Assembly (NCBI GenBank): GCA_001438205.1
Contig: LICG01000013.1
Coordinates: 1-41,872, forward strand
DNA from: Cryomorphaceae bacterium BACL7 MAG-120322-bin74
Lineage (GTDB): Bacteria > Bacteroidota > Bacteroidia > Flavobacteriales > Schleiferiaceae
Length of the DNA: 41,872 nt
Reading direction: 5' to 3'
The notes under the pieces were generated by a model. That model was not told where the DNA came from. It ran no database searches and saw only the letters and a program-made list of their open reading frames with translations. Every line of letters begins with the position of its first letter. Position 1 is the first letter of the stretch. A program made the position numbers and the translations under genes. Shown piece after piece: positions 1 to 41,872 of the stretch.

Positions 1-154
1 AGGTCTGGAGTTCGGCTTGTGCTTCTGCTAATTTGGCTTCTAGCTCAGCTAAACTCTCTTGCATGTCCACACCACTTTCCGCTTGAAGCGCTTTGGCTTT
101 GGCGATTTGCTCGTCAATTTCCCTTATCGGGGCTTCAAAATCAAGGTAATCCAT
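1..154 (-). CDS. accA: Acetyl-CoA carboxylase carboxyltransferase subunit alpha, N-terminal part (cut by window edge)
   Basis: Only the first 51 codons are in the window; the gene runs off the left edge. The reading frame from the ATG at 154 begins MDYLDFEAPIREIDEQIAKA and continues as a Glu/Ala/Gln-rich helical stretch, which is the usual start of Bacteroidota AccA. AccA pairs with AccD to transfer the carboxyl group from carboxybiotin to acetyl-CoA, the first committed step of fatty acid synthesis, in the cytoplasm. A TAnnTTTG promoter box lies 18 bases upstream (173-180). The catalytic core is outside the window, so the call rests on the N-terminal signature alone. The biotin ligase that modifies the partner carrier protein is encoded far away at 35122-35826. 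Confidence 0.8.
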   Translation of the reverse strand, partial: MDYLDFEAPIREIDEQIAKAKALQAESGVDMQESLAELEAKLAEAQAELQT

Positions 155-172
155 AATTTAGGGGCAAGGGTT

Positions 173-180
173 CAAACTTA
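173..180 (-). promoter_or_regulatory. Bacteroidota -7 box (TAAGTTTG) upstream of accA
   Basis: Read on the minus strand the octamer is TAAGTTTG, a full match to the Bacteroidota primary sigma factor -7 consensus TAnnTTTG. It lies 18 bases before the accA ATG, so the expected leader is about a dozen bases. No clear -33 TTTG element was seen at the usual spacing. Confidence 0.5.
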
Positions 181-218
181 CGCAATCCCCGGGGCATGAC
201 CCGGTGCATGTGGAAAAC

Positions 219-1130
219 TTAGATAGCCTTTCGGCGCTTTCTTCTTTTCATATAGGCATCTCCTAGGAGCATAGCCAAAATGGTAGCGACGCCTAGATAA
301 AATCCAGGGGTCATGGCTTCGGAAGCACCAAATAAAAACAAGGCAATCAGGATACCATACACAGGTTCCATAGCAATGGTCAACATCACGGTAAAAGGCG
401 ATAGATAGCGCATGATGCGGACGGATTGGACAAACGCAAAGGCGGTACAAAAGGTGGCCAGCAGGATTAAATAACCCCAATCACTTCCCGAGGGGGCCGA
501 AATACTTGCGCCTAAGTCGCCCATGCCCCATAGGTATAGGCTCAGCATAAGGACGCCCAAGGACATCTCCCAAAAAGAAATGTCCATAGGGGCCATGCGT
601 TTGACGATGCGGCCATTCATAACGGAGAAGAGGGCGCTCAAAATGGAACTCGTCAAGCCTACCAGTATGGCGGTTTGGTGGCCTTGGACCGAGCCAAAAA
701 GAAGGGCCATACCCGCGACAACGCCCCCCCCAAGAATTAGTTCGGCTGGTAGAATTCTCCGCTTGAAAAAGAGGGGTTCTAAAAGACTCGTGAAGAATGG
801 GCCTGTACTCAGACAAGCTAGGGTTAAAGAAACATTCGAAAGCTTTATCGCGTGATAGAACGTGATCCAATGCACGACAATGATGGCAGCATTCATGACC
901 AAAGGCCAAAGCAATTCTTTTGGTGGGAGGCGTATGCGTTTACCTGAGCCAAAGGCGTAGAGGGCCATAAAAGCGGCGGCTAGCAAAATTCGGTACCATA
1001 CCAAGGGAAGGGCATCTACATGGATCAAGCGTCCAAGCGCGCCAGTAAACCCCCATATCAAGACAATAAAATGCATCCATACATAATGCATCCATAAGGG
1101 GGAATCGTCGGTAGGCCTGAGCAGTGACAT
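219..1130 (-). CDS. EamA/DMT-family membrane transporter
   Basis: A 303-residue polytopic membrane protein with about ten hydrophobic segments in two repeated halves, the layout of the drug/metabolite transporter superfamily (two EamA domains). The first half begins near residue 14 (MHYVWMHFIVLIWGFTG, with the WGFTG-type turn common in this family), and the second half starts near residue 155. The C-terminus ends in a positive tail (MKRRKRRKAI), as expected for a cytoplasmic end. The substrate cannot be told from sequence; members export amino acids, nucleosides or other small metabolites. The ATG at 1130 is 6 bases after the stop of the LptF/G-like gene, so the two are probably co-transcribed. 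Starting at Met14 would also be compatible with the fold. Confidence 0.85.
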   Translation of the reverse strand: MSLLRPTDDSPLWMHYVWMHFIVLIWGFTGALGRLIHVDALPLVWYRILLAAAFMALYAFGSGKRIRLPPKELLWPLVMNAAIIVVHWITFYHAIKLSNVSLTLACLSTGPFFTSLLEPLFFKRRILPAELILGGGVVAGMALLFGSVQGHQTAILVGLTSSILSALFSVMNGRIVKRMAPMDISFWEMSLGVLMLSLYLWGMGDLGASISAPSGSDWGYLILLATFCTAFAFVQSVRIMRYLSPFTVMLTIAMEPVYGILIALFLFGASEAMTPGFYLGVATILAMLLGDAYMKRRKRRKAI

Positions 1131-1136
1131 CGGCGG

Positions 1137-2216
1137 TTATTTAGCCGCCCGAAGGTAGAGGAAGCCGCCCAACGCCGCAAACAATACATTGGGGAGCCAA
1201 ACAGCCAACCATGGGCCAATGGAAGGGGACGAAACAAAAATGTTGCTGAGCTGCATGACAAAGATGTAGGATACCGCTAAAAGCAATCCTAGGGCAATTT
1301 GTGCGCCAATGCCCCCCCGTCGTTTTTCGGATGCGAGCGCCACTGCAATCAATACAAGAATGAAGGTGGAGAATGGATAGGCGCTGCGTCGGTGCCATTC
1401 CATTTCGTGATACGTAACCGCTTCTGAACCACTCAGTCGCTCCTGTTTTAAAAATCGCCAGAGCACAGGTGAAGTCATAGTTGCCGTGCTGCGCAAATCT
1501 GGCGCAATGGTACTGGGCCCAAAGGTAAAAGCGCTGTCCAGACGACGACCCCGAGTCAGGATTTGATGACCTTTTTCATTCCATTTTCTGAGCACCCAAT
1601 TGTCAAGTTGCCATTTTTGTCGCGCTGTATCAAAGCGAATAAAGTCGCATTGCAGTTTTTCGCGCATTTTGTCTTGATCAAAAACCTCGTACGTGAAATG
1701 ATATCCGCCTAATCGCTCAGGACTCCAGGTTTCGACATAGACAAAATGTCCCGGCAAAACTTGTCGGTGAATATTAATGGGTCTAGAGGGCGTGACATCC
1801 TGAACATAGGTGTCTTCAAAGTGAATGCGCCGAATATTGGTCTGCGGAATAATGAAATGGCTTAAGAGTGCACTGAACAAAAAGACGACGAGCGCACCAA
1901 AAAAATAAGGGCGCAGCAGGCGTGGGAAGGAAATGCCGCCGGTGAGGGCTGCGATAATTTCTGTTTGATCTGCCATTCGCGCAGTGAAGAAAATCGTCGA
2001 CAGGAAGACAATGAGGCCACTAAAAGTGGTGCCATAAAAGGCAATAAAATTGATATAGTAGTCTGCAAAAATGGCATGGACACTGGCGCCTTGGTTGATG
2101 AAATTGTCCAATTTTTGGCTGATATCAAAAACGACCGCAATGAGCATGACCAAGCTCATGAAAAGGGCATAATTCCCCAAAAATTTGAAAAATATATAAC
2201 GGTCCAGACGGTTCAT
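1137..2216 (-). CDS. LptF/LptG-family (YjgP/YjgQ) lipopolysaccharide export permease
   Basis: A 359-residue protein with the YjgP/YjgQ layout: N-terminal basic start and membrane helices (MNRLDRYIFFKFLGNYALFM, then a helix around residues 55-75 and another around 100-120), a large soluble periplasmic part (roughly residues 125-265) and three C-terminal helices. In the LPS transport machine, LptF and LptG form the inner-membrane permease of the LptB2FG ABC exporter that extracts LPS. Which of the two this is cannot be decided from sequence; Bacteroidota usually have two unlinked paralogues. It follows tgt by 9 bases and precedes the EamA gene by 6, so it sits in a tgt operon, an arrangement often seen in this phylum. 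Confidence 0.85.
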   Translation of the reverse strand: MNRLDRYIFFKFLGNYALFMSLVMLIAVVFDISQKLDNFINQGASVHAIFADYYINFIAFYGTTFSGLIVFLSTIFFTARMADQTEIIAALTGGISFPRLLRPYFFGALVVFLFSALLSHFIIPQTNIRRIHFEDTYVQDVTPSRPINIHRQVLPGHFVYVETWSPERLGGYHFTYEVFDQDKMREKLQCDFIRFDTARQKWQLDNWVLRKWNEKGHQILTRGRRLDSAFTFGPSTIAPDLRSTATMTSPVLWRFLKQERLSGSEAVTYHEMEWHRRSAYPFSTFILVLIAVALASEKRRGGIGAQIALGLLLAVSYIFVMQLSNIFVSSPSIGPWLAVWLPNVLFAALGGFLYLRAAK

Positions 2217-2225
2217 GGCAACTGC

Positions 2226-3356
2226 TTACAAGCGATGTTGGAGTTTGGGGACCATGGCATTCTTCCATGAGGCAAAATCACCTGCCTGGATATGGGCACG
2301 GGCTTGTTCAACGAGCCAAAGGTAGAAGCGCAAATTGTGGATGCTGGCGATCTGCTTGCCAAGGTTTTCATCTGCGATGAAGAGATGGCGCATGTAAGCT
2401 TTGCTGTAGCGTTGGTCTACAGAGGCATCCCCGTAAGGGTCTAGGGGGCTAAAGTCCTCCGCCCATTTTGCGTTGCGCAGGTTGATGATGCCTTCTTGTG
2501 TAAATATCTGGCCATTGCGGGCGTTGCGGGTGGGCATGACACAATCAAACATATCTACGCCTAACGCGATGTTTTCCAAAATATTGGCTGGAGTTCCGAC
2601 GCCCATCAGGTATCGCGGCTTGTCCTGCGGAAGAATGCGGCAAACTTGATCCGCCATGGCATACATTTCTTCTGCGGGTTCGCCAACACTTAGCCCGCCA
2701 ATGGCGTTTCCCCAGGTATTCTTTGAGGCAATATAGGCTGCAGATTCTGCGCGTAAATCAGGGTATGTACTGCCTTGAACAATGGGGAAGAGGGCTTGAT
2801 GATAGCCATATAGCGGTTCTGTCTCCTCCCAGCGCGTAATACATCGGTCAAGCCAACGATGCGTTCTATCCATAGCCTCTCGGGCGTAGGGTTTTGCGCA
2901 GGGGTAGTCGGTACATTCATCAAAAGCCATCACAATGTCTGCCCCAATCTTACGCTGAACCTCCATGACGGACTCTGGCGTGAAAAGGTGCCTGCTACCA
3001 TCAATATGTGATTGGAAATTCACTCCTTCTTCGGAGATTTTACGAATGGCTTGAAGACTATGGACTTGGAAGCCCCCGCTGTCCGTGAGCATGGGGCCAT
3101 CATAGGTGGTAAAGCCGTGTAAACCTCCAGCTTTTTCTAACACATTGATTCCAGGGCGTAAATACAAGTGATAGGTATTGCCCAGCACAATATGCGCCTT
3201 GATATCGTCCTTGAGTTCCGTAGGATGAACGCCCTTTACGGTGCCTAATGTTCCCACAGGCATAAAGATGGGGGTAGGCACATCGCCGTGGTCGGTTTTT
3301 AGGAGTCCGGCACGGGCAGAACTACCGGGATCTTTCGCTACAACATCAAATCGCAT
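2226..3356 (-). CDS. tgt: Queuine/preQ1 tRNA-ribosyltransferase (Tgt), without the usual zinc cysteines
   Basis: 376 residues, normal length for bacterial Tgt, which exchanges guanine-34 of tRNA Asp/Asn/His/Tyr for preQ1 in queuosine synthesis. The barrel signatures are present: general-acid Asp92 in LTDSGGFQV, substrate-pocket GGLSVGEP near residue 220, and the nucleophile Asp271 in DMFDCVMPTRNARNG. In the C-terminal subdomain the family normally carries a zinc site Cys-x-Cys-x2-Cys plus a His. Here the aligned positions are Gly309, Ala311 and Asp314 (DPYGDASVDQRYSKAY), with only His340 kept (ASIHNLRFY). From memory, other Bacteroidota Tgt proteins show the same loss, so this is likely lineage-wide rather than a broken gene. 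First gene of a minus-strand operon; promoter box at 3361-3368. Confidence 0.95.
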   Translation of the reverse strand: MRFDVVAKDPGSSARAGLLKTDHGDVPTPIFMPVGTLGTVKGVHPTELKDDIKAHIVLGNTYHLYLRPGINVLEKAGGLHGFTTYDGPMLTDSGGFQVHSLQAIRKISEEGVNFQSHIDGSRHLFTPESVMEVQRKIGADIVMAFDECTDYPCAKPYAREAMDRTHRWLDRCITRWEETEPLYGYHQALFPIVQGSTYPDLRAESAAYIASKNTWGNAIGGLSVGEPAEEMYAMADQVCRILPQDKPRYLMGVGTPANILENIALGVDMFDCVMPTRNARNGQIFTQEGIINLRNAKWAEDFSPLDPYGDASVDQRYSKAYMRHLFIADENLGKQIASIHNLRFYLWLVEQARAHIQAGDFASWKNAMVPKLQHRL

Positions 3357-3360
3357 TGAG

Positions 3361-3368
3361 CAAAATTA
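3361..3368 (-). promoter_or_regulatory. Bacteroidota -7 box (TAATTTTG) immediately upstream of tgt
   Basis: Minus-strand TAATTTTG matches TAnnTTTG exactly. Only 4 bases separate its last G (3361) from the tgt ATG (3356), so transcription is expected to start on or next to the start codon, giving a leaderless or near-leaderless mRNA. It stands back to back with the plus-strand box at 3385-3392. Confidence 0.55.
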
Positions 3369-3384
3369 GGCCTTTCCTTTGGAC

Positions 3385-3392
3385 TACTTTTG
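3385..3392 (+). promoter_or_regulatory. Bacteroidota -7 box (TACTTTTG) upstream of the glycosyltransferase gene
   Basis: Plus-strand TACTTTTG is a full match to TAnnTTTG and lies 7 bases before the ATG at 3400. This spacing predicts a start of transcription within a few bases of the start codon, and it favours the ATG at 3400 over the in-frame TTG at 3379, which would lie upstream of the promoter box. Confidence 0.5.
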
Positions 3393-3399
3393 TGGCGAA

Positions 3400-4554
3400 A
3401 TGATTCCTTCACTTGTTTTCCTTTTTTGGGCTTCTTTGGGCCTTTTGTTGTTGGCTTTAGGGTTTATGCTGCAAATGCTAGGCCCTTGGTGGGCGTGGCG
3501 AAAAGTTAGTGCCAAAGGCATGCTCGTAGAAGATTGTTCCTTGATGATCGTCGGCAGACATGATGCGGAGGGATTTACGCGGTGGATTCATGCAGCGTAT
3601 GCCGCTTTTCCCGCCATGGAAATCATTGCGGTGGATAATCAAAGTGAGGATGATACAGCCAATGTGTTGGAATCACTTAAAAGGCAATATCCCCTTTTGG
3701 TGGTGGTCACCATTCCCGTTTCAGAACGATTCTGGGGAACCCGAAAGCTTGCGCTCACGCTGGCAGTGAAAGCAGCCCATGGACGCTATAGTATGTGGGT
3801 TGATACTGCATGTGCGTTGCCCGAGGATATGACGCAATGGCAAAAGCGATTGACTGCGCCTTTTCGACATGGCAAGACCGTGGCAACATTCGCGCCTGTC
3901 AAGGTTGCTGACAGCGCTACGCTAGGAACCAAGATGAATGTTTTTGGGCAGAATGCCTGGGCAGTAACACGAACGATATCCTTCTTCCTTACCCCCTCTA
4001 AAGGGATTCCTACGGGGATGATTCCGGTCAATTTTGCCTTTGAAACCGCTAAGTTTTTTGATATTAAAGGCTATGTGACCAATATGCACCTTGATGGGGG
4101 TGAGGCAGAGTTTCTGCTTGCTGACTTAGCGGAATTGGGGCCTGTCATCCCTGTGGTTCATCCAGACGCCATGTTAGAAAGGCCTTGGTTGTTCCGACAT
4201 GATAGTAAAATGAACGCACACCGACGATCTTGGGAGCGTCTCTCGCTCACGCGCCATGGTTGGGTGTTGTTCTTAGCAGACCTTGCCGTCTTAGTGGCTG
4301 TTTTGCATTGGGGGCTTCTCCTGATGGCGGTCCAAGACCCAGAAGGTGCCACCCAACAGTATCCTGTAGCGGTGGGATTCCATATTGCCCAATGTCAAGC
4401 ACTCATCGGATTCTATATCCTCGTGCAGTTGCTCTTTATGGCCAATGCTTGGGCTTGGTCAAAACGATTAGGTATGGGGGCCATTGGCTTGCTTAGTCCA
4501 TTTTGGCTCCGGGCCATACTGCTCAGCCGCGCATTAACTTTTTGGAAACGATGA
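3400..4554 (+). CDS. GT2-like membrane glycosyltransferase with altered metal-binding motif
   Basis: A 384-residue protein with an N-terminal membrane helix (residues 3-28), a GT-A-type domain (about residues 45-250) and two C-terminal helices (about 290-310 and 338-360). The GT2 fold is visible in EIIAVDNQSEDDT (residues 74-86) and in RFWGTRKLALTLAVKAAHGRY (split across 110-130). The segment that in relatives reads DADC, the DxD-type metal site, is Asp135-Thr-Ala-Cys here, and the later acidic cluster is GGEAE (233-237). It probably transfers a sugar to a membrane or envelope acceptor, but the altered residues make activity uncertain. The ATG at 3400 was preferred over an in-frame TTG at 3379, because a promoter box lies between them. 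Its stop overlaps the rsmG start (ATGA at 4551-4554). Confidence 0.75.
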   Translation: MIPSLVFLFWASLGLLLLALGFMLQMLGPWWAWRKVSAKGMLVEDCSLMIVGRHDAEGFTRWIHAAYAAFPAMEIIAVDNQSEDDTANVLESLKRQYPLLVVVTIPVSERFWGTRKLALTLAVKAAHGRYSMWVDTACALPEDMTQWQKRLTAPFRHGKTVATFAPVKVADSATLGTKMNVFGQNAWAVTRTISFFLTPSKGIPTGMIPVNFAFETAKFFDIKGYVTNMHLDGGEAEFLLADLAELGPVIPVVHPDAMLERPWLFRHDSKMNAHRRSWERLSLTRHGWVLFLADLAVLVAVLHWGLLLMAVQDPEGATQQYPVAVGFHIAQCQALIGFYILVQLLFMANAWAWSKRLGMGAIGLLSPFWLRAILLSRALTFWKR

Positions 4555-5171
4555 CGGCCCCCGCAAATTGGACAAATGCCTTTCCCTTCTTGACCCCTGA
4601 GGCGGGGCACATGATGACGCAGTTGCCCGCGTTGTATGAAGAATGGAATGCACAGATCAATGTGATTTCACGCAAAGACATGGAGGGCATCTGGGAGCGA
4701 CACATTATACATTCTCTATGTCTTGGGGGGATCATGCCCCACCGTCCGGGGCTCAGGATCCTGGATATTGGGACGGGTGGAGGTTTCCCGGGAATCCCAT
4801 TGGCGATTGCTTTTCCACATGTGCATTTTACGCTGGTGGATTCGATTGGAAAAAAAATCAAAGTAGTGCAAGCCATTGTGGATGCGCTAGGCATGTCAAA
4901 CGTAACAGCTTTACATGCACGTGGCGAACAAGTCCCAGGCCCATTCGATGTGGTTGTAACGCGTGCGGTTGCGCCTGCCCAAACCCTGATGGCTTGGACC
5001 CGGAAAAGCTGGTCAAAAAACCCCAATGCCGCCTTATACGCTTTAAAAGGCGGTGACCTGAAGGATGAGTTGAAAGGATTGAAAGCCAAATGCTTCCCCT
5101 TGTCAGACATCGTAGAAGGAGAATTCTACACGACAAAGTATGTTGTGCGCATTCCAGCAAACGTCCGGTAA
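4551..5171 (+). CDS. rsmG: 16S rRNA (guanine-527-N7)-methyltransferase RsmG
   Basis: 206 residues from the ATG at 4551, which overlaps the upstream stop codon as ATGA and implies translational coupling; an upstream in-frame start at 4503 would lie inside the glycosyltransferase gene. The SAM-binding motif I is clear (LDIGTGGGFPGIPLA, about residues 66-80), followed by LVDSIGKKIKVV and the VTRAVAP motif typical of the GidB/RsmG family. RsmG methylates N7 of G527 in the 530 loop of 16S rRNA, using the assembled 30S subunit; loss confers low-level streptomycin resistance in several bacteria. Length and domain order are normal. A strong hairpin terminator follows at 5196-5228. Confidence 0.95.
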   Translation: MTAPANWTNAFPFLTPEAGHMMTQLPALYEEWNAQINVISRKDMEGIWERHIIHSLCLGGIMPHRPGLRILDIGTGGGFPGIPLAIAFPHVHFTLVDSIGKKIKVVQAIVDALGMSNVTALHARGEQVPGPFDVVVTRAVAPAQTLMAWTRKSWSKNPNAALYALKGGDLKDELKGLKAKCFPLSDIVEGEFYTTKYVVRIPANVR

Positions 5172-5195
5172 TAGTTGTAACGTTGAAGAATAATG

Positions 5196-5228
5196 AAAAA
5201 GGCGGCCCTATCTGGGGCCGCCTTTTTT
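5196..5228. terminator. Two-way intrinsic terminator between rsmG and pruA
   Basis: A perfect 8-bp GC-rich stem (GGCGGCCC at 5201-5208 with GGGCCGCC at 5215-5222, loop of 6) is flanked by five A on the left and six T on the right. The T-run serves rsmG on the plus strand, and the A-run gives a U-run for pruA on the minus strand. It is the only strong intrinsic terminator I see in the window. Confidence 0.9.
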
Positions 5229-5249
5229 GTGTGCGGATGTTTCTACGTC

Positions 5250-6875
5250 TTAGCCCATGAAAGGATAACGGTAATCCGTTGGAGGAACCAAGGTTTCTTT
5301 GATTGTGCGAGGAGAGGTCCAACGAAGAAGGTTGAGCACGGAGCCTGCTTTATCATTGGTGCCCGAGCCACGCGCGCCACCAAAGGGTTGTTGCCCGACA
5401 ACGGCCCCAGAAGGTTTGTCATTGATATAGAAATTACCAGCAGCAAAGGCAAGGGCTTTGGTTGCTTGATCCACCGCATGGCGATCTGTGGCAAAAACAG
5501 CTCCAGTCAAGGCATATTCAGAGGTTTCATTGACCAGCGTGAGGGTGTTTGCCCAGTCCGCATCCGGATAGACATGCACGGTCAATACGGGGCCAAAAAT
5601 CTCTTCACACATGGTCCGGAACTTTGGATTGCTCGTAAGGATAACCGTGGGTTGGATGAAATAGCCTGCAGACTTGTCATAGGTGCCTCCCGCAATAATC
5701 TCGGCGTCAGACTGGCTTTTTGCATGGTCAATAAAGCCTGCAATCTTGTCAAAAGCACGTTCGTCAATGACGGCAGTGATGAAGTTTTTAAGATCGCTGG
5801 GGCTTCCCATACGAAAGCTTTCTATATCGGCCAAAAGATATTTTTTGACGTCAGGCCACATGCTTTCTGGGATGTAAGCGCGTGAGGCAGCAGAACATTT
5901 TTGACCTTGGAATTCAAATGCGCCGCGTGTCAAGCCAGTAGCTACTTCTTTGGCATTAGCTGAAGGATGGGCTATGACAAAATCTTTGCCACCTGTTTCA
6001 CCTACAATGCGGGGATAGGCTTTGTAGCGGTCGATGTTGGTGCCAATTTCCTTCCATAGGTGTTTAAAGACTGCCGTTGAACCCGTAAAGTGCAAGCCAG
6101 CAAAATCAGGGTGCTTAAAGACAATGTCGCCAAATTCGGGTCCATCCATAAAGACCATGTTGATCACACCATCCGGCAAACCTGCTTTGCGGAAAATTTC
6201 CATCACCACCCAAGCCGAGTAGGCCTGCGTGTCAGCAGGCTTCCATACAACCACATTGCCCATGAGGGCAGCAGAAGCCGGGAGGTTGCCGGCAATAGCC
6301 GTAAAGTTGAACGGAGTAATGGCGACAACAAAACCTTCTAATGCGCGGTGCTCCATTCGGTTCCAAATACCGGGTGAGCTAATCGGCTGCTCTGCATAGA
6401 TTTTTTCCATGAAGTGCGCATTGAAACGAAGAAAGTCGGCAAACTCGCAAGCCGCATCAATCTCAGCCTGAAAGGCTGTTTTTGACTGGGCAAGCATCGT
6501 GGCTGCATTGATGATGGCGCGGTATGGCCCCGCTACCATATCCGCAGCACGCAAGAAGATGGCTGCGCGCTCATTCCACGGCATGGAAGACCATGAGGCA
6601 TGCGCTTTTAGCGCTGCGTCGATGGCATCTTTTGCATGTTGAGCCTTGCCATAGTGGTAATGTCCAATGACATGTTGGTGGTCATGCGGAGGGCGGCAAT
6701 CACGCAAATCTTGGGTTCGGATTTCTTTGCCATCAATGTAAAGAGGGATGTCAACGACTTCGTTATACATGCGTTCATAGGCGGCTACGAGATGCTTGCG
6801 CTCAGCAGTGCCTGGGGCATAACTAAGGATAGGCTCGTTGATTGGAGTTGGAATAAGAAAAGAACCGTTGGACAT
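5250..6875 (-). CDS. pruA: L-glutamate gamma-semialdehyde dehydrogenase (delta-1-pyrroline-5-carboxylate dehydrogenase)
   Basis: 541 residues, the length of the single-function P5C dehydrogenase found in Bacteroidota and eukaryotic mitochondria rather than the long PutA fusion. It oxidises glutamate semialdehyde to glutamate with NAD+, the second step of proline catabolism. Aldehyde dehydrogenase hallmarks are in order: TPFNFTAIAGNLP (about 187-199), NAD-binding FTGSTAVF (263-270), general-base Glu293 in VGETGGKDF, and nucleophile Cys327 in GQKCSAASRAY. The C-terminal GAVVGQQPFGGARGSGTNDK motif is also present. It lies 33 bases after the metallophosphatase gene on the same strand; no clear promoter box was found in that gap. 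No proline dehydrogenase gene is adjacent. Confidence 0.93.
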   Translation of the reverse strand: MSNGSFLIPTPINEPILSYAPGTAERKHLVAAYERMYNEVVDIPLYIDGKEIRTQDLRDCRPPHDHQHVIGHYHYGKAQHAKDAIDAALKAHASWSSMPWNERAAIFLRAADMVAGPYRAIINAATMLAQSKTAFQAEIDAACEFADFLRFNAHFMEKIYAEQPISSPGIWNRMEHRALEGFVVAITPFNFTAIAGNLPASAALMGNVVVWKPADTQAYSAWVVMEIFRKAGLPDGVINMVFMDGPEFGDIVFKHPDFAGLHFTGSTAVFKHLWKEIGTNIDRYKAYPRIVGETGGKDFVIAHPSANAKEVATGLTRGAFEFQGQKCSAASRAYIPESMWPDVKKYLLADIESFRMGSPSDLKNFITAVIDERAFDKIAGFIDHAKSQSDAEIIAGGTYDKSAGYFIQPTVILTSNPKFRTMCEEIFGPVLTVHVYPDADWANTLTLVNETSEYALTGAVFATDRHAVDQATKALAFAAGNFYINDKPSGAVVGQQPFGGARGSGTNDKAGSVLNLLRWTSPRTIKETLVPPTDYRYPFMG

Positions 6876-6908
6876 AATGATATACGTTTAAATAGATAGG
6901 ATGATACG

Positions 6909-7550
6909 TCAAAGGTCGGCATCGTGGGTTGGTTCGCGAAGAATTTCGATTAATTCTCCTGTTCGCTGCATGCGAATACCTGTAAGTCCGCCGCCGCGCC
7001 ATGCGCCGGTATCAATTCCCCAAGCTTGGGCTACTGGATCAAAATGTGCTTGGCCGCCTTCTTGGATCACATGGCCATAAACCTGCAGCTTGCCCACATT
7101 TTTGAGGGTAGAGCGGTTATGGAGAACCCCACGCGAAGAATGAATATTGAAGGCATCACGTGCGTGCAAGGCAACCCCAGCATGGGTAATTAGGACGTAA
7201 GGGTTTTCCCACTTAATGGGTAGGTGCTCCATCCAATGAAAAACGCGCTTAGCAGACATGCCGTGCTTGAGAAGGTTGCGCTTTAGTTTTTCCAAATAAG
7301 CGGGGAGTTCTGCAGCCTTGTGGGCATCCACCGCCAATTGTTCATGGTTTCCTCGAAGGATAAAGACGGAATAAGGAAATTCCTTTTGCAGTTTTCGGAG
7401 GTATTTGATCGCTTTCCCACTGTGGTTTCCTTTGTTTAGTATATCCCCAACCAGAATGAGAAATTCATCTTGACGGTTCCAATGCATTTTGACAAAAGCC
7501 TTCAGGGTATGAACGCAACCATGCACATCGCCGAGCACTAGAAGGTTCAT
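6909..7550 (-). CDS. PPP-family metallophosphatase (ApaH/PrpE-like)
   Basis: 213 residues with the dinuclear-metal phosphoesterase motifs in order: GDVHG (residues 7-11), VGDILNKG (about 35-42), LRGNHEQL (about 65-72), ITHAG and YGHVIQEGG. These are the signatures of the calcineurin-like superfamily, subgroup of bacterial serine/threonine phosphatases and diadenosine tetraphosphatases. The second motif usually reads GDxxDRG; here Asp-Arg is replaced by Asn-Lys, so the substrate preference may differ, but the metal-binding Asp, Asn and His residues are all kept. The C-terminal WGIDTGAWRGGGLTG also fits the PPP group. It lies 10 bases downstream of dnaN and is probably co-transcribed with it. 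The natural substrate (phosphoprotein or Ap4A) cannot be told. Confidence 0.85.
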   Translation of the reverse strand: MNLLVLGDVHGCVHTLKAFVKMHWNRQDEFLILVGDILNKGNHSGKAIKYLRKLQKEFPYSVFILRGNHEQLAVDAHKAAELPAYLEKLKRNLLKHGMSAKRVFHWMEHLPIKWENPYVLITHAGVALHARDAFNIHSSRGVLHNRSTLKNVGKLQVYGHVIQEGGQAHFDPVAQAWGIDTGAWRGGGLTGIRMQRTGELIEILREPTHDADL

Positions 7551-7560
7551 GTTTGGCAGT

Positions 7561-8682
7561 TTATGCGTTGAGCATCACGGGCATGACCAACATCAGCACT
7601 TCTTCCCCTGCGTCTAAGCCCCCTTCGGGAAGAAGAATGCCTGCGCGGTTGGGTGCAGAAAGCTCCAAAGCTACTTCGTCGGACTCAAGGTTGCCTAACA
7701 TTTCGGCAATGAAACGACTATTGAAGCCAATTTCCATGTCGGTTCCTTCATAGTTGCAGCCCAGGCGTTCATGCGCCTTGTTGGCAAAGTCCAAATCTTC
7801 TGCAGAAATGTGCAGTTCATTCCCTGCCACCTTGAGGCGAATTTGGTGGGTGGTTTTATTGGAGAAGATGGATACACGTTTCACAGAACTCAAGAATGCG
7901 CCGCGGTCTACTACCAAACGGTTTGGGTTGTTCTTTGGGATGACGGCTTCAAAATTGGGATACTTGCCGTCAATCAAGCGGCACACCAAGGTTACCCCAT
8001 CATAGGTGAATTGGGCATTTTGCTCATTATACGCTAATTCAACTTCATTGTCGCCCGAGCCAAGGGTGGCCTTGAGCAAGTTGAGTGGCTTTTTCGGAAG
8101 GATAAATTCTGCTGTAGCCGGCGCACTGAAGTCTGTACGGCGGTAACGAACCAATTTATGTGCATCCGTGGCAACGAAGGTGAGCCCATCGCCCGTAAAC
8201 TGAAAAAATACGCCACTCATGACGGGGCGCAAATCGTCATTGCCTGCGGCAAATAAGGTTTTATGAATGGCAGTTGAAAGGACATGCGCCGGAAGTGTCA
8301 CGCGGTCAGCGCCATCAAGGGAAGCAGCTTTTGGATATTCGGCAGCGTCCACATAGGCCAAAGCGTATTTACCAAAATCACTACTTACCTCAAGTGAATG
8401 GCTCGTAGGGTTTAGGCTAAAGGTGAGGGGCTGCTCTGGAAAACTCTTGACGGTGTCTAGCAACATACGCGCTGGGATAGCCGCAGTCGTACTCTCTGAA
8501 GCATCCACGGCCAAAGTGGTTGTCATAGTAGTTTCCAGATCGGAAGCCGTAATCGTCAATTTCCCCGGGGTAAGTTGCACCAAAAAATGGTCCAAAATGG
8601 GCAGAGTATTGTTAGTCTGGATGACGCCGCTTACAGTTTGCAGGGCGCGCAGCAATTGGCCGCTTGATACGATAAACTTCAT
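7561..8682 (-). CDS. dnaN: DNA polymerase III sliding clamp, beta subunit
   Basis: 373 residues, normal for the beta clamp, made of three similar DnaN domains (about residues 1-120, 130-245 and 246-373). It begins MKFIVSSGQLLRALQTVSGV and ends LMLVMPVMLNA, in place of the LMPMRL-type C-terminus common to bacterial clamps. The ring dimer encircles DNA and tethers polymerase III and many repair proteins. It is not next to dnaA here, but follows gldF/gldG and a DUF4340 gene, a linkage known in Flavobacteriia. A near-match promoter box (TTACTTTG) lies 4 bases before the ATG, so it may have its own promoter inside the cluster. Confidence 0.96.
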   Translation of the reverse strand: MKFIVSSGQLLRALQTVSGVIQTNNTLPILDHFLVQLTPGKLTITASDLETTMTTTLAVDASESTTAAIPARMLLDTVKSFPEQPLTFSLNPTSHSLEVSSDFGKYALAYVDAAEYPKAASLDGADRVTLPAHVLSTAIHKTLFAAGNDDLRPVMSGVFFQFTGDGLTFVATDAHKLVRYRRTDFSAPATAEFILPKKPLNLLKATLGSGDNEVELAYNEQNAQFTYDGVTLVCRLIDGKYPNFEAVIPKNNPNRLVVDRGAFLSSVKRVSIFSNKTTHQIRLKVAGNELHISAEDLDFANKAHERLGCNYEGTDMEIGFNSRFIAEMLGNLESDEVALELSAPNRAGILLPEGGLDAGEEVLMLVMPVMLNA

Positions 8683-8686
8683 ACTG

Positions 8687-8694
8687 CAAAGTAA
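8687..8694 (-). promoter_or_regulatory. Possible -7 box variant (TTACTTTG) directly upstream of dnaN
   Basis: Minus-strand TTACTTTG differs from TAnnTTTG by having a one-base shorter spacer after TA. It lies 4 bases from the dnaN ATG, the same distance seen for the full-match boxes of tgt and pyrE. The same octamer precedes the yggS-type gene at 17843-17850. No -33 element was recognised. Confidence 0.35.
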
Positions 8695-8721
8695 TTGTTC
8701 CCTGCGGGAGAATCAGCGCAT

Positions 8722-9714
8722 TTAGGGAAGGAAAGCCTCAAAACTTTTCAACACATGTTGAAGACCATAGCGCTGGGCTAGAACAAAGCGTCCATCACTT
8801 AAAATGCCATAAAAACGATCTGGGTCAAATTCCTGAGGTTGACCATTTTCATCCAAAATATCAGGTCCGCCAGGGACAGGGTATAAGCTCAAGGTGGCAC
8901 TGCTTCCATCCGTATACTGAACGGCAATTTGTGCGACAGGTTTTGACGCAGCAATAGAGTCCTGCTTTGCCCAAGCAAGGTCACTAGGGATAATCATGCC
9001 TTCATATTGCACTTGGCGAATCCCTTTTATGAGGGCTTGGCACGCCATGGGGTCTCCCTGTATGCCTTCTTCTTGGCCTCGCGTGAGGGAAAATTCCACC
9101 CCTTCCTTGCGTAAAGCAAAATGCTCGGCATCGGGGTATAGGAAAGAAACCGTGACAATTTCGTCTTGGCTAGGCCATAATTCACGTGTGCGCCAGAGGT
9201 CTTCGCGAAGAAAAAAGCGACTGGATAGGTAGCCATTAAATCCTGGTAGATAGGTCGCTACGGGGGTCTCATACCCTTCCATAAGCATATAGGTGCCGAG
9301 CATATCCGGGGTTTCTGTGCCCACAGTAAAGGCCTTTACCTGTTCGTCCCCTTGATAAACTTCGACGCGCTTACCATAGGTGGCCATGCCGGTCAGAATG
9401 GTGTTTTGCGCCGCGGCCTGAGGGAAGTTGCGGAGGCGGACACGATAGAGGGTTTCTAATATGACCTCAATGGCGTCATGCCGGGCTATGTAGGTGCCAT
9501 TGACCAACCACTGACTGCCAGAAGTTCGGGTCAACACCACCGTGTCAGGGCTTTTGTCCCAGATGACAATACGGGTGATGGCCGAGGTGTCCCCCACGGC
9601 AAAGTCGTAGAGGCCTTGGTCGATCCCCTTTTGACTCCAGATTTCACGAATAAGCAAGAACGCCATGCCTCCGAGGAGAAGGGCTATTCCAATGTGGGTC
9701 CAACGGATTTTCAT
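8722..9714 (-). CDS. DUF4340 domain protein, membrane anchored, linked to gldG
   Basis: 330 residues from the ATG at 9714, which overlaps the gldG stop as ATGA; a longer frame upstream would run into gldG. It starts MKIRWTHIGIALLLGGMAFL, a single N-terminal helix that should anchor it in the inner membrane, followed by a beta-rich extracytoplasmic part with the WLVNGTYIARHDAIEVIL-type segment (about 73-90) typical of DUF4340. In many bacteria DUF4340 proteins follow GldG-like genes of ABC transporter clusters. A role as an accessory subunit of the GldFG complex is inferred from the coupling, not shown. It is followed after 39 bases by dnaN. Confidence 0.78.
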   Translation of the reverse strand: MKIRWTHIGIALLLGGMAFLLIREIWSQKGIDQGLYDFAVGDTSAITRIVIWDKSPDTVVLTRTSGSQWLVNGTYIARHDAIEVILETLYRVRLRNFPQAAAQNTILTGMATYGKRVEVYQGDEQVKAFTVGTETPDMLGTYMLMEGYETPVATYLPGFNGYLSSRFFLREDLWRTRELWPSQDEIVTVSFLYPDAEHFALRKEGVEFSLTRGQEEGIQGDPMACQALIKGIRQVQYEGMIIPSDLAWAKQDSIAASKPVAQIAVQYTDGSSATLSLYPVPGGPDILDENGQPQEFDPDRFYGILSDGRFVLAQRYGLQHVLKSFEAFLP

Positions 9715-11432
9715 AGGGCGTGGGAGGGTTTTGTAAAGTGACGACGGCGAAGACGGCGGTAGGTGAAGCCTGCTAAAAAAGTAAGGAGGATAGGCCCCAA
9801 TGCATTGCCCCATTGCCAAAGGGCTCTGTTTTTGTTGGCGCGCGGGCTATCTAGTAAACGCAATGTAACATCACGTCCACGGACCGCGATTAAGCTCGTG
9901 CCATCTAGCATGTACTCCAAGGCATTCAATAAGAAATCTGCATTCCCAAATTGCTGTCCTGTGAATTGGTCAAATCCAAGGGGGAGTGGCGCTCCACGCG
10001 GCAAATCAGCGCGAACGACATTGCGTTGGTTCTTCATAAAATCACCATCCGAAATCACCAACAATTTGGCATCACTTGCAGCGGATTTGGGCGCAGCTAC
10101 ATCGGTTTTTGGCGAAATCCGGTGGGCATAAAAGGAGGGCAAGGGTCCTTCAAGCAAAAGTGCGGTGGTGAGATTTTTCTCTCGAAAATCCGCGGGATTT
10201 GGTTCAGCGTATAACGTGGCTAAACTCACACTGCCTGGGGTAGCCTGACGTCGAGCATAGGGCGAACTCATCAAGAGAGGCGTCTTCTTTACGCCCGGCG
10301 CACGCACAGTATCAAGGGTCGTGGCAAATTCCATGCGAACCGCATTTAGGTTTCGTGCAATGGGGTGTTCCGTTTGAGGTAAAAAGAGGGGAAAGTACAC
10401 CCATGGCCGCACAGACCTTCGGTCATTTACCCCTGCGCATACCATGTCTTGTAATAATGTGGTGGTGACGCGCGCGCCATAAGAAAATAGCTGGTCCCCA
10501 AGCCCAAGGGCATCTAAGATGGGATAGGCCAAAAACTCTGGGGCGTAACTCAAAGAATCCATTTCAGCATACACCGCATCGAGCATCACAATCGCGCGAC
10601 CATTGTTCATTAAATACTGGTCAATTAACCATCGGTCAAGGTCTGAGAAACTGGCGCGTGGCTTCGCTAAAACAATTAAATCATAGCTATTAAGCCTGCG
10701 CACTTGAAGGCTCAAATCGGGTTGCCCAAGCAACGTGTCCAAGGGGAATTCGCGCAAATTAAAGCGTTCCACGTCATAAGCCTTTGCCGCCGACATTTCC
10801 CACGATGCAGTTTCTATCGCATTGAGTTCTCCATGGCCCTCAAGGATGGCCAAAGTCGGCCTATGGGTGCTTGTAAGGCCTTTTAGCGCGCTAGCCAAGG
10901 TGTATTCTAGGTTTTGAATGGACGCATTGATCTGTGCTTCTGGGGCGGTGGCAAATTGCTCCAGAAGCAACGAAAGACTCCATTCGCGCTCTCTGTATGT
11001 GGCGATGGCCCCAGGAAATACTTGCTGCTGTCGAACCCCATCAGCCTCCTCTACTTCAATCTGTACGGCATTCAATCCAGCATTTTTTAACTGCTGATAG
11101 GTATCTCTGCGCGCTTGAGGGTCAGGATTTTCCGAAGGATTGATAAAGACATATTGGATGTTCCCATTGCGCGCTCGGAATTCATCCAGCATTCGTCGGG
11201 TTTCTTCACGAAGTCGCTGAAAACCAGAAGGAAAGTCTCCGTCCAAGTAAAGGGTGATCAGCATGGGGTCCTCAACTTGGTCGATGAGGGACAGGGTGCT
11301 TTCATTTAAGCTGAAGCGTTGATCTTCGGTTAAATCAAAGCGCAAAAAGGCAAACCGGCTTATGCCCATGGCAGCCATGACCAACAAAGAAATACCGGCC
11401 AGTGTCAGAAGATCATGTACTTTTCTACTCAC
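9711..11432 (-). CDS. gldG: Gliding-motility-associated ABC transporter protein GldG
   Basis: 573 residues, normal for GldG. It has one N-terminal helix (about residues 9-26), a long extracytoplasmic part of the ABC_transp_aux (DUF3194-like/GldG) type, and a C-terminal helix before a basic tail (ALGPILLTFLAGFTYRRLRR). Early motifs such as FDLTEDQRFSLNESTLSLI (about 33-51) and ITLYLDGDFPSGFQRLREE (about 59-77) are characteristic of the family. In Flavobacterium johnsoniae GldA, GldF and GldG form an ABC transporter needed for gliding. No gldA ATPase gene is in this window. The start overlaps the gldF stop by 4 bases, and the stop overlaps the DUF4340 start, so the three should be translated together. 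Confidence 0.93.
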   Translation of the reverse strand: MSRKVHDLLTLAGISLLVMAAMGISRFAFLRFDLTEDQRFSLNESTLSLIDQVEDPMLITLYLDGDFPSGFQRLREETRRMLDEFRARNGNIQYVFINPSENPDPQARRDTYQQLKNAGLNAVQIEVEEADGVRQQQVFPGAIATYREREWSLSLLLEQFATAPEAQINASIQNLEYTLASALKGLTSTHRPTLAILEGHGELNAIETASWEMSAAKAYDVERFNLREFPLDTLLGQPDLSLQVRRLNSYDLIVLAKPRASFSDLDRWLIDQYLMNNGRAIVMLDAVYAEMDSLSYAPEFLAYPILDALGLGDQLFSYGARVTTTLLQDMVCAGVNDRRSVRPWVYFPLFLPQTEHPIARNLNAVRMEFATTLDTVRAPGVKKTPLLMSSPYARRQATPGSVSLATLYAEPNPADFREKNLTTALLLEGPLPSFYAHRISPKTDVAAPKSAASDAKLLVISDGDFMKNQRNVVRADLPRGAPLPLGFDQFTGQQFGNADFLLNALEYMLDGTSLIAVRGRDVTLRLLDSPRANKNRALWQWGNALGPILLTFLAGFTYRRLRRRHFTKPSHAL

Positions 11433-12160
11433 CAGTTTCTGCTTTGAAGGGCGGTGCGCGCCGCGGCCATGAATACCAGGTTGAGTCCAACAAAATACAC
11501 CACATCTCGGCTGTCCACGACCCCGCGACTAATGGAGGTATAGTGCTCAGAAATGCCCAAATTCAAGATGAAAAGGCTTTGTGACTTCAAAAGGGAAAGC
11601 GTCGCAAGTTGATCAAATCCCGCATAGAGACTAAGGCAAAATAACATGCCCAAAACAAACGCGACAATGGGATTGTCGGTAATGGCACTCGTGAAAAGGG
11701 ATACACTGAGATAAACGCTTGCCAAGAAGAGAAGGCCCAAATAGCTCCCTGCCATGCTGCCAAGGTCCAGGTTGCCAATGGGATTGCCCAAAAGGTAGAG
11801 GCTATAGGCGTAGGCCAATGTGGGGAGTATAGCCAAGCCTACCAGCCCCATGCCGGCGATCCACTTGGCAAGAATGATTTGACTTTCTCGCAAGGGTTTG
11901 GTCAAGAGCCATTCCAAGGTGCCTGTGCGTCGCTCCTCGGCTAGCATGCGCATTCCAATGGCGGGCAAGAGAAATAAAAAGACCCAAGGAGACAGCATGA
12001 AGAGTCCATCTAGTTGAGCGTAGCCACTGTCTAAAAGGTTAAAAGGACCTGACATCAGCCAGAGAAACGCCCCATTTAGGCCCAGGTACACGCAGAGAAT
12101 CAGCACGCCTGTGGCCGACTGAAAAAATGCGTGGAATTCCTTTTTGGCAAGTGCCCACAT
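11429..12160 (-). CDS. gldF: Gliding-motility-associated ABC transporter permease GldF
   Basis: 243 residues with about six membrane helices, the size and layout of an ABC-2-type permease of the GldF/NosY group. It begins MWALAKKEFHAFFQSATGVL, and contains the EERRTGTLEWLLTKPL motif (about residues 76-91) that is diagnostic for this permease family. It is the membrane channel partner of GldG and of the ATPase GldA in gliding bacteria. The frame overlaps gldG by 4 bases. The upstream ABM-domain gene ends 4 bases before the ATG, so this is one cluster from 13252 down. Whether this organism actually glides cannot be concluded from two genes. Confidence 0.92.
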   Translation of the reverse strand: MWALAKKEFHAFFQSATGVLILCVYLGLNGAFLWLMSGPFNLLDSGYAQLDGLFMLSPWVFLFLLPAIGMRMLAEERRTGTLEWLLTKPLRESQIILAKWIAGMGLVGLAILPTLAYAYSLYLLGNPIGNLDLGSMAGSYLGLLFLASVYLSVSLFTSAITDNPIVAFVLGMLFCLSLYAGFDQLATLSLLKSQSLFILNLGISEHYTSISRGVVDSRDVVYFVGLNLVFMAAARTALQSRNW

Positions 12161-12164
12161 AGGG

Positions 12165-12449
12165 TTATTCGGGATTTAAAGTCGTGGTCCAGGCTTCCGC
12201 TTTTGCAGCGAACCATGGTTTGACGGTGGGCCAAATTTCGGCAAATAATGACGACTGGCGGTATGCTTCGAGGTCCTTTTCTGCATCCCAGTGACTGAGG
12301 GTAAAGAAATGCCCCTGTTGCCCCGTCAATAAATCCACTTTTTGACACCCCGCTTGCATCCGAATGCGGGCCATTCTTGGCAGAACGAATGCCTCGAAAT
12401 CTGCTATGCGCTCAGAGACAATGTGAAGATGGACAATGCGCACAATCAT
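12165..12449 (-). CDS. Small ABM-superfamily (dimeric alpha/beta barrel) protein
   Basis: 94 residues. The pattern MIVRIVHLHIVSERIADFE, then a helix, then CQKVDLLTGQQGHFFTLSHW and a second helix (LEAYRQSSLFAEIWPTVKPW) is that of the antibiotic biosynthesis monooxygenase (ABM) domain, a ferredoxin-like fold that dimerises into a barrel. Members include quinol monooxygenases, haem-degrading enzymes and many of unknown role. No haem-ligand or substrate-specific signature is recognisable. The start overlaps the stop of the SAM hydroxide adenosyltransferase gene by 4 bases (ATGA), which suggests coupled expression, and gldF follows after 4 bases. Confidence 0.75.
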   Translation of the reverse strand: MIVRIVHLHIVSERIADFEAFVLPRMARIRMQAGCQKVDLLTGQQGHFFTLSHWDAEKDLEAYRQSSLFAEIWPTVKPWFAAKAEAWTTTLNPE

Positions 12450-13252
12450 TTTCGCTGCAGTTCAATGGGGTCATTTACTTGCATACCTAAAAGGCTTGCC
12501 GCCGTGTTTACCCCATTGGCACCGGGTTGACTCACTCCGATTTCTAAATAGCCATAACGGTTCATGCGGGTGTAGAGGCTGCCGGAGTCTTGCAATGAAG
12601 CGCCGTCTGTGGCATGCTTGGTCACCCGGCGCCCGCGAACCACTGCGGTAAAAGGATCGCCCCCATGCCATGCATTGAGCCAGTCTTGGTGGGCATTGGT
12701 GACCAGCTGACCAAAGTGGTCAATGTATTGAACATGGACGATAGCGGTTTGGACATTTTTCACTTCCGGATGCGTGGCTTGTTGGGTCTTCCAATCTGTC
12801 AGAACTGGGCCTAGGACAGAGAGTGTGCCGCGGTTGAGTAAATGTGCCGCTGCCGCGGATAGTTGCGATTCTACATCCGTTAGTTCTAAACGGTTTTTTA
12901 AGTCGAGCCGGACAATTTGCTTGGGCTGTAGGTCAGGTCGAATAAGGGATAACCCCCCATGGTTGGCGCCCAAAAAGTAATGGCCATCCATTTCCATGGC
13001 GATGGCGGGTGTGAGTTGGGCATCCAAACAATCCACGAGGACCATATGCACGCTTCCCTTAGGAAAGGTAGGATACGCGGCACGCAGGACATAGGCGGCC
13101 TCCATGTGGTTGCGTGGGGGGATGCCATGGCTGATATCGACCAAAGGTGCGGCCACATGGGACCGCAACATTTCTCCATAGAGGTGCCCACGCACAGCTG
13201 CGGTATCTGGATCATTCCAACCATAGTCAGAGGTGAAGGTCACGAGGGGCAT
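12446..13252 (-). CDS. SAM hydroxide adenosyltransferase (DUF62 family)
   Basis: 268 residues. The N-terminus has FTSDYG (residues 6-11) and, further on, VDISHGIPPRNHMEAAYVL (about 38-56) and VDCLDAQ/ANHGGLSL, the signatures of the fluorinase/chlorinase/DUF62 family. The common, non-halogenating members split S-adenosylmethionine with hydroxide into adenosine and methionine. The length lacks the extra loop of the Streptomyces fluorinase, so a halogenase role is unlikely. It is the first gene of the ABM/gldF/gldG/DUF4340/dnaN run and faces phoH across a 53-base gap with an inverted repeat (13258-13282). The physiological purpose of this hydrolysis is not established in any organism I know. Confidence 0.88.
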   Translation of the reverse strand: MPLVTFTSDYGWNDPDTAAVRGHLYGEMLRSHVAAPLVDISHGIPPRNHMEAAYVLRAAYPTFPKGSVHMVLVDCLDAQLTPAIAMEMDGHYFLGANHGGLSLIRPDLQPKQIVRLDLKNRLELTDVESQLSAAAAHLLNRGTLSVLGPVLTDWKTQQATHPEVKNVQTAIVHVQYIDHFGQLVTNAHQDWLNAWHGGDPFTAVVRGRRVTKHATDGASLQDSGSLYTRMNRYGYLEIGVSQPGANGVNTAASLLGMQVNDPIELQRK

Positions 13253-13257
13253 ACATC

Positions 13258-13282
13258 GTACTTTTGGATTGTATAAAAGTAC
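13258..13282. repeat. Inverted repeat holding two face-to-face promoter boxes (DUF62 gene / phoH)
   Basis: Two perfect 8-base arms, GTACTTTT (13258-13265) and AAAAGTAC (13275-13282), are separated by 9 bases. On the plus strand the left arm gives TACTTTTG (13259-13266), a full TAnnTTTG match for phoH. On the minus strand the right arm gives TACTTTTA (13274-13281), one mismatch, for the DUF62 gene. The symmetry may simply reflect two promoters in opposite directions, or may also be an operator. Confidence 0.55.
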
Positions 13283-13305
13283 TTGCTTCGGCCCACTCTA
13301 CAGGT

Positions 13306-14244
13306 ATGGAAAGAATTGTCCACATTGAGAACCTTGATCCCCGCATTCTTTTTGGCGAGAATAACGCCCGAATGCGTCAGTTAAAGGATTATTTCCCCAA
13401 ACTTAAAGTGACGGCTCGGGGCGAAATGATCAAATGGGAAGGCCAGGATGCTGATGTGACGGCTTTTGAAGAAAAATTAGATTTGATTTTCCGTCATATT
13501 GAATGCTTTAATGTGCTGACGGAGGCACAGCTTGAACGTATCGTCCTAGATGATAAACCTAGTATTTTAAAAAACATCAGCGGAAATAACGATGTGATTG
13601 TCAATGGGGTCGGTGGCTTGATGATCAAGGCACGCACGGCCAATCAGCGCAAGATGGTCGAAGCAGTCGACAAAAATGACTTGGTGTTTGCCATGGGGCC
13701 AGCGGGGACAGGTAAAACCTACACTGCTGTAGCTTTAGCCGTCCGTGCACTAAAAAACAAAGCGGTTCGTCGGGTTGTCTTGACCCGTCCAGCGGTCGAG
13801 GCAGGGGAGAGTCTGGGTTTTTTGCCTGGCGACATGAAGGAGAAATTAGACCCTTACATGCAACCTTTGTATGATGCCCTGCGTGACATGATTCCAGCGG
13901 AAAGATTGGCCCACTTTTTAGAAAATGGAACGATTGAAATAGCCCCTCTGGCCTTTATGCGGGGTCGAACTTTGGACCGGGCATTTGTTATTTTAGATGA
14001 AGCACAGAATACCACACCCAACCAAATGAAAATGTTTTTGACGCGGATGGGCCCTTCTTCTCAGTTTATTGTAACGGGTGATCCATCGCAAATCGACCTA
14101 CCTATTAAGCAACCCAGTGGCATGCCCCATGCGCTCAAAACGCTTACAGGGGTAGAAGGCATTGCGCATATAACGCTAGATGGCCGCGATGTGGTGCGCC
14201 ATCCCCTTGTTCGTAAAATCATTGCCGCCTACGACGGCCAATAA
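13306..14244 (+). CDS. PhoH-like ATPase
   Basis: 312 residues from the ATG at 13306; an in-frame TTG at 13264 falls inside the promoter box, so it is not the start. An N-terminal region of about 110 residues contains a KH-like segment ([11 protein letters not shown] onward), followed by the P-loop ATPase domain with Walker [20 protein letters not shown] (starting near residue 139), the [20 protein letters not shown] motif and Walker [16 protein letters not shown]. This is the PhoH/YbeZ type, which in E. coli works with the YbeY endoribonuclease in RNA metabolism and phosphate-starvation response. It heads a plus-strand run with purC, whose ATG overlaps its stop. Confidence 0.92.
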
Positions 14245-15212
14245 TGCTCATTATGTCTACGCTTACCCATTCTGACTTTCACTTCGCGGGCCAAAAGGCT
14301 GTCTATCATGGCAAGGTGCGGGATGTCTATACCCTAGAAAATGATCTATTGGTCATGGTGGCATCTGACCGTATCTCCGCTTTTGACGTAGTGCTGCCTA
14401 AAGGGATACCCCACAAAGGCCAGGTGCTCAACCAGATGGCCGAACATTTTTTATCCGCAACAGCGGACATTGTGCCCAATTGGCGCTTGGCAAGCCCTGA
14501 TCCAGTGGTCACCATCGGCTATCGGGCAGAGGCCTTTAAGGTGGAAATGGTCATACGGGGATACCTCAGTGGGCATGCGGCACGCACCTATGCTGCGGGA
14601 GAGCGCATGCTTTGCGGGGTGCAGATGCCGGAGGGTTTGCAGGAAAGTGACCCGTTCCCCCAGCCCTTAATAACCCCCACCACCAAAGAGGCGCTTGGGG
14701 CCCACGATGAAGATATTTCACGAGAAGATATTTTGGCCAAAGGCATCGTTTCTGAGGAAGATTATGTGCAATTAGAATCCTACACACGTGCACTTTTTGC
14801 ACGCGGTCAAGCGATGGCCGCCGAACGCGGTTTGATTTTGGTCGATACCAAATATGAATTTGGAAAACTGCCGAACGGGCAAATTGTGCTGATTGATGAA
14901 ATCCATACCCCAGACTCATCCCGTTATTTTATGGCAGAAGGCTATGCCGACAGACAAGAAAGCGAGGAGCCTCAAATCCAGTTGTCCAAAGAGTTTGTAC
15001 GCCAGTTTTTGATGGCCAATGGATTTCAGGGCAAAGAAGGGCAACAAATCCCTGCCCTCACGGACGAATGGGCACAGTCCGTGTCGGATCGGTACATTCA
15101 ATTGTACACCTTGGTGACGGGAAAACCCTTTGAGCCTGCAGATCGTCAAGATATTCCCGGGCGTATTCAGCACCATGTGGAACGGTTCTTGTCATCCACA
15201 CAGCATGACTAA
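14244..15212 (+). CDS. purC: Phosphoribosylaminoimidazole-succinocarboxamide synthase (SAICAR synthetase)
   Basis: 322 residues. It joins CAIR with aspartate using ATP in purine synthesis. Family motifs include KVRDVYTL (about 24-31), [20 protein letters not shown] (starting near 41), [12 protein letters not shown] and [21 protein letters not shown] followed by HTPDSSRYF. The length matches the long type found in Bacteroidota and yeast rather than the 237-residue E. coli type. The first ATG (14244) overlaps the phoH stop in TAATG; a second in-frame ATG at 14253 ([11 protein letters not shown]) is an equally plausible start. The outer-membrane barrel gene begins inside its last codons. No other pur gene is nearby. 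Confidence 0.95.
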
Positions 15213-15810
15213 ACGCTTTGTCATCCTTACGATGCTGTTGCTGCCTTTTGGCGCGGTAGCCCAATTGTTTTCCTACGGCATCACGGCAGGGGCCCATGTT
15301 GCCCAAGTAGAGGTAGACCCCTTTTCTATCGACCCGACCATGCCCATGGAAACGGTGCGCTTCACTGCAACAGGGGGCTATCATGCGGGTGTTTTTGCTC
15401 GACTGGGTGCTGGGCTTGTGTATATAGAGCCCCAACTTTGGTATACCGAACTCAATCAGTCCTTAACCTTTACGGATGGATCGGGCAGTCCCCAAACGGT
15501 GCCTTGGACATTGCGTCGGTTAGATGTACCCTTGGAAGTGGGGGTAAAAATGGGCCCTCTATTGCTGTTTTGTGCGCCTGTATGGTCGGCACCCATTGCG
15601 CAAATCTCTAGTGTCCAAACCCTCAGCGCTGCTTCTGGCAGTTGGGGCGGACAAGTTGGGGTGGGCGTCAAATTAGGTCCAATTCAGCTCACGGCACGTT
15701 ACGAAGGAAGTCTTGCCCCTTTTGCCGATCAAATCCAAGTGGCGGGCGGAACCTATGCGACAGACAGCCGTATCTCACAGCTCATCACAAGCCTTCATTT
15801 AAAGCTGTAA
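15205..15810 (+). CDS. Small outer-membrane beta-barrel protein (PorT-like family fold)
   Basis: 201 residues from the ATG at 15205, which lies inside the purC end (8-base overlap). It starts with a clear signal peptide ([20 protein letters not shown], cleavage expected after AVA). The rest alternates hydrophobic and polar residues in strands with Gly and aromatic residues, the pattern of an eight-stranded outer-membrane barrel: [54 protein letters not shown], and a final strand ending SLHLKL. The resemblance is to the broad OMP_b-brl_2 group, which also includes the type IX protein PorT. It is not close enough for me to call it PorT. Its function is unknown. Confidence 0.75.
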
Positions 15811-15825
15811 GCACAGGGTACAAGC

Positions 15826-17178
15826 TTACTTTGCCTTAACTTCTTTAAGGCGGCCAGCCCAATACGCATCGGCCACCAAGCTGTTGAGGTAGGGGCCTAA
15901 TTGGTTAAACCGAGTGAGTTTCTTTTTGAGCGTTTTTAGGTCCTGTGTTTCCGATGCCAATTCTGTCGTGGTGTACCCCATGCATTGATGGTCTTCAACC
16001 AAGAACACCGTATTCATTCCAGACTTTCTGCCTTTGTCCACCAAAACCATTTGAGGGCGGGGCCAAGTGACTTGGTGAAGGGGGGTGTATTTGCCTGTCA
16101 AAGGGCCTCCTACATCGTGGGTGGTTATCCCTTCAAATGAAAAATCGCGAAGGGCTTTTTCGATTGCGGGAACGTGTTTGGGCAAGGCAATAGCGGAAGG
16201 CAAAACACCTGTGCGCATTGCCCAACGGGCTAAAACCTTCACGCCAGCCGTGCCATCGGCAACTTGAAGATGGGGCAGATCATGGCGAATGGCCCGTATA
16301 TCCCATAGGTCACCTTGATCTGCCGCAACCGGAAATAAGCCCAAGCGCAAACTGTATTTGTCTTTGGGGCTATTGTAGGCGGGCTTGAGCTTTTGCAGGG
16401 CTAGGTGCTCAAGGATTTCAGCCAAGAGAAGGCTGCCTGTTTCTTCCACACGAAGGGAGCGAACCTCTGCTTGAAGCGCTAAAGCCTTCTCATTGGTTGA
16501 AAGGAAATGACGGTCAATACGCACCCGTAACTGGTCACTTTTGCCAATGTAAATCACCTCCCCTTTTTCGTTGAAGAGGTAGTAAATACCGGTGGTTTTA
16601 ACGAGGGGCTCAATCTGTTTGCTAAATGGATGGCTTCCCGTTGCAGCAGGTTGCTTCAAGAACACTCCCTCAATATATTTTTCTCGGTCTATTTCAAGGA
16701 GAATCTGTAAAAGTTTTACTGTAGCACGCGCGTCGCCATCCGCGCGGTGACGTTTGGCATTGGTGATGCCGAGCTCCTCACAAAGAGTGGCGAGTCCGTA
16801 TGCAGGCAGGTCTGGGATAAATTTCTGCGCAAGGGGAATGGTGTCTAGGACGGTGCGTTGATAATCATAGCCTAGTCGCGCAAATTCCTCACGCAAAACC
16901 CGATAGTCAAAGGGCGCATTGTGCGCAACAAAAATGGATCCTTCTGTGAGTTTTACAATCCGCTTGGCGATTTCATGAAAACGGGGAGCGCTTTGTACGT
17001 CCCGTTGTTTAATACCCGTCAACTTTTGCACAAATGGAGGGATAGGACAGTCTGGATTGACCAATGAGATGAATTGGTCGACAATATCTTTTCCATCAAA
17101 AAGGAAGATGGCCACCTCTATGATTCGTTCTTCACTGGGCTTGCCTCCGGTAGCCTCAAGGTCAATCACTGCGTACAT
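15826..17178 (-). CDS. DEDDh exonuclease fused to a GIY-YIG nuclease
   Basis: 450 residues with two nuclease domains. Residues 1-165 are a DnaQ-like 3'-5' exonuclease with all four acidic positions visible (Asp6 and Glu8 in IDLEATGG, Asp91 in NAPFDYRVL, Asp147 or 149) and the His144 of the DEDDh type. Residues 195-275 are a GIY-YIG endonuclease of the UvrC N-terminal/Cho type: GIYYLFNEKGEVIYIGKS (197-214), Arg in RVRIDRHF and the catalytic Glu in AEILEHLALQKLKPAYN. The last 170 residues are not recognised. Similar DnaQ-plus-GIY-YIG proteins occur in Bacteroidota and Actinobacteria and are thought to act in DNA repair; substrate unknown. It follows the yggS-type gene by 2 bases. Confidence 0.88.
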   Translation of the reverse strand: MYAVIDLEATGGKPSEERIIEVAIFLFDGKDIVDQFISLVNPDCPIPPFVQKLTGIKQRDVQSAPRFHEIAKRIVKLTEGSIFVAHNAPFDYRVLREEFARLGYDYQRTVLDTIPLAQKFIPDLPAYGLATLCEELGITNAKRHRADGDARATVKLLQILLEIDREKYIEGVFLKQPAATGSHPFSKQIEPLVKTTGIYYLFNEKGEVIYIGKSDQLRVRIDRHFLSTNEKALALQAEVRSLRVEETGSLLLAEILEHLALQKLKPAYNSPKDKYSLRLGLFPVAADQGDLWDIRAIRHDLPHLQVADGTAGVKVLARWAMRTGVLPSAIALPKHVPAIEKALRDFSFEGITTHDVGGPLTGKYTPLHQVTWPRPQMVLVDKGRKSGMNTVFLVEDHQCMGYTTTELASETQDLKTLKKKLTRFNQLGPYLNSLVADAYWAGRLKEVKAK

Positions 17179-17180
17179 GC

Positions 17181-17837
17181 TCAGGTTGTTCTAGTACCAA
17201 AAATGGCTGTGCCCACCCGAACGAGGTTGGAGCCGCATTCTAAGGCAATGGGAAAGTCTCCGCTCATGCCCATACTCAGGGTATTAAACGCAGGTTGAAT
17301 AGGTTGTAGTTCTTGATAGATCTGAGCAAGAAAAGTAAACTCATCTCGTATTTGCTGTGTGTCTTGGGTAAAAGTGGCCATGCCCATCAGTCCGCAAATA
17401 TGTAGATTGGGATAGGCCTGGGCTAAATCCTCTTGGCAAAGGGCCCTTATTTCTTCTGCAGAAAATCCAAATTTGCTGTCTTCTTTCGCGATATGTACCT
17501 GCAACAAAGCATGCACCTTGCGGCCTGCCTTGGCAGCTTCCTTCTGAAGTGCGTGTAGCACCTTTAGGCGATCCAAGCCATGCACCATGTGAACAAAGCC
17601 AATAAAATCCTTGATCTTATTGGTTTGAATATGCCCTATCATGTGCCACAAAATATCGGAGGGCAATCTTTCTGCTTTGCCTTTGAGGTCTTGGACGCGA
17701 TTTTCGCCAAAATGCCTTTGGCCTGCTCCGTGGGCAGATAAAATGGCCTCATCGGGTTGCGTTTTAGAAACCGCAACCAAGGTGGCGTTTTCTGGAATTT
17801 GCTTCCGAACCTTGGAGAGTTGCTCGACTATTTCCAT
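17181..17837 (-). CDS. YggS/PLPBP-type pyridoxal-phosphate homeostasis protein
   Basis: 218 residues, typical length. The PLP-binding lysine is in VAVSKTQPDEAI (Lys25 or nearby), and family motifs FGENRVQDLKGK, WHMIGHIQTNKIKDF, LLQVHIAKEDSKFGF and the terminal LSMGMSGDFPIALECGSNLVRVGTAIFG are all there. The protein is a single-domain alanine-racemase-like barrel that carries PLP but has no known catalytic activity, and it influences vitamin B6 and amino-acid balance. The start overlaps the DUF1015 stop by 10 bases, and a TTACTTTG box lies 5 bases ahead of the ATG. Its PLP role fits the neighbouring PLP enzyme serC, but that link is only a suggestion. Confidence 0.93.
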   Translation of the reverse strand: MEIVEQLSKVRKQIPENATLVAVSKTQPDEAILSAHGAGQRHFGENRVQDLKGKAERLPSDILWHMIGHIQTNKIKDFIGFVHMVHGLDRLKVLHALQKEAAKAGRKVHALLQVHIAKEDSKFGFSAEEIRALCQEDLAQAYPNLHICGLMGMATFTQDTQQIRDEFTFLAQIYQELQPIQPAFNTLSMGMSGDFPIALECGSNLVRVGTAIFGTRTT

Positions 17838-18952
17838 GCGTACAAAGTAATGCCGGAGCGCAATTTTGGCTCAATATACGTGCTCTTCGGGGGGAGGGAT
17901 AGCCCTTGATCTGCCCCAATTTTTACCGCATCCCAGGCGGGTGGAGGGAGAATAAAAACAACTTCATTCTTCTTGCGCACCTTTTCTACCTCGTCTAAAG
18001 CCAGGGTCCCAGGTTCATAGCGCATACGTTCATCACTGCGCTCGTCCTCAATTTGCCATAAGGGCTTCAGGATTTGGTCATAGACCCATCCACTTTCGGG
18101 GAATTGTAATCCCTTTGCGGGGATGTGCCACCAGCCTTGATGATCTAGAGCAAAGAGGCCTTCTTTTGGTAGGCCTGATGGACGTGCTTCTAGTTGTCTA
18201 GCTGCCAAAGGGGTTCGCCAGTCTATCTTGTTTGCATTGCGCACAATGCGGTGAAATGGGGCAATGCGCAATTGGCTTTCACATAGAACAAATGCCATAA
18301 CCCCTTCGGAAGCAGCTACACGCTCAGAGGAAGCCAGTCGGTGGTGCCCATCCGCTACATAAAAAGCAGGGCAAGATTGGGCGAAGGCACGTAAAGTAGA
18401 CACTTGTTCATCGGTAACCATCCAAAGTGCATGGAGTGCGCCATCTGCGGTGGCAAACTCTGTTTCTGGTCGCTCCAGAACTTTAGTTTGAATCAAAGCA
18501 TCCCATTCGGCATGCGGAGGGCGCGCAAGAAGTAAGGGCTCTGCGTGGAATCCGACCGTGTTTAAATAGCGGGCAAAGAGTTTCTCACGCTTGACGATAG
18601 TATTTTCATGTTTAACGATGAGGCCATTGCGGTAATCTTCATGGGTGATTAGACCGATGATGCCGGTAAACACATGGCCATCCCAGGTCTGCTGATAGAT
18701 ATACAGATGTGCTTGGTCATCTTGTGCGAGGTGGCCTTCCGCAAGAAAGCCTTCGTATCCGTCACGAACAGGTGAAAATCGCGCGTCTTTGGTCTCTCCG
18801 CGACGGTTCAATACATGTAAAAAAGAGTACGGGTTTGTCGCCAATTTCTGCGCCAACTCTTCTTCCGAATAGGTCATGTACGATCGCGTGCTGACCAGGG
18901 CAGCTAAAGCGCGTGGTGGGCGAATGGCCGCAAAAGGAAGGAGGGCTGGCAC
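17828..18952 (-). CDS. DUF1015 family protein
   Basis: 374 residues. The start (MPALLPFAAIRPPRALAALV) and the motifs NPYSFLHVLNR, TKDARFSPV, ITHEDYRNGLIVKHENT and especially FYVADGHHRLASSERVA (about residues 194-210) define the DUF1015 family, sometimes called SerC-linked or HrpB-like proteins of unknown biochemical role. The YVADGHHR segment resembles a nucleotide or phosphate-binding site, but no activity has been assigned that I know of. In Bacteroidota it commonly follows serA and serC, exactly as here, with 8 bases between the serA stop and its start. A link to serine metabolism is therefore inferred from conserved order. Confidence 0.88.
   Translation of the reverse strand: MPALLPFAAIRPPRALAALVSTRSYMTYSEEELAQKLATNPYSFLHVLNRRGETKDARFSPVRDGYEGFLAEGHLAQDDQAHLYIYQQTWDGHVFTGIIGLITHEDYRNGLIVKHENTIVKREKLFARYLNTVGFHAEPLLLARPPHAEWDALIQTKVLERPETEFATADGALHALWMVTDEQVSTLRAFAQSCPAFYVADGHHRLASSERVAASEGVMAFVLCESQLRIAPFHRIVRNANKIDWRTPLAARQLEARPSGLPKEGLFALDHQGWWHIPAKGLQFPESGWVYDQILKPLWQIEDERSDERMRYEPGTLALDEVEKVRKKNEVVFILPPPAWDAVKIGADQGLSLPPKSTYIEPKLRSGITLYAWK
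17843..17850 (-). promoter_or_regulatory. Possible -7 box variant (TTACTTTG) upstream of the yggS-type gene
   Basis: Minus-strand TTACTTTG, the same octamer as in front of dnaN, lies 5 bases before the ATG and inside the 3' end of the DUF1015 gene. It would allow expression of the PLP protein and the nuclease separately from the serC/serA operon. One spacer base short of the full consensus. Confidence 0.3.
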
Positions 18953-18960
18953 GCGTCCCT

Positions 18961-19905
18961 TTAGGCCAATGCCAAAATTTGTTCAGCTAGCTCAAGGCCA
19001 ATGCGGTCTTGGGCTTCTTCCGTGGCTGCGCCAATGTGCGGGCTCAAGGAGAGCTTTTCGTGCATGAGTACCTGCATGGCAGGGGCAGGCTCATTGACAA
19101 ATACGTCTAGGGCAGCGCCGGCTAGATGGCCATCGTTCAGCGCATCCAACAAGGCCACTTCGTTGACCACACCGCCGCGGGCAGCATTGACCAAGAAGGC
19201 CCCTGATTTCATGCTAGAAAGCTCAGCTGCCCCCATCACTTCCGAATTGCCGCCAACGTGTAGGGTGACAACATCAGCCGTAGAAAGCAACGTAGGCATG
19301 TCTAGCATGGTCGCCTGGGTAACTACATGTTGTCCATCTGCAAAGGGGACACGGAAGCTTGCGTCTTCTGCGTATGGGTCATGGGCGACTACCTTCATGC
19401 CAAGGCCATAGGCCATGCGGGCAACGGCGCGACCAATGCGACCAAAGCCAATAATGCCGATCGTTTTTCCGCGTAACTCACTGCCTTTGGCATAGGCCTT
19501 TTTGAGGTCATTGAAGCGGGTTTCGCCTTCTAGGGGCATCATGCGGTTGGCATCCGGTAAGAAGCGCAACATGCCGCCGAGGTGCGCAAAAACCAACTCG
19601 GCGACACTTTCTGAAGAGGCTGCCGGCGTGTTAAAAACATGACGGCCTTGCGCGCGGGCGTACGCCACATCAATATTGTCCATGCCTACGCCGCCGCGAC
19701 CGATCATGCGCAAGCCGGGGCATGCATCAATCAATTCAGCGCGCGCTGTTGTGGCAGAACGGACCAGCAAAACCTCTACGTTTTGGGCGTTAAGGTAGGA
19801 GGCTAATTGTTCTTGGGCGACTTTGGTCGTAAGGACATGATGACCTGCAGCGATGAGTGCATCGATACCGGCTTGGGCCATGCCGTCATTGGCGAGGATA
19901 TTCAT
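18961..19905 (-). CDS. serA: D-3-phosphoglycerate dehydrogenase, short type (D-2-hydroxyacid dehydrogenase)
   Basis: 314 residues. The NAD-binding motif is GIIGFGRIGRAVARMA (about residues 148-163). The catalytic set of the family is present: Arg in NAARGGVVNE, Glu in VNEPAPAM and His in LSPHIGAATEEAQ. It oxidises 3-phosphoglycerate to 3-phosphohydroxypyruvate, the first step of serine synthesis. It lacks the C-terminal ACT domain of E. coli SerA, so serine feedback by that route is not expected. The position directly after serC (39 bases) supports this function over other 2-hydroxyacid dehydrogenases. Confidence 0.9.
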   Translation of the reverse strand: MNILANDGMAQAGIDALIAAGHHVLTTKVAQEQLASYLNAQNVEVLLVRSATTARAELIDACPGLRMIGRGGVGMDNIDVAYARAQGRHVFNTPAASSESVAELVFAHLGGMLRFLPDANRMMPLEGETRFNDLKKAYAKGSELRGKTIGIIGFGRIGRAVARMAYGLGMKVVAHDPYAEDASFRVPFADGQHVVTQATMLDMPTLLSTADVVTLHVGGNSEVMGAAELSSMKSGAFLVNAARGGVVNEVALLDALNDGHLAGAALDVFVNEPAPAMQVLMHEKLSLSPHIGAATEEAQDRIGLELAEQILALA

Positions 19906-19944
19906 GGAATAGAAATATTTCAGATAAAAAGAAGGGGAATCTAC

Positions 19945-21012
19945 TTAATGGGTCTTTTCGAGATGTTGCATTACCTCTACCAGGACTTGTACACTCTCAA
20001 GCGGTAAAGCATTGTACATAGAGGCACGATAGCCGCCCACTGAGCGGTGGCCATGGATGCCGACAATACCCGCCTCTTTCCAAAGGGCATTAAAGACCTC
20101 TGCATGACTTTCGTCCTGTAGTAAGAAACACGCGTTCATGTCCGAACGGTCTTCTCCCGCTGCCGTTCCATAAAAAAGACGGTTACGGTCAATTTCGTTG
20201 TAAAGCAGTGCTGCTTTGGCTGTATTGACTTTTTCCATGGCGGCAAGTCCCCCTTGTTCTTTCATCCAGCGCAATGTCAACAGGGAAGTATAGACGCTAA
20301 AGACGGGTGGCGTGTTAAACATGGACTCCCCATCAATGTGGGTTTGGTAATCGAGCATGCTTGGAATGGAGCGTCCAGACTTCCCTAAAATGGAAGGCTT
20401 TACAGCGACCAAAGTGGCACCTGCAGGCCCCAGGTTTTTTTGCGCACCTGCATAGATCATGTCAAATTGCGTAAAATCTAGTTGGCGGCTAAAGATGTCC
20501 GATGACATATCACAAACCAGGGGCACTTCACACGTTGGGAAGGCCTTCATCTGGGTGCCAAAAATGGTATTGTTGCTGGTGCAGTGGAAATAATCTAAGT
20601 CGTGTCCGACCGAATAGCCTTTGGGGATGAAGTTAAAGTTGGCATCGGATGAAGTCCCTAAGATGTCCACATTGCCAAACAATTTTGCCTCTTCCACTGC
20701 TTTTTTGGCCCAAGTACCTGTGACGGTATACCCTGCTTTGCCCCCTGCTTTCATCAAATTGTAGGGGACCATACAAAACTGTAAACTAGCACCCCCTTGT
20801 AAAAAGAGTACTTGGTAATCATCGCCTAAGCCCATGAGCTCTTTTGTCAGGGCCATGGCCTCGTCCATGACGGCTACAAAATTTTTGTCGCGGTGACTGA
20901 TTTCGATCAGCGACAAGTCCATGTCGGCAAAATTCTGAATGGCAGAAGCGGCACCCGCTATAACCTCAGGAGCTAGGATACAGGGGCCGGCAGAAAAGTT
21001 GTGCTTTCTCAT
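19945..21012 (-). CDS. serC: Phosphoserine aminotransferase
   Basis: 355 residues, normal for SerC, a PLP-dependent class V aminotransferase. It begins MRKHNFSAGPCILAPEVI, the family start with the NFSAGP motif. The PLP lysine lies in MIYAGAQKNLGPAGATLV (about residue 193). The C-terminal GIVGIHGHRSVGGYRASMYNA is also conserved. It converts 3-phosphohydroxypyruvate and glutamate to O-phosphoserine, and can also act in vitamin B6 synthesis in some bacteria. A full-match promoter box (21052-21059) lies 39 bases upstream, so serC, serA and DUF1015 probably form an operon starting here. No serB-like phosphatase gene is nearby. Confidence 0.95.
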   Translation of the reverse strand: MRKHNFSAGPCILAPEVIAGAASAIQNFADMDLSLIEISHRDKNFVAVMDEAMALTKELMGLGDDYQVLFLQGGASLQFCMVPYNLMKAGGKAGYTVTGTWAKKAVEEAKLFGNVDILGTSSDANFNFIPKGYSVGHDLDYFHCTSNNTIFGTQMKAFPTCEVPLVCDMSSDIFSRQLDFTQFDMIYAGAQKNLGPAGATLVAVKPSILGKSGRSIPSMLDYQTHIDGESMFNTPPVFSVYTSLLTLRWMKEQGGLAAMEKVNTAKAALLYNEIDRNRLFYGTAAGEDRSDMNACFLLQDESHAEVFNALWKEAGIVGIHGHRSVGGYRASMYNALPLESVQVLVEVMQHLEKTH

Positions 21013-21051
21013 AGGGTAAATTGCATGTCAATATCCAAAGAAAGGATAGGT

Positions 21052-21059
21052 CAAAGGTA
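21052..21059 (-). promoter_or_regulatory. Bacteroidota -7 box (TACCTTTG) upstream of serC
   Basis: Minus-strand TACCTTTG matches TAnnTTTG in full. It lies 39 bases from the serC ATG in the 87-base gap after the preceding gene, giving an expected leader of about 30-35 bases. This is the most ordinary promoter geometry in the window. No good -33 TTTG was seen; the nearest candidate is GTTC about 21 bases upstream. Confidence 0.55.
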
Positions 21060-21099
21060 CCATTATCTACTTGGGATACCGAACATTGTGTAGTCTTTT

Positions 21100-21963
21100 T
21101 TACGGGGTTTCATTCGACCTGAGGTGCCATTTCCCTTGGTCAAAAAAGAGCAAATCAACCGCCAAGGTGGGGCCATAATGTTGAAACTCTCCGGGCTTTC
21201 CGTGGCGCAAAGGCGCAACTTCATCAATCAAAATCTCGGCGGCAGCTTTACCTGGGCGAATGGAGGCAGATACTTCAGGTGCGTAGCGCAAAATCAATCG
21301 CTTCGGCGGTTGGGCAAAATGCATCCCCGCAAAATCTTTCACCGCAAAAACGCGCGCGCCAAAATAGATCGTGCGTGTTTTGCCCTCCGAGGAGCTATGC
21401 ACTTTGCTGGGCCTTCCAAGTACCCAGGGCTCAATCCACTTCTTCTGGGCATGAACCCGATCTAGGCTTGCCATAAGGGCAATGTAGCGCGTTGTCCTAC
21501 GGTAACGTCTTGCCATAATTTGATACACAAAGCCCCCCGGCCACTGAGTATCATCTCCATCGGTGAATTCATCCCATGGCGTTGTCGCGTGCAAGGGCGT
21601 CAGGGTTGTCTGTCCGCTGATGTGGGCATGCACTTGGCCAAAGTAGGCATAGCCGCCGTCGTCTAGGGGCACGCCAAAAGTGTAGGCAATAAGTTTTTTA
21701 TCCTCCGAGATCGTTCGAAGAATGCCAGAGGGCAGGGATGTGGAAAAGGCTTCTTCCGGCAGTGCGGTTGCGCTGAGCGCTAGATGCAGAAGGGAGTCAA
21801 GTTTTTGGCCGTTAGCCAGGCGTTGGGATTCGGACGAACCCTCTTGAAAATGGCAGGTGGAAACCGCATGCCACCATGTACTATCGGGGATAGAAAAAAA
21901 GCCCTGCGCAGCCGCTTCAGTGCAAGCTGAGAGTAAAAGTGCGACCGCGAGGGCTTTGGTCAT
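21100..21963 (-). CDS. Uncharacterised exported protein, conserved-looking, between ferredoxin and serC
   Basis: 287 residues from the ATG at 21963, 4 bases after the ferredoxin stop; longer upstream frames would run into the ferredoxin gene. The start MTKALAVALLLSACTEAAAQ is a signal peptide. It contains both a lipobox (LSAC, Cys14) and a signal peptidase I-like AAAQ site, so it is either a lipoprotein or a periplasmic protein. The mature part has no known catalytic motif I can name. The C-terminal third (YFGARVFAVKD, RLILRYAPEVSASIR, EFQHYGPTLAVDLLFFDQGKW) resembles, from memory, a family of uncharacterised Bacteroidota exported proteins with KRVIFEYSAQASMSLRYD-like segments. The role is unknown. 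Its stop is followed by the serC leader. Confidence 0.7.
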   Translation of the reverse strand: MTKALAVALLLSACTEAAAQGFFSIPDSTWWHAVSTCHFQEGSSESQRLANGQKLDSLLHLALSATALPEEAFSTSLPSGILRTISEDKKLIAYTFGVPLDDGGYAYFGQVHAHISGQTTLTPLHATTPWDEFTDGDDTQWPGGFVYQIMARRYRRTTRYIALMASLDRVHAQKKWIEPWVLGRPSKVHSSSEGKTRTIYFGARVFAVKDFAGMHFAQPPKRLILRYAPEVSASIRPGKAAAEILIDEVAPLRHGKPGEFQHYGPTLAVDLLFFDQGKWHLRSNETP

Positions 21964-21967
21964 TCGG

Positions 21968-22318
21968 TTATTCAGCGTGTAAGAATGCTTTTTTCTGAAG
22001 CAGTGCTTCGGGGGTTTCCACATGTGCATCGTCTGGTACGCAACAATCTACGGGGCAAACCTCTGCACATTGTGGCGTTTCATGAAAACCCTGACACTCT
22101 GTGCACTTGTCTGTCACGATGTAGTAGTAATCAAAGCTGACCGGCTCTTGCACCTTGTCTGCGGTGGTTTCTTGGCCTGATGGGGCAACGAGGCCGCCTT
22201 CAAGGGTTGTGCCGTCTGCAAAGCGCCATTCCATCCCGCCTTCATAGATGGCGTTGTTGGGGCACTCGGACTCGCAAGCGCCGCAGTTAATGCATTCATC
22301 TGTAATCGTGATCGCCAT
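21968..22318 (-). CDS. 4Fe-4S dicluster ferredoxin
   Basis: 116 residues with two Cys clusters. The first is CINCGACESECP near the N-terminus (residues 9-20), and the second is CTECQGFHETPQCAEVCP (about 74-91), which has a longer spacing between its second and third Cys than a standard 8Fe ferredoxin, as in the Alvin/Bacteroidota type. It is a small soluble electron carrier, and ends in a Glu/Ala-rich tail. It lies opposite the acyl-CoA reductase gene and shares a 41-base gap holding two promoter boxes. In Bacteroidota this ferredoxin is regularly found with the acyl-CoA reductase, serC and serA, but its redox partner is not known. The exported protein gene follows after 4 bases. Confidence 0.92.
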   Translation of the reverse strand: MAITITDECINCGACESECPNNAIYEGGMEWRFADGTTLEGGLVAPSGQETTADKVQEPVSFDYYYIVTDKCTECQGFHETPQCAEVCPVDCCVPDDAHVETPEALLQKKAFLHAE

Positions 22319-22330
22319 GGGGGTCGTCGT

Positions 22331-22338
22331 TACTTTTG
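22331..22338 (+). promoter_or_regulatory. Bacteroidota -7 box (TACTTTTG) for the acyl-CoA reductase gene
   Basis: Plus-strand TACTTTTG, full TAnnTTTG match, 21 bases before the ATG at 22360. Only 2 bases separate it from the minus-strand box at 22341-22348, so the two polymerases would face each other and probably cannot occupy the site together. An in-frame TTG at 22336 overlaps this box and is therefore unlikely to be the start. Confidence 0.55.
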
Positions 22339-22340
22339 CA

Positions 22341-22348
22341 CAAAGATA
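22341..22348 (-). promoter_or_regulatory. Bacteroidota -7 box (TATCTTTG) for the ferredoxin gene
   Basis: Minus-strand TATCTTTG is a full TAnnTTTG match, 22 bases before the ferredoxin ATG at 22318. With the plus-strand box it forms a mirror-image pair with near-equal distances to the two start codons. Confidence 0.55.
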
Positions 22349-22359
22349 CAGACCTGCTC

Positions 22360-23355
22360 ATGGATACCCGTTTAAAGAACTTGGAAGTTTTAGGAAAGGC
22401 TTTGGCCGAGATGGTACAAGACCAAGAATTGCTGGCGCAGGCCAGGGCAAAAAACGCATGGTTTACGCCAGCTTTTGTCCAGCGTTCCTTGGAAGGGTGG
22501 GCCCATGCTTTGCGCCCAGAAGCCCTAGCGATTTGGGCGACTCAACGTGGCACGCCGCCCCTTGTGGCGGGCAAAACACCCCTCATTGTAGGGGTGCTGT
22601 GCGCCGGAAACTTGCCTCTAGTTGGACTACATGACATCCTCATGGGCTATTTGGCGGGCCTGCGTGTCCATTACAAGCCCTCTTCGGAGGATGCGGTTGT
22701 ATTGCCGGCGGTAGTGAAAAAACTTTTGTCTTTGGATGCAACGGCGCAGCTGATTCAAGTCGAAAAGATGACCCAGATTGACGCTTTACTGGCGACGGGC
22801 AGTGACAATACCTTGCGTTATTTCCGTCATTACTTTGGGCACATACCTCATGTATTGCGTGGGTCACGGACTTCGGTGGCTGTATTGACAGGTCAAGAGA
22901 CCGAGGAAGATATGGCCGGCTTGTCCGAGGATATTTTTAGCTACTTCGGCCGTGGTTGCCGCAGTGTGACCCATGTATTTGTGCCTCAGGATTTTGATAT
23001 TCAGCGTCTTTTTGCTGCTTGGTATGGCTGGGGACATCTTGCCGAGCACGCTAGGTATGGCAGCAACTATGACTACCATCGGGCGCTCTTTATGCTCAAC
23101 AAGGAGCCCTTTTTGGAAAACAATTTTGCTCTCCTGCGTGAACATGCCTCCTTGAAGCCTCCCGTGGGCGTGGTGCACATGACGCGCTATCCCACGAAGG
23201 AATCGGTCGATACGCTCTTGTCAGCGCAAAAGGAGGCCCTTCAGACGATCGTTGGGCATGGCTACGCCACGGCCTTTGGTCAAAGTCAATGGCCTGAGCT
23301 TTGGGATTTTGCGGACCAAATGGATACGTATGCCTTTTTGATGTCTTTGGACTGA
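22360..23355 (+). CDS. Acyl-CoA reductase (LuxC-like)
   Basis: 331 residues from the ATG at 22360; an in-frame TTG at 22336 overlaps the promoter box and is not the start. It belongs to the LuxC/acyl-CoA reductase group of the aldehyde dehydrogenase superfamily: VGVLCAGNLPLVGLHDILMG (starting near residue 68) and RGSRTSVAVLTGQETEEDMAGL, then DIFSYFGRGCRSVTHVFVP with the conserved Gly-Arg-Gly-Cys where Cys is the likely nucleophile. The reaction is expected to be reduction of an acyl-thioester to an aldehyde, but its substrate in non-luminous Bacteroidota is not known. It stands head to head with the ferredoxin and lacks other lux genes, so luminescence is not implied. Confidence 0.88.
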   Translation: MDTRLKNLEVLGKALAEMVQDQELLAQARAKNAWFTPAFVQRSLEGWAHALRPEALAIWATQRGTPPLVAGKTPLIVGVLCAGNLPLVGLHDILMGYLAGLRVHYKPSSEDAVVLPAVVKKLLSLDATAQLIQVEKMTQIDALLATGSDNTLRYFRHYFGHIPHVLRGSRTSVAVLTGQETEEDMAGLSEDIFSYFGRGCRSVTHVFVPQDFDIQRLFAAWYGWGHLAEHARYGSNYDYHRALFMLNKEPFLENNFALLREHASLKPPVGVVHMTRYPTKESVDTLLSAQKEALQTIVGHGYATAFGQSQWPELWDFADQMDTYAFLMSLD

Positions 23356-23375
23356 TTCTGAAAAGGTTGAAACAC

Positions 23376-24878
23376 TTAAAGACGTTCCAAAGCCCCTGCG
23401 TCCGGGAGGGAAGGGCGTGCTTGACCCAAGGCATCTAAAGGAACACGGCTGAGGGGTCCAGCAAGGCCAATGCCCTGGGCAGCGGAGGCAGAGTCTAGTT
23501 GATAATTTCTTGAAGTAGGCAATACAAATTGAGGATTTGCATTGAAAAGGCATGCGAAGAAATGGTTCGGGTCAGACACGTCGTACACCGGCGGGGTGGG
23601 GGTGATATCCAATTTGAGCAAGCTCCCCTCGATAAAGTAGTTCGCCTGGGCTTGGCTCCCGAGGCCTAGCCCTAACTCAGAATCTTGGTTTCCGGCTATG
23701 ATGCAGTTTCCAAAATAGGCTTCATTTAGGTCGCGGTAACGGAATTGTCCCATGCCGTCATCATAGCGGTTATAGAGGCCCACCGTCGGGGTGCTTCTGG
23801 CCGCAGGGAACTGATTATAAAAAGTACAATGGTCTGCGTGAACCCTACCGCCAAGGGCATAGAGTCCGTAAAGTCCCGCGTTGGCCACCACCACATTTTG
23901 CATCGTGATATGACCAAATCCGCTGTAAATAGTGGCGCGACTAAAGTCTCTTAGCAAACTGTTTTGCAACACGACGTTGGCAGGTTGGCCTTCGGGTACC
24001 GAATCACAACGGATGCCCATGGTGCCATTCTTCATGTGGGTATGATTCATGTACATGCTCGCCCCACGTTGCACAAAAATGCCGCCCAGCAATCCGCCCC
24101 ATTGCCCTGCGATGTCATCATAAAAAGGTTCTAATCGGTCCCCTTCTAAAACAATAGGATCATCAAAAGAGCCTTGGTTGGCATCGTCTAGCCGCAATGT
24201 GCCGCCAGTGGCTACCCAAATGCCGGATTGCGCGTGAAAATGCACCCGGGCCCCAGCCAAAATATCTAAGGTTCCGCCCGAATCCACCACGGCATACCCA
24301 TAGACAACGTGGGGCTTGTCATCTGTCCAGGTAGACATTGGGGGCAGAACCGAATAGGGGATCTGTATATCTGTGTAGGGGGGAGGTTGTGGAATGACCA
24401 ACACCTTCGTGGGGTAGTGAAAATGGGCGTCCCAAGCCAATGAAACCAAATCAATGGATTGCACGACCTCCTTATTTTGGATGACCAAGGAGTCTACATG
24501 GAGCATTTCTACGCCGCCAGAAGGGGCGGTGATTTCAACAAAAATCCACAAACTATCCCCCGCAGGAAGAAAGACATCGGTCACCTCAGGTCCTGGAACG
24601 CCGTCAATATTGAAGCGAAAAGGACTCTGGTCCCCTTTGCCCAAGGCGATGCGGTCAAGTAGAATATTTTCCTGTGTTGGATTGATGATGCGCACGGTGC
24701 GCGTGGAGCTGCCTAGGGTGCTAAAGACTGTGTCTAGGTAGACAGTATCTGCCGAAAAAGCAAGCGACACACCATGGTCCGTCACCAAGTTGTTGGGTTT
24801 ACAACTTGGGAGTAAGAGGGTAAGCCCAATGAAGCACACCAGTAAGCTTAGAAAAATACGATGCTTATTCAAGATCAT
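23376..24878 (-). CDS. Right-handed beta-helix lipoprotein
   Basis: 500 residues. The start (MILNKHRIFLSLLVCFIGLT, then LLLPSC) is a lipoprotein signal, with Cys26 as the lipidated residue, so it should be anchored in the outer or inner membrane facing the periplasm or outside. An N-terminal part of about 130 residues looks like an immunoglobulin-like fold with the TVRIINPTQENILLDRIALG segment. Residues from about 195 to 400 show the stacked pattern of a parallel beta-helix (for example NVVLQNSLLRDFSRATIYSG, then HITMQNVVVANAGLYGL, then RVHADHCTFYNQ). The last 80 residues are Pro-rich. No catalytic signature of a known polysaccharide lyase is evident. Function unknown. It ends 20 bases from the acyl-CoA reductase stop, convergently. 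Confidence 0.82.
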   Translation of the reverse strand: MILNKHRIFLSLLVCFIGLTLLLPSCKPNNLVTDHGVSLAFSADTVYLDTVFSTLGSSTRTVRIINPTQENILLDRIALGKGDQSPFRFNIDGVPGPEVTDVFLPAGDSLWIFVEITAPSGGVEMLHVDSLVIQNKEVVQSIDLVSLAWDAHFHYPTKVLVIPQPPPYTDIQIPYSVLPPMSTWTDDKPHVVYGYAVVDSGGTLDILAGARVHFHAQSGIWVATGGTLRLDDANQGSFDDPIVLEGDRLEPFYDDIAGQWGGLLGGIFVQRGASMYMNHTHMKNGTMGIRCDSVPEGQPANVVLQNSLLRDFSRATIYSGFGHITMQNVVVANAGLYGLYALGGRVHADHCTFYNQFPAARSTPTVGLYNRYDDGMGQFRYRDLNEAYFGNCIIAGNQDSELGLGLGSQAQANYFIEGSLLKLDITPTPPVYDVSDPNHFFACLFNANPQFVLPTSRNYQLDSASAAQGIGLAGPLSRVPLDALGQARPSLPDAGALERL

Positions 24879-24882
24879 TCAG

Positions 24883-24890
24883 TACATTTG
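24883..24890 (+). promoter_or_regulatory. Bacteroidota -7 box (TACATTTG) upstream of rpmE2
   Basis: Plus-strand TACATTTG, full TAnnTTTG match. The predicted leader to the ATG at 24944 is about 45-50 bases, the longest in the window for a gene with a clear box. The leader contains a small CCGG-AAA-CCGG hairpin (24903-24913) that might matter for autoregulation, but this is not supported further. Confidence 0.5.
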
Positions 24891-24943
24891 CCCCCCGCTA
24901 ATCCGGAAACCGGGCCAAATCTCGGTTAAAACTATTACAAGCG

Positions 24944-25195
24944 ATGAAAAACGAAATTCACCCCACCAACTACCGCGTCTGCGCCTTCAAAGATATGAGC
25001 ACAGGAGACGTAACCCTCATCCGTAGCTGCGCACCAACGAAAGAAATGTTGGATGTAGACGGACAAGAGTATCCTTTGGTGAAGATGGAAGTATCCTCAT
25101 ACTCCCACCCATTCTACACTGGCAAGCAGAAATTGCTGGACACAGCAGGACGTGTGGACAAGTTCCGCAACCGTTACGCAAAGTTCACCAAGTAA
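24944..25195 (+). CDS. rpmE2: 50S ribosomal protein L31, type B
   Basis: 83 residues, starting MKNEIHPTNYRVCAFKDMST and including YPLVKMEVSSYSHPFYTGKQ and VDKFRNRYAKF. This is the longer type B L31. It lacks the CxxC pairs of zinc-binding type A L31, so it is the zinc-independent form. L31 sits at the central protuberance and helps bridge the two ribosomal subunits. In many bacteria the zinc-free form is induced by zinc shortage, while Bacteroidota often have it as the only copy. It heads a plus-strand run with the GlmU-like gene 18 bases later, a pairing often seen in this phylum. Confidence 0.96.
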   Translation: MKNEIHPTNYRVCAFKDMSTGDVTLIRSCAPTKEMLDVDGQEYPLVKMEVSSYSHPFYTGKQKLLDTAGRVDKFRNRYAKFTK

Positions 25196-25213
25196 TTGAA
25201 TTAACTTCGGGTC

Positions 25214-26368
25214 ATGGACTTGGTTTTCCACGACGGACCCGAACACGCTACGCTTAAGCCGCTCACATGGACACGTCCAGTGGCGGATCTGCGCATCGGT
25301 ATATTAACTATTGCTGAAAAGTGGTCCCGTCATTTGGCGGCGACCACTTTTTCTTTTTCTAGCCCAGATTATTTGCAAAAAAAATTCCCGCAGCAAGCTG
25401 GGGACTTGCATGTGCGTGGGGGCGTATTGCCCAACCCATCGCTTGTAGAAGCAGTTCGTGCATTGCAGCCAGGCCAGCGTCTGATGGCCAATGACCAATG
25501 GCTGGCACATCGCAATGGTGAAGAATTAGTGGCTTTTCATGACGATGTTCATCTCCTCCAATATCCAGAGCAAATTTTTGCGTGGAATGGGGTGGAGCTA
25601 GAGGCGGATTATATCTTACTTACCTCGGGCAGAACCTCTGCACCCCTTTCCTCAACCAATACGCTCATAGGTGACCGAATTTTCCTTGAGCCTGGCGCCA
25701 AGGTGGAAGCCGCTATTCTCAATACCACAACAGGACCCATCTATATCGCGGCACATGCGGAGATTATGGAAGGATCTATCGTGCGTGGCGGTCTTGCACT
25801 GGGGGAGTACAGCCAGTTAAAGTTAGGGACCAAGATTTATGGCCCTACCACGGTGGGCCCACATTCTAAGGTGGGAGGGGAAGTCAACAATTCGGTGATT
25901 TGGGGCTACAGCAACAAAGGGCATGATGGCTTTTTGGGTCATGCCGTATTGGGCCAATGGTGCAATCTAGGCGCGGACACGAACAACTCCAACTTGAAGA
26001 ACAACTATGACGAAGTAAAGCGCTGGTCCTATGGGTCTAGGCGCTTTGAGCGCACCGGGATGCAGTTCTGTGGCTTGATCATGGGGGACCATAGCAAATG
26101 TGCCATCAATACGATGTTTAATACAGGTACGGTGGTCGGCGTTCATTGTAACATCTATGGTGCTGGATTTCCACGAAACTTTGTGGCAGATTTCACCTGG
26201 GGCGGTCCTCAGGGAACCATGGAGTACGCCCTTGCTAAGGCATTGTCCACAGCTTCACGTGTCATGGAGCGAAGGGGCATTGCATTAGATGCCATAGAAT
26301 CGGACATCTTGTCAGCCATTTTTGTCCAAACGGCAGAATTCCGGGGTGGCACGGCTCTTGCCCGATAG
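25214..26368 (+). CDS. GlmU-like protein with left-handed beta-helix, possibly a sugar nucleotidyltransferase
   Basis: 384 residues, starting MDLVFHDGPEHATLKPLTWT. The C-terminal half (about residues 145-300) is a left-handed beta-helix of hexapeptide repeats: NTLIGDRIFLEPGAKVEAAIL, IYIAAHAEIMEGSIVRGG, TKIYGPTTVGPHSKVGGEVN, and then HAVLGQWCNLGADTNNSNLK. The N-terminal part has TRPVADLRIGILTIAEKW, a family-specific version of the nucleotidyltransferase fold. The LxAGxGTRM signature of classic pyrophosphorylases is absent, so canonical UDP-GlcNAc synthesis is doubtful. Bacteroidota typically have this protein next to rpmE2 in addition to a true glmU elsewhere. Probably it transfers or holds an activated sugar; the substrate is unknown. 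Confidence 0.8.
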   Translation: MDLVFHDGPEHATLKPLTWTRPVADLRIGILTIAEKWSRHLAATTFSFSSPDYLQKKFPQQAGDLHVRGGVLPNPSLVEAVRALQPGQRLMANDQWLAHRNGEELVAFHDDVHLLQYPEQIFAWNGVELEADYILLTSGRTSAPLSSTNTLIGDRIFLEPGAKVEAAILNTTTGPIYIAAHAEIMEGSIVRGGLALGEYSQLKLGTKIYGPTTVGPHSKVGGEVNNSVIWGYSNKGHDGFLGHAVLGQWCNLGADTNNSNLKNNYDEVKRWSYGSRRFERTGMQFCGLIMGDHSKCAINTMFNTGTVVGVHCNIYGAGFPRNFVADFTWGGPQGTMEYALAKALSTASRVMERRGIALDAIESDILSAIFVQTAEFRGGTALAR

Positions 26369-26375
26369 AGCCACC

Positions 26376-28811
26376 ATGGAAAGGTCAGCATTTTCTTTAT
26401 TGTCCGAGGATACGGACTTCATTCCCCTTATTACCAACGAGGAAGACAATAGCCTCCCCGATAGCGATTTGCTAGAGGATATTGCCTTGTTGCCTTTGCG
26501 CAACACGGTCCAATTCCCCGGGGTAGTATCTCCGATTACGGCGGGGCGCGACAAGAGCATCAAATTGGTGCAGGATGCCCAAAAAGGCAAGAAGCTCTTT
26601 GGGGTGGTGGCTCAAAAGAACCCGGATACTGAAACGCCCGAAGGAGAAGACTTGTATACCGTGGGCACCTTGGTGCAAATGGTAAAGTCCTTTCGTATGC
26701 CGGACGGAAACATTACCGCCATCCTCCAGGGAAAGCGTCGTTTTCGTATTCTTTCCATTACAGAAACAGAGCCCTACCTCAAGGCCAAAGTGGAATATCT
26801 TGCAGAACCTCCCAAGCCGGAAGACACGGAATTTGAGGCCCTCATTCAGAACATCCGCGAAATGGCCTTGGAGATCATCCAAGATTCGCCTAATATCCCA
26901 ACGGAGGCGCAGATTGCTGTCAAGAATATTGAGTCTGACACATTCTTGATCCACTTCATTGCGAGCAATATGAGCTTGGACGTGGAGAAGAAACAGGCCA
27001 TCCTAGTAGAAGACGACCTTAAGAAACGCACCAACAGTGTACTCAAACATTTGAGTTATGAAAAACACTTGTTGGAGGTGAAGAATGATATTGCCAATCG
27101 TGTACGTGGGGAATTTGATCAGCAGCAAAGGGAATATTTCCTTCAGCAGCAGATGAAGACCATTCAGGAAGAATTGGGTGGGGTGAGCAACGAAGTAGAA
27201 CTGGAGGGCATGCGCGAGCGAGCGGCCCAAAAAGAATGGCCGGAAGAAGCGAGCAAACAATTCGCCAAGGAGATTCAACGCTTACAGCGTATGAACCCCC
27301 AAGTGCCCGATTATGGCATTCAACGGACGTATTTGGAGCTGATGCTGGACCTCCCTTGGGACAAGGTTTCAAAGGACCCTATTAAACTAGGCAAGGCCCG
27401 TAAGGTCTTAGACCGCGACCACTTTGGGTTAGAGAAAGTGAAAGAACGCCTTTTAGAGCACTTGGCGGTGCTTCAACTCAAAGGAGACATGAAGAGCCCT
27501 ATTCTATGTCTCTATGGCCCTCCCGGAGTCGGTAAGACCTCACTGGGCAAGTCCGTAGCAGAAGCCCTTGGGCGCGAATATGTGCGCATGTCCTTGGGCG
27601 GGTTGCGAGATGAATCTGAAATCAGAGGCCACCGAAAAACGTATATCGGCGCTATGCCGGGCCGGATCCTACAATTGCTGAAAAAGGCGGGGACATCCAA
27701 TCCAGTCCTGGTCTTAGATGAGATTGATAAGTTGGGATTAGGCATGCAAGGAGACCCCTCTAGTGCGTTATTGGAAGTATTGGATCCGGAGCAGAACCAT
27801 ACCTTTTATGACAATTTCTTGGAAATGGGCTATGACCTTTCCAAAGTGTTGTTCATCGCCACCGCAAATAATATCGGAGCGGTCCAACCTGCTTTGCGCG
27901 ATCGAATGGAGCTCATCGAAGTCAATGGTTATACCCTTGAAGAGAAAGAGCAAATCGCCAAGAAGTATCTGTTGCCAAAGCAGTTGACCGAGCATGGTTT
28001 AACGAAAACGGCTCTAACGCTCAGCAAGCCCCAATTGACCTTTTTGATTGACCGTTATACCCGCGAATCGGGTGTGCGAAATCTAGACCGGACCTTGGCT
28101 AAAGTGGCGCGTAAAATGGCACTGGCAAAAGCGGAAGGCCAAGAACTGGGGGATACATTGAGTGAAGCGCAATTGGCCACCTGGTTGGGTACGCCGAGAT
28201 TTGAACGGGACCGCTACCAAGGCAATGAAGTGGCCGGTGTTGTGACCGGGCTGGCATGGACCCCGGTCGGAGGGGATATCCTCTTTATTGAAACGAATAT
28301 TGCTCCAGGCACAGGCAAACTCTCCATCACAGGGAATCTGGGGGATGTAATGAAAGAATCGGCCACCATCGCCATGGCCTACCTGAAGGCTAATGCGCTG
28401 TCCTATGGCCTCACACCAGAATTATTCACCAAATGGGATGTGCATATTCACGTACCCGAAGGGGCTATCCCAAAGGATGGGCCCTCAGCTGGAATTGCTC
28501 TATTAACGGCACTAACTTCTTTGTTTACGCAGCAAAAGGTGAAAAAAGGCTTGGCCCTGAGTGGTGAGATCACCCTCCGTGGCAAGGTCTTACCTGTAGG
28601 GGGGATCCGGGAGAAAATTCTGGCAGCGAAACGTTCAGGTATCAAACACATTCTCCTTTGCCAAGACAACGAAAAGGACATTCTCGAGATTCCTTCTCGC
28701 TATCTCACAGGCTTGACGATTGCATACGTGACCGAAATGGCGGATGTCATTGCACAAGCCGTAACAACCCAATCGGTCAAGGATGCAAAGGATTTGCGGA
28801 CTTCGCCCTAA
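26376..28811 (+). CDS. lon: ATP-dependent protease Lon
   Basis: 811 residues from the ATG at 26376, 7 bases after the GlmU-like stop; a longer frame from 26322 would overlap that gene. Three parts are seen: the N-terminal substrate-binding domain (about 36-235, with LPLRNTVQFPGVVSPITAGR), the AAA+ module (Walker A GPPGVGKT at 381-388), and the protease with catalytic Ser704 in KDGPSAGIAL and Lys747 in GGIREK. The spacing of 43 residues between them equals that of E. coli Lon. Lon is a cytoplasmic hexamer that degrades misfolded and some regulatory proteins. It is followed by porQ and cmk; a promoter was not identified, so it may be read from rpmE2. Confidence 0.97.
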   Translation: MERSAFSLLSEDTDFIPLITNEEDNSLPDSDLLEDIALLPLRNTVQFPGVVSPITAGRDKSIKLVQDAQKGKKLFGVVAQKNPDTETPEGEDLYTVGTLVQMVKSFRMPDGNITAILQGKRRFRILSITETEPYLKAKVEYLAEPPKPEDTEFEALIQNIREMALEIIQDSPNIPTEAQIAVKNIESDTFLIHFIASNMSLDVEKKQAILVEDDLKKRTNSVLKHLSYEKHLLEVKNDIANRVRGEFDQQQREYFLQQQMKTIQEELGGVSNEVELEGMRERAAQKEWPEEASKQFAKEIQRLQRMNPQVPDYGIQRTYLELMLDLPWDKVSKDPIKLGKARKVLDRDHFGLEKVKERLLEHLAVLQLKGDMKSPILCLYGPPGVGKTSLGKSVAEALGREYVRMSLGGLRDESEIRGHRKTYIGAMPGRILQLLKKAGTSNPVLVLDEIDKLGLGMQGDPSSALLEVLDPEQNHTFYDNFLEMGYDLSKVLFIATANNIGAVQPALRDRMELIEVNGYTLEEKEQIAKKYLLPKQLTEHGLTKTALTLSKPQLTFLIDRYTRESGVRNLDRTLAKVARKMALAKAEGQELGDTLSEAQLATWLGTPRFERDRYQGNEVAGVVTGLAWTPVGGDILFIETNIAPGTGKLSITGNLGDVMKESATIAMAYLKANALSYGLTPELFTKWDVHIHVPEGAIPKDGPSAGIALLTALTSLFTQQKVKKGLALSGEITLRGKVLPVGGIREKILAAKRSGIKHILLCQDNEKDILEIPSRYLTGLTIAYVTEMADVIAQAVTTQSVKDAKDLRTSP

Positions 28812-28820
28812 TTTGTTGGG

Positions 28821-29894
28821 GTGATTCAGCGCTTTCTCCTTCTTTCCACCCTTTTTCTGTGCAGTCAACTTTCTGCGCAGTGGACGTCATTTTCCACGTT
28901 ATCCGGTGGCGGATCTGCTCGATTATTGGGCTTGGGCTGGGACGCCTATGGGCATCCAGGTGATGTGGGATTTGCGGCCTTTAATCCTGCGTCCTTGATG
29001 GATGTGCACAAAGGGCAAGTATCCTTGTCAACCCAAGCCGCGCTTGGCGGACTGCGGACCGGGAGTCTTTCGTACGGATTGCCACTACCCAAGACAAATC
29101 CGAGCAAGGGTTCTTCTTCCATAGTGCAGTGGGATGCCCAACGAGGGTTGCATGGTTGGTCAAAACCCGCGTGGAATGTCGCCATTGGGGCAGATTACCT
29201 GCACAGTGGGCTGCTGGAAGAACGCGATCCAGCGGGGAACCTAGTAGGGACGTTTACGGCACAAGAAATCACCCCGCGCATTGCGGCCTCCGCCCATTGG
29301 CGTACGCTCACGTTTGGATTGGGTAGCAAGCTGGCTATGATGACCTATGGGCCATACACAGCACAAGCGATCGCCTTGGATGCGGGCTGGATTTGGTCGT
29401 TGGATTCTGGTCGAACACGGATAGGGCTGGTGGTCAAAAATGCTGGATTTAACATAGAGTACTTTGCAGGCCAACGTGAATCGCTGCCCTTGGATGTTCA
29501 GGTCACGCTTTCGCAAAAGTTAAAATATGCTCCTTTCCGTTGGAACGTTAGCTACACGCATTTGGAACGATGGGATCTACGCTATTCGGATCCGCAATTG
29601 GTCACCAAAGACCCGCTCAGCGGAGAGATAACCGTGGCACAAATTTCGGCCCTAAACAACGCACTTCGCCATATTCACCCTAGCGTGGAAGCGCAGCTCG
29701 GAGGGCGAATATTTGTTCAAGTTGGGTATAATATTCGGCGTCAAGTAGAAATGAAACTTCCCACCCGGAGGAGCAATGCGGGGCTGAGTTATGGACTAAG
29801 TTTACAGACCCGAAAAATGTCCTACCAATTTGGCTCTGCCGTGTATCATGTGGCGGGCCGATTGAATCAATTTACCGTCGTTCGACGATTTTAA
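28821..29894 (+). CDS. porQ: Type IX secretion system protein PorQ
   Basis: 357 residues with a GTG start at 28821, 9 bases after lon. A signal peptide (MIQRFLLLSTLFLCSQLSAQ, cleavage near SAQ) is followed by an outer-membrane barrel-like protein beginning WTSFSTLSGGGSARLLGLGW. Motifs GHPGDVGFAAFNPASL, RIGLVVKNAGFNIEYFAGQ, and the closing RLNQFTVVRRF are characteristic of the PorP/PorQ/PorV-related family, and the position directly upstream of cmk and downstream of lon is common for PorQ in Bacteroidota. PorQ and PorZ, PorU and PorV together process and attach cargo of the type IX system on the outer membrane. Other por genes are not in this window. Confidence 0.88.
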   Translation: MIQRFLLLSTLFLCSQLSAQWTSFSTLSGGGSARLLGLGWDAYGHPGDVGFAAFNPASLMDVHKGQVSLSTQAALGGLRTGSLSYGLPLPKTNPSKGSSSIVQWDAQRGLHGWSKPAWNVAIGADYLHSGLLEERDPAGNLVGTFTAQEITPRIAASAHWRTLTFGLGSKLAMMTYGPYTAQAIALDAGWIWSLDSGRTRIGLVVKNAGFNIEYFAGQRESLPLDVQVTLSQKLKYAPFRWNVSYTHLERWDLRYSDPQLVTKDPLSGEITVAQISALNNALRHIHPSVEAQLGGRIFVQVGYNIRRQVEMKLPTRRSNAGLSYGLSLQTRKMSYQFGSAVYHVAGRLNQFTVVRRF

Positions 29895-29903
29895 CCCAGT
29901 TCC

Positions 29904-30584
29904 ATGATCATTGCCATTGACGGATTCTCTTCCACAGGTAAAAGCACCGTTGCAAAACGCCTAGCAGCTGCGTTGAACTTTATCTATGTGGACACAGGGG
30001 CCATGTACAGAATGGTTGCTTTGGTCGCCATAAGGCAAGGGTGGGTTCAAGATGGGTATTTGGATGAGGCTGCCTTGGTCCATCATTTGCCCAAGATTGC
30101 GTTGGATTTTCAGCGGGGTGCCCAAGGAGAAAATATGGCCATGCTTAATGGGGAAGAGGTAGAAGCCGCTATTCGCACCATGGAAGTGAACCGAATTGTA
30201 TCACGGGTTTCTTCGATTCCTGCTCTACGTCGTCAACTCGTGGCACAGCAACAACGCATGGGTCGTGGTCATAGCTTAGTGATGGACGGCCGCGATATTG
30301 GTACCGTTGTTTTTCCGGATGCGGAGCTTAAAATCTTTATGACCGCTGATGCGGACATCCGTGCCGGAAGACGATTATCCGAACTCCGGGCAAAAGGCGA
30401 TGCAAGCGTGTCGTTAGAAGAGGTGCGCAGCAATCTCTTGCAGCGCGATGCTGCAGACCAGGCACGGTTGGATTCTCCGCTGCTAAAAGCAGATGATGCG
30501 CGGGTGTTAGACAATTCCCATCGGTCGGCCGATGAGGTCTTTCAGGTAGCCCTAGATTGGGCACACGAAAAGCAAAAAGCTTAA
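29904..30584 (+). CDS. cmk: Cytidylate kinase (CMP/dCMP kinase)
   Basis: 226 residues, normal length. The P-loop is IDGFSSTGKSTVAKRLA (residues 5-21), where the usual GSGKST is STGKST. Further motifs are YVDTGAMYRMVAL, VMDGRDIGTVVFPDAELKIF and the arginine-rich lid RAGRRLSELRAKGD with RDAADQAR. It phosphorylates CMP and dCMP with ATP in nucleotide recycling. It follows porQ by 9 bases, so the two are co-transcribed. The stop codon overlaps the psd stop on the other strand: both use the palindrome TTAA at 30581-30584. Confidence 0.96.
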   Translation: MIIAIDGFSSTGKSTVAKRLAAALNFIYVDTGAMYRMVALVAIRQGWVQDGYLDEAALVHHLPKIALDFQRGAQGENMAMLNGEEVEAAIRTMEVNRIVSRVSSIPALRRQLVAQQQRMGRGHSLVMDGRDIGTVVFPDAELKIFMTADADIRAGRRLSELRAKGDASVSLEEVRSNLLQRDAADQARLDSPLLKADDARVLDNSHRSADEVFQVALDWAHEKQKA

Positions 30585-31243
30585 GTACGCAATGGCAGCC
30601 GTGCAATCACAGTTTCGCCGCCTTTGGGCTTATCACCAATCTGGACAAAGACCTCAGCGTCTAAAGGCAAATAGATGTCCATGCGAGAGCCAAAACGAAT
30701 AAATCCAAATTCCTCACCCGCTTTATATTCTTGTCCAGGTTTGCAGTAAAGGGCAATGCGCCTTGCGACGGCGCCGGCAATTTGGCGGAATAAAACAGGT
30801 CCGGTGGCAGGATGCTCTACCACGACCGTTGTACGCTCATTGAGGGTAGAACTTTTGGGGTGCCAAGCCACTAAGTATTTCCCGGGATGGTATTTGGCAT
30901 AGGTCACTTTGCCTTCCACGGGGACGCGGTTGACGTGGACATTTAAGGGCGACATAAAGATGGAAATCATCTTGCGCTTGTCATGAAAACACTCTGTTTC
31001 TTCGATTTCTTCAATCAACACAACTTTGCCATCCGCCGGCGCAATAACATCTCCCAGATTTGCCACGGTGCTACGGGGCGGGTTGCGGAAAAACTGCAGG
31101 ACTAAAACATACAGGACCAAGGCGATGACCAAATAGGCCTGGGTCAGGAGTTCAATCCCTACCCATTGATCTAGTGCGATGTAGGGAAGACATAAAATGA
31201 GCAGAGCCATGAAAAGGGTAGAATAACCTTCGCGGTGTATCAT
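30581..31243 (-). CDS. psd: Phosphatidylserine decarboxylase, short type
   Basis: 220 residues, the compact Psd form usual in Bacteroidota and archaea. Two N-terminal hydrophobic segments (about 9-24 and 36-50) anchor it in the inner membrane. The core has APADGKVV (68-75), FMSPLNVHVNRVPV (96-109) and the self-cleavage motif Gly185-Ser186 in RFGSRMD, in place of the LGST motif of E. coli Psd; cleavage makes the Ser the pyruvoyl prosthetic group. It converts phosphatidylserine to phosphatidylethanolamine. The start overlaps the cdsA stop by 4 bases, matching the pathway: CdsA makes the CDP-diacylglycerol from which phosphatidylserine is made. Confidence 0.95.
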   Translation of the reverse strand: MIHREGYSTLFMALLILCLPYIALDQWVGIELLTQAYLVIALVLYVLVLQFFRNPPRSTVANLGDVIAPADGKVVLIEEIEETECFHDKRKMISIFMSPLNVHVNRVPVEGKVTYAKYHPGKYLVAWHPKSSTLNERTTVVVEHPATGPVLFRQIAGAVARRIALYCKPGQEYKAGEEFGFIRFGSRMDIYLPLDAEVFVQIGDKPKGGETVIARLPLRT

Positions 31244-31896
31244 GCGATAAGGATAAGGGATTGCAAAAAGGACAAAATAATAATGGAAAGCAAGTAGCTG
31301 TCAAACCGATCCAAAAATCCCCCATGTCCTGGAAGGAAAACCCCTGAATCTTTGACCTCCGCCATGCGCTTGAAACTAGAACCCACCAAGTCTCCAATGG
31401 GTGCGCTAAAAGCAATCATTAACGGCAATGCCCAGGCATACCGCGGCCAGGTGGCGGGATCGGAAAAACTAGATATGGGTCCATCCATTTGGACGAGATA
31501 TGCTGTGCCTAAAATCAAGGTAAAGAGCCCCCCGACAATGGCACCTTCCCATGTTTTCTTAGGGCTCAGGGTGGGGGCCAAGGGTGTCCGGCCCAACAAG
31601 TTTCCACCTACATAGGCCATGGAGTCGCTGACCCAGATCAAAAGAAAAGCGGAGAACAAAATGAAGCCTGCTGTGTCTGTCCAAGTGGTGATGATATGGT
31701 ACGTTGACCAGCCAGCTAGAGACGCATAGAGAATACCCATTCCGCGCTGCGCAGGAGTTAATCGTTCCATCAGAAGGAATTCATAAGCGACACCCAAGAG
31801 GGGCAGCCCAAGCAGGAAGGGGGACCATGGTTCTGCGTTGCAAATCCAAAAAATCGCCAGGGCATAGAGGGCACCCCAAAGGCTGCGTTGCATCAT
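31240..31896 (-). CDS. cdsA: Phosphatidate cytidylyltransferase, unusually short
   Basis: 218 residues, well below the usual 260-285. The family signature is intact at the C-terminus: SFKRMAEVKDSGVFLPGHGG followed by FLDRFDSYL, together with WVSDSMAYVGG and LSPKKTWEGAIVGG in the middle. The start at 31896 overlaps the LUD gene stop (ATGA), and the frame upstream has no other good start before a stop codon at about 31954. The shortening seems to be internal, roughly one or two membrane helices between EFLLMERL and GILYASLAG, rather than at the end. It makes CDP-diacylglycerol from phosphatidate and CTP. Directly followed by psd with 4-base overlap. Confidence 0.93.
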   Translation of the reverse strand: MMQRSLWGALYALAIFWICNAEPWSPFLLGLPLLGVAYEFLLMERLTPAQRGMGILYASLAGWSTYHIITTWTDTAGFILFSAFLLIWVSDSMAYVGGNLLGRTPLAPTLSPKKTWEGAIVGGLFTLILGTAYLVQMDGPISSFSDPATWPRYAWALPLMIAFSAPIGDLVGSSFKRMAEVKDSGVFLPGHGGFLDRFDSYLLSIIILSFLQSLILIA

Positions 31897-32525
31897 ATGG
31901 CGTCGGGGAATAGAACGTCTTCTAGCAAGAAGAAGTAGACTTGACGTCCTTTGTTAGGGTCCACTTTTGCTTGCATCACACTTTCATCCATTTTCCCTTT
32001 GAGGGTGATGATGGCCCGTGGGCGCTGCTCGCGGTGCGACTTGTTTATAGCGGCCATACCATCCGATAAGCTATTGACGACTTGCGAGACGCGGGCGAAT
32101 ACAAGGTGAATGTCAGGAAGCTGGGCAAATTTGAGGCCTTGCGTTTGCAGGTCTGAAATCATGATTCCCCCAGTTTGCGCAATCGCGGCATGGCAAGTAG
32201 AAGCCATAGCGTCCGCTTCCAATGGGTTGTCCTTGACGACTTTTAGGCCTGCTTGTAAAAACCATGGATGAAGATGTGGTTCAGGAACAAAAAATTGACG
32301 TTGTCCACTCTCCGAAGCAGCACCTCGAAGATTTTCAACAATTTCTTCTGGGCTACCGCAGTACACAAAAAGTCCACCTCCATCCGTGAATTTTTTTACA
32401 AAGAGCAAATCCACTGGATCATTCGGCTGGGCAAGATATTTTCCCGTCGAATTTTGGCCCTCAGAAACGGCATGTTCTGGGGCGCCACTGAGGATGGAGA
32501 AAAATTTTCCGATGAGACCAGCCAT
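31893..32525 (-). CDS. LUD domain protein (LutC/YkgG-like)
   Basis: 210 residues. The C-terminal part has ADAMASTCHAAIAQTGGIMI and LPDIHLVFARVSQVVNSLSD, typical of the LUD (DUF162) domain of LutC, part of the lactate utilisation complex. No LutA or LutB genes are nearby. The position between ftsH and cdsA is a conserved Bacteroidota arrangement, so this stand-alone LUD protein probably has a role not tied to lactate oxidation. The N-terminus (MAGLIGKFFSILSGAPEHAV) is not a signal peptide. Function unknown. It starts 32 bases after ftsH, and overlaps the cdsA start. Confidence 0.82.
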   Translation of the reverse strand: MAGLIGKFFSILSGAPEHAVSEGQNSTGKYLAQPNDPVDLLFVKKFTDGGGLFVYCGSPEEIVENLRGAASESGQRQFFVPEPHLHPWFLQAGLKVVKDNPLEADAMASTCHAAIAQTGGIMISDLQTQGLKFAQLPDIHLVFARVSQVVNSLSDGMAAINKSHREQRPRAIITLKGKMDESVMQAKVDPNKGRQVYFFLLEDVLFPDAI

Positions 32526-32557
32526 ACTGCTTTAATTCACGCGAAAATTAGTGAATC

Positions 32558-34627
32558 TTATGCGTTTCCTTGCGGGTCATTTTCAGCTTCTTCCGAAGCG
32601 GTTTCCTGCACGCTGACATCTGCACCTGTTTCAACGGGTATTCCCGCCTCTAGGGGCTGGTTTTGTAAAAGCGCAGCCTGAACTTTCTCTTCTGAGGTCA
32701 GCCAAGGACGTTTGCCAAAAATGTTCTCTAAATTCTCTTTGAAGATGACCTCATGTTTGAGCAATTCTTCTGCCAAGGCAGTCAGTTTGTCCAAGTTGTC
32801 ACGAAGGAGCTGCTTGGCGCGTTCGTATTGGCCTTCAATCAGTGCAGAAATTTCTTCGTCAATGACCTGGGCTGTTTTCTCACTATATGGCTTGTCAAAT
32901 TGATATTCATTTTGACCACTTGAATCATAGTACGTGATGTTGCCAAGCCGGGCATTCAACCCATAAATGGTCACCATGGCGCGGGCTTGTTTGGTGACTT
33001 TTTCTAAATCACTCAAGGCCCCGGTGGTGATTTTGTTGAAAATCACTTCTTCGGCGGCGCGTCCACCCATTGTAGCGCACATCTCATCGAGCATTTGCTC
33101 CACTGAGTTTAGTTGACGCTCTTCGGGTAAATACCAAGCGGCACCCAGGCTACGTCCCCGCGGAACAATCGTCACCTTCACCAAGGGGGAAGCATGCTCT
33201 AGCAACCAACTAACGGTTGCGTGTCCCGCCTCGTGGTAAGCAATCACTTTCTTTTCCTCCGGGGTAATAATTTTATTCTTTTTCTCTAAGCCGCCTACAA
33301 TACGGTCTACGGCATCCAAGAAATCTTGTTTTTCAACACAACTTTTGTCTTTGCGCGCTGCGACCAAAGCGGCTTCATTGCACACATTGGCAATATCAGC
33401 GCCTGAGAAGCCTGGCGTTTGACGAGCCAAAAATTCAATGTCCACATTGCCGCCAAGTTTGAGAGGCTTTAAATGAACTTCAAAGATTTCTTTGCGCTCG
33501 TTGAATTCTGGTAAGTCAACATAAATCACACGGTCAAAACGACCTGCGCGTATGAGGGCACGGTCCAAAATATCTGCGCGGTTGGTGGCGCCCATAACAA
33601 TGACATGTTCATCGGTGCCAAAACCGTCCATTTCGGTGAGCAATTGATTGAGCGTATTTTCACGCTCATCGTTGCCGCCACTAAGGGCATTTTTCCCACG
33701 GGCACGCCCAATGGCATCAATCTCATCAATGAAAATGATGGCAGGAGATTTTTCTTTGGCTTGCTTAAATAAGTCGCGCACACGACTTGCTCCTACGCCC
33801 ACAAACATCTCCACAAAATCGGAGCCGCTTAAGGAGAAGAAAGGCACTTTGGCCTCCCCTGCAACGGCTTTGGCAAGCAAGGTCTTTCCTGTCCCGGGAG
33901 GGCCGCTAAGCAATACACCTTTGGGTATCTTGCCCCCAAGATTGGTGTATTTTTTAGGGTTTTTCAAAAAGTCGACGACTTCAAGCACCTCGTCTTTTGC
34001 GCCTTCCATGCCGGCCACATTTTTGAAGGTAGTCCGCACTTCAGAATCTGCATCAAAAACTTGGGCGCGTGATTTGCCAATGTTAAAAATTTGACCACCT
34101 GGGCCGCCCGCTCCTCCACCGCCCATTCGGCGCATCATGAAGAACCAGAAAAGGGCAATTAAGCCAATAGGAAGAACCCAAGAGAGGACTTCCGTCCAAT
34201 AGTTCGGCTCATCCTTGTATTCTACATTGATCGGTCCATTTACCTGAAGCCAGTCCTCATGTTGACCATAAAAGCGTTCTAAATTTTGGTCAAAAATATC
34301 GGCGGGCATTTCAAAGTGGAAGTGCGGGCCAGGATTGGGCGTTTGGTTGAAACCAGCGGTGGCCATGTCTTTGTAGGCCGCCAATGTGGCCAGGCTGTCA
34401 GGGTGGATGTAGGTGTAAACGTCTTTTTTGTTGACCACCACAATCTTTTCTATATGGCCTGCAGTTAGCTTATCACCCAGGTCATTAAAGTTTGATTCCT
34501 GGGTTGTAGCGCCATAATTGGAAGAAAACAATTGTAGGGCTAATAGGCCAGCAAAAACCGCTAAATAAATCCAGCTGGGATTGAAAGTGGGCTTTTGGCC
34601 TTTCTTGGTGGGCGTTTTATCAGACAT
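32558..34627 (-). CDS. ftsH: ATP-dependent zinc metalloprotease FtsH
   Basis: 689 residues, normal for Bacteroidota. Order: short cytoplasmic start, membrane helix (about 18-34), periplasmic loop (about 40-145), second helix (146-166), Gly-rich linker, AAA domain with Walker A GPPGTGKT (242-249) and Walker [12 protein letters not shown] (297-307), the arginine-finger region RAGRFDR, then the zinc protease motif HEAGH (465-469). The periplasmic loop is about 100 residues, longer than that of E. coli FtsH. It is a hexamer in the inner membrane, degrading damaged membrane proteins and short-lived regulators. It follows rsfS by 12 bases. Confidence 0.97.
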
Positions 34628-34639
34628 CTCTTAAGGGAT

Positions 34640-34996
34640 TCAGCTTGGAATAACGGTGGTATGTGCATCACTCCACAGGCTTTCAAGATCATAGAAAGTG
34701 CGTGCTTCGGATTGGAAAATATGCACAACTACATTCACATAGTCCATTAATATCCATTCAGATTCTTGCGTGCCTTCAATGTGCCAAGGGCGCTCGCTAC
34801 ATTGGTCACGTAATCGCTTTTCCACAGATCCCGATAAGGCTGATACTTGGGTAGACGATTGGGCCTCTGTGACGACAAAATAGTCACAAACGGCGTTTTC
34901 TAGATGGCGTAGATCTAAGACAACCGTATTTTCACCTTTGACATCAGAAATGCCTTCTAAGGTTTCTAAAAGGATAGGAGGGAAAGTATTTTTCAT
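34640..34996 (-). CDS. rsfS: Ribosome silencing factor RsfS
   Basis: 118 residues, typical. It starts MKNTFPPILLETLEGISDVK and holds the conserved core CDYFVVTEAQSSTQVSALSG, then HIEGTQESEWILMDYVNVVVH and a final YDLESLWSDA. RsfS binds uL14 on the large subunit and blocks subunit joining when nutrients are low. In Bacteroidota it regularly lies between birA and ftsH, as here. No full-match promoter box was found upstream; CATCTTTG on the minus strand (35047-35054) is one mismatch from TAnnTTTG and could serve. Confidence 0.95.
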   Translation of the reverse strand: MKNTFPPILLETLEGISDVKGENTVVLDLRHLENAVCDYFVVTEAQSSTQVSALSGSVEKRLRDQCSERPWHIEGTQESEWILMDYVNVVVHIFQSEARTFYDLESLWSDAHTTVIPS

Positions 34997-35121
34997 TCAG
35001 AGTAAGTTGCCCGCAAAGCGATTTAATTGCCGTTCTTACTGAACAACAAAGATGCCATCTCAGTTCTCGGCGATATTTGCAAATGCCAATTCATCGGGGA
35101 AGTGGCCATAAAAGCCCACAA

Positions 35122-35826
35122 ATGTACATCAAGAAGCTACATTTCAGCCAGATAGGATCAACACATCAATATGCCATTCAAGGTATGACGGAGTGGGATA
35201 AAAAGGCATGGACTGCCATTTCGGCAGATAGTCAGTCCGACGGACGCGGGCAGGGACTGCACACTTGGTCCGATTTGCCGGGACATGCAGCTTTATTTAG
35301 CCTCGTGAGTCCAGTGGTCGCGTGGACTTCCTTGGAAGTAATGCTTAGGCATAAAGCGGTTGCCTGCGCTGTCCTCGCCGTCACGCAAGCCACTACCCAC
35401 GCGCGTATCCTATTGAAATGGCCGAATGATCTTTATCAAGGTCAGTACAAATTGGGTGGAATTTTGACAGAAGCTCAATGGTCAGGGGCATTTTGCCATC
35501 GCCTAGTATGCAGCGTGGGGGTAAATGTTTCTAATGGCCCTACCGAAACCGCTTATCTCGGTAAAAATCTATCCGCGTCCAAGGTTCGCGCCGCTTGTAT
35601 AGACGCCATTGTAGGAGCTGTAGAAGGAGATCTTGCTGCCATCCCAAGTGAATTTGACCGAAATCTACTACATCAAGGGACATCTCTTTGGCGAAGGCCT
35701 GATCAACAGGATGCTGAGATGGCAGAATGCCTAGGCGTAGATGCCCACGGTCAAATTGGGCTGAAATGGGCTTTGACGGATAGCAGCCAGTGGTACCCCC
35801 ATGGTGCGGTAAAGTGGGAAGGGTAA
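35122..35826 (+). CDS. birA: Biotin-[acetyl-CoA carboxylase] ligase, without repressor domain
   Basis: 234 residues from the ATG at 35122 (MYIKKLHFSQIGSTHQYA), preferred because this N-terminus fits the family (the SIGSTNxYA-like motif) and the upstream 15 codons do not. Further motifs are SDGRGQGLHTWSD, KWPNDLYQGQYKLGGILTE and GVNVSN. The enzyme makes biotinyl-AMP and transfers biotin to the AccB carrier protein. It lacks the N-terminal helix-turn-helix of E. coli BirA, so it is not a transcription repressor. The ligase loop reads GRGQG rather than GRGRRG. Divergent from rsfS across 125 bases; a GATATTTG (one mismatch to the -7 box) lies about 46 bases upstream. Confidence 0.92.
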   Translation: MYIKKLHFSQIGSTHQYAIQGMTEWDKKAWTAISADSQSDGRGQGLHTWSDLPGHAALFSLVSPVVAWTSLEVMLRHKAVACAVLAVTQATTHARILLKWPNDLYQGQYKLGGILTEAQWSGAFCHRLVCSVGVNVSNGPTETAYLGKNLSASKVRAACIDAIVGAVEGDLAAIPSEFDRNLLHQGTSLWRRPDQQDAEMAECLGVDAHGQIGLKWALTDSSQWYPHGAVKWEG

Positions 35827-35829
35827 GGC

Positions 35830-36480
35830 TTAGCTGACGGTAGTCCCCCAGGACCTAGGATCTTGACGCCAAGTGGCCAGTGTCGCGGCCTCTGTTTCGG
35901 ACAAAGTGTTTCGACTCTCTGCTACAGCGAGCAAGTGTGTATAGTCACTTAGCGTAAAGAGCTTACAGTCTTTCTCCAAGAAGGCGTCTTGGGCATGCTG
36001 GAACCCGTATGTGAAGATGGCCCCCATGCCAAGCACCGTAGCGCCAGCGTCACGTAGAGCATCGACTGCTTGTAGTGAACTCATGCCCGTTGAGACGAGA
36101 TCTTCAATTACGACCACGCGTACGCCCTTTTCCATGTGTCCCTCAATGAGGTTTTGACGCCCATGGCCTTTTGCAGCGGAACGCACATACATCATGGGAA
36201 GATTCATTTCTTGCGCCACAAGCGCGGCCAAAGCAATGGCACCTGTTGCGACACCCGCAATCATGTCAACAGATGGATACGCATTTTGGATGGCCTCTAC
36301 CATACGCTCACGCAAGTAGGTTCGGACCATGGGATGCGAAAGCGTCACCCTGTTGTCGCAGTAAATAGGCGATTTTATGCCAGAAGCCCATGTGAAGGGG
36401 TTGTCGGGGCGAAGTTCAATCGCTTTAATTTGCAAAAGCAATTCAGCTAGCCGCTTAGCAGTTTCAGAATCCATTACCAT
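35830..36480 (-). CDS. pyrE: Orotate phosphoribosyltransferase
   Basis: 216 residues from the ATG at 36480 (MVMDSETAKRLAELLLQI). A second ATG lies at 36474. The first is preferred because the length of the lead-in then matches that of Flavobacterium PyrE as I recall it, and because the promoter box ends 4 bases upstream. Motifs: NPFTWASGIKSPIYCDNR, then the PRPP-binding loop VVVIEDLVSTGMSS (about residues 114-127). It converts orotate and PRPP to OMP in pyrimidine synthesis. The start codon shares the palindrome CATG (36478-36481) with the NUDIX gene on the other strand. Its stop is 3 bases from the birA stop, convergently. Confidence 0.95.
   Translation of the reverse strand: MVMDSETAKRLAELLLQIKAIELRPDNPFTWASGIKSPIYCDNRVTLSHPMVRTYLRERMVEAIQNAYPSVDMIAGVATGAIALAALVAQEMNLPMMYVRSAAKGHGRQNLIEGHMEKGVRVVVIEDLVSTGMSSLQAVDALRDAGATVLGMGAIFTYGFQHAQDAFLEKDCKLFTLSDYTHLLAVAESRNTLSETEAATLATWRQDPRSWGTTVS
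36425..36432 (+). promoter_or_regulatory. Possible -7 box variant (TTAATTTG) for the NUDIX gene, inside pyrE
   Basis: Plus-strand TTAATTTG has the same one-base-short form as the dnaN and yggS boxes, and lies 46 bases before the NUDIX ATG, within pyrE codons. It is the only candidate I see for reading the NUDIX gene, and it is weak. Confidence 0.25.
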
Positions 36481-36910
36481 GACGCAAAAGTACGACGCCA
36501 TAGCCATGACCGCCGCAGGAGGTTGGGTAGAAAATGAAAATCGGGAGGTGCTCTGGATCTACCGTCTGGACCACTGGGACTTACCTAAAGGAAAGTTGGA
36601 AACCGGCGAGAACATTGAAGATTGCGCCCTTCGTGAAGTAGAGGAGGAATGCGGGTTATCTGGCCTAATCCTTGGCGAGAAGCTGACTAAAACAGTCCAT
36701 AAATACCATCAAAACGGGGTGCTTTTTGAAAAGACGACCCACTGGTTTCGCATGAGGGTGAAAGGTGTTCCGGCACTGACGCCACAGACCGAAGAGGGAA
36801 TTGAATGGGTACGGTGGGTGTCCGAAGCAGCATGGAAATCAGCTTTGCCCAGCAGTTATGACACCATTCAGGAAGTCGCCACGGCTGCAATCCAAGGCAA
36901 GGGAGTCTAG
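36479..36910 (+). CDS. NUDIX hydrolase
   Basis: 143 residues from the ATG at 36479 (MTQKYDAIAMTAAGGWVENE). The Nudix box is perfect: GKLETGENIEDCALREVEEE followed by CGL, matching Gx5Ex7REUxEExGU. The WDLPKGK and AAGG segments before it fit the family. It hydrolyses a nucleoside diphosphate linked to some other group; the substrate cannot be read from sequence. It is shorter than the roughly 200-residue Bacteroidota relatives that sit next to pyrE, lacking their N-terminal extension, because pyrE's start is there. A later ATG at 36506 would remove nine residues. Its stop (TAG) shares CTAG with the coaD stop on the other strand. Confidence 0.88.
   Translation: MTQKYDAIAMTAAGGWVENENREVLWIYRLDHWDLPKGKLETGENIEDCALREVEEECGLSGLILGEKLTKTVHKYHQNGVLFEKTTHWFRMRVKGVPALTPQTEEGIEWVRWVSEAAWKSALPSSYDTIQEVATAAIQGKGV
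36485..36492 (-). promoter_or_regulatory. Bacteroidota -7 box (TACTTTTG) for pyrE, inside the NUDIX reading frame
   Basis: Minus-strand TACTTTTG is a full TAnnTTTG match. Its last G is 4 bases from the pyrE ATG at 36480, so the mRNA is expected to be leaderless or nearly so. On the plus strand the same bases are codons 3-5 of the NUDIX gene if that gene starts at 36479. Confidence 0.55.
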
Positions 36911-37365
36911 ACCCGAACTGCGTCTGGGACAAATCGAGTGTAGTCCCCGTTGTTTTTGATCACATCCCGAACGATGCTCGATGAAATGAAGGCCCATCGT
37001 GCACTGGTCAATAGAAAGATGGTTTCAAGGGCAGGGGCCATCTCCCGATTGGCTTGGGCAATGGCTTTTTCAAATTCAAAATCTGCAGGATTGCGAAGGC
37101 CTCTCAATAAAAAATTGGCTCCTTGCGAAGCTGCAAAGTCAACCGTTAGGCCTTGATAAGAAATGACCTTCACGGAAGGATTCTGCGCAAACGTGCTGCG
37201 AAGCCATGCTAGACGTTGTTCTAAGGGAAACAAATAGTGCTTTTCCGCATTTTCTCCGACAGCAAGAATGATTTCATCAAAAAGCGGAATGGCACGCTCA
37301 ACAATGTTGACGTGCCCCAGGGTAATGGGATCAAAAGATCCCGGGAAAAGCGCGATTCTTGGCAT
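36907..37365 (-). CDS. coaD: Pantetheine-phosphate adenylyltransferase
   Basis: 152 residues, normal for the bacterial enzyme, which adenylates 4'-phosphopantetheine in coenzyme A synthesis. It begins MPRIALFPGSFDPITLGHVN, with the nucleotidyltransferase TxGH motif (TLGH), and has NFLLRGLRNPADFEFE and the ISSSIVRDV motif. The start at 37365 is fixed by the MPRIALFPGSF signature, which places the first 35 bases inside the end of ddl in another frame. The stop at 36907-36909 overlaps the NUDIX stop on the other strand through CTAG. Confidence 0.95.
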   Translation of the reverse strand: MPRIALFPGSFDPITLGHVNIVERAIPLFDEIILAVGENAEKHYLFPLEQRLAWLRSTFAQNPSVKVISYQGLTVDFAASQGANFLLRGLRNPADFEFEKAIAQANREMAPALETIFLLTSARWAFISSSIVRDVIKNNGDYTRFVPDAVRV

Positions 37366-38338
37366 CTTTTAAAGCTTGATGGGCTAGCAAGGTAGTAAAT
37401 TCTGTGAGCGAGGTCCCGCGCGCAGCCAGTTGTTTGGGCAAGATGCTCTCTTGGCTCATGCCTGGGACAGTATTGATTTCAATCAAGACGGGAGGACCTT
37501 TTTTAGGCAGAATAAAGTCGGCACGACAAAAGCCCGTAAGTCCTAGTCCTTCATAGATGCGTCGTGTATAGTCTTCGATCTGAAGAGCCGCCCCCGCGGG
37601 GATACGCGCCGGGGTAATTTCTTCTGCTAAACCCTCGTATTTGGCAGAGTAGTCAAAGAATTCCCTTTTGGGCACAATCTCCGTGATGCCAAGGCAATGC
37701 ACTTCATCCTCCCAGCGAGCCACCCCACAGCCGACTTCGGTGCCTGAAACCCCTTGCTCAATGACAATGGCATGGTCTTCTTTTGCCGCTTCCTTCAGCG
37801 CATCGGCCAATTGGTGTGCTTCCGTGATCCTGGTGACGCCATAGCTGGAGCCACTTCTGCAGGGTTTGACAAACAAAGGAAACTGCAAGCCCTTAAGGTC
37901 AAGGGAAGAGGGGTCTACGCCATCATGGGTCCAAATAGCAGGTGCCACAGGAACGCCAAGGCGCTGGACTACGCCATTGGTCCATGCCTTGTGGAAGGTT
38001 AAAGCAGAGGAAGCTGGCGGACAGGAGGTATACGGAATACCCAAGGCTTCCCATGTAATCGCAAGGGTTCCATCTTCTCCGGGATGGCCGTGGATGAGGT
38101 TAAAAATGAGTTCAAGCGGCTTTACAGCGCCTTCGTGTAGAATGCCCATGCGTGCGGGATCAAAGCCAATTGATGTACCCTGGGCATTGGTTGCGGACCA
38201 TCCTGTTTTGCTTTGCACCACGCTGTAGGCTTCAAAAAGGACGGCGTCTAAAGCTTTAAAAACAGCTTGACCGCTCTTCAGTGATATTCCATGTTCGCTA
38301 GAATAACCGCCCATTATTACCCCTACACGTATTGCCAT
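37331..38338 (-). CDS. ddl: D-alanine-D-alanine ligase
   Basis: 335 residues from the ATG at 38338 (MAIRVGVIMGGYSSEHGISL), the standard Ddl start with the GGxSxEHxIS motif; longer upstream frames have no support and would cross into the PASTA gene. Later parts are FNLIHGHPGEDGTLAITWEALGIPYT (around residues 85-110), the ATP-grasp region with LFVKPCRSGSSYGVTRI, and GFCRADFILPKKGPPVLIEINTVPGM with the metal-binding Glu and Asn. It joins two D-alanines for peptidoglycan. It overlaps coaD by 35 bases. A near-match box (TATCTTTA, 38343-38350) lies 4 bases before its ATG. Confidence 0.95.
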   Translation of the reverse strand: MAIRVGVIMGGYSSEHGISLKSGQAVFKALDAVLFEAYSVVQSKTGWSATNAQGTSIGFDPARMGILHEGAVKPLELIFNLIHGHPGEDGTLAITWEALGIPYTSCPPASSALTFHKAWTNGVVQRLGVPVAPAIWTHDGVDPSSLDLKGLQFPLFVKPCRSGSSYGVTRITEAHQLADALKEAAKEDHAIVIEQGVSGTEVGCGVARWEDEVHCLGITEIVPKREFFDYSAKYEGLAEEITPARIPAGAALQIEDYTRRIYEGLGLTGFCRADFILPKKGPPVLIEINTVPGMSQESILPKQLAARGTSLTEFTTLLAHQALKDAKNRAFPGIF

Positions 38339-38342
38339 AGGA

Positions 38343-38350
38343 TAAAGATA
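38343..38350 (-). promoter_or_regulatory. Possible -7 box (TATCTTTA) for ddl
   Basis: Minus-strand TATCTTTA differs from TAnnTTTG only in the last base. It is 4 bases from the ddl ATG, the same distance as in tgt and pyrE, and is back to back with the plus-strand box at 38374-38381. Confidence 0.35.
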
Positions 38351-38373
38351 GCGGGTGGCTGAATGGAGTTGGC

Positions 38374-38381
38374 TATTTTTG
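38374..38381 (+). promoter_or_regulatory. Bacteroidota -7 box (TATTTTTG) for the PASTA gene
   Basis: Plus-strand TATTTTTG, full TAnnTTTG match, ends 6 bases before the ATG at 38388, so transcription should begin at or within a few bases of the start codon. Confidence 0.5.
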
Positions 38382-38387
38382 TAGCCG

Positions 38388-39176
38388 ATGAAGCTGATTT
38401 TATTTCTTAAGAGTAAGACCTTTTGGTTGAATGCGGCATTTGCTCTGGCCTTTTTCTTGCTGTTGGGTTTCAGTGCAAACTGGATTCTCAAAGGCATCAC
38501 GAAACATACACAAGTCATGGTGGTGCCTGATTTGACGAATATGCGCTTTGAAGAAGTGAAAGCGGCGCTTGCGCCGTTGACCTTTGAAGCCGAAATATTA
38601 GACTCGAGTCTTTACGTTTCACGCGCTGAGCCAGGAGCTGTATTGGATCAGTATCCCTTACCCGGCGCAACAGCCAAAACAGGCCGTGTGATACAGTTGA
38701 CCCTTAATCGCCATCGACCCGGGAAAGTAGCGCTTCCCTTATTGGTGGAGCGTACCCTTCAACGTGCTGAATTAGATTTAACCTCCCGTGGCTTGCGTGT
38801 TGGCCGCATCACCTATGTGCCAGATTTGGCAGAAGGTTTGGTGTTGCAAGTGAGCGCTGGCGGGGTGGTGCTGGCCCAAGGTAGCCAGATTCGGAAGGGA
38901 ACTGCGGTAGACCTCGTTGTAGGGAAGCGCTCAGGTCCTCTGACCCATGCTGTGCCAGATCTTTTGGGCATGCGCTTAGGGGAGGCAAAAGCCATTTTAA
39001 GACTAAGTGGCTTACGGATGGAATTTGTAGAGGGTGACAGCACGGCATTAGACCAAGGGGTCACGATGCAGATGCCGCAATTTTCACATGGCAACTATGT
39101 AACGCATAAAGACGGGATTGTGCGCGTTTGGTTTGGAGAATCTAGCCTTCTTATGTCGAATGACGAAATTGAATAA
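38388..39176 (+). CDS. Membrane-anchored PASTA domain protein
   Basis: 262 residues. A single helix (about residues 12-36, FWLNAAFALAFFLLLGFSAN) anchors the protein with the rest in the periplasm. Three PASTA-type modules follow: VMVVPDLTNMRFEEVKAALA (starting near 43), VALPLLVERTLQRAELDLTS (about 112) and HAVPDLLGMRLGEAKAILRL (about 187). PASTA domains bind peptidoglycan fragments in kinases and penicillin-binding proteins. There is no kinase or transpeptidase domain here. The order ddl/PASTA/rluD is common in Bacteroidota, so a cell-wall role is likely, but its activity is not known. The gene after it starts 1 base beyond its stop. Confidence 0.9.
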   Translation: MKLILFLKSKTFWLNAAFALAFFLLLGFSANWILKGITKHTQVMVVPDLTNMRFEEVKAALAPLTFEAEILDSSLYVSRAEPGAVLDQYPLPGATAKTGRVIQLTLNRHRPGKVALPLLVERTLQRAELDLTSRGLRVGRITYVPDLAEGLVLQVSAGGVVLAQGSQIRKGTAVDLVVGKRSGPLTHAVPDLLGMRLGEAKAILRLSGLRMEFVEGDSTALDQGVTMQMPQFSHGNYVTHKDGIVRVWFGESSLLMSNDEIE

Positions 39177-39177
39177 C

Positions 39178-40953
39178 ATGTGCCCATTGCGTATGGCTCT
39201 TATGGCCCTTCTTGGCCTTACAGGAATGGTCCTTCAAGGTCAGCCGTTGGAGGCTTTGAACATGGCGCGCATGGGCGTGCTCCAAACGGCCACAAAATCA
39301 AATAAAACGATCGATACCTTGGTGCCTCCTTTTGTCGATGGCTTTGCGCACCGATTGCACCCAGCGTGGCAATCATCGGGGGTAATCACGGCGAGTCATT
39401 GGTCTAAGGATCCACTTTCACTTGGTGTGGCCGTATTGGATGGGATAGCTGGCGATGGGCAAGCCTATGATCCAGGTATGTTGACCAATGATTCTTTAAC
39501 AGATGCATTAGTGTCTCCCTTTTTCAATTTAAATGGGCAGATTAACGGGGTTTTGAGTTTTTACCTCCAGGAAGGGGGCTGGGGCGACCCAACCGAAATG
39601 GCTGATTCCCTCATTGTTCACTTTTGGAACCCCTTAGATTCAGTTTGGGAGCATGTTTGGGGTCAACCAGGGGGCGCTTCCAATGACACGTGGAAGGCTA
39701 TTTCTATCGCCATGCCGGGCCACTTGAATGGGCAAAATGGCGTGCGGTTTAGGATTGCACGTTATGGCTCTCCAGGGGGTGCCTTTGATCATTTTTTATT
39801 GGATTACCTAGAGTTTGGTATGGCGCGCACATTGGCGGATACCGCCCTCTTTGACCCCGCATGGTCCCGCGCACCGTCAAGCTTGCTTCAAGGGTATGCT
39901 GAATTGCCTTGGTGGCATTACAGCGCTTTCTTACTAGAACGTGATAGTTTGTCCACCGCCTATCGAAGGAATGGACCCGTCCCCGTGGGTGGGTGGCAGT
40001 TGAACCTTGGGAAGTACCAATGGACGGATGGCCAAGGCAGTGTTTTAGCCAGTCGAAGCAATGTGCCCGTTGTAACAACGTTGAACCACAATGTAAGTAC
40101 GCCATATCCCTTTTCCTTGACCAAGCCGGGGGTTCTGATGCAGGGGCCGATGGACTACCATTTTACCGGTTGGTTTGATGGGGAAAATGTGGGCGAATTG
40201 GCCAATGATACCTTTTACGTGGACCAAACGTTTGACCATCGCTATGGATGGGATGATGGCAGTGCGGAACGCACGTATGGCGTAAGTCAAGGCAACCTAC
40301 CTAGGTTGGCGCAAAAGTTCCAATTCTTACAAGCGGACACCCTCACTGGGGTGGATTTGTCCTTTGTTCCTGCCGGATTTGATTGGACAGGAATGACCTT
40401 CCAATTGGGAATCTGGTATGTCGATACGGCCGGCCTTCCGGGAAACTTATTGTACTTGACGGATTCCGCTTATATCCCGGCACTTCCCTACGCCAAAGAA
40501 CCTTTTCGCCATTATGTGTTGGACACTGCTGGCGTGTTCGTTCCCAAAGAAGTATTTGTAGGGTTGATCCAAACGACCGGCCCGGCGCTTACGCTAGGGC
40601 TTGATACACAAACAGAAGGCGAGAAGGCCTATGGAGACTACGCGGGTTGGTTTCCTTCATTGTTGCCTGGAACACTCATGATGCGACCTTTTTTCCGCGG
40701 CATCCCAAAGGACTTATCTGCGGCGGCTGAGCCTATAAAGGTATTTCATGCGTGGCCCAACCCCGCTGGAGATATTGTTCAAGGATATGGTCCATCGGGA
40801 AGGGTTACCATTTATTCCAGTGTCGGCCAAAAAAAGGCCACCTTTGCCGCCCCCGAAGGCACTTGGTCTTTAGACCTCTCAACATGGCCTGCGGGTCTTT
40901 ATATCGTGCAGCACGACACAGGCACACGGTTCACTTTCATGAAACAACCCTAA
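39178..40953 (+). CDS. Type IX secreted protein with C-terminal sorting domain
   Basis: 591 residues from the ATG at 39178; ATG at 39160 is also in frame but would overlap the PASTA gene. An N-terminal signal peptide (MCPLRMALMALLGLTGMVLQ, cleavage before GQ) is followed by a large region rich in aromatic residues and Asp, Gly and Thr, with repeated sandwich-like strands (VLSFYLQEGGWGDPTEMADS and QKFQFLQADTLTGVDLSFVP). The last 70 residues are a type A sorting domain: VFHAWPNPAGDIVQGYG, RVTIYSSVGQ, DLSTWPAGLYIVQ, and FTFMKQP. It should cross the outer membrane through the type IX system, to which PorQ belongs, and be attached outside. No catalytic motif is recognised; function unknown. Its stop overlaps the rluD start (TAATG). 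Confidence 0.88.
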   Translation: MCPLRMALMALLGLTGMVLQGQPLEALNMARMGVLQTATKSNKTIDTLVPPFVDGFAHRLHPAWQSSGVITASHWSKDPLSLGVAVLDGIAGDGQAYDPGMLTNDSLTDALVSPFFNLNGQINGVLSFYLQEGGWGDPTEMADSLIVHFWNPLDSVWEHVWGQPGGASNDTWKAISIAMPGHLNGQNGVRFRIARYGSPGGAFDHFLLDYLEFGMARTLADTALFDPAWSRAPSSLLQGYAELPWWHYSAFLLERDSLSTAYRRNGPVPVGGWQLNLGKYQWTDGQGSVLASRSNVPVVTTLNHNVSTPYPFSLTKPGVLMQGPMDYHFTGWFDGENVGELANDTFYVDQTFDHRYGWDDGSAERTYGVSQGNLPRLAQKFQFLQADTLTGVDLSFVPAGFDWTGMTFQLGIWYVDTAGLPGNLLYLTDSAYIPALPYAKEPFRHYVLDTAGVFVPKEVFVGLIQTTGPALTLGLDTQTEGEKAYGDYAGWFPSLLPGTLMMRPFFRGIPKDLSAAAEPIKVFHAWPNPAGDIVQGYGPSGRVTIYSSVGQKKATFAAPEGTWSLDLSTWPAGLYIVQHDTGTRFTFMKQP

Positions 40954-41872
40954 TGCGCGGAGATATAGCAGAAGCCTGGGAAGGCGATGAGGAAGAGCTC
41001 TATGAACATTTTCGTTTTTTGGCGGAACCTGGACAGCAATTGTTACGGGTAGATAAGTTTCTTTTCAATTTTATGACGCACACCTCGCGTAATCGTATCC
41101 AAAAGGCGGCTGACGCAGGGGCCATTAGGGTGAATGCCCAACCGGTAAAATGCAATTATCGGGTGAAGCCTGGTGATGTGATCACCTTGGTTTTGGCGCA
41201 GCCTCCAAAGCAGATTGAACTTTTTGCGCAAGACCTCAACCTAAATGTTGTTCACCACGACAGTGATGTGGTGATCGTAAACAAGCCTGCAGGCATGGTG
41301 GTCCACCCGAGCTATGGGCATCATTCAGATACGCTCATCAATGGGCTTCTCCATCTCTTTGAAAACCTCCCTGACGGGGACAAAAGCGAGCGCCCGGGCT
41401 TAGTGCACAGAATTGATAAGGACACGTCTGGCTTGCTCGTTATCGCACGAAACGAATATGCCATGGCTTTCCTTGCCAAGCAATTTGCCGACCATAGTAC
41501 CGAGCGCGAATACTATGCGGTAGCACTTGGCAATATGGAAGAGGAGGAAGGCACGATTACAGGCCATATCGGCCGCAGCCTAAAAGACCGAAAGGTGATG
41601 ACTGTTTTTGAAGATGGGAAGTTCGGAAAGCATGCAGTCACGCATTTTAAAGTGTTGGAACGTTATGGTTTTGCCACGCTCGTGGCCTGCCGCTTAGAGA
41701 CGGGAAGAACGCACCAGATACGAGCCCATTTTAAACACATTGGCCATCCCTTATTTGGAGATGCGACCTATGGTGGCACTGAAATGCCCGTGAAACATGG
41801 CTGGCCTAAGTTCAAGGAGTTTATGCAGAACAACTTGCAGATTTGCGCAAGACAGGCTTTGCATGCGCGAAT
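40953..41872 (+). CDS. rluD: Ribosomal large subunit pseudouridine synthase, RluA/RluD family (cut by window end)
   Basis: The first 306 codons are present; the gene runs off the right edge. The ATG at 40953 overlaps the preceding stop in TAATG. An N-terminal S4 RNA-binding domain (about residues 30-85, with LRVDKFLFNFMTHTSRNRIQ) is followed by the catalytic domain with VIVNKPAGMVVHPS and the signature HRIDKDTSGLLVIA, in which Asp155 is the catalytic residue. RluD-type enzymes modify uridines in helix 69 of 23S rRNA. The RluD assignment over RluC follows the usual Bacteroidota position after the PASTA gene. The C-terminal end cannot be assessed. Confidence 0.9.
   Translation, partial: MRGDIAEAWEGDEEELYEHFRFLAEPGQQLLRVDKFLFNFMTHTSRNRIQKAADAGAIRVNAQPVKCNYRVKPGDVITLVLAQPPKQIELFAQDLNLNVVHHDSDVVIVNKPAGMVVHPSYGHHSDTLINGLLHLFENLPDGDKSERPGLVHRIDKDTSGLLVIARNEYAMAFLAKQFADHSTEREYYAVALGNMEEEEGTITGHIGRSLKDRKVMTVFEDGKFGKHAVTHFKVLERYGFATLVACRLETGRTHQIRAHFKHIGHPLFGDATYGGTEMPVKHGWPKFKEFMQNNLQICARQALHAR

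Follow-up and report, generated by a model that had tools for sequence, protein, structure and literature searches.

Can a tRNA guanosine(34) transglycosylase (Tgt) do its work once its structural zinc site is gone? The question is raised by the tgt gene in the 41,872-nucleotide stretch of DNA that was analysed here (hereafter the window), a contig of a 1.74 Mb genome (G000) that is 96.8% complete. A passage of PMC9508795 states that "TGT require zinc for activity", a part of PMC6165067 calls the zinc domain of Tgt a hallmark, and PMC4425180 in part describes the zinc-site residues as highly conserved. We found no description of a zinc-free Tgt in the literature searched, which comprised titles, the starts of abstracts and passages, with subscription journals outside the search. 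The window Tgt is a variant of a well-known enzyme, and its interest lies in the breadth and repetition of the loss. We consider it likely to be a working tRNA-guanine(34) transglycosylase without structural zinc, that is, a preQ1 homodimer enzyme with an Asp-His-held loop, in a family that has lost the zinc site repeatedly.

A Tgt without its zinc-binding cysteines

The window Tgt matches NCBIfam TIGR00430 at 468.1 bits (cut-off 306.75), with residues 12-373 covered, and Pfam PF01702 at 513.1 bits (cut-off 26.3). A profile search of the whole genome returned one TIGR00430 match only, and that match is the zinc-free Tgt. Coordinates of the gene, its key codons and two other genes of the window are given in Table 1.

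Table 1 Features of the window discussed in the text.
Feature	Position in window	Strand	Basis
LptF/LptG-family permease, directly downstream of tgt	1137..2216	-	TIGR04408, 140.8 bits, below cut-off 240
tgt, tRNA guanosine(34) transglycosylase, 376 aa	2226..3356	-	Pfam PF01702, NCBIfam TIGR00430, AlphaFold2 model
Codon His340, sole former zinc ligand retained	2337..2339	-	Translation and alignment
Codons 317-324; Tyr317, Tyr321 and His324 correspond to Z. mobilis dimer hot-spot Trp326, Tyr330 and His333	2385..2408	-	HMMER alignment
Codons 309-314, former zinc knuckle; Gly309, Ala311 and Asp314 for Cys-x-Cys-x2-Cys	2415..2432	-	Translation and alignment to E. coli and Z. mobilis Tgt
Codon Asp271 (Z. 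mobilis Asp280, nucleophile)	2544..2546	-	Translation; kept in 313/313 Tgts
Codon Asp92 (Z. mobilis Asp102, acid/base)	3081..3083	-	Translation; kept in 241/241 zinc-free and 72/72 zinc-bearing Tgts
Type B (zinc-free) ribosomal protein L31	24944..25195	+	NCBIfam NF002462, 106.6 bits against cut-off 86

The zinc stretch aligns without gaps, by HMMER, to the solved enzymes of E. coli (10fb, PECDCYTCR...IHNLR) and Z. mobilis (1ozm, SECHCAVCQ...EHNIA), and where these have C-x-C-x2-C the window Tgt reads G-D-A-S-V-D. An earlier reading made from the sequence alone (the sequence-only reading) had named the same three replacements and had placed them within 2330-2440; its residue numbers are exact on the translation, codons 309-340 occupying 2337-2432. 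It was likewise right that His340 and the active-site Asp92 and Asp271 are retained. The only Cys residues in the protein are 148, 153, 172, 239 and 272.

The pocket residues Asp146, Cys148 and Val224 are invariant in a 48-row alignment (A1), and Asp146 is present in all 313 Tgts tallied. They correspond to Asp156, Cys158 and Val233 of the preQ1-type pocket of Z. mobilis Tgt. The roles of pocket residues 158 and 233 (Z. mobilis numbers) are covered in part of PMC6165067. The aromatic hot spot of the Z. mobilis dimer interface, described in a passage of PMC5395182, comprises Trp326, Tyr330 and His333 together with Phe92 of the mate. Among the zinc-free Tgts, His324 is found in 241 of 241 and Tyr321 in 239, and position 317, that of Z. 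mobilis Trp326, is Tyr or Phe in 223 of the 241 and in 68 of the 72 zinc-bearing Tgts. Since His324 and Tyr321 match hot-spot residues, the homodimer is probably retained in the window Tgt. Judged by homology and active site, then, the protein is a Tgt; it is not filed as a zinc-protein Tgt because Gly309, Ala311 and Asp314 stand at the positions of Cys318, Cys320 and Cys323.

The LptF/LptG-like neighbour of tgt also occurs in Bacteroides and Parabacteroides records. Elsewhere in the window, the NF002462 match above cut-off bears out the claim that L31 is the zinc-free form. Type B (C-minus) L31 parallels the window Tgt: each is a version, lacking the Cys ligands, of a protein with structural zinc. 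For L31, zinc-binding and zinc-free paralogs occur in pairs that are controlled by zinc; the zinc-free Tgt, by contrast, is the genome's only TIGR00430 match.

Predicted structure

The AlphaFold2 model of the window Tgt has a mean pLDDT of 92.2, and AlphaFold2 leaves metals out of its models. Across residues 301-360 the pLDDT is 95-99; folding of this region is predicted even with the zinc ligands gone, in line with the suggestion of the sequence-only reading that it is stabilised by other means. Against 1q2r the model gives Z 52.8 and rmsd 1.5 over 372 aligned residues at 46% identity, and the TIM-barrel Tgt fold is predicted to be unchanged. The same modelling was applied to L034 (f52), a zinc-bearing Tgt of this phylum. 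This Tgt has a short helix at residues 309-313, equivalent to 312-316 of the window Tgt, that contains the third Cys; this zinc-knuckle helix becomes coil in the window model.

The Z. mobilis and E. coli enzymes (1pud, 1q2r, 10fb; TIGR00430) thus resemble the window Tgt in fold and in Asp102/Asp280, Asp156, Cys158, Val233, Tyr330 and His333. They differ from it in that three of the four zinc ligands are replaced in the window Tgt and the zinc-knuckle helix is predicted to be coil. In addition, Arg328 in the S-R-A-Y stretch of the Z. mobilis protein is Lys319 here. Human QTRT1 (6h42, 7nq4) is a homologous catalytic subunit (E about 1e-84), but it has a three-Cys plus His zinc site and uses queuine as substrate, according to part of PMC6165067.

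Distribution of the zinc site

TIGR00430 has a match in 53 of 60 near relatives and in 292 of 296 phylum-sample genomes. Out of 386 genomes, 374 had a match and the Tgt was read from 223 of these, plus 91 named records. The reading was non-random, combining the top-scoring loci of each search with rows hand-picked for breadth and low score. Before counting we dropped L179 (G123, at a contig edge with no readable frame), L170 (G234, split frame), L171 (the second Tgt of G239) and L242 (identical to L139), which left a tally of 313 Tgts, from 222 genomes and 91 named records; loci L400-L410 lie outside the 313. Groups were named by class searches, except that f46, f61, f63, f62, f56, f64, f48, f59 and f52 were placed by tree. 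Chlorobia were recognised by the FMO protein, present in 61 of 61 genomes sampled from the class.

Of the 313 Tgts, 241 are zinc-free, with none or one of the three Cys, and 72 have all three Cys and the His. No Bacteroidia Tgt read keeps the three Cys (0 of 166; 83 from genomes and 83 from named records), so the loss in the window Tgt is neither chance nor sequencing error. The sequence-only reading had mentioned similar losses in other Bacteroidota, and all 166 Bacteroidia Tgts read agree with it. Some genomes of the window's order encode a Tgt with 97-98% identity to named Flavobacterium Tgts, which suggests that the window genome belongs to Flavobacteriales. Zinc-site loss is a lineage feature in Bacteroidia, and it is old in the window lineage, every Bacteroidia Tgt read being without the site.

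Beyond Bacteroidia, the site is missing from all 12 Tgts of Chlorobia with f62 and from all 31 of the class of G218 (f27, f32, f34, f35, f37, f39, f43, f45, f51, f55, f57, f58) with f56 and f64. The class of G247 is mixed: the site is kept in the Tgts read from f28, f30, f33, f40, f47 and f65-f69 and absent in those read from f36, f38, f41, f50, f54 and f60. One family of this class, f44, holds both states, with the site in G175 and G298 and without it in G149. A four-genome class, f26, keeps the site in four of four. The sample from outside the phylum is small and drawn from E. coli and a plasmid collection; in it the site is present in 14 named Tgts (Pseudomonadota, Bacillota, Fusobacteriota and Actinomycetota) and absent from four of Hyphomicrobiales (below).

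Some unusual tgt genes were met during the survey. G239 (f48) carries, beside its normal Tgt, a second, divergent one (L171, 308 bits) that keeps the four zinc ligands and both catalytic Asp residues. On an IncC plasmid of Klebsiella pneumoniae (L202), a divergent tgt is flanked by rsmH and the resistance gene rmtG; its product has kept the zinc motif intact. In Sinorhizobium sp. M103 (L410) and in L170 of G234 the tgt frame is in two pieces, of which a sequencing error or a true loss may be the cause.

How often the site was lost

An rpoB tree of 56 genomes, one of them E. coli, requires five changes of state, and the starred branches force at least three. The zinc-free groups on this tree are Bacteroidia with the class of G218, Chlorobia, f54/f60, f50 and the f36 group. 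A sixth loss would have to be counted for G149 (f44), a genome outside the rpoB tree. A single zinc-free clade is rejected on rpoB (AU test, 36 rows, lnL difference 109, p 0.00094). The Tgt alignment itself asks for five changes with 108 rows or four with 53 rows.

Further evidence comes from Hyphomicrobiales. Four Tgts of this order from PLSDB (L405-L408; Sinorhizobium, Shinella, Methylobacterium) are without three of the four zinc ligands, and in a fifth record the tgt frame is broken. Like the window protein they are otherwise normal Tgts whose zinc site is gone, but they read S-x-C-x2-T/A, with the middle Cys alone left and the His changed to Ser or Asn, and their origin lies within Alphaproteobacteria. 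In the Tgt tree they group with Paracoccus and Sphingomonas, both site-bearing (support 100/99), and a clade of all zinc-free rows, Hyphomicrobiales and Bacteroidota together, is rejected (25 rows, lnL difference 120). The Hyphomicrobiales loss is thus independent of the Bacteroidota loss, and here the Tgt tree settles the matter by itself.

An alternative to repeated loss is that the site disappeared once, early, at the root of the Bacteroidota group, and that gene transfer later spread or overwrote this state. For the Tgt alignment, a single zinc-free clade within the phylum is compatible with the AU test (53 rows, p 0.277), and because of this value gene transfer within the phylum stays a weaker alternative. 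However, such a history has to contend with the rejection of a single clade for the species by rpoB, with both states occurring in one class and within f44, and with replacement residues that vary by lineage (below), and it leaves the Hyphomicrobiales unexplained. We regard it as unlikely. The sequence-only reading had proposed that the loss may mark one zinc-free Tgt subfamily; this is rejected by rpoB and by the tree with Hyphomicrobiales, though not by the Tgt alignment alone within the phylum, and the lineage-specific replacements speak against it as well. The site has been lost several times.

Replacement of the zinc site

The residues that took the place of the Cys ligands differ between lineages. 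For the first Cys the commonest replacement is Gly among Bacteroidia, Phe among both Chlorobia and the f37 group, and Leu among others. The third has become mostly Asp in Bacteroidia, Ser in others and Asn in G149; Chlorobia and the majority of the f37 group still have Cys there. The Tgt of G382 (f54) has a half-decayed site, C-x-T-x2-S...H. His340 accompanies Asp314 in 128 of 129 Tgts, against 67 of the 112 zinc-free Tgts that have another residue at 314 (Fisher test, with rows counted regardless of descent; one class supplies 128 of the 129 rows with Asp314); in the other 45 of these 112, position 340 is Gln. Because Asp314 almost always occurs with His340, we propose a contact between the two, and the pairing suggests that an Asp-His contact may stand in for zinc in the window lineage.

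Among the columns listed, those that differ most between the two states are 309, 311, 314, 319 and 298, all in or beside the zinc subdomain. Arg at column 319 is found in 63 of 72 zinc-bearing and 37 of 242 zinc-free rows, and Trp at column 298 in 2 of 72 and 209 of 242, the 242 including one duplicate row. Chlorobia are zinc-free yet keep Arg319 and Tyr298. The changes at 319 and 298 would have the look of a local staple being replaced. Tested as independent pairs, with two pairs on starred branches, columns 319, 347, 298, 334, 335, 312, 313, 308 and 350 gave no significance as compensating columns.

The same residues could instead belong to a rebuilt site, whose new ligands, for example Asp306, Asp310, Asp314 and His340, would coordinate zinc or a harder metal (Mg, Ca, Mn, Fe). 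Both Asp and His can serve as metal ligands, Asp314 is a new residue that goes with His340, Asp306 is present in 153 of 166 Bacteroidia, and Asp310 is also present in the window genus. Asp306, however, is equally conserved in zinc-bearing Tgts (66 of 72), which makes a rebuilt Asp306/Asp314/His340 site less likely, and Asp310 is found in only 28 of the 166 Bacteroidia. In other zinc-free lineages position 314 is Ser, Asn or Cys and position 340 is often Gln, so a metal would not generally be needed. We therefore hold a rebuilt site to be distinctly improbable, and favour a loop held by the Asp-His contact.

A new zinc site elsewhere in the protein, made from Cys153, Cys172 and Cys239, is less probable still. 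Cys172 occurs in 162 and Cys239 in 112 of the 166 Bacteroidia Tgts; among zinc-bearing Tgts, Cys239 is seen in just 1 of 72. Against this, Cys239 is absent in the zinc-free Chlorobia, f36, f50, f54/f60 and f37 groups, and zinc-bearing Tgts also have Cys172 (23 of 72) and Cys153 (46 of 72). Zinc-free and zinc-bearing Tgts alike conserve Cys148 and Cys272, so at most three Cys would be free for such a site, and we judge it very unlikely.

Activity and the queuosine pathway

QueA and QueG catalyse the two steps after Tgt. QueA was found in 64 of 65 genomes searched and QueG in 23 of 24, the window genome among them in each case; there, QueA gives 376.6 bits and QueG 337.9 bits, the latter from a 307-aa frame, and both frames are open. 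For QueF, the window genome (96.8% complete) has no TIGR03139 match at E 0.001, and 5 of the 8 other Bacteroidia searched (G012, G024, G029, G038, G241) have none; the match in G136 is below cut-off. Bacteroidetes are predicted, in a passage of PMC10570037, to be among the main queuosine sinks, salvaging precursors. As QueA and QueG are found in the genome and QueF is not, the preQ1 source in the window lineage is likely salvage.

Genetics bears on one zinc-free lineage. The Tgt of Sinorhizobium meliloti strain Ak57 (L406, on a 3.7 Mb record labelled pSymB) has no zinc site. In S. meliloti 1021, according to passages of PMC3568095, a tgt insertion mutant shows defects that resemble those of strains mutated in queC or queF, preQ1 rescues the queC and queF mutants but not tgt or queA, and a queA mutant has little or no symbiotic defect. 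The mutants are of strain 1021, with tgt on the main chromosome, and the sequence read is that of Ak57; provided that 1021 matches Ak57, the defects of the tgt mutant would lend genetic support to a working zinc-free Tgt in this lineage.

With catalytic residues invariant, QueA and QueG intact and S. meliloti tgt mutants defective, zinc-free Tgts look active. That the window Tgt is instead decaying or inactive, in a lineage without queuosine, is the least probable of the alternatives: the missing QueF matches are in its favour, but the tgt frame is open, every one of the 241 zinc-free Tgts has the catalytic residues, the genome encodes QueA and QueG in open frames, and the predicted salvage of PMC10570037 would make Bacteroidetes users of queuosine precursors.

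The searches also returned some matches of a different kind. QueA matches occur with no TIGR00430 Tgt match in G202, G250 and G254 (f49), G036, G045, G047 and G096; the state is shared by three genomes of a single genus (99% complete) and may reflect a divergent Tgt, an assembly gap or another use of QueA. G000 also encodes a second, longer QueA-like protein (contig C1, about 80150-81316, minus strand), a 410-aa frame whose match is split in two and lies below cut-off, and split QueA-like matches are found in many of its relatives.

What the loss of zinc may mean

On the reading that we prefer, a Tgt homodimer would swap guanine 34 for preQ1, and the loop once clipped by zinc to the C-terminal helix would now be held by ordinary side-chain contacts and packing. 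In the Bacteroidales/Flavobacteriales form, Asp314, at the place of the former third Cys, would touch His340, the former His ligand, and metal would be absent from the window Tgt. The zinc of Tgt is then probably a removable staple that lies outside catalysis, because the loss in this lineage goes far back and the site was lost separately elsewhere; as the same loss arose separately in other bacteria, zinc is probably dispensable. We give an even chance to the fuller account, in which this staple was removed about six times in the Bacteroidota-Chlorobia group and once in Hyphomicrobiales, each time with replacements of its own, leaving queuosine synthesis independent of zinc at its tRNA step in whole classes of bacteria, with an Asp-His contact in place of the metal in the window lineage.

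If Bacteroides, Flavobacterium, Chlorobia and some rhizobia do without zinc, the claimed zinc requirement of Tgt is not general. Were this so, the role of the metal would be testable with natural proteins from either side of several losses, and drug work aimed at the zinc/dimer subdomain would have to reckon with a second form of the enzyme. The family would then offer a clean case of the repeated swap of a structural metal for protein contacts.
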